Part shown: positions 1 to 37,307 of the stretch, piece by piece
How positions within the stretch are numbered: position 1 is the first letter of the stretch
Layout: each line of letters begins with the position of its first letter
Source of the DNA: Minisyncoccota bacterium
Lineage (GTDB): Bacteria > Patescibacteriota > Minisyncoccia > JAHIHE01 > JAGLIN01
NCBI GenBank assembly: GCA_028691985.1
Contig: JAQUYG010000007.1
Location: forward strand, 1 to 37,307
Direction of reading: 5' to 3'
Length of the DNA stretch: 37,307 bases
The notes under the pieces: model-generated
Told to the model about the DNA's origin: nothing
The model's database searches: none
The model's input: the letters and a program-made list of their open reading frames with translations, nothing else
Made by a program: the position numbers and the translations under genes

Positions 1-113
1 TTGTGATGGGATTTTTCAGCAGCTCTAAAAGAATTGGGAAAAGGTTGTTTTTATCCCAGGTAACAAGGGTTAGATTCAAAATTATACAGGAGGAGAAATT
101 GAGTGAGAGTTAG
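1..113 (+). CDS. Possible tail of an upstream reading frame (edge-truncated)
   Basis: The third frame is open from the window edge to a TAG at 111-113. It overlaps the GTG start of the next small gene by 11 bases, which would fit translational coupling. The visible peptide is short and basic, with no recognisable domain. It may equally be chance, since only about 36 codons are visible. Sequence to the left of the window would decide. Confidence 0.2.
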   Translation, partial: VMGFFSSSKRIGKRLFLSQVTRVRFKIIQEEKLSES

Positions 114-309
114 AGTAGGAAGTTATATCTTAAATCTAGGTGTTAACGAAATATTGTTTTTATTTAGTGGATTAACGCTTTCAATCTTTTTAGCGTATAC
201 AGTATTTGTTTCTACCTCAGTATTGGATGAATACCCCAATACTAGCTTATTGATAATAGTAGGAAGCATTGTAGTTTGGATTTTTACTTTTTTCTACTCT
301 CTAGACTGA
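103..309 (+). CDS. Small two-helix membrane protein, unknown function
   Basis: A 68-residue protein with two strongly hydrophobic stretches (about residues 14-35 and 47-64) separated by a short polar loop containing Asp-Glu-Tyr-Pro-Asn. This predicts a helical-hairpin inner-membrane protein. I do not recognise the family. The GTG start at 103 is chosen because a textbook AGGAGG lies at 88-93 with nine bases of spacing. The gene is followed within 25 bases by a strong hairpin terminator, so it is probably monocistronic. That layout matches the other orphan genes further right and differs from the conserved genes, which lack such ribosome-binding sites. The reading frame is well supported; the function is not. 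Confidence 0.6.
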   Translation: MRVRVGSYILNLGVNEILFLFSGLTLSIFLAYTVFVSTSVLDEYPNTSLLIIVGSIVVWIFTFFYSLD

Positions 310-331
310 GATAGTAGATTGAACGACAAAA

Positions 332-388
332 GCAGTTGTGTAATCGTTAGAATTAATTAAACGATTATTGCAACTGTTTATTTTTTTG
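332..388 (+). terminator. Rho-independent terminator of the small membrane protein gene
   Basis: The left arm at 332-348 (CAGTTG..TAATCGTT) pairs with 360-377 (AACGATTA..CAACTG), with a small internal bulge and an AT-rich loop. It is followed by a T-rich run to 387. Confidence 0.75.
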
Positions 389-1124
389 TTTGTGTTAGGT
401 TTTTGAGAAGAATTGAATATATCGAGAAATAGATGATGGGCGGTGGATAGTTAGAAAATCGGAATTGGTTCGAGGGGTTTTGTGATGATATCTTTATGTT
501 TGGTGAATTGTGGTTGCGGGATTCTTGATATTTTGTAGTAACGAAATTTTGGAATGATATATCGGACGATTTTCGCAGTCATTTATTTTTTTGTCCCTGT
601 GATTTTATAAGTTGTGTATTTAATTTAGGTCGTTATAAAAGACAACACTTACTGTCTTGTAAAATGCGACACATCCCAGCACTGCTTGCCACCCTTCCTA
701 GGTGGGGGTATTTTTTTAGGTTTCTGCAGCACATAGAATGTAAGGATAGTGTGTCATAGATTCTGGATCAAAACTCGAACGATAATAAAAAAAACGAGAC
801 CCTACACAAAATTGTGTCTGGCGAGATAAAATATAGATATTAATTATCAAAGAAAACTATGTCAGACAAAAACTTTGTTTTTGCGCGCGAAACGCGGGTG
901 GTAGATTTGAATCTGCTCTCCAAGGTTTGATTTATTGCGCGGGAACTGTGTCTCTGACCGGTTTCCTTATGGTTTGGTTTTAAGATAAAAACTTTTTATG
1001 GCAAATAAATATTATGATGAAAGATATTTTATCGAAACTTAAAAGCGTTATGGACCGGGTTGGAGACTCCGCTCCCGCAAGAAATAAATATTTTCAGATA
1101 CAATTATTTGAACGGTCCCAAAGA
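389..1124. other. Gene-poor intergenic region
   Basis: About 740 bases without a convincing gene. It holds a weak terminator-like stem (CCACC at 689-693 with GGTGG at 701-705, then seven T at 711-717) and a degenerate palindromic repeat near 892-921 (core AGATTTGAATCT followed by CTCTCC) that resembles the dispersed repeats of the right half. Short open frames at 859-930, 998-1042 and 1014-1169 have no ribosome-binding site, and the last runs through the terminator hairpin at 1126-1154, so I do not call them genes. Confidence 0.5.
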
Positions 1125-1156
1125 AAACAGAGGCGAAATGATTTCGTCTCTGTTTT
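1125..1156 (-). terminator. Bidirectional hairpin terminator downstream of the thioredoxin-fold gene
   Basis: A 14-bp stem (AACAGAGGCGAAAT with ATTTCGTCTCTGTT, one G-T pair) around a single-base loop. T-rich tracts lie on both sides, so it can terminate on either strand. It sits about 55 bases beyond the stop of the minus-strand gene at 1209-2291. Confidence 0.7.
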
Positions 1157-1208
1157 TGTTTTGCTATAAAATAATTTTTATAGGTTTTGACAAATTTATA
1201 ATTCTGAA

Positions 1209-2291
1209 TTATTCGCAACTGGCACCAGAGTCACTTCCTTCGCCATATCCGAAACCTGCGGAAGGTGAAGTTGAGCTAAGGGCTTGGTTACATTCTTCAG
1301 GAGCGTTTTCGAATGCGGAACAGACGGAGTTGAGCAGACTCTGTGAGTCTCTTCCAGCGGAAACTTTCGTACCGTTGACGACAAGACTTGGAGATCCGGT
1401 AATTCCGTATGCGTCGACATCCTCTTGGAAGATAGAAAAGACTGGATAGGTTCCTGATTTCCAGGTGCTTTTGTCATTGAATCCGGCAGTAATCTGGTAT
1501 TGATTGTCAGTGGTCTTTACGCAGGAGCCCAACTTGTTTTTGTCGATTCCAACTTGAGCAAGGCAAGTAGTTCCATCACCTGCGCCCAAGAAACATTCAA
1601 GATAAGAAACTAATTTGTCCGGTTCATTCTGCGCGATGCAGTATTGATTAATTTGTTCATTAAGCTCTTTTTCTCCGTGCATAGCATAGTCGCAGAATTT
1701 TAGTTCAAAATCAATCTTGTCGCCTAAGGCTTTTACGACCGGAAGCATTCCTTTTTCGATCTGAGTTCCGTATGGGCAGTGGCTCATAACAAAAAGTTCC
1801 ACGACCGGTTTTTCACTTTTTGTGACTTCGCTGGTAGCAGCGGTTTCGTTGGCAGCGTCTTCTTTGGCTTTTTTGATTTCCTCCATATCAATCGCAGAGG
1901 TGAAGAATTTAGTTTCATCCTTGGTCATATAAGAAGTGTACGCTTGTCCGTTGACATCCAGCTCTACCTTATAGAGTCCACTTTCTTCTGTAATATTAGT
2001 GACAGTCGCCGTATATCCATTGGATACGAGATTCTCGTTGATAAACTTTTCCATTTCGGCTTTGTCGATTGAGGCGCCGAGGACAGCACCTGTGTCTTCT
2101 TTGCCCAACATCGCGTCTAATTTTCCGTTAGTGTAAGCGGAATATGACACTGTGAGAGCGACAATCGCGATGAGAGCGCCGATGAATTTTTTGTTTAGAG
2201 GTTTAGACTTTTTTTCCTCTTTTATTGCTGTGTCAGTTTCGATCGGAGCTTCTACTGTGGTGGTGTCGATCTGGGTTGTTTCTTCTTCCAT
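1209..2291 (-). CDS. Membrane-anchored GILT/DsbA-like thioredoxin-fold protein
   Basis: This 360-residue protein has an acidic cytoplasmic N-terminus, one membrane helix (about 36-52), an extracytoplasmic linker region and a thioredoxin-fold domain (about 162-335). The active-site loop is Ser-His-Cys172-Pro-Tyr-Gly, and the cis-Pro loop Gly-Ser-Pro is at 299-301. Unlike DsbA the loop has only one cysteine, but further cysteines at 200, 218, 233, 243, 257, 324 and 334 could form disulfides or supply the resolving thiol. This pattern resembles GILT-type thiol reductases and related DsbA-like proteins. The likely role is thiol-disulfide exchange or protein folding outside the membrane. The C-terminus is low-complexity Ser/Gly ending Cys-Glu. 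It has its own terminator. The fold is confident; the reaction direction is not. Confidence 0.8.
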   Translation of the reverse strand: MEEETTQIDTTTVEAPIETDTAIKEEKKSKPLNKKFIGALIAIVALTVSYSAYTNGKLDAMLGKEDTGAVLGASIDKAEMEKFINENLVSNGYTATVTNITEESGLYKVELDVNGQAYTSYMTKDETKFFTSAIDMEEIKKAKEDAANETAATSEVTKSEKPVVELFVMSHCPYGTQIEKGMLPVVKALGDKIDFELKFCDYAMHGEKELNEQINQYCIAQNEPDKLVSYLECFLGAGDGTTCLAQVGIDKNKLGSCVKTTDNQYQITAGFNDKSTWKSGTYPVFSIFQEDVDAYGITGSPSLVVNGTKVSAGRDSQSLLNSVCSAFENAPEECNQALSSTSPSAGFGYGEGSDSGASCE

Positions 2292-2382
2292 ATTTTTATA
2301 TGATTATTTAATGATTAAATTATGCTTTATTTTAGCATAAAAAAAGAATTAGTCAAAAAATTATTTTAGGATATCTCGGAGC

Positions 2383-2766
2383 TCAGTTTTCATCGAAAGC
2401 ATTCAGGATATGATTGATTTTTGCCCAGTTTCCGCTATTATCCGTTATGATGGAAATTATATCAATCTGCCAATCGGTATCGGAAGGATAGTCATTTTCC
2501 GCAAGATAAGTCTCGGCGGTTGCGATTATTTTCTGCTGCTTTTTCTCGGTCACAGCTTCTTCGGGAAGTCCGAATTTTTTTACACTCGATTCCGTTCTGG
2601 TTTTGACTTCAATGAAGTGAAGCGAACCTTTTTTCTCTGCTATGATATCGATTTCTCCGAATCTCTTTTGAAAATTATTTTTGAGAATTTCAAAATCGTT
2701 TTTCTCTAGAAATTTGCGTGCCAGATCTTCACCCCAGTCCCCGAAATTTCTCTTTGAGCTAGGCAT
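2383..2766 (-). CDS. yraN: YraN family (UPF0102) nuclease-fold protein
   Basis: This 127-residue protein is the usual length for UPF0102. It shows the family landmarks: an N-terminal Gly-Glu-Asp-Leu-Ala helix (12-16), Phe-Gly-Glu-Ile-Asp-Ile-Ile (36-42) and Phe-Ile-Glu-Val-Lys-Thr-Arg (51-57). Together these form the D/E-x-K core of the restriction-endonuclease-like fold. Its cellular function is poorly defined; DNA processing or repair has been proposed for the family. The start is the ATG eight bases after the stop of the preceding small membrane protein gene, so the two are probably co-transcribed. No Shine-Dalgarno sequence is visible. Confidence 0.9.
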   Translation of the reverse strand: MPSSKRNFGDWGEDLARKFLEKNDFEILKNNFQKRFGEIDIIAEKKGSLHFIEVKTRTESSVKKFGLPEEAVTEKKQQKIIATAETYLAENDYPSDTDWQIDIISIITDNSGNWAKINHILNAFDEN

Positions 2767-2774
2767 TTTGTAGA

Positions 2775-3011
2775 TTAAAACATATTAAAAATCTGGTCGG
2801 TCATGGTCTCTAGAATGTTGCTTTTTTGGTCGTAATAATAGAGGATCACCAGAATTGCGATTATAAAAATCATTACACTCAGTACGCCTAAGAATTCTTT
2901 TTTCATTCCATCTTGTGCAGCTCCGGCGACAATTGGCACTTTTTTATCTTCATTTACGCTTTTTTCTGGCGCCTTGTTCTCGGCTCTAAATTTATTCTTT
3001 TTCCTGCTCAT
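2775..3011 (-). CDS. Small single-pass membrane protein
   Basis: This 78-residue protein has a charged Lys/Glu-rich N-terminal half, one membrane helix (about 40-60, rich in Ile, Val and Leu) and a short C-terminal tail containing Tyr-Tyr-Tyr-Asp. I do not recognise a family. It lies eight bases upstream of yraN on the same strand and is presumably in the same transcript. Lysine-rich small membrane proteins like this are common in Patescibacteria, but nothing visible suggests a specific role. Confidence 0.65.
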   Translation of the reverse strand: MSRKKNKFRAENKAPEKSVNEDKKVPIVAGAAQDGMKKEFLGVLSVMIFIIAILVILYYYDQKSNILETMTDQIFNMF

Positions 3012-3484
3012 CTCTTTGATTTATTAAGTTTTTTAAAGGCAATATTATTGTATAACTACGCGGTAGTTATTGCAAATTTCTTTAAGATACGCTAATTATC
3101 GGTTAGGAGGATGATTTTATCTCCTGGCAGGTGGAGCAGAATCACTTGATGTTTAAAATGATATCAAGTTTGTTTTTAATCTGCGCAGCTATCTGATATG
3201 GTAATACTGGAGCGTATGCGGTGCATTTTTCATATTTGGATAATCGCGTGGGTTAAAATCACCCCCCTCCCCTTTTTTTTGCGGAGTTTCGTTACTGCGA
3301 AATATCCGGCAGTTGCGAAGTATAATGATTAAACAGTATAGTTTTGTAAAAAAGAAACATAACACAGATTCCGAGTCAAAGCCTGGAATGACACACGGAA
3401 TATATTCGTTGTGAGGGCTTGAGCATAAGAAGGGGATTTTTCGACTGCGCTATCGCTTCGCTTAAAAATGACACATAAAAAATA
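3012..3484. other. Repeat-bearing intergenic region
   Basis: No gene is seen. Around 3132-3200 is a degenerate copy of the dispersed palindromic repeat: GGAGCAGA, later TTTTTAATCTGCGCAGCTAT. It appears interrupted by a separate inverted repeat (ACTTGAT at 3144-3150 and ATCAAGT at 3163-3169). From 3366 to 3475 are fragments of another repeat type (GATTCCGAGTCAAAGCCTGG and a segment ending AAAAATGACAC) that resemble the mobile-looking repeats near 30760 and 33400. Confidence 0.45.
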
Positions 3485-5299
3485 TCAATTTTTTTTGAGA
3501 ACGGAGAGGAAGGCTTCTTGCGGGATATCTACTTTTCCGATGGATTTCATTTTTTTCTTGCCTTTTTTTTGCTTGTCTAGAAGTTTGTTCTTGCGCGATA
3601 CATCTCCGCCGTAGAGTTTGGCAGTTACATCTTTCCGGAAAGGTTTGATAGTTTCGCGGGCGACGATTTTTCCCGAGATGGCGGCCTGCAAAGCGATGGC
3701 GAAGTTTTGGCGTGGAATGGCCTCTTTGAGTTTCTCAACAATTTTCTTCCCCTCAGTATGCGCTTCTTCGCGAGGAACGATACGGCTGAAAGCCTCCACT
3801 TTTTCATCTGCAATCAGTATATCAAGTTTTATGAGATTACCAAGGCGAAAGCCGATCGGCTCATAGCTCATTGAGGCATAACCGCTGGAAATGCTCTTGA
3901 GATTGTCGTAAAAATCAACGATGATATTTAAAAGTGGTGCTTCATAAGTGAGAATAACACGGTCCTTGGAAAGGTAACTGGTGCTCTTATAGGTGGCGCG
4001 GGAATTTTCAGCAAGTGCCATAACTCTACCGATTTTGTCTTCCGGCAGAACTATTTCCAGTTTGGCCCAAGGTTCTCTGATTTCTGCTAGATGGTTCGGG
4101 TCAGGCATCCCAGCTGGTGAGAAAATCATTTCTTCTTCGCCTGTTTTCTTGACGACCTGATAAGATACACTCGGCGTGGTCACAACTAGATTCATGTCGT
4201 ACTCGCGAGTAAGCCTCTCGCTTACAATTTCTAAATGAAGCATTCCCAAAAATCCACAACGGAATCCTCTTCCAAGTGCAGTGGAACTCTCCGGTTCGAA
4301 AGAAAGAGAAGCGTCGCTAAGCTTGAGTTTATCTAGTGCATCGCGGAGAGCTGGGTAGTCCGCTCCGTCAATCGGGTAGACGCTCGCAAAAACAACCGGA
4401 CGCACTTCTTTATAGCCAGGAAGTTGGGAAACTTTGCCTGCATTTTCTTCGGCAAAAGCTTCGTGCAGGTTGGTGATTGTGTCTCCTACTCGGCATTTGC
4501 CAACCTCTTTAAGTCCGGTGGCGATGTAGCCGATTTCTCCAGTTTGGAGCGAATCTCTTTTCTTGAGTTCGGGAGTGATGATGCCCAGTTCTAATATTTC
4601 CGATGCCGCTTTACTTCCCAAAAAGGCTATTTCTTCTCCAACCTTGATTTCGCCGTCCACGATTCTGACTTGCGCGACTACGCCTTTGTAGCTGTCGAAG
4701 TAGGAGTCAAAAATGAGCGCCCTCGCAGGAGCATTAATATCTCCCGTCGGGCAGGGAACTTCGCTTATCACTCTTGCTAGGATTTTTTCTACATTTTCTC
4801 CCGTCTTAGCAGAGATTTTTAGGATATCTTCGCGTTCGCAGCCAATCAGGTCCATAATTTCCTGTTCAACTTCTGGTACCATCGCGCTGGGCATATCGAT
4901 TTTATTGATGGTGGGAATGATGATTAGATCCTGCTCCATTGCTAAATAGAGGTTTGCAATCGTCTGCGCCTGGATGCCTTGTGTCGCATCGACGAGCAAA
5001 ATGGCGCCTTCGACGGCGGCGAGGGATCTAGAAACTTCATAAGTGAAATCCACATGACCGGGGGTGTCTATGAGGTTGAGTATATATTTTTTCCCCTTAT
5101 CTTTGTATTCCATTTTGACTGGTTGGAGTTTGATGGTGATGCCACGTTCGCGTTCCAGGTCCATCTGATCGAGAAGTTGGGCTTTCATCTTGCGGTCTTC
5201 GACAGTATGAGTGATTTCAATAAGCCGATCCGCCAGAGTTGATTTTCCGTGGTCAATGTGGGCGATAATACAAAAATTTCTAATATTTTCTAAATTCAT
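3485..5299 (-). CDS. lepA: Elongation factor 4 (LepA), ribosomal back-translocase GTPase
   Basis: The protein is full length at 604 residues. The GTPase domain shows Ala-His-Ile-Asp-His-Gly-Lys-Ser (13-20), the switch I region Glu-Arg-Gly-Ile-Thr, Asp-Thr-Pro-Gly-His (78-82) and Asn-Lys-Ile-Asp (132-135). Domain II and the EF-G-like domains follow. The LepA-specific C-terminal domain ends with the lysine-rich Lys-Lys-Gly-Lys-Lys-Lys-Met-Lys segment. It acts on translating ribosomes in the cytoplasm and affects initiation and elongation under stress. The ATG start gives the canonical N-terminus, but no Shine-Dalgarno sequence precedes it. The upstream leader contains a conspicuous structured segment, annotated separately. 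Confidence 0.98.
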   Translation of the reverse strand: MNLENIRNFCIIAHIDHGKSTLADRLIEITHTVEDRKMKAQLLDQMDLERERGITIKLQPVKMEYKDKGKKYILNLIDTPGHVDFTYEVSRSLAAVEGAILLVDATQGIQAQTIANLYLAMEQDLIIIPTINKIDMPSAMVPEVEQEIMDLIGCEREDILKISAKTGENVEKILARVISEVPCPTGDINAPARALIFDSYFDSYKGVVAQVRIVDGEIKVGEEIAFLGSKAASEILELGIITPELKKRDSLQTGEIGYIATGLKEVGKCRVGDTITNLHEAFAEENAGKVSQLPGYKEVRPVVFASVYPIDGADYPALRDALDKLKLSDASLSFEPESSTALGRGFRCGFLGMLHLEIVSERLTREYDMNLVVTTPSVSYQVVKKTGEEEMIFSPAGMPDPNHLAEIREPWAKLEIVLPEDKIGRVMALAENSRATYKSTSYLSKDRVILTYEAPLLNIIVDFYDNLKSISSGYASMSYEPIGFRLGNLIKLDILIADEKVEAFSRIVPREEAHTEGKKIVEKLKEAIPRQNFAIALQAAISGKIVARETIKPFRKDVTAKLYGGDVSRKNKLLDKQKKGKKKMKSIGKVDIPQEAFLSVLKKN

Positions 5300-5362
5300 T
5301 TCGTTATGGGAATATCTGATTAGATTGGAAAATTTCTAATATTAAGGATCCCTAGAAAAGGG

Positions 5363-5441
5363 AGGTTTGATTTTTAGTATTTCTTCGCTTAGAAACTTTA
5401 TCTTGAAATCAAACCCTAAAGAACGGTTCCAGAGAACCGCT
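5363..5441 (-). promoter_or_regulatory. Structured leader upstream of lepA (candidate RNA element)
   Basis: About 65 to 140 bases upstream of lepA there are two potential hairpins. A long one pairs AGGTTTGATTT (5363-5373) with AAATCAAACCC (5406-5416) and has a nested TTTCT..AGAAA stem inside. A short one pairs CGGTTC with GAACCG (5424-5440). No T-run follows, so it is not a simple terminator. It could be a regulatory leader RNA; no known riboswitch class is recognised. Confidence 0.3.
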
Positions 5442-5542
5442 TCTGTGAAAAAACTGCTTAAAATAAAGCGATATATCTATAATCTATTATAGTTTGGGCT
5501 TTTTGGCAAATAAATGAAATGGATTATATTAGGTTAAAATAT

Positions 5543-5571
5543 TTGACAAATTTTATGAATGTGTTGTATTG
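5543..5571 (+). promoter_or_regulatory. Possible sigma-70-type promoter
   Basis: A perfect TTGACA at 5543-5548 is followed after 17 bases by GTATTG (5566-5571), a weak -10. It lies 30 bases before a ribosome-binding site and a very short open frame. Confidence 0.35.
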
Positions 5572-5601
5572 AAAACAAGATTGGCCATAAAGAGGTAAAA
5601 A

Positions 5602-5658
5602 ATGGATAGTGTTTGTTATGTTTCTCCAGTGGGCAGAAGAAAAAGCTTTGATGCTTGA
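5602..5658 (+). CDS. Possible 18-residue peptide in a mini-cassette
   Basis: An ATG at 5602 opens an 18-codon frame (Met-Asp-Ser-Val-Cys-Tyr-Val-Ser-Pro-Val-Gly-Arg-Arg...). An AGAGG lies six bases upstream, a TTGACA-type promoter lies further upstream, and the strong hairpin terminator at 5707-5733 follows. Promoter, ribosome-binding site, frame and terminator therefore occur in the right order and spacing, as in the longer orphan genes. The frame is too short to support by composition and may be chance. The terminator is shared with the convergent murJ gene. Confidence 0.25.
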   Translation: MDSVCYVSPVGRRKSFDA

Positions 5659-5706
5659 TAATGTTTATTTTTGAGATTCATGCATAAAAAGTGTTGCGAC
5701 AGCAAT

Positions 5707-5733
5707 AAAAAACGGAACGAGACTCCGTTTTTT
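5707..5733 (-). terminator. Bidirectional terminator downstream of murJ
   Basis: AAAAAACGGA (5707-5716) pairs with TCCGTTTTTT (5724-5733) around a seven-base loop, giving a T-run on both strands. It lies 11 bases beyond the murJ stop. Confidence 0.8.
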
Positions 5734-5743
5734 GAAATCAATT

Positions 5744-7351
5744 TTATTCCTCCACGATAATTTCTGTGGTTTTGATCTTGGTTTTGAATATCTTTCGTCG
5801 GAAGGAATTTTTGAATTGGTTGAATTCTTCGATTTGAAATATCCATCCCCAGGCGAAATAGACGAATAGCATCGCAGTCCCAGATAGTGCGCCTTGGATG
5901 CCAATGCCGAAAAAAGTGCGGGTGTTTAGATATGGTTCGACGGCATAGAGAGTTTTATAACCGATGAGTCCTGCGATGATTGCAGAAAAGGAAATCTGTA
6001 CGATAGCGATGTAGAAGTTTCTCGGTACGGCGCTGAGATATTTTTTGTTGAGAAGTATAAAAAGAATAGTGGCGTTGAGGATGCTGGAAAGGGTGAAGGC
6101 TCCGACTAGACCGTTGAGCTCAAATTTGGGCGACAGCCAAAGAGCCAGAATTATATTCATGATGGCGCTGAAGAAGGCCGCATAAAAAGGTGTTTTGGAA
6201 TCGTGAAGAGCCCAGAATGCTCGGGAAAAAAGTGGTACGAGTGATTGTGCAAAAAGGCTGATGCAAAAAATGTATAGCGCGTCGATGGTTGCTACTGTCG
6301 ATGTCCAGTCGAAATAGCCGTGGCCGTAGATGACACGCACGGCCTGTGCACGGAAAACGATCAGGAAAATGCTGAGTGGGATTATGAAGTATAAAATTTG
6401 TTTGGTAGTCGAAAGCAGGACTTCGGTGAATCTTTCTCGATGATGCTTGTCACTGAATTCTGAGAGGGTGGGGAAACAGGCGACTGCAAAAGAGATGGCG
6501 AAAATTCCGAGCGGAAAACTTTGCAGATCGTTCGCGTAGGTGAATGCGGTTATGCTGCCTGCTGCGAGAGTGGAAGCTATGATGGTGACCACGAAGGGAT
6601 TGATTTGGGAAATAATCATTGTGAAAATGCGGGGAATCATAATTTTAATGATTGTCCGCACTTCTTCGCTTTTGGTGTTTACAAACATCTTGTATTTGAA
6701 GCCGAGCATTTTGACGCTGGGAAATTGGATTATGAATTGGAGGAATGCGCCAATCGGCACCCCCCAAGCGAGGCCTGCAAGTCCATAGTTTTTTGCTAAA
6801 ACGATTGCTCCAAAAATAATACCGAGATTGTAGACGATAGGAGAGAGGGAATAGACTAGAAATCTCTTATAAGATTGCAGGATCCCTCCAGTAATGCTGG
6901 AAAGAAGCATAAAAATCGGGCTCAGGAACATGATTCGGGTGAGCTCGACAGTTTTTTGTTTTTTTTCTGCATCAAAACCAGGAACGATGAGGTCGATAAT
7001 CCATGGGGCAAGGATCATGGATATGATAGTAACTCCCGACAGGACTATGAAGAGAATATTGAGAATGTTGTTGGCTGCTTTGAAAGCTTCTTCTTTTTTA
7101 TCCTCTGCGATGAGTTTTGCGAAGACGGGTATGAATCCGGCAGAGAGGGCTCCGAGGACTATGATATTGAAAATAAAGTCGGGAATGCGGAAAGCGGCAA
7201 GATAGATATCTATATCATTTGTGGGGAAGTTGTTGGCAAGGATGCTGTTTTTCAATACTCCTAAAAACTTGGCGGCAAGCGTCATAACGCCAATAATAAA
7301 AGCCGCAGAAGTGATAGATGCGGATTCTCGGTTGATGAATTTTTTAATCAT
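5744..7351 (-). CDS. murJ: MurJ (MviN) lipid II flippase
   Basis: At 535 residues, the protein has about fourteen hydrophobic membrane segments and the typical MurJ beginning: an N-terminal Ala-Ala-Lys-Phe-Leu-Gly segment, then Phe-Arg-Ile-Pro-Asp-Phe (53-58) and Gly-Ala-Leu-Ser-Ala-Gly-Phe-Ile-Pro-Val-Phe (66-76). MurJ belongs to the MOP exporter superfamily and flips lipid II across the cytoplasmic membrane for peptidoglycan synthesis. The cell therefore probably makes a peptidoglycan wall. The start is ATG at 7351, without a clear Shine-Dalgarno sequence. Its promoter is shared back-to-back with the plus-strand orphan gene at 7472. A strong terminator follows. Confidence 0.95.
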   Translation of the reverse strand: MIKKFINRESASITSAAFIIGVMTLAAKFLGVLKNSILANNFPTNDIDIYLAAFRIPDFIFNIIVLGALSAGFIPVFAKLIAEDKKEEAFKAANNILNILFIVLSGVTIISMILAPWIIDLIVPGFDAEKKQKTVELTRIMFLSPIFMLLSSITGGILQSYKRFLVYSLSPIVYNLGIIFGAIVLAKNYGLAGLAWGVPIGAFLQFIIQFPSVKMLGFKYKMFVNTKSEEVRTIIKIMIPRIFTMIISQINPFVVTIIASTLAAGSITAFTYANDLQSFPLGIFAISFAVACFPTLSEFSDKHHRERFTEVLLSTTKQILYFIIPLSIFLIVFRAQAVRVIYGHGYFDWTSTVATIDALYIFCISLFAQSLVPLFSRAFWALHDSKTPFYAAFFSAIMNIILALWLSPKFELNGLVGAFTLSSILNATILFILLNKKYLSAVPRNFYIAIVQISFSAIIAGLIGYKTLYAVEPYLNTRTFFGIGIQGALSGTAMLFVYFAWGWIFQIEEFNQFKNSFRRKIFKTKIKTTEIIVEE

Positions 7352-7384
7352 TAGCGGAGGAATTATTCCTGATTTAACATTTTT

Positions 7385-7413
7385 ATTCTATATCATATTG
7401 ACGGGTTTGACAA
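7385..7413 (-). promoter_or_regulatory. murJ promoter, overlapping a divergent promoter
   Basis: On the minus strand TTGTCA (7413-7408) and TAGAAT (7390-7385) are separated by 17 bases, about 34 bases upstream of the murJ start. The -35 hexamer physically overlaps the -35 of the plus-strand promoter at 7407-7412. Confidence 0.55.
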
Positions 7414-7435
7414 AAAGGAAAGGAGCTGGTAGCTT
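7407..7435 (+). promoter_or_regulatory. Promoter of the orphan gene at 7472
   Basis: A perfect TTGACA at 7407-7412 is followed after 17 bases by TAGCTT (7430-7435) and then by AT-rich DNA. It precedes the gene by 36 bases and shares its -35 with the divergent murJ promoter. Confidence 0.5.
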
Positions 7436-7471
7436 AATATAAAATATAAATTAAAGGGAGAGATTTTTTAA

Positions 7472-7843
7472 ATGTATGTAAGAGTGATTTACAAAAAAAA
7501 ATTAACAGAGGAGTTAGAAGAGGTGCTTGCAAGTGCTTGTTGTCCTCAAAAGCTGATAATAATCAAAAGAGGTGCATTAGAAGTCGTTTCTCCCTATAAT
7601 TGGATTATTTTGGATGAGAACGAGGGCATTGAAGCAATAGAAATTTATTACGGAAAGGGTTCCATAAAGTGGAAAGTAAATTTTAATATGGTATTAGCGG
7701 ATTTCCATAGTATTCTATTTGGCGCAGAATGGATCCCGGAAATCGTTATGCCTTCAGGAGAAAATTTTTGTTTATTGCCCGAGGGGTGGAATAAACGATC
7801 AAAAAAACAGAATCAACCAATGCTTTGTGGTATTGGAGGATAA
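7472..7843 (+). CDS. Orphan protein of unknown function (123 aa)
   Basis: A soluble, mixed alpha/beta-looking protein with an N-terminal Met-Tyr-Val-Arg-Val strand, a Cys-Cys-Pro at 23-25, a Trp-rich middle and a polar Lys/Gln-rich tail. I do not recognise it. The ATG at 7472 is preceded by GGGAGAG (7455-7461), and a TTGACA promoter lies 36 bases upstream. A short hairpin terminator follows within 12 bases, so it is a stand-alone transcription unit. The strong initiation signals contrast with the divergent murJ. An alternative overlapping frame from 7719 to 7937 runs through the terminator and next promoter and is rejected. Confidence 0.6.
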   Translation: MYVRVIYKKKLTEELEEVLASACCPQKLIIIKRGALEVVSPYNWIILDENEGIEAIEIYYGKGSIKWKVNFNMVLADFHSILFGAEWIPEIVMPSGENFCLLPEGWNKRSKKQNQPMLCGIGG

Positions 7844-7853
7844 ATCCAAAAAT

Positions 7854-7881
7854 GCGGACTTTAAGTTCGCTAATTTTTTTT
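7854..7881 (+). terminator. Terminator of the orphan gene
   Basis: GCGGAC (7854-7859) pairs with GTTCGC (7865-7870) around a five-base loop, with one G-T pair. A run of eight or nine T follows at 7873-7881. Confidence 0.65.
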
Positions 7882-7892
7882 GTACGAAAGGT

Positions 7893-7921
7893 TTGACGAT
7901 GGTGATAAAATCTGTTAAATT
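7893..7921 (+). promoter_or_regulatory. Promoter of the PHP phosphoesterase genes
   Basis: TTGACG (7893-7898), a 17-base spacer and TAAATT (7916-7921). It lies 38 bases before the AGGAGG of the next gene and directly after the previous terminator. Confidence 0.5.
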
Positions 7922-7971
7922 AGGGCAGATTCTTTAAAAGTTTTTTAAAAATAAAAAAAGGAGGAAAGCGC

Positions 7972-9079
7972 TTGGAAGTATGGAACAGGACCATATGTTT
8001 ATTTCTGTCCTATCTCCAAAAGATAAAAGAGGAATTATATAGGCCCGCAAGTAAGAACCCCCCCTCGCTTACCGGGGATATTCAGGATATTTGTTGATAT
8101 CAAAAAATTTAGGAACCTCATTAAAAGGCATCCGAAGCTGAAGAAAAACTATCATAATCACACTAATGCCTCGGACGGGAGTATGTGCCTTGAGATTTTG
8201 GCTTCCGTACTATCAATCTTCGGTTTTACAGAGATAGCCATAACTGACCATGATGTACTGGGACTTGATTTGAGAAAATTCCGACATAGGGCGATAAAAC
8301 AATTCTTCCATTATATGGGAATGGAAATTATTCCAGGCATAGAACTTAGTTGCAAGTTTCCCCTAGGAGGTAATCAAGAAAAAGAATTCCATATAGTGGG
8401 GTTGGGCATATATCATGTTAACGATCTGCTAATGGAAGCGATGAAATTCTTGAGAGAGGGTAGAGAGAAAAGAGCTAAAGAGATAGTTAATCGTATTTTA
8501 GAAGCAGGGTACGAAGTAGATTGTAAGCGAATAGGTAAAAATAAAAATATCACCTTGCTGAATATAGCAGAGAATGTTTATAAAAACGATGGCAGCAGAG
8601 GTGGCGTTGAATTCTTGGAAAAATATTTGATTTCAGGTAAAAAATTTTATTACCCCAAGGAACTTCTTGGTGTTAAAAGGGCGATAGAAATAATAAATTC
8701 TCTAGAGGGCATTGCCTCATGGGCGCATCCTTTCACTACCTTAGGGAAAAGGAAATGTGAGATTGAAAGGGTTTTTGAGCAGTTTCTGAATTTTGGAATG
8801 GAAGCTGTCGAGGTCTATACAAGGAAGCAGACTATAGAGGGGGTGGAAATCCTAGAAGGGCTTTGTGAAAGGCATTCTTATAGATTGGAATGTTTTGCGG
8901 GGTCAGATACTCATACCCTGCTTGATATCTTCTTGTATGTAGAGAGGCTATTGGAGCTTTTCCGGGAGATGGAGAAAAAAAATAAAGTTCAGAACGGGAG
9001 CGAACAATTCGTTCCCTATTTTTGTTATTCGGATTTAACATATGAGCTTAAGAGCGTTATAATCTTTGTGGATAATTAA
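7972..9079 (+). CDS. PHP-domain phosphoesterase, copy 1 (needs a frameshift near its start)
   Basis: Conserved PHP metal-binding motifs are all present: His-Asn-His (8153-8161) with Ser-Asp-Gly, Ile-Thr-Asp-His-Asp, Gly-Ile-Glu-Leu-Ser, Ala-His-Pro and Gly-Ser-Asp-Thr-His. This resembles the TrpH/YciV group of nucleotide or oligonucleotide phosphoesterases; the substrate is inferred only. The first in-frame ATG is at 8183, which would cut off the essential His-x-His. The frame is open back to 8027 but has no ATG, GTG or TTG upstream of 8183. A perfect AGGAGG (7959-7964) stands seven bases before TTG 7972, which opens a frame ending at TGA 8097. A +1 shift at a run of seven C (8058-8064) joins the two into a 368-residue protein. 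This is either a mutation, a slippage switch or a sequencing error. Confidence 0.75.
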
Positions 9080-9806
9080 TCATACTGATATGTTCTCTAA
9101 ATCATATGAAAGACTGGTCTCGGTCTTGAAGATAAGGAAAATCATAAAGAGAAATGATATCGTTGCGATAAATGAACACAACCATACGAAGGTATCTGAC
9201 GGCAGATTGGATTCTTGCGAACTATTAATATTGAACAGTTTATGCGGTTTTAGAAAGGTGTTTGTTGCCGATCACAATAACCTTGTTTGGGGTGGCAAAG
9301 AAAATTTTGTGCCAGGATTCTGTCGAAATTGATTGGCACCGAACTTTATCTAGGAATAGAATTCAGTTGTTTTTTCGATTTGAGCGATTTTGGTGGGAGC
9401 GATAAGACAGAATTCCGTCTAGCGGGGCTGGGTGTTGATCCAGAGAATGCAGGGTTAAGGGAAACGATAAAAAAGATACAGTCGGGTCGCTAGGATATAA
9501 CGAGAAGGATTTTGGAAAACATAAGCCGCGTCGGTTTCTTTATCGTTCATTTTGATGAGTTGAAAGAAAAATCAGGCGGGAATATTACGCTGCCGGAGAT
9601 AGCTAAGAATGTCAGCTGAAAGGATGGGAATCGGGGGTATAGAGGCTTTCAGAGATAATTATAGCGCTCATGATGTCAGGAAGATAGAAAATTTCTGTAT
9701 AGATAGCGACCTGGAAATAAGAGCCGGTTCGGATATGCATGAGACGAGGGATCTTTTTTCTTATATGATAAGAATAGTAAAGGTTTTAGAGGGCGATGAT
9801 TTGTAA
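9066..9806 (+). pseudogene. Decayed second copy of the PHP phosphoesterase
   Basis: Three fragments in different frames align in order with copy 1. The first (TTG 9066, or ATG 9090) carries His-Asn-His...Ser-Asp-Gly and Val-Ala-Asp-His-Asn, ending at TGA 9332. The second, after a one-base-deletion-type shift near 9290-9330, carries Gly-Ile-Glu-Phe-Ser-Cys but has an in-frame TAG at 9491-9493. The third, 9609-9806, carries Gly-Ser-Asp-Met-His. Roughly 75-80 codons between the second and third parts, including the Ala-His-Pro motif, are missing. The fragment starts inside the last codons of copy 1, consistent with an old tandem duplication. A functional product is very unlikely. Confidence 0.8.
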
Positions 9807-9817
9807 TTTTCTGGAAT

Positions 9818-9850
9818 AAAAAACAGCAGATATGATGTCTGCTGTTTTTT
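9818..9850 (+). terminator. Bidirectional terminator between convergent units
   Basis: A perfect 13-bp stem (AAAAAACAGCAGA with TCTGCTGTTTTTT) around a seven-base loop. It serves the PHP genes on the plus strand and the operon ending at 9870 on the minus strand. Confidence 0.85.
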
Positions 9851-9869
9851 ATTATTTCGTTTCTGATGG

Positions 9870-10778
9870 TTAACCCGCAATGCTTTCTTCGATGAAACTT
9901 TGGAATTCTGAAAGAGGGATTATCAGATCTTCGGCTTCGACAACGCCTACAAGTTTTCCTTCCAGATCGATGACGGCTGCGCCAGCGAAAGATTCTTCCA
10001 AATCTTGCACTATCTTTATCCTCGATTGGAAGCTGGAATCGGTGGAATCCTCGGCGATGTGATCCTCGATAAACTGTGAGATGACATCGGTTGCAATAGC
10101 ATCATCTATTATGATAAGCTTCTGTCCGAGCCTCAGGTCTTCAGTGTTGGCATAGGGAATCACGGAAAGATTATCAGCTTCAATCTTGAGGATTATCAGG
10201 CCGTAATCTGTGTTGCGACTTGCTATCTTTGTATTATGGATTTCTCCATTTCGAAGTTCTACCTTTATTGTCGGAGCATTGGTGCCGGTAAGAGCATAAA
10301 TATCTCGGTAGGGGGCGATGATATATCCGTCGCTGGTCAGAACTATTCCGGCCCCGATCTTTTCGAATTCGCCCTCGGTGTTTTTGGCAAGAACTCCGGT
10401 TACTGCTGGCAGAACTCTCTCGATGGCTTCAGAAATAGCCTCTTCTTGTGATATATTAATCTCTTCAATTTCTCTTACTATAGTGGTCCTTTCGTTTACT
10501 CTCTTTAGCAGTTCATATTGATTGAGCTCCGGATATTTGATGAGCGCATTCGGGATAAGTATCCTGTCTATCCATACTCCGCCGAGTCCTCCGATTAGGA
10601 ACACAAACGCAAAAAAAATGGCGAAATTGATCAGTTTTTTCACATAGTTCTTTTTCTTGGCCATGACTGGTCCTGTGGAGGGCGCATTTTTGAAATCCTT
10701 CTTTTCCAGAAAATCTTCGGTCTTTTTTATTTTTTCCATCTGTTTGTCGCGGAGTGATTTGATTTTTATTTCTTCCAT
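9870..10778 (-). CDS. Membrane-anchored HtrA-like pseudoprotease
   Basis: This 302-residue protein has a charged cytoplasmic N-terminus, one membrane helix (about 49-68) and an extracytoplasmic trypsin-like fold. The segment Gly-Ala-Gly-Ile-Val-Leu-Thr-Ser-Asp-Gly-Tyr-Ile (142-153) matches the HtrA strand preceding the catalytic His. The expected Asn-His-Val is Tyr-Arg-Asp instead (157-159). The strand around Tyr-Gly-Leu-Ile-Ile-Leu (192-197) lacks the usual catalytic Asp. The Gly-Asn-Ser-Gly-Gly oxyanion loop is replaced by Ser-Phe-Ala-Gly-Ala (263-267) before Leu-Glu-Gly-Lys-Leu-Val-Gly-Val. All three triad residues therefore appear lost. A scaffold, sensor or substrate-binding role is inferred. 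No PDZ domain is present. It starts six bases after its upstream neighbour, so the two form an operon. Confidence 0.7.
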   Translation of the reverse strand: MEEIKIKSLRDKQMEKIKKTEDFLEKKDFKNAPSTGPVMAKKKNYVKKLINFAIFFAFVFLIGGLGGVWIDRILIPNALIKYPELNQYELLKRVNERTTIVREIEEINISQEEAISEAIERVLPAVTGVLAKNTEGEFEKIGAGIVLTSDGYIIAPYRDIYALTGTNAPTIKVELRNGEIHNTKIASRNTDYGLIILKIEADNLSVIPYANTEDLRLGQKLIIIDDAIATDVISQFIEDHIAEDSTDSSFQSRIKIVQDLEESFAGAAVIDLEGKLVGVVEAEDLIIPLSEFQSFIEESIAG

Positions 10779-10784
10779 ATTATT

Positions 10785-11618
10785 TTAATTTATATAAAGG
10801 TTACTGCTTAAAAGCATAAAGATGATCGCAATCGTCATGAGGGACGCATACTTCATAAATTTTTTTCGCGTGAGTTCGTTGCGGAGATAGCTTTTGATGA
10901 TATTCCAATATGAATAGTATATTGCGAGTATGATGGCGCCGAAAGTGAGATGGTTGATTGGCAGGAAAGTCATTGCCCAGGTGAGTTCAACCATTAAGAT
11001 ACTCATCAGTAGGGAATAAAAATTGAAGGTACGGTTTTTGTAGTAGTCCAGATGCAGTCCGAGCTCTTGGCTTTTTATGAAATTTATCCTGATGAGATAG
11101 TAGCTGGCCGTATAGGTGCTGACGAGTATAATCATCATCATTTTCCACGCATAGATATTGAGGATAGTATAGATGCCGTAAATTCCGCTGGATATAAAGA
11201 AGATGGAAAACATCATTATCGCCTGGTTCAGATTGAACCCTGAATCAAGTAGCCTGACTTTTTCCGCATCTTCTTGCTCTTCGCGTGGAATAAAAAATCT
11301 ATAAAGTCCGATCAGAGTTATTACGAAAAGGAAAGAGGAGAAAAGTATAAAATATTTCTGCACGGTGCTCTGTCCCATGGTGAGAAGGAGCATCACGCTG
11401 CCGACTGAAAGTAGTGTGCTTGGGATGATCGGCAAAAACCGATATTTGGTTATCCAAAAAGCGCTAAAGGTTGAAACTACGAACAGTAGGATCACTGCAT
11501 CTTGAGAAAAGCCGAAACTTTGGAAAAAAGTATTCAGCATAACGAAGAAGACTGCTCCCGGCACCAGAAACTTCAGCATTTTTGATAACTTGTATCTTTT
11601 GAATATTTTAGGTATCAT
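10785..11618 (-). CDS. Polytopic membrane protein, unknown function
   Basis: At 277 residues, with about eight hydrophobic segments spread over the whole length, separated by short charged loops. The most notable loop is an acidic Arg-Glu-Glu-Gln-Glu-Asp-Ala-Glu segment at about 111-118. No transporter or enzyme signature is recognised. It lies 53 bases after the isopentenyl phosphate kinase gene and six bases before the pseudoprotease gene on the same strand. It has its own extended -10 promoter. Tight coupling to the pseudoprotease suggests the two act together at the membrane, but that is inference only. Confidence 0.6.
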   Translation of the reverse strand: MIPKIFKRYKLSKMLKFLVPGAVFFVMLNTFFQSFGFSQDAVILLFVVSTFSAFWITKYRFLPIIPSTLLSVGSVMLLLTMGQSTVQKYFILFSSFLFVITLIGLYRFFIPREEQEDAEKVRLLDSGFNLNQAIMMFSIFFISSGIYGIYTILNIYAWKMMMIILVSTYTASYYLIRINFIKSQELGLHLDYYKNRTFNFYSLLMSILMVELTWAMTFLPINHLTFGAIILAIYYSYWNIIKSYLRNELTRKKFMKYASLMTIAIIFMLLSSNLYIN

Positions 11619-11644
11619 ATGATATTTTTTCTTAGCTCCTTCAT

Positions 11645-11673
11645 ATTATAGCATCTTTTTAAAAAGACAAGTT
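11645..11673 (-). promoter_or_regulatory. Extended -10 promoter upstream of the membrane protein gene
   Basis: On the minus strand TGCTATAAT (11653-11645) forms an extended -10, with a weak AACTTG (11673-11668) 17 bases upstream. It overlaps the stop codon of the kinase gene. An AAGGAG lies just downstream but is 17 bases from the ATG, so it may not be used. Confidence 0.45.
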
Positions 11674-12490
11674 ATTTTTTTGTATTCGCAAACACTATTG
11701 TCTTTTTTTCGATTTTGCTTCCTAAAAGGATTCTCTCGAAGTTGCCGGGAGTATTGGCGTTTATGATTTCTGAACTGACTCCGAAATCTGCGAGTTTGAG
11801 GAGCTCATCTAGTTTTCCTTTCATTCCAGAAGTAACATCGGTGGCGGTCGATTTGCCGATGTCGAATTTTTGGTAATTCTTGTGGGAGATTTTTGTTATA
11901 AGTTTCGCTTCGGGATTTATCTTAGGGTCAGAATCAAAAATTCCGTCCAGATCCGTGCCTACGATGACCCGGTCGCTCTTGAGTTCTTTGGCAAGATAGT
12001 AACAGATCTGGTCGCCGGAGAGAACTGAAAAAACTTTCTTGCTATCGATAAGGAGGTCGCCGTGAAGAACAGGAACCATGCCGAGTGCGAGATGTTTTTC
12101 TATGATTTCCGTGGACTGCCCCTTCAATTTCCCATCCGCAAGTTTCCAGAGCGCTGAGGGGGGAAACGAGATGGCGGGCAAATCGTTTTTTTGCATAACT
12201 TTTATTATTTCCCGATTCAATTCGCAAACATCTTTGTGTAGTTCAGGTAAAGCGGATAATTGTCGCTCATTTTTGTAACCTTCATCCAGATGGAATTTCT
12301 TGGCAATTTTGTGCCCGAAGGAACCGACTCCGTGGACAATAATGAGGGAAAAGTTTTTCTTCGAATATGCTTTGCCGATTTCTCCACAGATTCTTTCGAG
12401 ATTTTCGGTCTTTATCTTTTTTCGGTCTTTATCTTTTTGTGTAATGACAGATCCGCCGATTTTGATGACAATCAGTTTTTTATGATTCAT
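11672..12490 (-). CDS. Isopentenyl phosphate kinase (amino acid kinase superfamily)
   Basis: At 272 residues. Lys10-Ile-Gly-Gly-Ser (10-14) binds phosphate. His-Gly-Val-Gly-Ser-Phe-Gly-His (53-60) carries the histidine that distinguishes isopentenyl phosphate kinases from other amino acid kinases. Ser-Gly-Asp-Gln, Gly-Thr-Asp-Leu-Asp-Gly-Ile and Asp-Val-Thr-Ser-Gly-Met-Lys-Gly-Lys complete the ATP site. The enzyme phosphorylates isopentenyl phosphate with ATP to isopentenyl diphosphate, a step known from the archaeal mevalonate route and from some bacteria and plants. No other isoprenoid gene is in the window, so it may salvage or re-phosphorylate isoprenoid precursors. It lies upstream of the membrane protein and pseudoprotease on the same strand. 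No Shine-Dalgarno sequence is visible. Confidence 0.88.
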   Translation of the reverse strand: MNHKKLIVIKIGGSVITQKDKDRKKIKTENLERICGEIGKAYSKKNFSLIIVHGVGSFGHKIAKKFHLDEGYKNERQLSALPELHKDVCELNREIIKVMQKNDLPAISFPPSALWKLADGKLKGQSTEIIEKHLALGMVPVLHGDLLIDSKKVFSVLSGDQICYYLAKELKSDRVIVGTDLDGIFDSDPKINPEAKLITKISHKNYQKFDIGKSTATDVTSGMKGKLDELLKLADFGVSSEIINANTPGNFERILLGSKIEKKTIVFANTKK

Positions 12491-12533
12491 AGGGTGTATA
12501 AAATGTTTTTTATTGCTGTGGCGTAAGAAAAGA

Positions 12534-12560
12534 AAATCCCGCGAAAGCGGGATTTACTTT
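12534..12560 (-). terminator. Terminator downstream of clpB
   Basis: AAATCCCGC (12534-12542) and GCGGGATTT (12547-12555) form a nine-bp stem with a GAAA tetraloop. On the minus strand TCTTTTCTT follows, giving a T-rich tail. Confidence 0.75.
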
Positions 12561-15197
12561 TTATTTTTCTTTATCCAAAACAAGCCTGCTGGATTTCTCC
12601 TCTATTTTTATGGTTTTTCCCGGTTTGATTTTTCCGCTTATTATTTCCATAGCGAGTTCGTCCAGAATTTCTTTTTGAATGACGCGCTTGAGAGGACGGG
12701 CGCCGAACATCGGGTCGTAACCCTTTTTCGCCAGATGCGCTTTTGCTTTGGCGGTGACCTCTATCTTGATGTCTTGTTTCTCCAACCTTCTCTTTATCAG
12801 TTCTATTTGCAATTCGACAATCTTTTCGATTTCTTTTTCCGTAAGCGGGTGAAAGGTGATGATTTCGTCAAGGCGATTGATGAACTCAGGTTTGAAGTGC
12901 CGCTTTAGCTCTTCCCTGATTTTTTCCTCGAACTCTTCCTCTTCTTTTTCTTGGCTCTTGGAATTTTCGTCGACGAAGCCCAGCTTGGAATATTTTTGAA
13001 TGACTTCGTTTCCGATATTGGAGGTCATAATGATAATCGTGTTTTTGAAATTGACGACGCGTCCTTTGGAGTCTGTCAATCTGCCGTTGTCGAGAAGTTG
13101 CAAGAATATATTGAACACTTCCGGATGTGCTTTCTCAATCTCGTCAAAGAGTACGACCGAGTAGGGTCTTTTGCGTATCATCTCTGTCAACTGTCCGCCT
13201 TCTTCAAAACCGACATATCCGGGTGGCGAACCGATCATTCTCGAGACGGAGTGTTTCTCGGTGTATTCGCTCATATCGATCCGGATTATCGCTTTTTCAT
13301 CGCTGAACATAAATTCTGCCAGTGCCTTAGCGAGCTCGGTTTTCCCGACTCCGGTCGGACCCATAAATATGAACGAGCCGATCGGTTTGTTTTCTTCAGC
13401 GATACCTGCGCGGCTTCTGCGGACAGCATTTGAAACCGCTTCGATGGCTTTTTTCTGTCCGATGACTCTTTTAGAAAGGTCGTCTTCCATAGTGGCAAGT
13501 TTTTGCATTTCTTCCTGGACCATCTTGTTCACAGGAACGCCTGTCCAGCGCGAAACGACTTTTGCAATATCTTCTTCGTCTACCTCCTCTTTAAGAATCG
13601 GTCGGTTGCCTTGTGCTTTGACGAGTTCTTTTTGTTTGGTGGTGATCAGTTTTTCCAGCTCCGGAATTTTTCCATATCTTATCTCTGCTACTTTCTGGAG
13701 CTCAGCGCTTCGATCGGCAATCTCCGCCTCTTGCTTAAGGGAATCAATTTGTTTTTTTGATTCTCTGATCTGTGAGATGATTTCTTTCTCGTTTTTCCAT
13801 TGGACTTCCAAATCGCGGCTCTTTTCATTCAGATCCGCAATCGTCTTTTCAATTTCTGCTAGTCTCTTTTTCGATTCTGCGTCTTTTTCTTTCTGCAGGG
13901 CCTTTTTCTCAATTTCGAGTCGTTTGAGTTCTCTTTTGGTGGTGTCGAGTTCGGCGGGCATGCTGTCGATTTCCATCCGAAGAGCTGAAGCTGCTTCGTC
14001 GATGAGGTCGACAGCCTTGTCTGGAAGAAAACGGTCAGTGACATAGCGGCTGGAAAGTTGTGCTGCACTGACAAGTGCCGCGTCACGGATCCGTACTCCG
14101 TGGTGGACCTCATATTTTTCTTTGATGCCGCGCAGGATCGAAATCGTGTCTTCGATACTGGGCTCTTCGACAAAAACCGGCTGGAATCTTCTTTCGAGTG
14201 CCGCGTCTTTTTCGATGTATTTCTGATATTCTTTGAGGGTGGTGGCGCCGATAGTGCGCAGCTTCCCGCGAGCGAGTGCCGGTTTGAGCATATTTGAGGC
14301 GTCCATTGAACCTTCGGTCGCTCCCGCTCCGACCAGCGTATGAAGTTCGTCGATGAAAAGGATTATTCTCCCCTGTGAATTCTCTACTTCTTTTATAATC
14401 GCCTTCAATCTTTCTTCAAATTCTCCGCGGAATTTGGTGCCGGCAAGAAGCATGCCCAAATCAAGCGAAATAATCTGTTTATCTTGCAGACTCTCTGGAA
14501 CATCTTGTGCCACGATTCTTTGCGCTAGTCCTTCGACGATAGCGGTTTTCCCGGTTCCTGCTTCTCCGATGAGGACCGGATTATTTTTAGTACGGCGTGA
14601 AAGCACCTGCATTACGCGGCGGATTTCTTTATCGCGTCCGATGACCGGATCAATCTTTTCCTGTTGGGCGAGTTTGGTCAGATTCTGTGCATATTTTTCC
14701 AGTGCCTGGAACTTGCTTTCCGGTTCGGCATCCGTGACTCTCTGCGAGCCGCGGACATCGACCAACACTTTTAAAATATTTTCATAGGTGACCCCGAATT
14801 TTTCCAGGACACCTTTGACCGGTCCTTCGGTTGCTGCCATTGCAAGAAGGATGTGTTCCGTGCTGATAAAATCGTCTTTCAATCTGGAAGCTTCTTTGTC
14901 GGCATTTTCAAGTGTCTTGCCGAGATAGTTCGTGAGATAAACGGCTTGCGGTATCGGTGCGACCTGCGGTTTTATTGTCGGCAGCTTTTTGATAAGCTCC
15001 ATAACTTCCACCTCCAGAAAATTGATCTGGACACTTAGCTTGTTGAGGACTGGCAGAACGATGCCCCCTTCTTGTTTTATGAGCGCAAGTAGGAGATGTG
15101 CCGAGTCGATCTGTTTTTGTCCGAATTCGCTGGAGATTTTTTGCGCGGACGCGACTGCTTGTTGTGATTTGGTAGTAAAACGATTGGGATTTATCAT
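12561..15197 (-). CDS. clpB: ClpB disaggregase (Hsp100, AAA+)
   Basis: The protein is full length at 878 residues. An N-terminal Clp repeat domain is followed by AAA domain 1 with Walker A Gly-Glu-Ala-Gly-Thr-Gly-Lys-Thr (211-218) and Walker B Ile-Leu-Phe-Ile-Asp-Glu (279-284). A coiled-coil middle domain of ClpB type spans about 410-530. AAA domain 2 has Walker A Gly-Pro-Thr-Gly-Val-Gly-Lys-Thr (613-620) and ends with the C-terminal D2-small domain. The long middle domain separates it from ClpA and ClpC, and no ClpP-binding loop is apparent. It works with DnaK to resolubilise aggregated proteins in the cytoplasm. It is transcribed alone, with its own promoter and terminator. No CIRCE element is seen. 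Confidence 0.98.
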
Positions 15198-15227
15198 AAT
15201 ATTTTGATTAGGTGATTATCTTATATA

Positions 15228-15256
15228 ATTTTAGAAACCTTGAGGATAAAAGTCAA
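15228..15256 (-). promoter_or_regulatory. clpB promoter
   Basis: On the minus strand TTGACT (15256-15251) and TAAAAT (15233-15228) are spaced 17 bases apart, about 31 bases upstream of the clpB start. This is a sigma-70-like layout rather than a sigma-32 one. Confidence 0.6.
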
Positions 15257-15364
15257 AAAAATAAAATGCCTTTTCGAGATAATAAAAAAGTCGGGCATTC
15301 TTGCAGCAAAGTTACTTTGTCGGTTTGTTCTCGTTTTTGATATAAAACTATCGATTAGACATAT

Positions 15365-15394
15365 TTGTCAATTTGTTGTAGAATTGGTTATAAT
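15365..15394 (+). promoter_or_regulatory. Promoter of the beta-propeller protein gene
   Basis: TTGTCA (15365-15370), an 18-base spacer and a perfect TATAAT (15389-15394), located 33 bases before the gene start. Confidence 0.6.
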
Positions 15395-15426
15395 AGTTAA
15401 ATTTTAATTCATCATAAAACAATAAC

Positions 15427-17703
15427 ATGGAAAGTGATTCTTTCACACAGGGCGAATTTAAAGGGGAACCAAAATCAGGAGGGGGAGAAAAAGCGCATCA
15501 TAAGATTTTATTTCTGATTGCGTTTTTTGTTATTTTTATTTCCGCTATTCTTGTTTTGAGCAAAAAAGTGGGATGGCTGAATGGCCTGTCTTCTATCTTT
15601 AATCCTTCTGCAACCGAAGAAGAAGGGGGAACCGTCAAAAAGTTCGCTAGCTATGACGAGATGCTGTCTTTTATGGAGGGAAATGAAATCGAGATTGCAG
15701 GTCGAGACGGTAGCTTGATGAATACTTCGGTGTTTAAGAATTCTGCGACCTCCTCTTCAGACAATTGGGAGCTTTCGCAGTCACCATCTTCTGTACCGAA
15801 TTCTTGGGGTTATGAGTCGGCGCCATCTTCTGCTTCTTCGGACTATTCTTCGACCAATGTCCAGGTGGAAGGTGTCGATGAAGGGGATATCGTGAAGACT
15901 GATGGAGATTATATATATACCGTGAGTGGCAATAAACTTCTTATCTTCGACGCTGTTCCTGCTGGGGAGGCGAAAATACTTTCCCGGACCGCCATCAATT
16001 ACAACCCGAGCGGAATTTATATGAGCGGCGATAAATTGGCTGTTTATGGAAACAATTCCAACCTTGATGACTATGAGGAATATGACAAGATAGTTCCAGA
16101 AAGAAGAAGCAGCTATGCGACACTTTCGATTTATGATGTGAGCGACAAATCCAATCCGACCCTTGAAAAGGAATATGCCTTTGAAGGATCCTATAACAAT
16201 TCAAGGATGATCGGTGATTTTATCTATTTTGTCTCTGCGACTACCCCTGTCTATATTTATTATGACAATAATCAGCCGGTTCCTTATGTGCTCGAGGATG
16301 GAAGAGTTGCGGATATTCCGAATAAGCCTAGTGTCTATTATTTTAACTCCAACTATTCTTCTCAGAATTTTACTTCTATAACCGCAGTCGATATAAAAAA
16401 TATTAACGAGGATGTCAGATCGGAGACCTATATGCTGGACGGAAACCAAAATCAGATATTCGTTTCGGAAAATAATTTTTACATAACTTTTAGCAAGTAT
16501 GTGACTGAGGAAGAACTTATGGTTGAGGCGGCGAGAGAATTGATTGTGCCGAGACTCAGCGAGCAGGAGCAGCAGAGGGTCAGTGAAATTGATAGTGTTA
16601 AGAGTTATATCTTAAATTCAAGCGAGAAGAGTGAGAAAATTTCCGCCATCTTCGAAAAGTATTATGCTTCTTTGAGCAGTGATGACAAAGACGCCTTGAG
16701 CGAGGAACTTGATAAAAAGATTGAAGATAAATATGAAAGGTTTTCGCGTGAGATGCAAAAGACGGTTGTCCATAAGATTGCCATCAGTGGGGGTGATTTG
16801 AAATACGACACTAAAGGAGAAGTTTCGGGAAGGGTTATAAATCAATTTGCGATGGACGAGGATGAGGATGGATATTTCCGGATTGCTACCATCGTGGACC
16901 GCAGTTGGACCAGATATTCTTCTTCAGAACTTTCTTATAACAATGTCTATGTATTGGATGAGAATATGAAGCAAGTCGGGGCAGTTGAAGATATCGCCGA
17001 GGGCGAGACAATCTATTCTGTCCGCTTTATGCAGGATCGAGCTTATATGGTGACCTTTAAGACCACAGATCCACTTTTTGTCATTTCTCTTTCTGATCCG
17101 AAGAACCCTAAAATCTTGGGAGAGTTGAAAGTTCCGGGATATTCTACATATTTGCATCCCTATAGCGAAACTAAACTGATAGGGTTGGGTATGGAGACCG
17201 ATTCTCGCGGATGGGTTTCGGGAGGAGTGAAATTGTCACTTTTTGATGTTTCGGATGTTGAAAATCCTAAGGAGATAGATACTTACGGCTTGGGCGAATA
17301 TGGAAGTGACTCCATTGCGCTTGAAGAACACAGGGCGTTCTTGCTCTCCAAAGAGAAGAATCTCTTGGTAATTCCTGCGGTGGTGAAAGAGAAGTCCAGA
17401 GGAGATGATGGTTTGTATTATTCTTCCTATAACACCAAAGTCACTTCTGCCGGTTTTGCTGTCTTTACTGTGAAAGATGAAGGGTTTGAACTGAAAGGAG
17501 TAATAGACCACAGGACGGAAAGCGAAAAATCCAGTTTTAGCTATTATTATGGAGATGGGGATAAGAGAAGCCTTTATATCGGAGATAATCTTTATTCAAT
17601 CTCTGATAATTTCTTCAAGGTTAATAAGCTGAGCGATCTTACCGAAGAAAAGAGCATCGATATGGATGGTTATGTGGTGAAAAACAATTGGAGTTGGGAA
17701 TAA
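15427..17703 (+). CDS. Membrane-anchored beta-propeller-domain surface protein (COG4880-like)
   Basis: At 758 residues, with a short charged N-terminus, one membrane helix (about 27-45), a Ser-rich linker (about 98-138) and a large extracytoplasmic domain. That domain opens with Val-Gln-Val-Glu-Gly-Val-Asp-Glu-Gly-Asp-Ile-Val-Lys-Thr-Asp-Gly, the hallmark of the secreted beta-propeller family (Beta_propel). Repeated Leu-x-x-Phe-Asp-Val-Ser-Asp-x-x-(Asn/Lys)-Pro units are the blade motifs. A Lys/Glu-rich helical insertion interrupts the propeller (about 358-440). Members occur in archaea and bacteria and are of unknown function; surface binding or protein interaction is likely. It is monocistronic, with a promoter and terminator. 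No Shine-Dalgarno sequence precedes the ATG. Confidence 0.85.
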   Translation: MESDSFTQGEFKGEPKSGGGEKAHHKILFLIAFFVIFISAILVLSKKVGWLNGLSSIFNPSATEEEGGTVKKFASYDEMLSFMEGNEIEIAGRDGSLMNTSVFKNSATSSSDNWELSQSPSSVPNSWGYESAPSSASSDYSSTNVQVEGVDEGDIVKTDGDYIYTVSGNKLLIFDAVPAGEAKILSRTAINYNPSGIYMSGDKLAVYGNNSNLDDYEEYDKIVPERRSSYATLSIYDVSDKSNPTLEKEYAFEGSYNNSRMIGDFIYFVSATTPVYIYYDNNQPVPYVLEDGRVADIPNKPSVYYFNSNYSSQNFTSITAVDIKNINEDVRSETYMLDGNQNQIFVSENNFYITFSKYVTEEELMVEAARELIVPRLSEQEQQRVSEIDSVKSYILNSSEKSEKISAIFEKYYASLSSDDKDALSEELDKKIEDKYERFSREMQKTVVHKIAISGGDLKYDTKGEVSGRVINQFAMDEDEDGYFRIATIVDRSWTRYSSSELSYNNVYVLDENMKQVGAVEDIAEGETIYSVRFMQDRAYMVTFKTTDPLFVISLSDPKNPKILGELKVPGYSTYLHPYSETKLIGLGMETDSRGWVSGGVKLSLFDVSDVENPKEIDTYGLGEYGSDSIALEEHRAFLLSKEKNLLVIPAVVKEKSRGDDGLYYSSYNTKVTSAGFAVFTVKDEGFELKGVIDHRTESEKSSFSYYYGDGDKRSLYIGDNLYSISDNFFKVNKLSDLTEEKSIDMDGYVVKNNWSWE

Positions 17704-17724
17704 TCGTTATGTGAAAATACATCA

Positions 17725-17755
17725 AAGACTGTCCTAGCGAGGGGCAGTCTTTTTT
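17725..17755 (+). terminator. Terminator of the beta-propeller gene
   Basis: AAGACTGTCC (17725-17734) pairs with GGGCAGTCTT with one G-T pair. Six T follow. Confidence 0.8.
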
Positions 17756-17766
17756 GTGCAGGTTAC

Positions 17767-17897
17767 ACCGAATTAACTTAATTTGTAATCTATTAGATTT
17801 TCAAGTTACACCCCTCACCCTAACCCTCTCCCCTTTGGAGAGGGGAAAATACTAGACACTTGTAATAAAATTGTGGAATAGATTAATTCAATTCGGT
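17767..17897. repeat. MITE-like element with imperfect terminal inverted repeats
   Basis: The ends read ACCGAATT (17767-17774) and AATTCGGT (17890-17897), and the inverted similarity continues inward (TTAA, then TCTATT). The 131-bp interior holds the CCCCTCACCCTAACCCTCTC motif and a CTCCCC..GGGGAG hairpin. A related CCCTCACC..AACCCTCTCCC segment recurs at about 31000-31045. There is no coding capacity. Confidence 0.5.
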
Positions 17898-17987
17898 ATT
17901 ATAATGGAGTCGAGGTCTTCCCAAAAGTCTTTTTTTGTGCTAAAATGAAACTTCGTGGTGCTATTTTATTTATTTGGTTGATTTTTT

Positions 17988-18644
17988 ATGCAAGACAAGA
18001 AATTCGGAGTCTTTGATTTTGATGGAACGATTGCGGATGCTATGCCTGTCTATTTTGATGTATCTGCGGAAATCATAGAAAGAGAATACAATCTGTCCGG
18101 GGAGGAATTTTATAAGTTTTCTATCATGTACACAGGGGCTCCTATCGAGGATCTTTTTGAAAACTTTTTGCAGAGCAAAGGGAAGTCGACGAATAAGGTC
18201 GCGGACAATATCAAAACATTTTTCGATTTGGTTAACGCCAAAGAATTCCCTGTAATTGACGGTGCGCGGGAGGCAATCGAAAAAGTCCATAAAAAAGGTT
18301 TTGATCTTTTTATCTCAACCGGAAGCCAGACGGAGAGAACAAAAGAAAGACTGGAGAAGGCTGGGCTTCTCAAATATTTTTCGCTTGTTTACGGATGTTC
18401 CGAGATTGAAAAAGGGCCGGAACATATCAGCGATTTTGCTAAGTTTTCCAAGGTTGGTTTTGGGGATTTTACAAAGAACTCTTTTTTGTTGGGTGACGGT
18501 CCAGGGGACATGAGGCTTGCGAAATCTTGCAAGATGAAGGCAATCGGGGTTGCTCATACATTCGATCGCGAGTATCTGATTAAGTCGGGTGCAGATGTTG
18601 TCTTTGATAGGGTGAGTGAAGCAGGGGATATGGATTTGATCTAG
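17988..18644 (+). CDS. HAD-superfamily hydrolase, phosphatase-like (paralogue 1)
   Basis: At 218 residues, with the HAD catalytic set. Motif I is Asp10-Phe-Asp12-Gly-Thr, motif II is Ser-Thr111-Gly-Ser, motif III is Lys142-Gly-Pro, and motif IV is Gly-Asp170-Gly-Pro-Gly-Asp174-Met. A helical cap lies between motifs I and II, as in the phosphoglycolate phosphatase-like group (subfamily I). A phosphomonoesterase acting on a small metabolite is likely, but the substrate is unknown. The start is ATG at 17988, without a visible Shine-Dalgarno sequence. The next gene is a diverged paralogue with the same length and cap layout. Confidence 0.85.
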   Translation: MQDKKFGVFDFDGTIADAMPVYFDVSAEIIEREYNLSGEEFYKFSIMYTGAPIEDLFENFLQSKGKSTNKVADNIKTFFDLVNAKEFPVIDGAREAIEKVHKKGFDLFISTGSQTERTKERLEKAGLLKYFSLVYGCSEIEKGPEHISDFAKFSKVGFGDFTKNSFLLGDGPGDMRLAKSCKMKAIGVAHTFDREYLIKSGADVVFDRVSEAGDMDLI

Positions 18645-18802
18645 GGCGTGTAGTATAAATCTGTCGGTTATATCCTTACGGTATTTACCTTAAGAAATTT
18701 GTATTTAAGATATTGGGATGATTCTCCTTTTTAAGAGGGGGTTAAAAGGTGTTTGGTATTTTTCTAATTCAGCACGGTATAAAATCAAATATAATTTAGA
18801 AT

Positions 18803-19477
18803 ATGAAGCGTGAAAAATTGAAATATATAGTTACGGATCTTAATGGAACCTTGGTGGACGCGATGCCGACCTATACCCGGGTGTTTTGTGACATCTTGAA
18901 AGAGCGGGCGGGGTTGGAATCTCCAGAGATTGCGAAATATTCTGTGAGTGCGACCGGGACTCCTTGGGATGAGCAGTTCGCTTTCATTTTGGAAAAGCAC
19001 GGACAACCGAAAAGCGCTGTGCCGGAGATGGTCGGGGATTTTTGTCAGAGAGTTAACGGAGAAAGCTACAAACTCTATCCGAAAGTTGAGGAGCTTCTAA
19101 AATCTTTCAAAGATAAAGGGTATAAGATTTTCATAACTTCCGGAAGTGCGACTGGGGCGATGATCAAACGGACTTACGAAATGGGAATTTTCCCTTATGT
19201 TGATTTTGTTCTCGGTTTTGATATATATAAGAAAGGTCCGAAGCATGTTGAGATGCTGGCGGAGAAAGAGGGGCTGTCTCTCAAGGATTTTGCCAAGCAG
19301 TCGATATATTTCGGTGATGGTCCGGGTGACATGGAAATCTCTAAAAGTTGCGGACTCTTTACGATCGGAGTTGCCCAGACGGTTGATGGGCAAGCGCTAA
19401 AAGATGCCGGTGCGGATCTGGTCTTGCAGAAAATCGGCGAGGCGTTGGAAATAGATTTCGAGAAGTTGGTAAAATAA
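18803..19477 (+). CDS. HAD-superfamily protein with altered motif I (paralogue 2)
   Basis: At 224 residues, co-linear with the preceding HAD protein: Asp-Ala-Met-Pro after motif I, a similar cap, Thr-Ser-Gly-Ser (motif II), Lys144-Gly-Pro (motif III) and Gly-Asp172-Gly-Pro-Gly-Asp176-Met (motif IV). Motif I reads Asp12-Leu-Asn14-Gly-Thr, so the second aspartate, the general acid/base of HAD phosphatases, is Asn. Loss of this residue usually reduces phosphatase turnover or accompanies a changed reaction. The nucleophile Asp12 remains. It is separated from paralogue 1 by 158 bases, so it may have its own promoter. A perfect palindromic hairpin follows 63 bases downstream. Confidence 0.83.
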   Translation: MKREKLKYIVTDLNGTLVDAMPTYTRVFCDILKERAGLESPEIAKYSVSATGTPWDEQFAFILEKHGQPKSAVPEMVGDFCQRVNGESYKLYPKVEELLKSFKDKGYKIFITSGSATGAMIKRTYEMGIFPYVDFVLGFDIYKKGPKHVEMLAEKEGLSLKDFAKQSIYFGDGPGDMEISKSCGLFTIGVAQTVDGQALKDAGADLVLQKIGEALEIDFEKLVK

Positions 19478-19540
19478 GTTTGAAATTTATTATAGCGGAA
19501 ACAGCATAATAAAAATAATATAACAAAAGAGGTAAAATAA

Positions 19541-19572
19541 AAGCGGGAGCAGGTTTAAACCTGCTCCCGCTT
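19541..19572 (+). terminator. Perfect 32-bp palindrome, probable terminator
   Basis: AAGCGGGAGCAGGTTT is followed immediately by its exact reverse complement. Its centre, AGCAGGTTTAAACCTGCT, matches the core of the dispersed REPIN-like repeats. The only T-rich DNA on the plus strand is weak, so it may be a repeat half-element acting as a barrier. Confidence 0.5.
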
Positions 19573-19691
19573 GCGGTTATAAATTATATTGTTTCATTAC
19601 AAGGAGATAATCCGACAAGGCAATCTTTTTGTATTTTTTAGAGAAATATGCTTTAGTGTGCGCTATTTAACATATCTCTGTTTTGAACAAC

Positions 19692-19717
19692 TGCGCGCGA
19701 TGAATCGCGCTACTCCA
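19692..19717. repeat. REPIN half-element
   Basis: GCGCGATGAATCGCGC followed by TACTCC, the right arm of the dispersed palindromic family (compare 33239-33260 in the opposite orientation). Confidence 0.5.
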
Positions 19718-19746
19718 ATACCTAAAACATGAAATGGGATTTTTTC

Positions 19747-19776
19747 TTGTCTTTTTTTAATAATAGTTTATATTAT
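19747..19776 (+). promoter_or_regulatory. Promoter of the 51-residue orphan gene
   Basis: TTGTCT (19747-19752), an 18-base spacer and TATTAT (19771-19776), located 37 bases before the start. Confidence 0.4.
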
Positions 19777-19813
19777 AAATAAAAAAACGGAATCAATTTT
19801 CTGGAGGGAAATC

Positions 19814-19969
19814 GTGAATGAATTTGTAATTTTGTGTGAAGAAGGAATAGTTTCTATAGGCGGTTCATTTAAGACGCCAGGACCAGTTGGAGGAAACTTT
19901 AATATAGGAGGGGTTCCTGATCTTTCTCCAAAATCTGTCGTTGGGGCATCTGTTATAGAATATCTGTGA
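19814..19969 (+). CDS. Small orphan protein, 51 aa, glycine-rich
   Basis: A GTG start at 19814 follows GGAGGG (19803-19808) with five bases of spacing. The frame runs 51 codons to TGA. The product has a hydrophobic Phe-Val-Ile-Leu-Cys start, then Gly-rich segments (Ile-Gly-Gly-Ser, Val-Gly-Gly-Asn-Phe-Asn-Ile-Gly-Gly-Val) and Ser-Val-Val-Gly-Ala-Ser near the end. I do not recognise it. A promoter upstream and a bulged hairpin with eight T downstream make it a self-contained unit of the same build as its neighbours. The Gly-rich start is somewhat leader-peptide-like, but this is not evidence of export. Confidence 0.5.
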   Translation: MNEFVILCEEGIVSIGGSFKTPGPVGGNFNIGGVPDLSPKSVVGASVIEYL

Positions 19970-19982
19970 TATCCTTTCTTAA

Positions 19983-20030
19983 AAAACGGAGTTCATAATT
20001 TTTTGGACTCGTTATTTTTTTTGTCTTTGA
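19983..20030 (+). terminator. Terminator of the 51-residue orphan gene
   Basis: AACGGAGTTC pairs with GGACTCGTT with a bulge, and a run of eight T follows at about 20020-20027. Confidence 0.6.
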
Positions 20031-20273
20031 AATATGAATCGTAGATATCCGTATATTATTATGGTTTGTGAAAAATAAGCAGTCTTTGTAAGATTAGTTC
20101 TGTAATCGTCGCAAGTTTAGTGGTTGATTTTTATAGACTGTCGGACTAGAGTGTAATTATCAATCAATGGAGGGGCTAAAATAAAAAAAGCTTTAATGCT
20201 TATCAGATAAGGTTTAGAGACGAAAGTCTTTAATCAAATATTTTTTAAGGTCCGAAATAACGGGCTTTTATCT
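20031..20273. other. Intergenic region with an orphan ribosome-binding site
   Basis: No gene is supported. It includes GGAGGGG at 20169-20175 preceded by ATTATCAATCAA. The following codons offer only ATA (20180) or a four-codon ATG frame. A closely similar segment (ATTATCAATTAA then GGGAG) occurs at 22070-22086. A leader peptide or a decayed gene start is possible. Confidence 0.3.
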
Positions 20274-20302
20274 TTGACTTTTAATAACCTTTGTGATACT
20301 AT
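20274..20302 (+). promoter_or_regulatory. Promoter of the 215-residue orphan gene
   Basis: TTGACT (20274-20279), a 17-base spacer and TACTAT (20297-20302). Confidence 0.5.
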
Positions 20303-20411
20303 CATCCGTTATTCCTGATTTCTATAATAATCTAAAAAAACAGAATTTTATAGAAAATATGACGGATGACAAGGAAAATTATGATTATTAGATAAATCGG
20401 AGGTAAGAATT

Positions 20412-21059
20412 TTGTCAGAAAAAGATCCTTTAGGAGAATGGGGCGCAACAGTTCTGGGTGATATAAATTGGGGTTTTGAGAATTTACCAAAGGATTCCAA
20501 AAGTTTGGTTTTGTCTGGTAAATTTGTGCGTGTCTGCCTGACAGTCTTAAATCTTTATGTAACTGGATGGTCAGGGTCCTTGATTTGTGTAGATTCTGGA
20601 CAATCTCCTGAAGAAAAAATATCGGTTGAGCATATAGCAAAGATTGCTCGTATAAGAACGGTCTTTATTCAGACTATTTTGAAAAAGATAGAAGATCCGA
20701 ATTTTTTTTATAGACCGGGCTTCTATCTCGAAAGGAATTATCGGAAAGTTTTTCCGGTTCCCGAATGGATGGTCGGAACTATATTCGAAGAAGTAGGGAC
20801 AATTTTTCAGGAGTTCATACTTCCAAATGGTATAGAAGATCGTAGTAAAGAGTATTTCGAAAATCCAAAATGGAACTTCCAAATGGAAGTTGTGGACTAT
20901 CTCAAAAAAGCTTATGCTGAAGAGATAGAAAGGCAGGAACAAGAAAACGGTTCAAGTGAGCCCATTTTGGAGTTAAGGCTGGGCCTAATAGAAAGCCTTT
21001 TTCAATGTCTTAAGGAAGAGGAGGAATTGGAACAAGGAACAAGAATGAAGAAAAAATAA
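20412..21059 (+). CDS. Orphan protein, 215 aa, mostly helical
   Basis: The TTG start at 20412 has GGAGGT (20400-20405) six bases upstream. The N-terminal part is Trp/Gly-rich (Glu-Trp-Gly-Ala...Ile-Asn-Trp-Gly-Phe), followed by a hydrophobic stretch around 38-50. A long amphipathic C-terminal region is dominated by Glu, Lys and Leu, with a probable coiled coil from about 155 to 215. No family is recognised and no catalytic motif is visible. It has its own promoter, and a strong hairpin terminator follows 31 bases after the stop. Its two downstream neighbours are Nudix-like candidates with the same transcription-unit design. Any functional link among them is inference. Confidence 0.6.
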   Translation: MSEKDPLGEWGATVLGDINWGFENLPKDSKSLVLSGKFVRVCLTVLNLYVTGWSGSLICVDSGQSPEEKISVEHIAKIARIRTVFIQTILKKIEDPNFFYRPGFYLERNYRKVFPVPEWMVGTIFEEVGTIFQEFILPNGIEDRSKEYFENPKWNFQMEVVDYLKKAYAEEIERQEQENGSSEPILELRLGLIESLFQCLKEEEELEQGTRMKKK

Positions 21060-21090
21060 AATTGTTTAAATTAATATTAAGCAATTTGCT

Positions 21091-21147
21091 CCGCGGAAGA
21101 CTGAAAGCGCAAAAGTTATAAGTCTATAATCCGCGGTTTTATTTTTT
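21091..21147 (+). terminator. Terminator of the 215-residue orphan gene
   Basis: CCGCGGA-AGACT (21091-21102) pairs with AGTCT and TCCGCGG (21121-21136), then TTTTATTTTTT. The T-run merges into the -35 of the next promoter. Confidence 0.75.
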
Positions 21148-21174
21148 GACTTTTTATCATTTTCACGTTATTAA
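21146..21174 (+). promoter_or_regulatory. Promoter of the Nudix-like gene at 21230
   Basis: TTGACT (21146-21151), a 17-base spacer and TATTAA (21169-21174), immediately after the previous terminator. Confidence 0.5.
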
Positions 21175-21229
21175 AAAGGTAAGAAAAGCTAATAAAAATA
21201 AAAACAAATAAAAAAGGAGGTTTTAATCT

Positions 21230-21925
21230 TTGGGTAAAGAGTTTAAAATTGATCCTATTCCGGAAGATTTTGATCCAGAGAAAAGAAAGGAATGGAAAAT
21301 TCTTGCTTTGGTTGAAGGAAAAATGATTGAGGCTAATTTTGTACAAGTTGACTGTCCGTATTTTAATCTAGCTATTGGAGTCAGACCCGAAGGTTTTATA
21401 GGACTGGGTATCAGTGAAAAGACTAGTGTCACGGTTACCCTTATTTCTGTCATAGAAGGTCGGATTGTTATAGGACTGGTTTATAAAAACAGGAAAAATC
21501 TAAATATGGAGGAAAAAGAACCATGCTTGATGGGGGGTCTAGTAAAGGAAGGGGAGACATGCTGCGATACTCTTAAAAGAAATGTCTGTGATCTGGCCAC
21601 CAAGAAAGTTAAACCAATCGCAACAGATGAAACCTATACATGGTGTCGTCTATATCAGGTTCTATCGGAAGACAGAGAAGGTGTGCGTTTTCTTAAAATG
21701 AATATACCTTCAGAATGGTTGGAAGAAGGTGAAAAAACTGAAAAAGGTATAAAGAATTTCAGAGTCAAGCAAGGATATGGAATTGGCCCGGATACTGAAT
21801 CTGTCAGATTTTTTTTCTTATCTGATATAGGCGATGGAAAGGTTACTAAGGATGTCCTAGTAATTGCTGCCGCTGGATTGCTTGTAATAAGAATGATTAA
21901 GGAGGGAGAAGAAATAAAAATATGA
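21230..21925 (+). CDS. Possible degenerate Nudix-fold protein, 231 aa (copy 1)
   Basis: The TTG start at 21230 follows AGGAGG (21214-21219) by ten bases. The central part reads Gly-Gly-Leu-Val-Lys-Glu-Gly-Glu-Thr (101-109), as at the beginning of a Nudix box (G-x5-E). The downstream R-E-U-x-E-E-x-G-U is replaced by Arg-Asn-Val-Cys-Asp-Leu-Ala-Thr, so the metal-binding glutamates are missing. Flanking strands (Arg-Ile-Val-Ile-Gly-Leu-Val-Tyr before; Tyr-Thr-Trp-Cys-Arg-Leu-Tyr-Gln-Val-Leu after) fit the fold. A Pro-Glu-Gly-Phe-Ile-Gly-Leu segment is echoed in the next gene. Hydrolase activity is doubtful, and a nucleotide-binding role is possible. The Nudix assignment is tentative. Confidence 0.5.
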   Translation: MGKEFKIDPIPEDFDPEKRKEWKILALVEGKMIEANFVQVDCPYFNLAIGVRPEGFIGLGISEKTSVTVTLISVIEGRIVIGLVYKNRKNLNMEEKEPCLMGGLVKEGETCCDTLKRNVCDLATKKVKPIATDETYTWCRLYQVLSEDREGVRFLKMNIPSEWLEEGEKTEKGIKNFRVKQGYGIGPDTESVRFFFLSDIGDGKVTKDVLVIAAAGLLVIRMIKEGEEIKI

Positions 21926-21935
21926 GATAATTTAA

Positions 21936-21990
21936 AAAAACGACACTATTTTTAGAATCATAGAATTGATTTTTTGAATAGTGTTTTTTA
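21936..21990 (+). terminator. Terminator of the Nudix-like gene
   Basis: ACACTATT (21943-21950) pairs with AATAGTGT (21977-21984), with A-T extension of the stem and a following TTTTTT. Confidence 0.7.
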
Positions 21991-22156
21991 TATATCTAAT
22001 AAGATTTTGTGGTTCATCAGAATTTTTTATAAAGTTGTTGTTTTTGGTAATTGATTGATTAGATTACAATTATCAATTAAGGGAGAACAAAAAGCGAAGA
22101 TAATATCGTTGTCGGAATTCTAGATATTTTTATACTCGAGATTAAGGTTCTTATTG
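21991..22156. other. Intergenic region with a repeated motif
   Basis: No gene is seen. ATTATCAATTAA followed by GGGAG (about 22070-22086) repeats the arrangement at 20155-20175. Only a TTG-Ser-Glu-Phe-stop frame follows. Confidence 0.3.
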
Positions 22157-22185
22157 TTGACAAATAGTAGAGGTGTGTTATTTTA
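22157..22185 (+). promoter_or_regulatory. Promoter of the gene at 22264
   Basis: A perfect TTGACA (22157-22162) with ATTTTA (22180-22185) after 17 bases, or TATTTT after 16. Confidence 0.45.
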
Positions 22186-22263
22186 TAGAGTCCAGATTCA
22201 TGGAATACTCAACTGGTTTGGGTTGAATTATTTCCTAGATATCTGGCGTAAGGAGAGAAAAAG

Positions 22264-22938
22264 ATGTTTTCTAGCGATGGAAATCCAGACAAAAACGCAG
22301 GTAAAATAATATCTGCAGAAACTTTTAAAAGATGTATGGCCAAAAACATGCCCGGTGTTAAAGGTATTGCACTGGAACCGTTATTGGATGACAATGGAAA
22401 TCCGAAGGATCCTAAAAAGATTTGGGTTTTTAACACAGACCTCCTTCGTATTGATAGGGGTGATGGAAAAATATCTGCTGCTGTTGTGGCACCACATCCG
22501 GCTGGATATTTCGGATTGAAGTTGGTTGAATCGCCTGGTATGGTGGAAGACGGCACTGTCCCAATAGTGGATGGTGTTCCAATATCGGGCGGACGAATCT
22601 TCATTGCAATATTTAATGGCGTGATGATCGTTCAAGAAAATATAGGGTGGAACGGTTCATTCCTTGAGTCGGCATATATGGGCTCACTGGAGAGATTAAA
22701 GCAGGAGCATAAAGAATATCTGGAACTTGGGCTGGAGCAGGAGGCAGAACATGTCGGTTTTGTTCAGACCAATGCTCAAAGGATAGAGGGGATGGTAGAA
22801 GTTCTTTTTGTTCGGTTAAAAGGACTACCTCCGCTGAAGGATGGACAACAATATATGTCCATAGAATACTTTGCTTCATTGTCTGACGATGGGAGATGCC
22901 TGGCTTCTCTTTTGAAAGCAACAGGAGTAATATTATAA
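22264..22938 (+). CDS. Possible degenerate Nudix-fold protein, 224 aa (copy 2)
   Basis: The ATG at 22264 is preceded by AAGGAGAG. The segment Pro-His-Pro-Ala-Gly-Tyr-Phe-Gly-Leu, then Gly-Gly-Arg-Ile-Phe-Ile-Ala-Ile-Phe, parallels Arg-Pro-Glu-Gly-Phe-Ile-Gly-Leu and Gly-Arg-Ile-Val-Ile-Gly-Leu in the previous gene. Further on, an Arg-Leu-Lys-Gln-Glu-His-Lys-Glu helix and Glu-Leu-Gly-Leu-Glu resemble the end of a Nudix box. A strand of the Val-Glu-Val-Leu-Phe-Val-Arg-Leu type follows, as in Nudix hydrolases. The canonical box is not intact. The two genes therefore look like diverged relatives. The function is unknown, and it is transcribed alone. Confidence 0.5.
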   Translation: MFSSDGNPDKNAGKIISAETFKRCMAKNMPGVKGIALEPLLDDNGNPKDPKKIWVFNTDLLRIDRGDGKISAAVVAPHPAGYFGLKLVESPGMVEDGTVPIVDGVPISGGRIFIAIFNGVMIVQENIGWNGSFLESAYMGSLERLKQEHKEYLELGLEQEAEHVGFVQTNAQRIEGMVEVLFVRLKGLPPLKDGQQYMSIEYFASLSDDGRCLASLLKATGVIL

Positions 22939-22959
22939 TTTTTTCCTGTAAGAACTAAA

Positions 22960-23020
22960 AGAAGCATCATTATCCGTGATTTTAAATTATCATAAAATAA
23001 TGGTGCTTCTATTCTTTTTG
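22960..23020 (+). terminator. Terminator of the gene at 22264
   Basis: AGAAGCATCATTAT (22960-22973) pairs with ATAATGGTGCTTCT (22997-23010) with one G-T pair. ATTCTTTTT follows. Confidence 0.75.
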
Positions 23021-23251
23021 ATTGAGACTTTTTGGTAACTTTCTTAAATATATCTACTATCTTCTACTATGGTTAGGAAATAACAATATAACTCATATAT
23101 AGTATTTAGATAATTCTAAAATGACCAAGCTCTTTATATTTTCAGAATAAAAAATAAAGCACATCAATCATTGAGCTTTTTGCTATCTTGATATGCCTTG
23201 TGAAATTTTACGATTAAATTTTTTCTGATTTCCGCGTGGTATGCGGTTTTT
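23021..23251. other. Intergenic region between convergent genes
   Basis: No gene. It includes a minus-strand terminator candidate for the gene at 23252: AAAGC..GCTTT, about 23153-23176, with a TTTTTT-type tail on that strand. It also includes a plus-strand CCGC..GCGG stem (about 23233-23247) with seven T. Confidence 0.4.
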
Positions 23252-23647
23252 TTATTTTATCTCTTTAATCTTTATGTCTTTTGGTTCTATATTTCCTAGC
23301 TCCTTTCTTAAAAGCCCCATTCTTTTTATTAGAAGGGCGGGGAGAATCATGTAATTATCTTTCGTCTGCGATATTATTAATAGGGTGTTGTATTCTTCGG
23401 ATAGAAGAGTGGATAAGGCCAATTGATCATCAGCGTCCTGTATGGGCAGAATCTTTTTCAGGGCCATTAAGATTTTTACGAGGCCGATGTTTATTGCTTC
23501 GTTCGATACTGTTATATTCTTTTGTTCGTTACCTTCTCTGTAGGAAATCATGAATTCCTTGATTGAAGGGTCATATCCGATGTTTCTCAGGTAATTTTCC
23601 AGTGCTTCTTGTCCGGATTGGGCTAATGCTATTTCTTCCACATTCAT
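23252..23647 (-). CDS. Orphan helical protein, about 131 aa
   Basis: The frame extends to 23725, but I choose the ATG at 23647 (Met-Asn-Val-Glu-Glu-Ile). AGAGG lies eight bases upstream of it, and a good promoter (TTGACA, TAATCT) occupies 23697-23725, inside the longer frame. The product is acidic and helical, with Ser-Gly-Gln-Glu-Ala-Leu-Glu-Asn-Tyr-Leu near the start and a Leu/Ile-rich middle (Ile-Leu-Met-Ala-Leu-Lys-Lys-Ile-Leu). It has a Lys/Ile-rich tail. No family is recognised. It belongs to the class of cassette-like genes with strong initiation signals. Confidence 0.55.
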   Translation of the reverse strand: MNVEEIALAQSGQEALENYLRNIGYDPSIKEFMISYREGNEQKNITVSNEAINIGLVKILMALKKILPIQDADDQLALSTLLSEEYNTLLIISQTKDNYMILPALLIKRMGLLRKELGNIEPKDIKIKEIK

Positions 23648-23696
23648 TATCATTACCTCTTTTAAGAAGTTTTTTGTAGGTTTTTTATTGTATCTA

Positions 23697-23725
23697 AGAT
23701 TATCAATTAAAGCTGTTTTTGTCAA
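23697..23725 (-). promoter_or_regulatory. Promoter of the orphan gene at 23252
   Basis: On the minus strand TTGACA (23725-23720) and TAATCT (23702-23697) are spaced 17 bases apart. The spacer contains TTTAATTGA, part of the ATTATCAATTAA motif seen twice more upstream. Confidence 0.55.
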
Positions 23726-23800
23726 GTATTCTGAGCTTATAGAGATGGTCAGAGGATTATTTATATCTTGTATGTAAGATAAGAAAGAAAATACAAGGAG

Positions 23801-23890
23801 ATGTATGCTTCTAAATCTTTGCGTAACTTTTTTGAGCGTCTGCCGTCTTCTATAGTTAGAAGGTTGTGGCGAGTTTTAAAAATGTCTTGA
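23801..23890 (+). CDS. Possible 29-residue basic peptide
   Basis: An AAGGAG directly abuts ATG 23801, which opens a 29-codon frame rich in Arg and Leu (Leu-Arg-Asn-Phe-Phe-Glu-Arg-Leu-Pro). The spacing between ribosome-binding site and start is too short to be convincing. A second ATG four bases after AAGGAG opens a 16-codon frame instead. It may be a leader peptide or chance. Confidence 0.2.
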   Translation: MYASKSLRNFFERLPSSIVRRLWRVLKMS

Positions 23891-23984
23891 TTTGAAAAAT
23901 ATATATCAGCAAACCCTCTCATTTTATTTTTATGCAACAATTCCCAAAAATGTCAAATCTTGGCTTGATTAACAGTTTTTCCCA

Positions 23985-24013
23985 TTGACATAATCATATT
24001 TTTGACCTACATT
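23985..24013 (+). promoter_or_regulatory. Promoter of the rmlB-like gene
   Basis: A perfect TTGACA (23985-23990), a 17-base spacer and TACATT (24008-24013). About 96 bases of leader precede ATG 24110. Confidence 0.55.
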
Positions 24014-24109
24014 AAAGGGGCAAGAAAAGGTGGAATGAGGCTCAATTGGAAGTGGGGATGAAATTGTAGCGGACGACCTTTGGCTTTTTATTTTCTAGAT
24101 ACTAAAATT

Positions 24110-25315
24110 ATGCAAAACACTTTTCAAAATGAGAGTTCGCGCGAGGAGATGGAACTTAAGAAAAACATCTCAAGCGCTTTGGATAAAAAGATAGAACTTC
24201 TCTCGAAACTTTATAAGGATCACAAAATTTCACTCGATGAAATCGCAGTGATTTTGGGAATCGAGAAGAGAGAAATTGAGAATATTTTTACCAACAGGGG
24301 TTTTATGAAGAAGAAGCGGATTCTGGTCGGCGGAGGAGCCGGGTTTATAGGTTCCAACTTCATTTATCATATGCTGGAGAAATATCCGCATTATGAGATC
24401 ATCAATTATGATGTTCTGACTTACGCTGCCAACATCGATAACTTGCGTGCGGCGGAAAAAAATCCTAATTATGTCTTTGTGAAAGGTGACATTGCTGACT
24501 ATGAAGCGCTTTCGAAGATTGCCGATACGGGAATTGACGCGATTGTGAATTTTGCCGCGGAAACGGCAGTGGGAAGATCGGTGCACGGCAAGGCGGCGGA
24601 TTTCATCCATTCCAATGTGGTGGGAACGCATACGCTTTTGGAGCTCGTGCGCAACTACAAGATTCCGAAATTCATACAGATCTCGACTGACGAAGTTTAT
24701 GGAACTGTTGATCTGGGTGAGGATAGATACTTCACGGAGGAGTCTCCCTTTGAACCGAATGTTCCTTACGCGGCAGCCAAGGCGGGTGGCGATATGATGT
24801 GTCGGGCTTATGCCAATACTTATAATGTTCCGGTGATTGTGACACATTGTTCTAATAATTATGGTCCTTATCAGCATCCGGAAAAAATGATTCCGCGTTT
24901 TATTCACAAGGCGATGAAGAATCAATCACTGCCGGTGCATGGAGATGGGCTTCATGTCCGTGACTGGATTTATGTTCGCGATCATTGCGAGGCCGTGGAT
25001 TTGATTTTGCATAAAGGTGTTATGGGTGAAGTTTATAACATCAGCGCTGATAATGAAGTCCCGACTATCGAGATTGCAAAGATGATTTTGGATTTGATTG
25101 GAAAACCTTATTCGCTTCTTAATCATGTACCGGATCGTCCGGGGAATGATCGCAGATATTCAATCCGTGCGAATAAAATCAAATCGGAATTGGGCTGGGT
25201 TCCTTCGCATACTTTTATAGAGGCGATGCCTAAGACAGTTGAGTGGTATCAGCACAATATCGACTGGGTGGACAAAATCAAAGAAAGAGATCAAGATTTT
25301 TCGAATTTTATCTAG
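24110..25315 (+). CDS. rmlB: dTDP-glucose 4,6-dehydratase (RmlB) with N-terminal HTH-like extension
   Basis: A short-chain dehydrogenase/extended NDP-sugar family protein. The catalytic domain begins Met-Lys-Lys-Lys-Arg-Ile-Leu-Val-Gly-Gly-Gly-Ala-Gly-Phe-Ile-Gly (ATG at 24305), giving the NAD-binding Gly-x-x-Gly-x-x-Gly. It continues with Ser-Thr-Asp-Glu-Val-Tyr-Gly and the catalytic Tyr-Ala-Ala-Ala-Lys, and ends with the usual sugar-binding regions. It converts dTDP-glucose to dTDP-4-keto-6-deoxyglucose, the first committed step towards dTDP-rhamnose and related sugars. The frame is open upstream for 65 more residues (from ATG 24110), which form charged helices with a sigma-like helix-turn-helix pattern. 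AGGGG four bases before 24305 could allow internal initiation. The next gene encodes RmlC- and RmlA-like domains. Confidence 0.88.
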   Translation: MQNTFQNESSREEMELKKNISSALDKKIELLSKLYKDHKISLDEIAVILGIEKREIENIFTNRGFMKKKRILVGGGAGFIGSNFIYHMLEKYPHYEIINYDVLTYAANIDNLRAAEKNPNYVFVKGDIADYEALSKIADTGIDAIVNFAAETAVGRSVHGKAADFIHSNVVGTHTLLELVRNYKIPKFIQISTDEVYGTVDLGEDRYFTEESPFEPNVPYAAAKAGGDMMCRAYANTYNVPVIVTHCSNNYGPYQHPEKMIPRFIHKAMKNQSLPVHGDGLHVRDWIYVRDHCEAVDLILHKGVMGEVYNISADNEVPTIEIAKMILDLIGKPYSLLNHVPDRPGNDRRYSIRANKIKSELGWVPSHTFIEAMPKTVEWYQHNIDWVDKIKERDQDFSNFI

Positions 25316-25442
25316 AAGAATATCTGTTTGGTGATGTTTCTTCTTCCCCATCCTTTTGTGGAATGCATTATATCCTTTGACCACGACTGAGAGGTTGTGA
25401 ATCAGGTAGGCAGAACATTATATTATTGATTCGCTTCATTTC

Positions 25443-25470
25443 ACATCCACACCCCCCTCGGGTGTGGGCC
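25443..25470. other. GC-rich hairpin between rmlB and the RmlC-RmlA fusion
   Basis: CCACACCC (25447-25454) pairs exactly with GGGTGTGG (25460-25467) around a five-base loop. There is no T-run on the plus strand, so it may be an mRNA processing or stabilising element rather than a terminator. Confidence 0.4.
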
Positions 25471-25554
25471 AAAATTCAAGATGTATAATGTGTCTACCTT
25501 ATATATAACAAGAAGAGGGCTAGCAAAAATTTTATCCAGAATAATTTATACAGT

Positions 25555-27255
25555 ATGGAAATCAAACACATCGCGACTCCAATCAAGGGGCTTAACCTCT
25601 ATCTCAACAAGGTGGTTTCTGACCCGAGAGGAAGCTATTGTGATATGGCTCCGGGAGGAACGGACAATCCTTTGTATGCTGACGGCATCAAACACATCCA
25701 TGCTTCTATCGCGACTCATAAATTTGTTCCGCGTGGTGGGCATTATCATTTCAGACTCAAAGAGAATTTTTTCACATTGTCCGGAACAGCATTGTGGTAT
25801 TTCTATGATTTTGACAAGAATTCTCCGACCTATGGTCAGGGATATTCTGTAGTTCTGGGTTATGATAAGCTAGGTCTTGATTTGGGAATTCCTGAATATA
25901 CGATTGACAGAGGGGCGGCGGCACAGATCATGATCAGCCCCGGTGTTTATCATGTTTATTTCCCGTTGACGGATGCGGAAACGGTCGTGGCAGGAACCGG
26001 TTCTCTGGATTATGACGCTGAGGATTATGATCGCACTAAGGTAGAAGATGTACCAGGCGCGATGGAATCGTTTGAAAGGGTTAAGGCAGCGCTTCTAAAA
26101 ATTGAAAGCAAAGGCGAGGCGGAGGAACGGATGGAGAGTATTATGGAGCAGGAGAAGCCTGCGAAAATAACACAGAAAATAAAGGCGATTATCCCGGCAG
26201 CGAAGAACAATCAGCAGAGACCGTTTTCATATAATATGAACAAGCACCTGATTCCGCTGGGAGGCAGACCGATGATTTTTTATCCGATTGAAAGTCTGGT
26301 GGATGCAGGATTTTCTGAAATCGGAATTATCGTGGGCGAGAGGGATAGTGACCTTCGTAAAGTTGTCGGTGACGGTAGCAGATGGGGAATCACTATCGAA
26401 TATATCGTGCAGAAAGAGCTTATGGGATTGGGCAGCGCCGTGATGTCAGCGAAGGAATATGTCGGTGAGGATCCCTTCATCGTTTATCTGGGTGACAATG
26501 TCGCCAAATGTGATTTGATTTCAATCATCAACAGATATTTTGACGAGAAGATGAATGCTATGCTTATGCTTGCCAAGGTAAATAAGCCGCAAAGATTCGG
26601 AGTGCCGGAAATCCAGAACGGTGAAATCGTGCGCGTAGAAGAAAGACCGATGCACCCTAGGAGTGAATTCGCGGTGGCAGGAATTTATATTTATGACAGT
26701 AACGCTTTTCGCGCGATGGAAGAGATTGATCTTTCGGATCGCGGACAATATGAAATTTCTGATATACATAACTATTACATAAATAGTGATCTCAAGCTGG
26801 GATTTGAGGAAATCTCTAAGTGGTGGAAAGATCGTGGCAATCCCGAGGATCTTTTGGAAGGCAACAAATTCATATTGGAAAATTTTGTTTTTGCGAAAGG
26901 CGAGAATAGGATTGATGGCGAGGTGATCGGAAACGCGAAAATTGACGGCAGAGTGGTGATCGGTCGCGGCAGTCGCGTGACTGGCAAGTCGCTTCTGCGC
27001 GGACCTCTTGTAATCGGCGAGGGTTGTCTTATTAAGGATTCTTATGTCGGGCCATATACTTCAATCGGGAGCGGGAGCGAAATTAATAATACCGAAATTG
27101 AACACTCTTTGATTATGAACGGAGTCAACATCTATACAGATAAGAAAATCGTGAATAGTATTATCGGAAATAATGTTTCTATAACTTCCGGAGAAGATAA
27201 TTTGCCGAAAGGAAAGCAAGTGATTGTCGGTGAGAATTCTTCGATTAAGTGGTAG
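25555..27255 (+). CDS. Fusion of RmlC-like cupin and RmlA-like sugar nucleotidyltransferase with left-handed beta-helix
   Basis: At 566 residues. Residues 1-180 form a cupin resembling dTDP-4-keto-6-deoxyglucose epimerases, with Asp-Pro-Arg-Gly near 23-26, His-Tyr-His at 63-65 and Pro-Gly-Val-Tyr-His at 129-133. A charged linker follows (about 181-205). Residues 207-440 form a nucleotidyltransferase fold with Lys230-His-Leu-Ile-Pro-Leu, Gly-Leu-Gly-Ser-Ala (291-295) and Tyr-Leu-Gly-Asp-Asn (311-315). Residues 445-566 form a hexapeptide-repeat beta-helix, as in long RmlA/GlmU-like proteins. The phosphate-binding loop usually reads Gly-x-Gly-Thr-Arg-Leu but here is Ala-Lys-Asn-Asn-Gln-Gln-Arg-Pro (216-223), so catalysis may be altered. 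It probably serves the same nucleotide-sugar pathway as rmlB. No Shine-Dalgarno sequence is visible. Confidence 0.85.
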   Translation: MEIKHIATPIKGLNLYLNKVVSDPRGSYCDMAPGGTDNPLYADGIKHIHASIATHKFVPRGGHYHFRLKENFFTLSGTALWYFYDFDKNSPTYGQGYSVVLGYDKLGLDLGIPEYTIDRGAAAQIMISPGVYHVYFPLTDAETVVAGTGSLDYDAEDYDRTKVEDVPGAMESFERVKAALLKIESKGEAEERMESIMEQEKPAKITQKIKAIIPAAKNNQQRPFSYNMNKHLIPLGGRPMIFYPIESLVDAGFSEIGIIVGERDSDLRKVVGDGSRWGITIEYIVQKELMGLGSAVMSAKEYVGEDPFIVYLGDNVAKCDLISIINRYFDEKMNAMLMLAKVNKPQRFGVPEIQNGEIVRVEERPMHPRSEFAVAGIYIYDSNAFRAMEEIDLSDRGQYEISDIHNYYINSDLKLGFEEISKWWKDRGNPEDLLEGNKFILENFVFAKGENRIDGEVIGNAKIDGRVVIGRGSRVTGKSLLRGPLVIGEGCLIKDSYVGPYTSIGSGSEINNTEIEHSLIMNGVNIYTDKKIVNSIIGNNVSITSGEDNLPKGKQVIVGENSSIKW

Positions 27256-27280
27256 AGTTTTTTGAGGATTATAAAAATAT

Positions 27281-27305
27281 AAAAACCCGTTTAATACGGG
27301 TTTTT
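27281..27305 (+). terminator. Terminator of the sugar-nucleotide genes
   Basis: AAAAACCCGT (27281-27290) pairs with ACGGGTTTTT (27296-27305) around a short TTAAT loop, with a T-run. Confidence 0.85.
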
Positions 27306-27317
27306 GTAGTTTATGAA

Positions 27318-27374
27318 CTGGCGCGATTCATTGCGCGTTGCTGTCTGATAGCGCAGACCAAAGTCTACTGCTAT
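27318..27374. repeat. REPIN-like element, degenerate copy
   Basis: GGCGCGATTCATTGCGCG, then GTTGCTGTCTGATAGCGCAG and ACCAAAGTCTACTGCTAT. It has both arm types of the dispersed family but lacks the long middle. Confidence 0.55.
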
Positions 27375-27394
27375 AAAATATTTGCGGCAGTTAC

Positions 27395-27799
27395 TTAAAA
27401 TATTTTTCCGGTCATTTTTATAAAAACAAGGGATCCAAGGGTGTCCATAATAAGATCTTGTAACATATTGCTATTGGTTTCATGGAAAAGTCTAAAGAGA
27501 AAGTCTGATCCGGTTCTGCCTGATATTCCAATTTCGGTTAATTCCCACAGAATAAAGGGGATGAATGCCAGCGCCAGCGCCTGCCTGCCGTTTTTGACTT
27601 TTATGGTTGCGAAGATAAAGGCCGTGATGACTAATCCTGCGCCGATGTGGGTTGGTATATCTATATGGGCAAGGGTCTTTATTTGAAAATAGAAAGCCAG
27701 TGTTGTGGTTGCGCTTAATATAAACCATATTAAAAACAATCTCTTCGTATATTTATCGTTTTTGACTTTTTTCAAATCTATCCTGTTTAAGATTTCCAT
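27395..27799 (-). CDS. Small polytopic membrane protein (about four helices)
   Basis: At 134 residues, with a charged N-terminus followed by about four hydrophobic helices. Conserved-looking polar residues sit within or between the membrane segments: Asp-Ile-Pro-Thr-His-Ile-Gly-Ala-Gly, Trp-Glu-Leu-Thr-Glu, and Asp-Leu-Ile-Met-Asp-Thr-Leu-Gly-Ser. This spacing of Glu and Asp residues resembles DUF2238/YjdF-like membrane proteins of unknown function, but the match is by eye only. The gene is isolated: a terminator and repeat lie on its downstream side and a cupin gene terminator on its upstream side. No strong Shine-Dalgarno sequence is seen. Confidence 0.6.
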   Translation of the reverse strand: MEILNRIDLKKVKNDKYTKRLFLIWFILSATTTLAFYFQIKTLAHIDIPTHIGAGLVITAFIFATIKVKNGRQALALAFIPFILWELTEIGISGRTGSDFLFRLFHETNSNMLQDLIMDTLGSLVFIKMTGKIF

Positions 27800-27852
27800 G
27801 TTTTGTTCTTATGATAATCTGTATATATTTTACCTGAAAGATATTTTTATGC

Positions 27853-27880
27853 AAAAAAATAGCTTCGAAAATTGAAGCTA
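27853..27880 (-). terminator. Terminator of the cupin gene at 27903
   Basis: TAGCTTC (27860-27866) pairs with GAAGCTA (27874-27880), and on the minus strand a run of seven T follows. Confidence 0.75.
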
Positions 27881-27902
27881 ATAAACTTAGAGCGTATATT
27901 GT

Positions 27903-28502
27903 TTAGTCGTTCATGTTGTAGTCATCTTTGCTGTCATGTGAGCGGTTGGCCACGACGACGAGCAAGACTGAACCTTGCTTGCCAGGATTTTCGACGGCAT
28001 GGTTGATTCCGGGATTTATACGAATTGCGGGGGAGTAGTTCATATCAAGAATCTGGACTGGAGATGATCCCATCTCAATTTCGATTTTTTCATTGTCTGC
28101 TAATCTGATTAAGTGGAAAATCAAGCTCCCTTTCTTACTTGCGACAAAGAACAGCTCTTTTTTCTTTTTGTGGTAGTGTCCTCCGGCGACGGTTCCTGCC
28201 TTTATCCTGTTCCTGTATATAAGTCTTCCAGCAAATCCAGTCGGTCTGAAGCGTTCCAAATCCCACATCTCACAAAGCGTTCTTCCTGGACTAGTAATTT
28301 CAAGGTTCAACACCCAGTCAAAGAGATTGTCCTTTATGAGTATAGTCTTAATTCTTCCTTCCCGGTCTTCGTCAATAAAGACAGTACCTTGAGGATATTC
28401 GAGGAATCTTTTGGCATTAATTTCTTTAAGGTTTACGAAATCATGATTTAGCAGGGCTTCTGTTATTGCTTGCAATGTCCTTGGGTCTTTCATGCTAAGC
28501 AT
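27903..28502 (-). CDS. Cupin-fold protein, probable sugar-related isomerase or binding protein (1)
   Basis: At 199 residues. The N-terminal third is helical, and the rest is a beta-rich cupin. The metal motif is Gly-Gly-His-Tyr-His-x3-Lys-Glu-Leu-Phe-Phe, and the second cupin motif is Pro-Gly-Ile-Asn-His-Ala-Val-Glu-Asn-Pro. This resembles cupins that act on dTDP-keto sugars in surface-glycan loci (FdtA/WxcM-like), but the reaction cannot be read from the sequence. The same His-Tyr-His-x3-Lys-Glu-x-Phe signature occurs in the neighbouring cupin and in the cupin half of the RmlC-RmlA fusion. The ATG at 28502 has GAGG eight bases upstream. It is monocistronic, with a clear promoter and terminator. 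Confidence 0.72.
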   Translation of the reverse strand: MLSMKDPRTLQAITEALLNHDFVNLKEINAKRFLEYPQGTVFIDEDREGRIKTILIKDNLFDWVLNLEITSPGRTLCEMWDLERFRPTGFAGRLIYRNRIKAGTVAGGHYHKKKKELFFVASKKGSLIFHLIRLADNEKIEIEMGSSPVQILDMNYSPAIRINPGINHAVENPGKQGSVLLVVVANRSHDSKDDYNMND

Positions 28503-28549
28503 CTTTATACCTCGTCTTTTGTTTTGCGTTTTTGTATATGAGTTTCATC

Positions 28550-28577
28550 ATTGTAATACCTTTGAAGAAAGTGTCAA
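28550..28577 (-). promoter_or_regulatory. Promoter of the cupin gene at 27903
   Basis: On the minus strand TTGACA (28577-28572) and TACAAT (28555-28550) are spaced 16 bases apart, directly after the neighbouring cupin's terminator. Confidence 0.6.
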
Positions 28578-28578
28578 T

Positions 28579-28601
28579 AGAAAACCCCTTTTGTAGGGGG
28601 A
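28579..28601 (-). terminator. Terminator of the cupin gene at 28609
   Basis: On the minus strand CCCCT pairs with AGGGG around a five-base loop. TTTTCTATT follows. Confidence 0.6.
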
Positions 28602-28608
28602 ACTATCT

Positions 28609-29151
28609 TTAAATTTCATAAGCGAACACATCATCGTCTTCGTGCTGACCGGAAGTTGTGACGGCAATGGCAGTCCTTTCTTGATTCGGATTGAACACTT
28701 TGTGTGCGATGCCTTCCAAAACGATAATCGCTCTGAGATATTGCTGTCCTTCGAACTCTACGAGTTTTCCGTTCAGTTCGATTTCTGTCCGCTCTTTCGT
28801 TTCTGGATTTTCCAGTGTGATAAGGAGGGGCGACTCCAGTGATTCCACGCGAAAGATTTCTTTGAATTTTTTGTGGTAATGTTTTGCAACCATATCACCT
28901 TCTGTAATAAAATTGGTGTACATATTTATTGCACGACCGAAAATTTTTCCGAGATAATCTTCATTATAGGTAACGCAAAGATATCTGCTATCAGGATTTT
29001 CAGGTTTGGTGTTCGCGCGGCAGAGTATTTCCCAGTAGAGATTTCTTTTTTTCACAATCATTTTTCCGTCTTGGCTTTTGACAATCGAATTCGTCGGAAG
29101 GACCTGAAACTCTTCGGCGCTGATGCTTTCGAGATGTTTAAGTGTTTGCAT
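28609..29151 (-). CDS. Cupin-fold protein, probable sugar-related isomerase or binding protein (2)
   Basis: A 180-residue protein from ATG 29151 (Met-Gln-Thr-Leu-Lys-His-Leu). The same frame is open to a GTG at 29328, but those 59 extra residues look non-coding and the GTG overlaps the AGGAGG. It shares with the preceding cupin a helical N-terminal part, Lys-His-Tyr-His-x3-Lys-Glu-Ile-Phe and a Gly-Ile-Ala-His-Lys-Val-Phe-Asn-Pro second motif. The two are paralogues facing the same way, separated by a terminator and a promoter. The role is presumably linked to the nucleotide-sugar genes around it. A strong promoter and ribosome-binding site sit 180-210 bases upstream of the ATG, so a leader peptide may precede it. 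Confidence 0.7.
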   Translation of the reverse strand: MQTLKHLESISAEEFQVLPTNSIVKSQDGKMIVKKRNLYWEILCRANTKPENPDSRYLCVTYNEDYLGKIFGRAINMYTNFITEGDMVAKHYHKKFKEIFRVESLESPLLITLENPETKERTEIELNGKLVEFEGQQYLRAIIVLEGIAHKVFNPNQERTAIAVTTSGQHEDDDVFAYEI

Positions 29152-29189
29152 CGATATATGACATAAAATAAATAAGCCATTCTTTAATA

Positions 29190-29318
29190 TTATAGAAAAA
29201 TGGCAACAACCAACAATATAGTTATGATAAAAGCTATTCGCATAGCTCCTTCTATCCCTAACTTTCCTATCAGGAATAGAAATTTTTTTATTGCTATTCC
29301 AGCTGTTTTTTCTAACAG
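29190..29318 (-). CDS. Possible 42-residue membrane peptide leading the cupin gene
   Basis: An AGGAGG (29333-29328 on the minus strand) stands nine bases before a CTG at 29318. That frame runs 42 codons to TAA and ends in a hydrophobic helix (Ile-Ala-Phe-Ile-Ile-Thr-Ile-Leu-Leu-Val-Val-Ala-Ile-Phe-Leu). An internal ATG at 29243, preceded by AAGGAG, would give only the 17-residue helix. CTG starts are rare, so this is tentative. It does explain an otherwise idle strong ribosome-binding site. Confidence 0.28.
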   Translation of the reverse strand: MLEKTAGIAIKKFLFLIGKLGIEGAMRIAFIITILLVVAIFL

Positions 29319-29339
29319 CGTTTCTCACCTCCTAATTTC

Positions 29340-29367
29340 AGAATAGCCTTTTTTATTTTTAAGTCAA
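29340..29367 (-). promoter_or_regulatory. Promoter upstream of cupin 2
   Basis: On the minus strand TTGACT (29367-29362) and TATTCT (29345-29340) are spaced 16 bases apart, followed by AGGAGG at 29333-29328. Confidence 0.45.
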
Positions 29368-29408
29368 CGGTTTTGTGAGACAGGTCGGGATAAAGGATGT
29401 CGTTGTGT

Positions 29409-29492
29409 GGAGTGGCAGGTTTCAACCTGCGCTGCTGCCCTATGCAATAATAACGCTCCCATAAATGCACGCGGACTAAGGTCTGCTCCTCC
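29409..29492. repeat. REPIN-like element, 84 bp
   Basis: The left arm is GGAGTGGCAGGTTTCAACCT and the right arm is GGACTAAGGTCTGCTCCTCC, in inverted orientation. A shortened middle contains AATAATAACGCT. Confidence 0.75.
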
Positions 29493-29630
29493 AAGACAGA
29501 AAGACAAATCTCTCCTTGCAAAGCCTCGTTTTTCGTTATATATTTAATTAGTAATTTATGGAAAAGCGAGCAGTCGTGAAGGCTTTTTCATTTTTGGTGT
29601 TTCTGTTATAAATCCTTAAAATAGCCATAT

Positions 29631-30749
29631 ATGAAAAATCTTGCTCCAGTGACTATCAGTGTCATCAATTATAACGATCGAAAGTTCATATTCCAGGCCA
29701 TCGAGTCGGCGGTTAAGCAGACTTATGCCAACTTGGAAATTATCATAACCGACAATCTTTCTACTGACGGTACAAGAGAAGAGATTGAGACAAAAGTGGC
29801 AGGCTGGGAAGAAGAGAGAAGGCGGATTTCTGGAGATAGCGAAACTAACAATCCTAGCGTCATCTATGTCAAAAACGAGGAGAACGCCGGATTCGGTAGG
29901 CCTCATAATCAGGCGATCCGGGTCGGGAGGGGCGAGTTCTTCCTGCTGCTCAATTCTGATGCGCTCCTTCAGCCGAATTTCGTCGAGGAGGCAATCAAAG
30001 CTTTTGAGGATCCGCAGGTCGGTTCCGTACAGGCAAAACTTTTGCGTTATGATTTTGATAAGGGCGAGCTTTTTAAGGACATAGAAGATCCGAGTTTGAA
30101 TCGCATCGATACTGTCGGTTTCAGGGTTTATAAGAATCGTCGTATCGTTTGTATCGGACAGGGAAGTGCGGACAGAGGACAATTCGACAAAAAAATGGAA
30201 GTTTTCGGAGTAGATGGCGCGGTACCAACCTATCGCAAGACGGCTCTCGAGAGCATCAAGCTTCCGATCTGGGACAGGAAGGACAAAAAGAAGATGAATG
30301 AATATGAATATTTCGATGAGGATTTCTTTATGTATAAGGAAGATGTGGATTTGGCTTGGCGACTCAGGCTCGCCGGTTGGAAAGCGATTTATCTTCCGAC
30401 TGCGGTCGCATATCACGGACGCGGTTCCGGTGACAGTATGGCAAAGAATTATATCAAGATCATTCAGGAACGGAGAAAAATCGGTCTGCGCGCGAAATAT
30501 TTTTCTTTCCTCCACCAGCGCTTGATGCAGATCAAGGACGATTCTCCTTCGCTTCTCTTTACTAAACACTTTTTTCCTTTTATAATCAAAGAAATCGGAG
30601 CCTGGGGTTATATGGCCATATTCGAGAGATTTACATTCAAACTCATCAAGGATTTCCGTCGATTGGTGCCGGTTTTTGTGGAAAAAAGAAAGCTGGTTAA
30701 GGAGAGGACGAAAATAACTGACGCGGACATCGAAAAGTGGTTTGAATAG
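29631..30749 (+). CDS. Family 2 glycosyltransferase, rhamnosyltransferase-like
   Basis: At 372 residues, with a GT-A fold. The N-terminal strand Val-Thr-Ile-Ser-Val-Ile-Asn-Tyr (7-14) binds the nucleotide. Asn-Ser-Asp (108-110) is the metal-binding DxD equivalent, and Glu-Asp-Val-Asp-Leu-Ala-Trp-Arg (237-244) holds the catalytic base region. The layout resembles GT2 enzymes that use dTDP- or UDP-sugars in cell-surface polysaccharide synthesis. No membrane helices are obvious; it probably works at the inner face of the membrane. It follows the rml-like genes and precedes another GT2 and galU, consistent with an envelope glycan locus. No Shine-Dalgarno sequence is visible before the ATG. Confidence 0.87.
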   Translation: MKNLAPVTISVINYNDRKFIFQAIESAVKQTYANLEIIITDNLSTDGTREEIETKVAGWEEERRRISGDSETNNPSVIYVKNEENAGFGRPHNQAIRVGRGEFFLLLNSDALLQPNFVEEAIKAFEDPQVGSVQAKLLRYDFDKGELFKDIEDPSLNRIDTVGFRVYKNRRIVCIGQGSADRGQFDKKMEVFGVDGAVPTYRKTALESIKLPIWDRKDKKKMNEYEYFDEDFFMYKEDVDLAWRLRLAGWKAIYLPTAVAYHGRGSGDSMAKNYIKIIQERRKIGLRAKYFSFLHQRLMQIKDDSPSLLFTKHFFPFIIKEIGAWGYMAIFERFTFKLIKDFRRLVPVFVEKRKLVKERTKITDADIEKWFE

Positions 30750-30759
30750 GAAATACTCG

Positions 30760-30984
30760 TGTCATTCTGAGGTAATCCGAAGAATCCCGTTACTACATTT
30801 CACTGGGCAATATGATATGTTTTACTCGCATAGCAACTGGATCCTTCGGGGTACCTCAGGATGACAGATGTTCAGGGTGTCATTCTGAATGGAGCTCTTG
30901 CTTTTACAAGGACGCAGTGAAGAATCCCGTGAGAAAGCGCGATGAAACATAGCAACTGGATCCTTCGGGGTCCCTCAGGATGGC
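30760..30984. repeat. Two tandem copies of a dispersed repeat of about 105 bp
   Basis: Copy one (about 30760-30869) and copy two (about 30880-30984) both start GTCATTCTGA, contain GAAGAATCCCGT and end with ATAGCAACTGGATCCTTCGG and CCTCAGGATG. Start and end are inverted relatives of each other (GTCATTCTGAGG versus CCTCAGGATGAC). There are no coding frames. A related fragment is at about 33401-33440. Confidence 0.7.
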
Positions 30985-30997
30985 AAATGAAAACATT

Positions 30998-31045
30998 TAT
31001 TCCCCCTCACCCCAACCCTCTCCCGATGGGCGAGGGAGAAATACC
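30998..31045. repeat. CCCTCACC-type repeat fragment
   Basis: CCCCCTCACCCCAACCCTCT followed by CCCGATGGGCGAGGGAGAAA. This is the same family as the interior of the element at 17767-17897. Confidence 0.6.
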
Positions 31046-31085
31046 TCAAATCTCCGGAAAATAATAAAGTATTTAACCTATACTG

Positions 31086-31913
31086 ATGAAACTTTCAATT
31101 ATTGTTAATCACTACAGGACTCCCGAAGTTCTTCGGAATTGCCTCAACTCAGTCAAGGAAGATCTGAAGGATGTTGCTTTTGAGTGGGAGCTCATCGTGA
31201 CCGACAGCGCAACTATCGAGCAGACAGAACAAATGATGGCGGATGAATTTTCCGATGTGCTTTTTCTTCCTGCAAAAGAGAATATCGGTTTCGGTAAGTC
31301 GATCAATATCGCTTTGAAGAAGGCAAAGGGCGATTACCTTTTTATCATCAACGCTGATATCGTGATGGATGAGAAGGGGGTGATCGGAAAGATGTTGGAT
31401 TATATGATTGAACACAAGGAAGTCGGGATGCTGGGTCCAAAATTATGGAACATCAATAACACTTGGCAGCAGTCTTGCTTCCGCTTCTATACGCCGATGA
31501 CGGTTTTCTATCGCCGCACTTTTTTGGGCAAAACTTCTTTCGGTAAGAAGAATCTCGATTATTTTTTGATGAAAGATGTCTTAGATAAGGGCGAAATAAC
31601 TGAGCCGACCCCGGTAGATTGGTTGATGGGAAGTGCGATGATGATTCGCAAAAGCGATTTGGAGAAAGTGGGCGGATTTGACGAGAGATATTTTATGTAT
31701 TTCGAGGATGTGGACTGGGCGAGAAGATTTTGGGAGAATGGGCTTAAAGTGGTTTATTTCCCGAAGGTCACGATGTATCATCACCATTTTCAGTCGAGCA
31801 AGAAAAGCAGTTTATGGCAGTCGGCCTTCAATAAATATTCTAGGATTCATGTGCAAAGTGCGATCAAATATTTCAAGAAATTCGGGCTAAAGAAGGTGAA
31901 ATATGGGGTTTAA
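31086..31913 (+). CDS. Family 2 glycosyltransferase
   Basis: At 275 residues, with a GT-A fold. The N-terminal Leu-Ser-Ile-Ile-Val-Asn-His-Tyr (3-10), Asn-Ala-Asp (89-91, DxD equivalent), Asp-Trp-Leu-Met-Gly-Ser-Ala (178-184) and Glu-Asp-Val-Asp-Trp-Ala-Arg-Arg (207-214) are all in place. The Asp-Trp-Leu-Met-Gly and Glu-Asp-Val-Asp segments are typical of rhamnosyl- and related transferases of surface polysaccharides. It is similar in plan to the GT2 upstream but shorter at the C-terminus. A strong terminator follows. It probably transfers one sugar of the same glycan; donor and acceptor cannot be told. Confidence 0.87.
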   Translation: MKLSIIVNHYRTPEVLRNCLNSVKEDLKDVAFEWELIVTDSATIEQTEQMMADEFSDVLFLPAKENIGFGKSINIALKKAKGDYLFIINADIVMDEKGVIGKMLDYMIEHKEVGMLGPKLWNINNTWQQSCFRFYTPMTVFYRRTFLGKTSFGKKNLDYFLMKDVLDKGEITEPTPVDWLMGSAMMIRKSDLEKVGGFDERYFMYFEDVDWARRFWENGLKVVYFPKVTMYHHHFQSSKKSSLWQSAFNKYSRIHVQSAIKYFKKFGLKKVKYGV

Positions 31914-31939
31914 TTACTGTTTTTATGTTTGTGCTATAG

Positions 31940-31962
31940 AAACGCTCACTTGAGCGTTTTTT
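31940..31962 (+). terminator. Terminator of the second GT2 gene
   Basis: AAACGCTC (31940-31947) pairs with GAGCGTTT around ACTT. TTTT follows. Confidence 0.85.
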
Positions 31963-31983
31963 GATTTTATATATTTGTATCAC

Positions 31984-32089
31984 GGAGTAGCAGGTTTTAA
32001 CCTGCGCAGTTGTCCAATGCAGGAGAGCATCATTATTCGGATGTGATTTTGCGTTTGGGATAGTAGCGCGGGATAAATCCCGCTACTCC
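31984..32089. repeat. REPIN-like element, 106 bp (tandem copy 1)
   Basis: GGAGTAGCAGGTTTTAACCT begins it and GCGGGATAAATCCCGCTACT then CC ends it. The two arms are themselves hairpins, inverted relative to each other. The middle contains GCATCATTATTCGGATGT. Confidence 0.85.
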
Positions 32090-32115
32090 GCGAAAGATAT
32101 CGCCTTGTTATGGGT

Positions 32116-32222
32116 GGAGTAGCAGGTTTTAACCTGCGCAGTTGTCCAATGCAGGAGAGCATCATTATTCGGATGTTATCGGGCGTTTGGGATAGCAGGC
32201 GCAGGTTGGAATCCGCTACTCC
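32116..32222. repeat. REPIN-like element, 107 bp (tandem copy 2)
   Basis: The first 60 or so bases are identical to the element 26 bases to the left. The right arm (GCAGGTTGGAATCCGCTACT then CC) differs. Confidence 0.85.
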
Positions 32223-32354
32223 GTGATATATGCGGTTTTGTCGGTGTTAGGTTTTTTGCCCTTGCGTAAACTTTTGTTCGCATTATAATTGAGGAAGAAA
32301 GATATGATGATATCTTATCGTTTTTTGTAACTCAAATTTCTAACCATAAAAGAG

Positions 32355-33221
32355 ATGATGAAAATTAAGAAAGCCATAATCCCGGTGGCAGGTTTCGGAA
32401 CCAGGTTTTTGCCGGCAACTAAGGCTCAACCGAAGGAAATGTTACCGATCGTTGATAAGCCCATAATCCAATATCTGGTCGAAGAGGCCGTGGCGGCGGG
32501 AATCGAAGAGATTATATTTATAACCGGTCGTGGAAAAAGAGCGATCGAGGATCATTTCGACAATTCTTTTGAGTTAGAGCATAATTTGGTGGAAAAGAAC
32601 AAGTTAGATAAGTTACAAGCGATTTACAAAATTTCCAATATGGCCAAATTTACCTTTGTCCGTCAGCCGAAGCCGCTCGGGGATGGGGAGGCTCTTCTGA
32701 GGGCTAAGCACCTGATTGGAGATGAACCTGTGGCGGTGCTTTTCGGAGATGATATTGTTGATTCAGAGAAACCTTGCATCGGGCAACTTATTGATGTTTT
32801 TTATAAATATGAAAGTCCCATTTTGGCTTTGATGCGCGTTCCCAAAGAGGAAGTTTCCAGCTTTGGAGTCGTGGACGGGGTTAAAGTAAATGGGCGGATA
32901 TATGAAATCAAGAATTTGGTGGAAAAACCGAAGGTGGAAGAGGCTCCTTCTGATTTGATTATTGTTGGAAAATATGTGATTACGCCAGCGGTTTTTGATG
33001 AATTGGAAAAGGTTGTTCCTGGGAAAGACGGAGAAATCCGCTTAGCGGACGCATTCTCTAATATGCTTGGCAAAAAGGCTTTTTATGGTTACGAATTTGA
33101 AGGCAAACGATATGATTGTGGAAGCAAATTGGGATTTTTGGAAGCGACAGTTAATTATGCCCTGAAACACCCGGAAGTTAAAGATGCTTTCAGAGCGTTT
33201 TTAAAGGAAAAGAATCTTTAG
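32355..33221 (+). CDS. galU: UTP-glucose-1-phosphate uridylyltransferase (GalU)
   Basis: At 288 residues, full length. Gly13-Phe-Gly-Thr-Arg-Phe-Leu-Pro-Ala-Thr-Lys (13-23) and Pro-Lys-Glu-Met-Leu-Pro (26-31) form the nucleotide- and phosphate-binding loop. Phe-Gly-Asp-Asp (about 135-138) binds metal, and Val-Glu-Lys-Pro follows in the sugar-binding part. It makes UDP-glucose from UTP and glucose-1-phosphate in the cytoplasm, feeding glycan synthesis. Its intact signature loop contrasts with the altered one in the RmlC-RmlA fusion. The start is one of two adjacent ATGs after AAAAGAG. Confidence 0.95.
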   Translation: MMKIKKAIIPVAGFGTRFLPATKAQPKEMLPIVDKPIIQYLVEEAVAAGIEEIIFITGRGKRAIEDHFDNSFELEHNLVEKNKLDKLQAIYKISNMAKFTFVRQPKPLGDGEALLRAKHLIGDEPVAVLFGDDIVDSEKPCIGQLIDVFYKYESPILALMRVPKEEVSSFGVVDGVKVNGRIYEIKNLVEKPKVEEAPSDLIIVGKYVITPAVFDELEKVVPGKDGEIRLADAFSNMLGKKAFYGYEFEGKRYDCGSKLGFLEATVNYALKHPEVKDAFRAFLKEKNL

Positions 33222-33238
33222 TAATCGGGGTATTTAAT

Positions 33239-33280
33239 GGAGTAGTGCGATTTATCGCGCGCATTTGTCCGATATGATGT
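33239..33280. repeat. REPIN half-element
   Basis: GGAGTAGTGCGATTTATCGC followed by GCGCATTTGTCCGATATGAT. Only one arm and part of the middle are present. Confidence 0.6.
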
Positions 33281-33314
33281 GATTGTTATTGCGGGCGGAG
33301 TGAAATGGAATGCA

Positions 33315-33475
33315 GTAATCTTGACTCTCGGATTCCTGTTTGCTCGGGAGTGACAAATGGGATGTAGATTTTGGTTCGGAGATTGAAATAACAAGCGTAG
33401 TGTCATCCTGAGCAAAGCGAGGGGTCCTGCTCTTTATCTCAAAATATTTTCTCATGGTATTCTTACAAGAATGAC
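33315..33475. repeat. Fragments of the GTCAT-type dispersed repeat
   Basis: ACTCTCGGATTCCTGTTTGC..GGGAGTGACA and GTGTCATCCTGAGCAAAGCG with GGGGTCCTGC. These relate to the repeats at 30760-30984 and 3366-3475. No gene lies here. Confidence 0.5.
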
Positions 33476-33522
33476 AGAGAAGTTTGCGGTGACATAGTAT
33501 AAATATTTATTTTGATATTGAT

Positions 33523-34623
33523 ATGAAGATAGCTTTTTATGCCAATGAAATCGCTAAGGAAGGTGGTTTTGGTGTAAAAACATACTCACTTGAGATTATA
33601 AAAAGTTTGTTAGAAATTGACAAAGATAACGAATATGTGTTGTATTCCGATAAAGATATCGCGGGAAAGATTTTATCGGAGCGAGTGAGGTATGAAGTAA
33701 GAAAGCCCAAGAGATTCTGGGCTTTTTCAGTTTTTGCCAAAGAAGTGTGTAGTGACAAGCCGGATGTCATTTTTATGCCGATTCAGACTTTTCCATTTTT
33801 TGGTAGAAATCACCCCAAAACCGTTGTGACCGTCCATGATTTGGCTTTTCTTCTTTTTCCTCGGCATTTTACCTTTTTTCGGCGAAAAATGCTTGAATTT
33901 CACACGAGGAGAGCAGTCAGACTCTCGGATAAAATAATTGTCCCTTCCGAAGCGACAAAAAGGGATATAATTCACTTTTATGGCGTAAAGGAGAATAAAA
34001 TAGTCGTAGTTTATCACGGTTTTTCGCAAAATCTTTTGGAAACTAAAAAAAATCGAGACGAGAGTGTATTAAAAATAACTGGTCATAATCCATATGTTTT
34101 GTTTGTCGGATCTATCCAACCGAGAAAAAATATCGTCAGTTTGGTCAGGGCTTTTGAAATTATGAAGAAAAATGGCGATAATGCTGATTTAAAACTGGTT
34201 TTGTGCGGTGGAAAGGGCTGGCTTTATGAGGATATTTATAAAGAGATTGCTGAAAGCCCTTGTAGTAAAGACATTCTTTTTACCGGAAGCGTAAAAGGCG
34301 ACCTTTTGGCGGCTTTTTATCGAAATGCTTTGTTTTTTGTTATGCCTTCACTTTATGAGGGCTTCGGTCTTCCGGTTCTGGAAGCTATGAGTTTCGGTCT
34401 TCCGGTCATTTGCAGTAATAATTCCTCGTTGGGAGAGGTTGCGGGTGATGCGGCCCTCCTTATCGACCCATATAGGATATCCGATATTGGGGAAAAGATG
34501 GGGATACTCGCTGCGGATAAGGAGCTGCGCGTGCAACTTTCCGCGAAAAGTTTGGAAAGGGCAAAGGATCTTAGCTGGAAAAAGGCCGCAAGGGAGACTT
34601 TAAAGGTGCTGGGAAATTTATAG
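33523..34623 (+). CDS. Family 4 (GT-B) glycosyltransferase
   Basis: At 366 residues with two Rossmann-like domains. The N-terminal domain has a Gly-Gly-Phe-Gly-Val loop (14-18) for the acceptor side and Val-His-Asp-Leu-Ala (104-108). The C-terminal domain has Leu-Phe-Val-Gly-Ser-Ile-Gln-Pro-Arg-Lys-Asn (193-203) and the retaining E-x7-E motif Glu279-Gly-Phe-Gly-Leu-Pro-Val-Leu-Glu287. It resembles mannosyl- and rhamnosyl-type GT4 enzymes of surface polysaccharide loci. As the last enzyme of the glycan region it probably adds one residue to a lipid-linked glycan. No Shine-Dalgarno sequence is visible. Confidence 0.9.
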   Translation: MKIAFYANEIAKEGGFGVKTYSLEIIKSLLEIDKDNEYVLYSDKDIAGKILSERVRYEVRKPKRFWAFSVFAKEVCSDKPDVIFMPIQTFPFFGRNHPKTVVTVHDLAFLLFPRHFTFFRRKMLEFHTRRAVRLSDKIIVPSEATKRDIIHFYGVKENKIVVVYHGFSQNLLETKKNRDESVLKITGHNPYVLFVGSIQPRKNIVSLVRAFEIMKKNGDNADLKLVLCGGKGWLYEDIYKEIAESPCSKDILFTGSVKGDLLAAFYRNALFFVMPSLYEGFGLPVLEAMSFGLPVICSNNSSLGEVAGDAALLIDPYRISDIGEKMGILAADKELRVQLSAKSLERAKDLSWKKAARETLKVLGNL

Positions 34624-34668
34624 CATGACGGGAATATGACAAAGTAAGGCGCTGATAATCTATATCTC

Positions 34669-34705
34669 GGAGTGGTAGATTTTAATCTATATCGGTGTCC
34701 CAAGC
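34669..34705. repeat. REPIN half-element, degenerate
   Basis: GGAGTGGTAGATTTTAATCT, then ATCGGTGTCCCAAGC. Compensating changes keep the arm palindromic. Confidence 0.6.
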
Positions 34706-34726
34706 CGATAAAACCTTATATGCAAC

Positions 34727-34833
34727 GGAGTAGCAGACTTTAGTCTGCGTTGCTATCCCACGCACAAAATAACATCTGAATAATAGCGTTTCTTCCGCAT
34801 TGGACAACCATGCAGGTTAAAACCTGCTACTCC
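34727..34833. repeat. REPIN-like element, 107 bp
   Basis: The left arm is GGAGTAGCAGACTTTAGTCT, the middle ATAACATCTGAATAATAGCG, and the right arm GCAGGTTAAAACCTGCTACT with CC. It is in the opposite orientation to the tandem pair at 31984-32222. Confidence 0.85.
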
Positions 34834-34892
34834 ACATACAAAATCCGCGCAGAATAAATTCTACAACCTCAAACTTTAGCTGATTCACTTTT

Positions 34893-34920
34893 AACAAGTC
34901 CGCCGTGCTTGTCTTTTTTT
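34893..34920 (+). terminator. Weak terminator-like hairpin
   Basis: ACAAG (34894-34898) pairs with CTTGT (34908-34912), and a run of seven T follows after one base. It could end transcription from the GT4 gene. Confidence 0.4.
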
Positions 34921-35069
34921 GCTTTTTAGTTTATTATATGCTCATCTGTCGATAAATATTCGGCTTGTTCTATTTGGCTTTTTAAAGGTAAAAATCGCCA
35001 TATCGGATATCCGATGCACCAACTGTAACATTTCTTTTGCTTCTTCGTCTTAATAAGTGTAGGCAAATT

Positions 35070-35630
35070 ATGATATCTGGAGAAAAAACAATTTTAGAAC
35101 GGGTCCAGAGAGGAGACGCAGAGGCTTTCGAGCAGATTTATAACTCTTATGTCTCCAAAATGTTTCGCTTTGCCTTTTTGAAAATAGGAGACAAAGAGAC
35201 GGCCGAGGACATTGCTTCAGAAACTTTTATGAAGTTTTGGTTTTATGCCCAGAAGAATAAAATCAATGGTGAGACGGCAGAGCCGATGCTCTACAAGATT
35301 GCCAGGAACCTTATCATAGACTTCTATAGAAAGAAGGAATTGGTCACAACCTACATTGACGAAGATATAATGGATACAGTCCCAGATGTAAAATCCGATT
35401 TCCTGAGCAGGATGATCAATCAAGAAGAAGTCGAGGAAATGATGCTGGTGCTTAAGGAGCTTAAGGATGAATATCAGGAAATAATAATTTTGCGGTTTGT
35501 TGAAGAGATGAGCATTGAAGAAGTGGTGGAAATCACAGGCAAGAGCTCCGGATCAGTGAGAGTTCTTTCTCACAGAGCACTCAAATCATTGGAAAGGGTT
35601 ATGAGGCTCAGGGAGAATAAAATAGTCTAA
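35070..35630 (+). CDS. ECF-type RNA polymerase sigma factor
   Basis: About 186 residues from ATG 35070; a TTG at 35037 would add 11 residues but has no ribosome-binding site. Region 2 has Asp-Ala-Glu-Ala-Phe-Glu-Gln-Ile-Tyr...Asp-Ile-Ala-Ser-Glu-Thr-Phe with Lys-Phe-Trp. Region 4 has Tyr-Gln-Glu-Ile-Ile-Ile-Leu-Arg-Phe-Val-Glu-Glu-Met-Ser-Ile-Glu-Glu-Val and the recognition helix Ser-Ser-Gly-Ser-Val-Arg-Val-Leu-Ser-His-Arg-Ala. Regions 1 and 3 are absent, as usual for ECF sigma factors. It lies 178 bases upstream of a membrane protein of the DUF5667 type, the usual partner position for its regulator. Confidence 0.9.
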   Translation: MISGEKTILERVQRGDAEAFEQIYNSYVSKMFRFAFLKIGDKETAEDIASETFMKFWFYAQKNKINGETAEPMLYKIARNLIIDFYRKKELVTTYIDEDIMDTVPDVKSDFLSRMINQEEVEEMMLVLKELKDEYQEIIILRFVEEMSIEEVVEITGKSSGSVRVLSHRALKSLERVMRLRENKIV

Positions 35631-35697
35631 TAATGGAAGACAGATGACACAGGTGGCAATGAAGAGTGGATTTTGTCGATAAAGCTTTATGCATCCC

Positions 35698-35736
35698 GGA
35701 GTAGCAGGTTTCAACCTGCGCTGCTATCCCAAGTAG
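35698..35736. repeat. REPIN half-element between sigma and its partner
   Basis: GGAGTAGCAGGTTTCAACCT, then GCGCTGCTATCCCAAGTAGG. If transcribed with the sigma gene it would place a hairpin in the intercistronic RNA. Confidence 0.65.
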
Positions 35737-35808
35737 GAGGAACTGCCTCAGACAATTACTCAAACAAACAATGAAATATAAAATCTAGGATAATTCAAAT
35801 TTTCAAAT

Positions 35809-36972
35809 ATGCAGGAAGATATCATTTACAAATTAAAAGCATTGCAGTCAGTCGAGCCGGAGGGCAAGTGGGTGGCTGAGACAGAAAGGAAGCTTATGAG
35901 GAAAGCCTCCGTTTTTGGCGTGAAAAATGATATTCTCTTGAGTTCAAACGATATTTTTGCGAGAAAGACTAAAACTAACATTTTCAGCTTCTTCCCGAAT
36001 CGTGTTGCAGTTTCTTTTGCTTCGCTTGCCATCGTGTTTACTGGGGGAGTTTTGACAGTCGGGGCTTCTCAATCAAGTCTTCCTGGAGAAACGCTATATT
36101 CGGTCAAAAAGGCTGGTGAGCAGGTTGCTTTGGCGGTTGCTTCCGAACAGGACAAGCCTAAAGTAGAAATTCAGCAGGCAGGCAAAAGATTAGAAGAGCT
36201 TGTTCAAATAAGCCAAAAATCTTCTGATACGGAACAGCACAAGAAGGTGGAACAGTTGGTGACGGATTTTGAGGCGAAAGTAAACAGCGCGAATGAACGT
36301 TTAGTCCAGCTCAGCCAATCTGGAGGTGCGGAAAAAACTAAAATCGTTGATGCTGCTAAAGTCGTAAATTCGCAAAGTGAAAAATATTCCGAAGTTCTGG
36401 AGAAAACGAATGCCAGTTTGCCGGAAGTTGTTAAAGAAAAGGTTGCTGAAAAGGTTGAAAGTGCGGCAAAAACTACTCAGAAAACAAATTTAGAGGCCCT
36501 TTTGGTTATAGTTGAAAGTTCAGATAATCAGATTGACGAGGAAACGACTGCCAAGATTCAGAAAAAAGTTGATGGTATCGAGGTGAAAGTAAAGGCGCTT
36601 GAAGAAAAAGAAGCGGCTGCAGTGGTTGCGGCAAATTGCGCTGAAGGCAATGGCCAGTCAATTGTGACGAGTGTGATCAACGGAATGGCAAGCAGCGAGA
36701 GCGCAACTATCACTGTTGAAGCGAAAGTGGAGCTGGAAAAAACTAAGGAAAGTATGAAGAATAATAACTTAGCCGATACTTTGAAAGGCGTGGCTACTGT
36801 CGAAGAAATGACAGAAGCGGCGGAAAATGCTTCAGCGGAACAAGATTTGGAAAATACTGGATCAGCTGAAGGTTCTTCCTCTTCCATAGCTAAAGAGGGT
36901 AATAATGATGAAACTGAAAATGTTGATCAAGATAATCCGAGTATCATTGACGGTTCTGCTTGGCTGGAGTAG
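35809..36972 (+). CDS. Membrane protein with DUF5667-like domain, probable sigma-factor partner
   Basis: At 387 residues. The cytoplasmic N-terminus (1-63) could contact the sigma factor encoded just upstream. One membrane helix spans about 66-86. Then comes Ser-Leu-Pro-Gly-Glu-Thr-Leu-Tyr-Ser-Val-Lys-Lys (90-101), the hallmark of DUF5667 domains. A long helical, probably coiled-coil, extracytoplasmic region rich in Glu, Lys and Ala follows. The C-terminus is acidic and Ser/Asn-rich. No zinc-binding anti-sigma motif (His-x3-Cys-x2-Cys) is seen. Regulation of the sigma factor in response to envelope state is inferred from gene order. No Shine-Dalgarno sequence is visible. Confidence 0.78.
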   Translation: MQEDIIYKLKALQSVEPEGKWVAETERKLMRKASVFGVKNDILLSSNDIFARKTKTNIFSFFPNRVAVSFASLAIVFTGGVLTVGASQSSLPGETLYSVKKAGEQVALAVASEQDKPKVEIQQAGKRLEELVQISQKSSDTEQHKKVEQLVTDFEAKVNSANERLVQLSQSGGAEKTKIVDAAKVVNSQSEKYSEVLEKTNASLPEVVKEKVAEKVESAAKTTQKTNLEALLVIVESSDNQIDEETTAKIQKKVDGIEVKVKALEEKEAAAVVAANCAEGNGQSIVTSVINGMASSESATITVEAKVELEKTKESMKNNNLADTLKGVATVEEMTEAAENASAEQDLENTGSAEGSSSSIAKEGNNDETENVDQDNPSIIDGSAWLE

Positions 36973-37088
36973 AATTAAAAGGTTATTTTGTTTTTTTGAA
37001 AATTGTCCGTAAAGACATAAAACTAGGCGTTATTCCGGATTTATTTCAGGATCTGTAGGGTAATTATTTTATTTCAACCTTTAACAGA

Positions 37089-37112
37089 TTCCGAAACAAG
37101 TTCGGAATGGCG
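37089..37112. repeat. Short inverted repeat
   Basis: ATTCCGAA and TTCGGAAT around ACAAG. It resembles the GATTCCGAGTC..GGAATGAC repeat fragments elsewhere in the window. Confidence 0.4.
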
Positions 37113-37149
37113 AAGCGAGCGATAGGTTTCAGTCCGCGATATATTTCTC

Positions 37150-37256
37150 GGAGTAGCAGGTTTCAACCTGCGTTGTTACCCCAAACGCAAGATAACATCT
37201 GAATAATAACGCTTTTTCCACATCGGACAACCACGCAGACTAAAGTCTGCTACTCC
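37150..37256. repeat. REPIN-like element, 107 bp
   Basis: GGAGTAGCAGGTTTCAACCT begins it, and GCAGACTAAAGTCTGCTACT with CC ends it. The middle is ATAACATCTGAATAATAACG. It is nearly the same as the element at 34727-34833. Confidence 0.85.
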
Positions 37257-37276
37257 ACCCGCAATAAACACATCTC

Positions 37277-37307
37277 GGAGTAGCAGGTTTCAACCTGCGT
37301 TGCTATC
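37277..37307. repeat. REPIN-like element cut by the window end
   Basis: GGAGTAGCAGGTTTCAACCT, then GCGTTGCTATC, up to the edge. This is a second copy just 20 bases after the previous element. Confidence 0.7.

Follow-up and report, generated by a model that had tools for sequence, protein, structure and literature searches.

How could a gene be expressed if the start signal ahead of it lies in another reading frame? This question is raised by a PHP phosphoesterase-like gene (PHP copy 1) on the 37,307-nt stretch of DNA analysed here (the window), which is one contig of a 1.1-Mb genome assembled in 50 contigs and 99.88% complete. A sequence-only reading had placed an AGGAGG-TTG start and the H-x-H motif of the gene in different frames, and direct reading of the letters bore this out (Table 1). 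The AGGAGG is followed, after a 7-nt spacer, by TTG 7972-7974 in frame 1, which is ended by TGA 8095-8097, while the H-N-H motif stands in frame 2, which opens after TAA 8024-8026 and ends with TAA 9077-9079 (350 codons). The frame offset is real in the assembly. ATG, GTG and TTG were sought in frame 2 upstream of ATG 8183 and none was found. As had been pointed out, a start at this ATG would deprive the protein of its catalytic-histidine motif, since both H-N-H and S-D-G (8171-8179, frame 2) lie upstream of it. The proposal that the frames are joined by skipping one C of the C7 tract was arithmetically correct; however, the join is not unique, as a net +1 shift anywhere in the 68 nt from 8027 to 8094 has the same effect.

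Table 1. Features at the PHP locus (positions in the window).
Feature	Position	Strand	Basis or remark
Terminator-like stem behind upstream ORF 7472-7843	7854-7870	+	consensus scan
Promoter-like TTGACG-N17-TAAATT ahead of PHP copy 1	7893-7921	+	consensus scan, weak
Shine-Dalgarno-like AGGAGG	7959-7964	+	direct reading; 16S 3' end GGATCACCTCCTT present in genome
Frame-1 ORF, 41 codons from TTG	7972-8097	+	5' segment non-coding in look
PHP copy 1, open frame 2 from stop to stop, RNase AM/RNM-like	8027-9079	+	coding signal from ~8075
C7 tract within the overlap of frames 1 and 2	8058-8064	+	
Conserved N-terminal extension (helix) upstream of H-N-H	8096-8140	+	
H-N-H motif, frame 2	8153-8161	+	
PHP copy 2, tandem pseudogene	9090-9806	+	2 frame changes, TAG, TGA, ~60 codons lost
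Terminator-like stem behind PHP copy 2	9815-9853	+	consensus scan

The consensus scans gave 4 terminator-like stems (1.8 in shuffled sequence) and 10 promoter-like sites against 7.7 in shuffles, and support for the promoter ahead of copy 1 is therefore weak. Between 7300 and 10000, a search for RNA families returned four matches, all below gathering scores and to unrelated families.

The body of the gene is well preserved. The frame-2 protein scored 28.8 bits against the PHP superfamily (PF02811; Pfam cut-off 26.4) and belongs to it. Its best NCBIfam models were nucleoside bisphosphate phosphatase and RNase RNM; as its scores of about 92 bits (91.9 for NF047791, cut-off 375) are far below the equivalog cut-offs of 375 and 400 bits, the protein falls outside the RNase AM/RNase RNM equivalog and is called RNase AM-like here rather than RNase AM. 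Its best solved sequence relatives were RNase AM structures, with a match over ~256 residues, and a fold search with its AlphaFold model (mean pLDDT 82) ranked 9etk first (E 3.7e-16, TM-score 0.74 by target length), making RNase AM the closest fold. Residues H43, H45, D50, H75, E106, H122, H234, D294 and H296, which we take to be metal ligands, are all in frame. Judged from sequence and model, copy 1 is RNase AM/RNM-like and a putative RNA-degrading enzyme, for which 5'-3' exoribonuclease activity is only predicted (for RNase AM, see PMC9410882).

Coding in frame 2 begins 3' of the C tract, at ~8075-8096, and on this three lines agree, namely codon score, modelled helix and homology. The frame-2 codon score was -0.16 for 8027-8074 and +0.24 for 8075-8152. 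In the AlphaFold model nothing was confident before residue 16, and a helix spans residues 16-34. When the N-terminal extension was compared with that of a syntenic relative, the observed score was reached by 0 of 5000 codon shuffles; the comparison of copy 1 with copy 2 was weaker (65 of 5000), and between copy 2 and the relative no conservation was seen (3849 of 5000).

The 29 frame-1 codons upstream of the C run (7972-8058) look non-coding. They had a codon score of -0.14, and a score this low or lower was obtained for 2.0% of 197 in-frame accessory-gene windows as against 38.5% of 762 non-coding windows; some care is needed here, as the neighbouring ORF at 7472, for which no known family was found in Pfam/NCBIfam, also scores low (-0.11) over its first 29 codons. 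Among the loci compared, nothing convincing matched the 29-codon peptide. DNA-level homology of the two leaders was not significant (score 127.3, shuffles 117.5, sd 8.5). A 19-residue peptide match at locus L056 was rejected, as it is antisense to an ordinary gene.

The closest relative found was a Candidatus Paceibacterota bacterium MAG (JAQVBZ010000015.1, our locus L034, taken as the same record as L004), in which the order murJ, PHP, protease is retained. Identity to this syntenic relative was 90% for lepA, 92% for murJ, 61% for DUF5656, 54% for the protease and 33% for PHP. Along 3485-11618 of the window, divergence from this record changes in a sharp step, from 90-92% identity in lepA/murJ to 54-61% in the adjoining protease/DUF5656, possibly as a result of recombination. 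The relative's PHP frame is closed by a TGA nine bases upstream of a conserved A-D-I, and its earliest in-frame TTG lies five codons ahead of H-N-H. It has the Shine-Dalgarno-like AAAAGAGG, which no ATG or TTG follows at the usual distance, and it lacks a C tract. The start problem is therefore common to both genomes and the C tract is not. Neither a counterpart of the frame-1 ORF nor conservation of the shift site was found in this one close relative. Two other relatives differed: one (L005) has a normal GGAGG-TTG start, and in another (L006) the only TTG directly precedes H-G-H. None of the relatives examined begins at the equivalent of ATG 8183. The earlier claim that the PHP phosphoesterase is out of frame with its start signal holds, while its split at the C run becomes only one possible reading, because the frame-1 segment looks non-coding, conservation lies downstream of the run and the relative lacks a C tract.

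PHP genes are sparsely distributed in this group. At E 0.001 just 4 of the 14 family genomes had one, and at E 1e-15 they were detected in 23 of 383 class genomes, the genome under study being counted in both. Scanning genome contigs with PHP gave no closer PHP relatives, and a scan via murJ gave only the record of the syntenic relative and one distant murJ; viral contigs gave no match, and searches of order, class and phylum beyond the family returned distant PHP homologues only. As a separate observation, all 19 class-wide RNase AM-like homologues (L007-L025) have Gln in place of the first His of H-x-H and 16 of the 19 in place of the second, and the same proteins retain S-D-G and the later motif residues.

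Directly behind copy 1 lies a second PHP gene, which is clearly a dead tandem pseudogene. Copy 2 has a clean ATG start, a frame change at ~9290, a TAG and a TGA, a loss of ~60 codons and a second frame change. Copy 1 has only the problem at its 5' end, which it has in common with its nearest relative. MutS_I and MutL models had no match in the 99.88% complete genome, while controls matched 11 of 14 and 14 of 14 genomes. Slippage is plausible since MutS and MutL were not found; according to the part of PMC8406219 available to us, these families are not common to all CPR phyla studied there. A SAM-methyltransferase-like gene of the same genome (L082:1073-1684, contig C42) is spread over three successive frames, with breaks at A7 (~L082:1336-1342) and G7 (1501-1507), each needing +1.

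The reading we prefer, at just short of an even chance, is that copy 1 is an incipient pseudogene whose start was recently lost or displaced in a decaying locus; an early pseudogene was one of four options in the sequence-only reading and is the one we retain. An intact RNase AM/RNM-like body would recently have been severed from a working start, its tandem partner being already dead. The C7 tract, 3' of the Shine-Dalgarno/TTG, may have gained a single base; alternatively, a native start codon at ~8066-8090 may have been lost. The gene would be off, or would yield a low-level product by weak internal initiation, and would be heading for loss, as happened in most relatives. We infer a genuine lesion of recent origin, and expression that is low or has ceased. 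Decay is supported by the frame offset, by the missing ATG, GTG or TTG before 8183 and by the 350-codon open body with its motifs kept; by the dead copy 2, the restriction of PHP to 4 of 14 family genomes and the low identity of PHP (33%, neighbours 54-92%); and by the start problem of the relative, the failure to find MutS_I and MutL and the broken methyltransferase-like gene. Six AAAAGGAGG sites judged intergenic, with ORFs of only 2-63 codons behind them, also support it. Against decay, the body of copy 1 is free of lesions apart from the 5' end, and two recent pseudogenes with the same start problem and intact bodies would be a coincidence; the non-coding look of the frame-1 segment argues against the C7-slip form of the lesion.

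A rival reading, which we regard as unlikely, is that there is no lesion at all and frame 2 starts at a non-standard codon (ATA 8039, 8078 or 8087, or CTG 8138), the frame-1 ORF being a leader or meaningless. Codon signal, modelled helix and homology all begin in frame 2, the syntenic relative likewise lacks a usual start, and a second Shine-Dalgarno-like AAAAGAGG is present at 8025-8032, six bases ahead of ATA 8039. CTG 8138 and the TTG of the relative both stand 11 codons ahead of S-D-G, and ATG stands 10-13 codons upstream of S-D-G in 19 of the 19 class homologues used (from listed starts). However, none of these candidate codons is shared by the two genomes, core training genes in the window start with ATG except for two given TTG by the ORF listing, and non-AUG starts are rare.

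Most core training genes of the genome have no Shine-Dalgarno, whereas several accessory ORFs in the window do. Genome-wide, AAAAGGAGG-N4-12-NTG was matched 20 times and its reversed control 15 times, and Shine-Dalgarno use is therefore at best a minority feature. Elsewhere in the window (19800-22938), the accessory ORFs 20412, 21230 and 22264, for which no Pfam/NCBIfam family was found, all have a Shine-Dalgarno ahead of them, and two of the three start with TTG; the window's core genes differ in this. At 20090-20200 and 22050-22110, similar promoter-like leaders (TTGATT ... AATTATCAATYAA-GGGAG/GGAGG) were seen with a Shine-Dalgarno and no ORF of any length behind; they are possibly remains of lost genes.

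It is improbable, in our view, that the family continues to produce its PHP proteins, with translation beginning at a non-AUG codon (AUA, AUU or CUG) or passed on from a short leader ORF that has a Shine-Dalgarno. If true, this would explain why two syntenic genes, 33% identical, have no ATG, GTG or TTG ahead of their conserved N-terminal helix, as well as the sole TTG of a third relative directly at H-x-H, and the odd start would be a way of keeping the enzyme rare. The start problem common to the two relatives is the sole point that sustains an unusual reading.

A sequencing or assembly error, the organism having six C in the tract, is distinctly unlikely. It would fit the homopolymer within the overlap and the intact body of copy 1, and the methyltransferase-like gene, with one base too many at both A7 and G7, is a second broken gene of the assembly; homopolymer overcalling, if systematic, would give the same picture in both genes. 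This is countered by twelve C/G tracts of at least 7 bases that lie inside well-scoring open frames, by the start problem of the relative without a C tract and by the non-coding look of the frame-1 segment, and the lesions of copy 2 do not come from homopolymer errors alone.

How unusual the C7 tract is was judged from the other homopolymers. A run of at least 7 of any base is found in 6.8% of all 68-nt stretches in the window, a share that rises to 12.6% for the non-coding ones, and the C7 tract in the overlap is therefore moderate evidence only. C/G runs of at least 7 are rare: 40 were counted in 1.106 Mb (from 60 overlapping matches), and 12 of these fall within open frames that are at least 128 codons long and have a codon score of at least 0.10. 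Credible frame breaks were found at two of the 40, in PHP copy 1 and in the methyltransferase-like gene. Other candidate breaks were weak and ambiguous (L062, L071), were crossed by a long frame (L063, L072) or had a near-zero or negative score on at least one side (L059, L069, L081, L085, L086), and most of the remaining tracts stand where no clear coding signal was seen. The C/G tracts of the genome show no pattern of poly-C contingency loci. A mobile repeat carrying the C tract was rejected, as its flanks have no visible likeness to those of the 39 other C/G tracts of at least 7. When 206,853 nt of loci, counting the window and overlaps, were searched for overlapping frames that lack a start, 11 weak candidates came up, three with T6/A6 in the overlap; the thresholds of this search miss both the PHP and the methyltransferase breaks, and it was not used as evidence.

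A phase-variable poly-C switch, as had been suggested, found no support, most clearly coding C/G tracts keeping their frame. In the wider sense of a slippage-variable tract, or of rescue by transcriptional slippage, on/off protein forms are quite improbable. Tracts would be unstable where MutS/MutL models have no match, and PMC3017870, in the part available, describes frameshifts at homopolymers of reduced genomes, there poly-A/poly-T, which transcriptional slippage may correct. The tract of copy 1, however, is only seven long and not conserved, the segment upstream of it looks non-coding, and credible breaks were limited to 2 of 40 C/G tracts. The available part of PMC6851277, on phase variation in the Candidate Phyla Radiation, deals with a hypervariable repeat gene, and the word homopolymer is absent from it. 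Programmed +1 ribosomal frameshifting on CCC-CCC-T, the remaining suggestion, is highly improbable, for although CCC CCC T is in the right frame, the shift site has no stop codon (TGA 30 nt downstream), the stimulating structure looked for was not found (z +0.50, +0.63 and +1.20 for three segments, none stable) and the site is not conserved in the syntenic relative. No paper on programmed frameshifting in Patescibacteria was found in a literature search.

The most probable view of copy 1 is that an ordinary gene is at an early stage of decay, with no genetic switch or recoding signal involved; a phase switch or a programmed +1 shift at C7 lacks support. On this reading the locus would be a minor instance of gene loss in a reduced genome of the Patescibacteria type. 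MutS and MutL were not found in this genome, and decay there may often set in with homopolymer slippage. The locus carries a warning too, as a frame joined by eye across a C run can appear exact and yet not be the real N-terminus. If the start-less state is conserved, it would be a clue to non-standard translation initiation among uncultured bacteria.

Among known systems, copy 1 resembles RNase AM/RNase RNM (YciV; PHP family; PDB 9etk, 7ug9, 2yb1) in PHP fold, sequence and motif residues, and differs from it in its N-terminal helical extension and the lack of a usual start codon. An example of programmed +1 frameshifting is prfB. Copy 1 is like it in needing a +1 change of frame; unlike it, copy 1 has no stop in the shift site, no structure was found and the site is not conserved. 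As for the homopolymer-frameshifted genes of Blochmannia, as described in the accessible part of PMC3017870, their tracts are poly-A/T of nine or more as against C7 in copy 1, whose upstream segment looks non-coding and whose nearest relative has the start problem without a tract. What copy 1 has in common with them is a single-base break at or near a homopolymer in a gene that is otherwise open and prone to loss.
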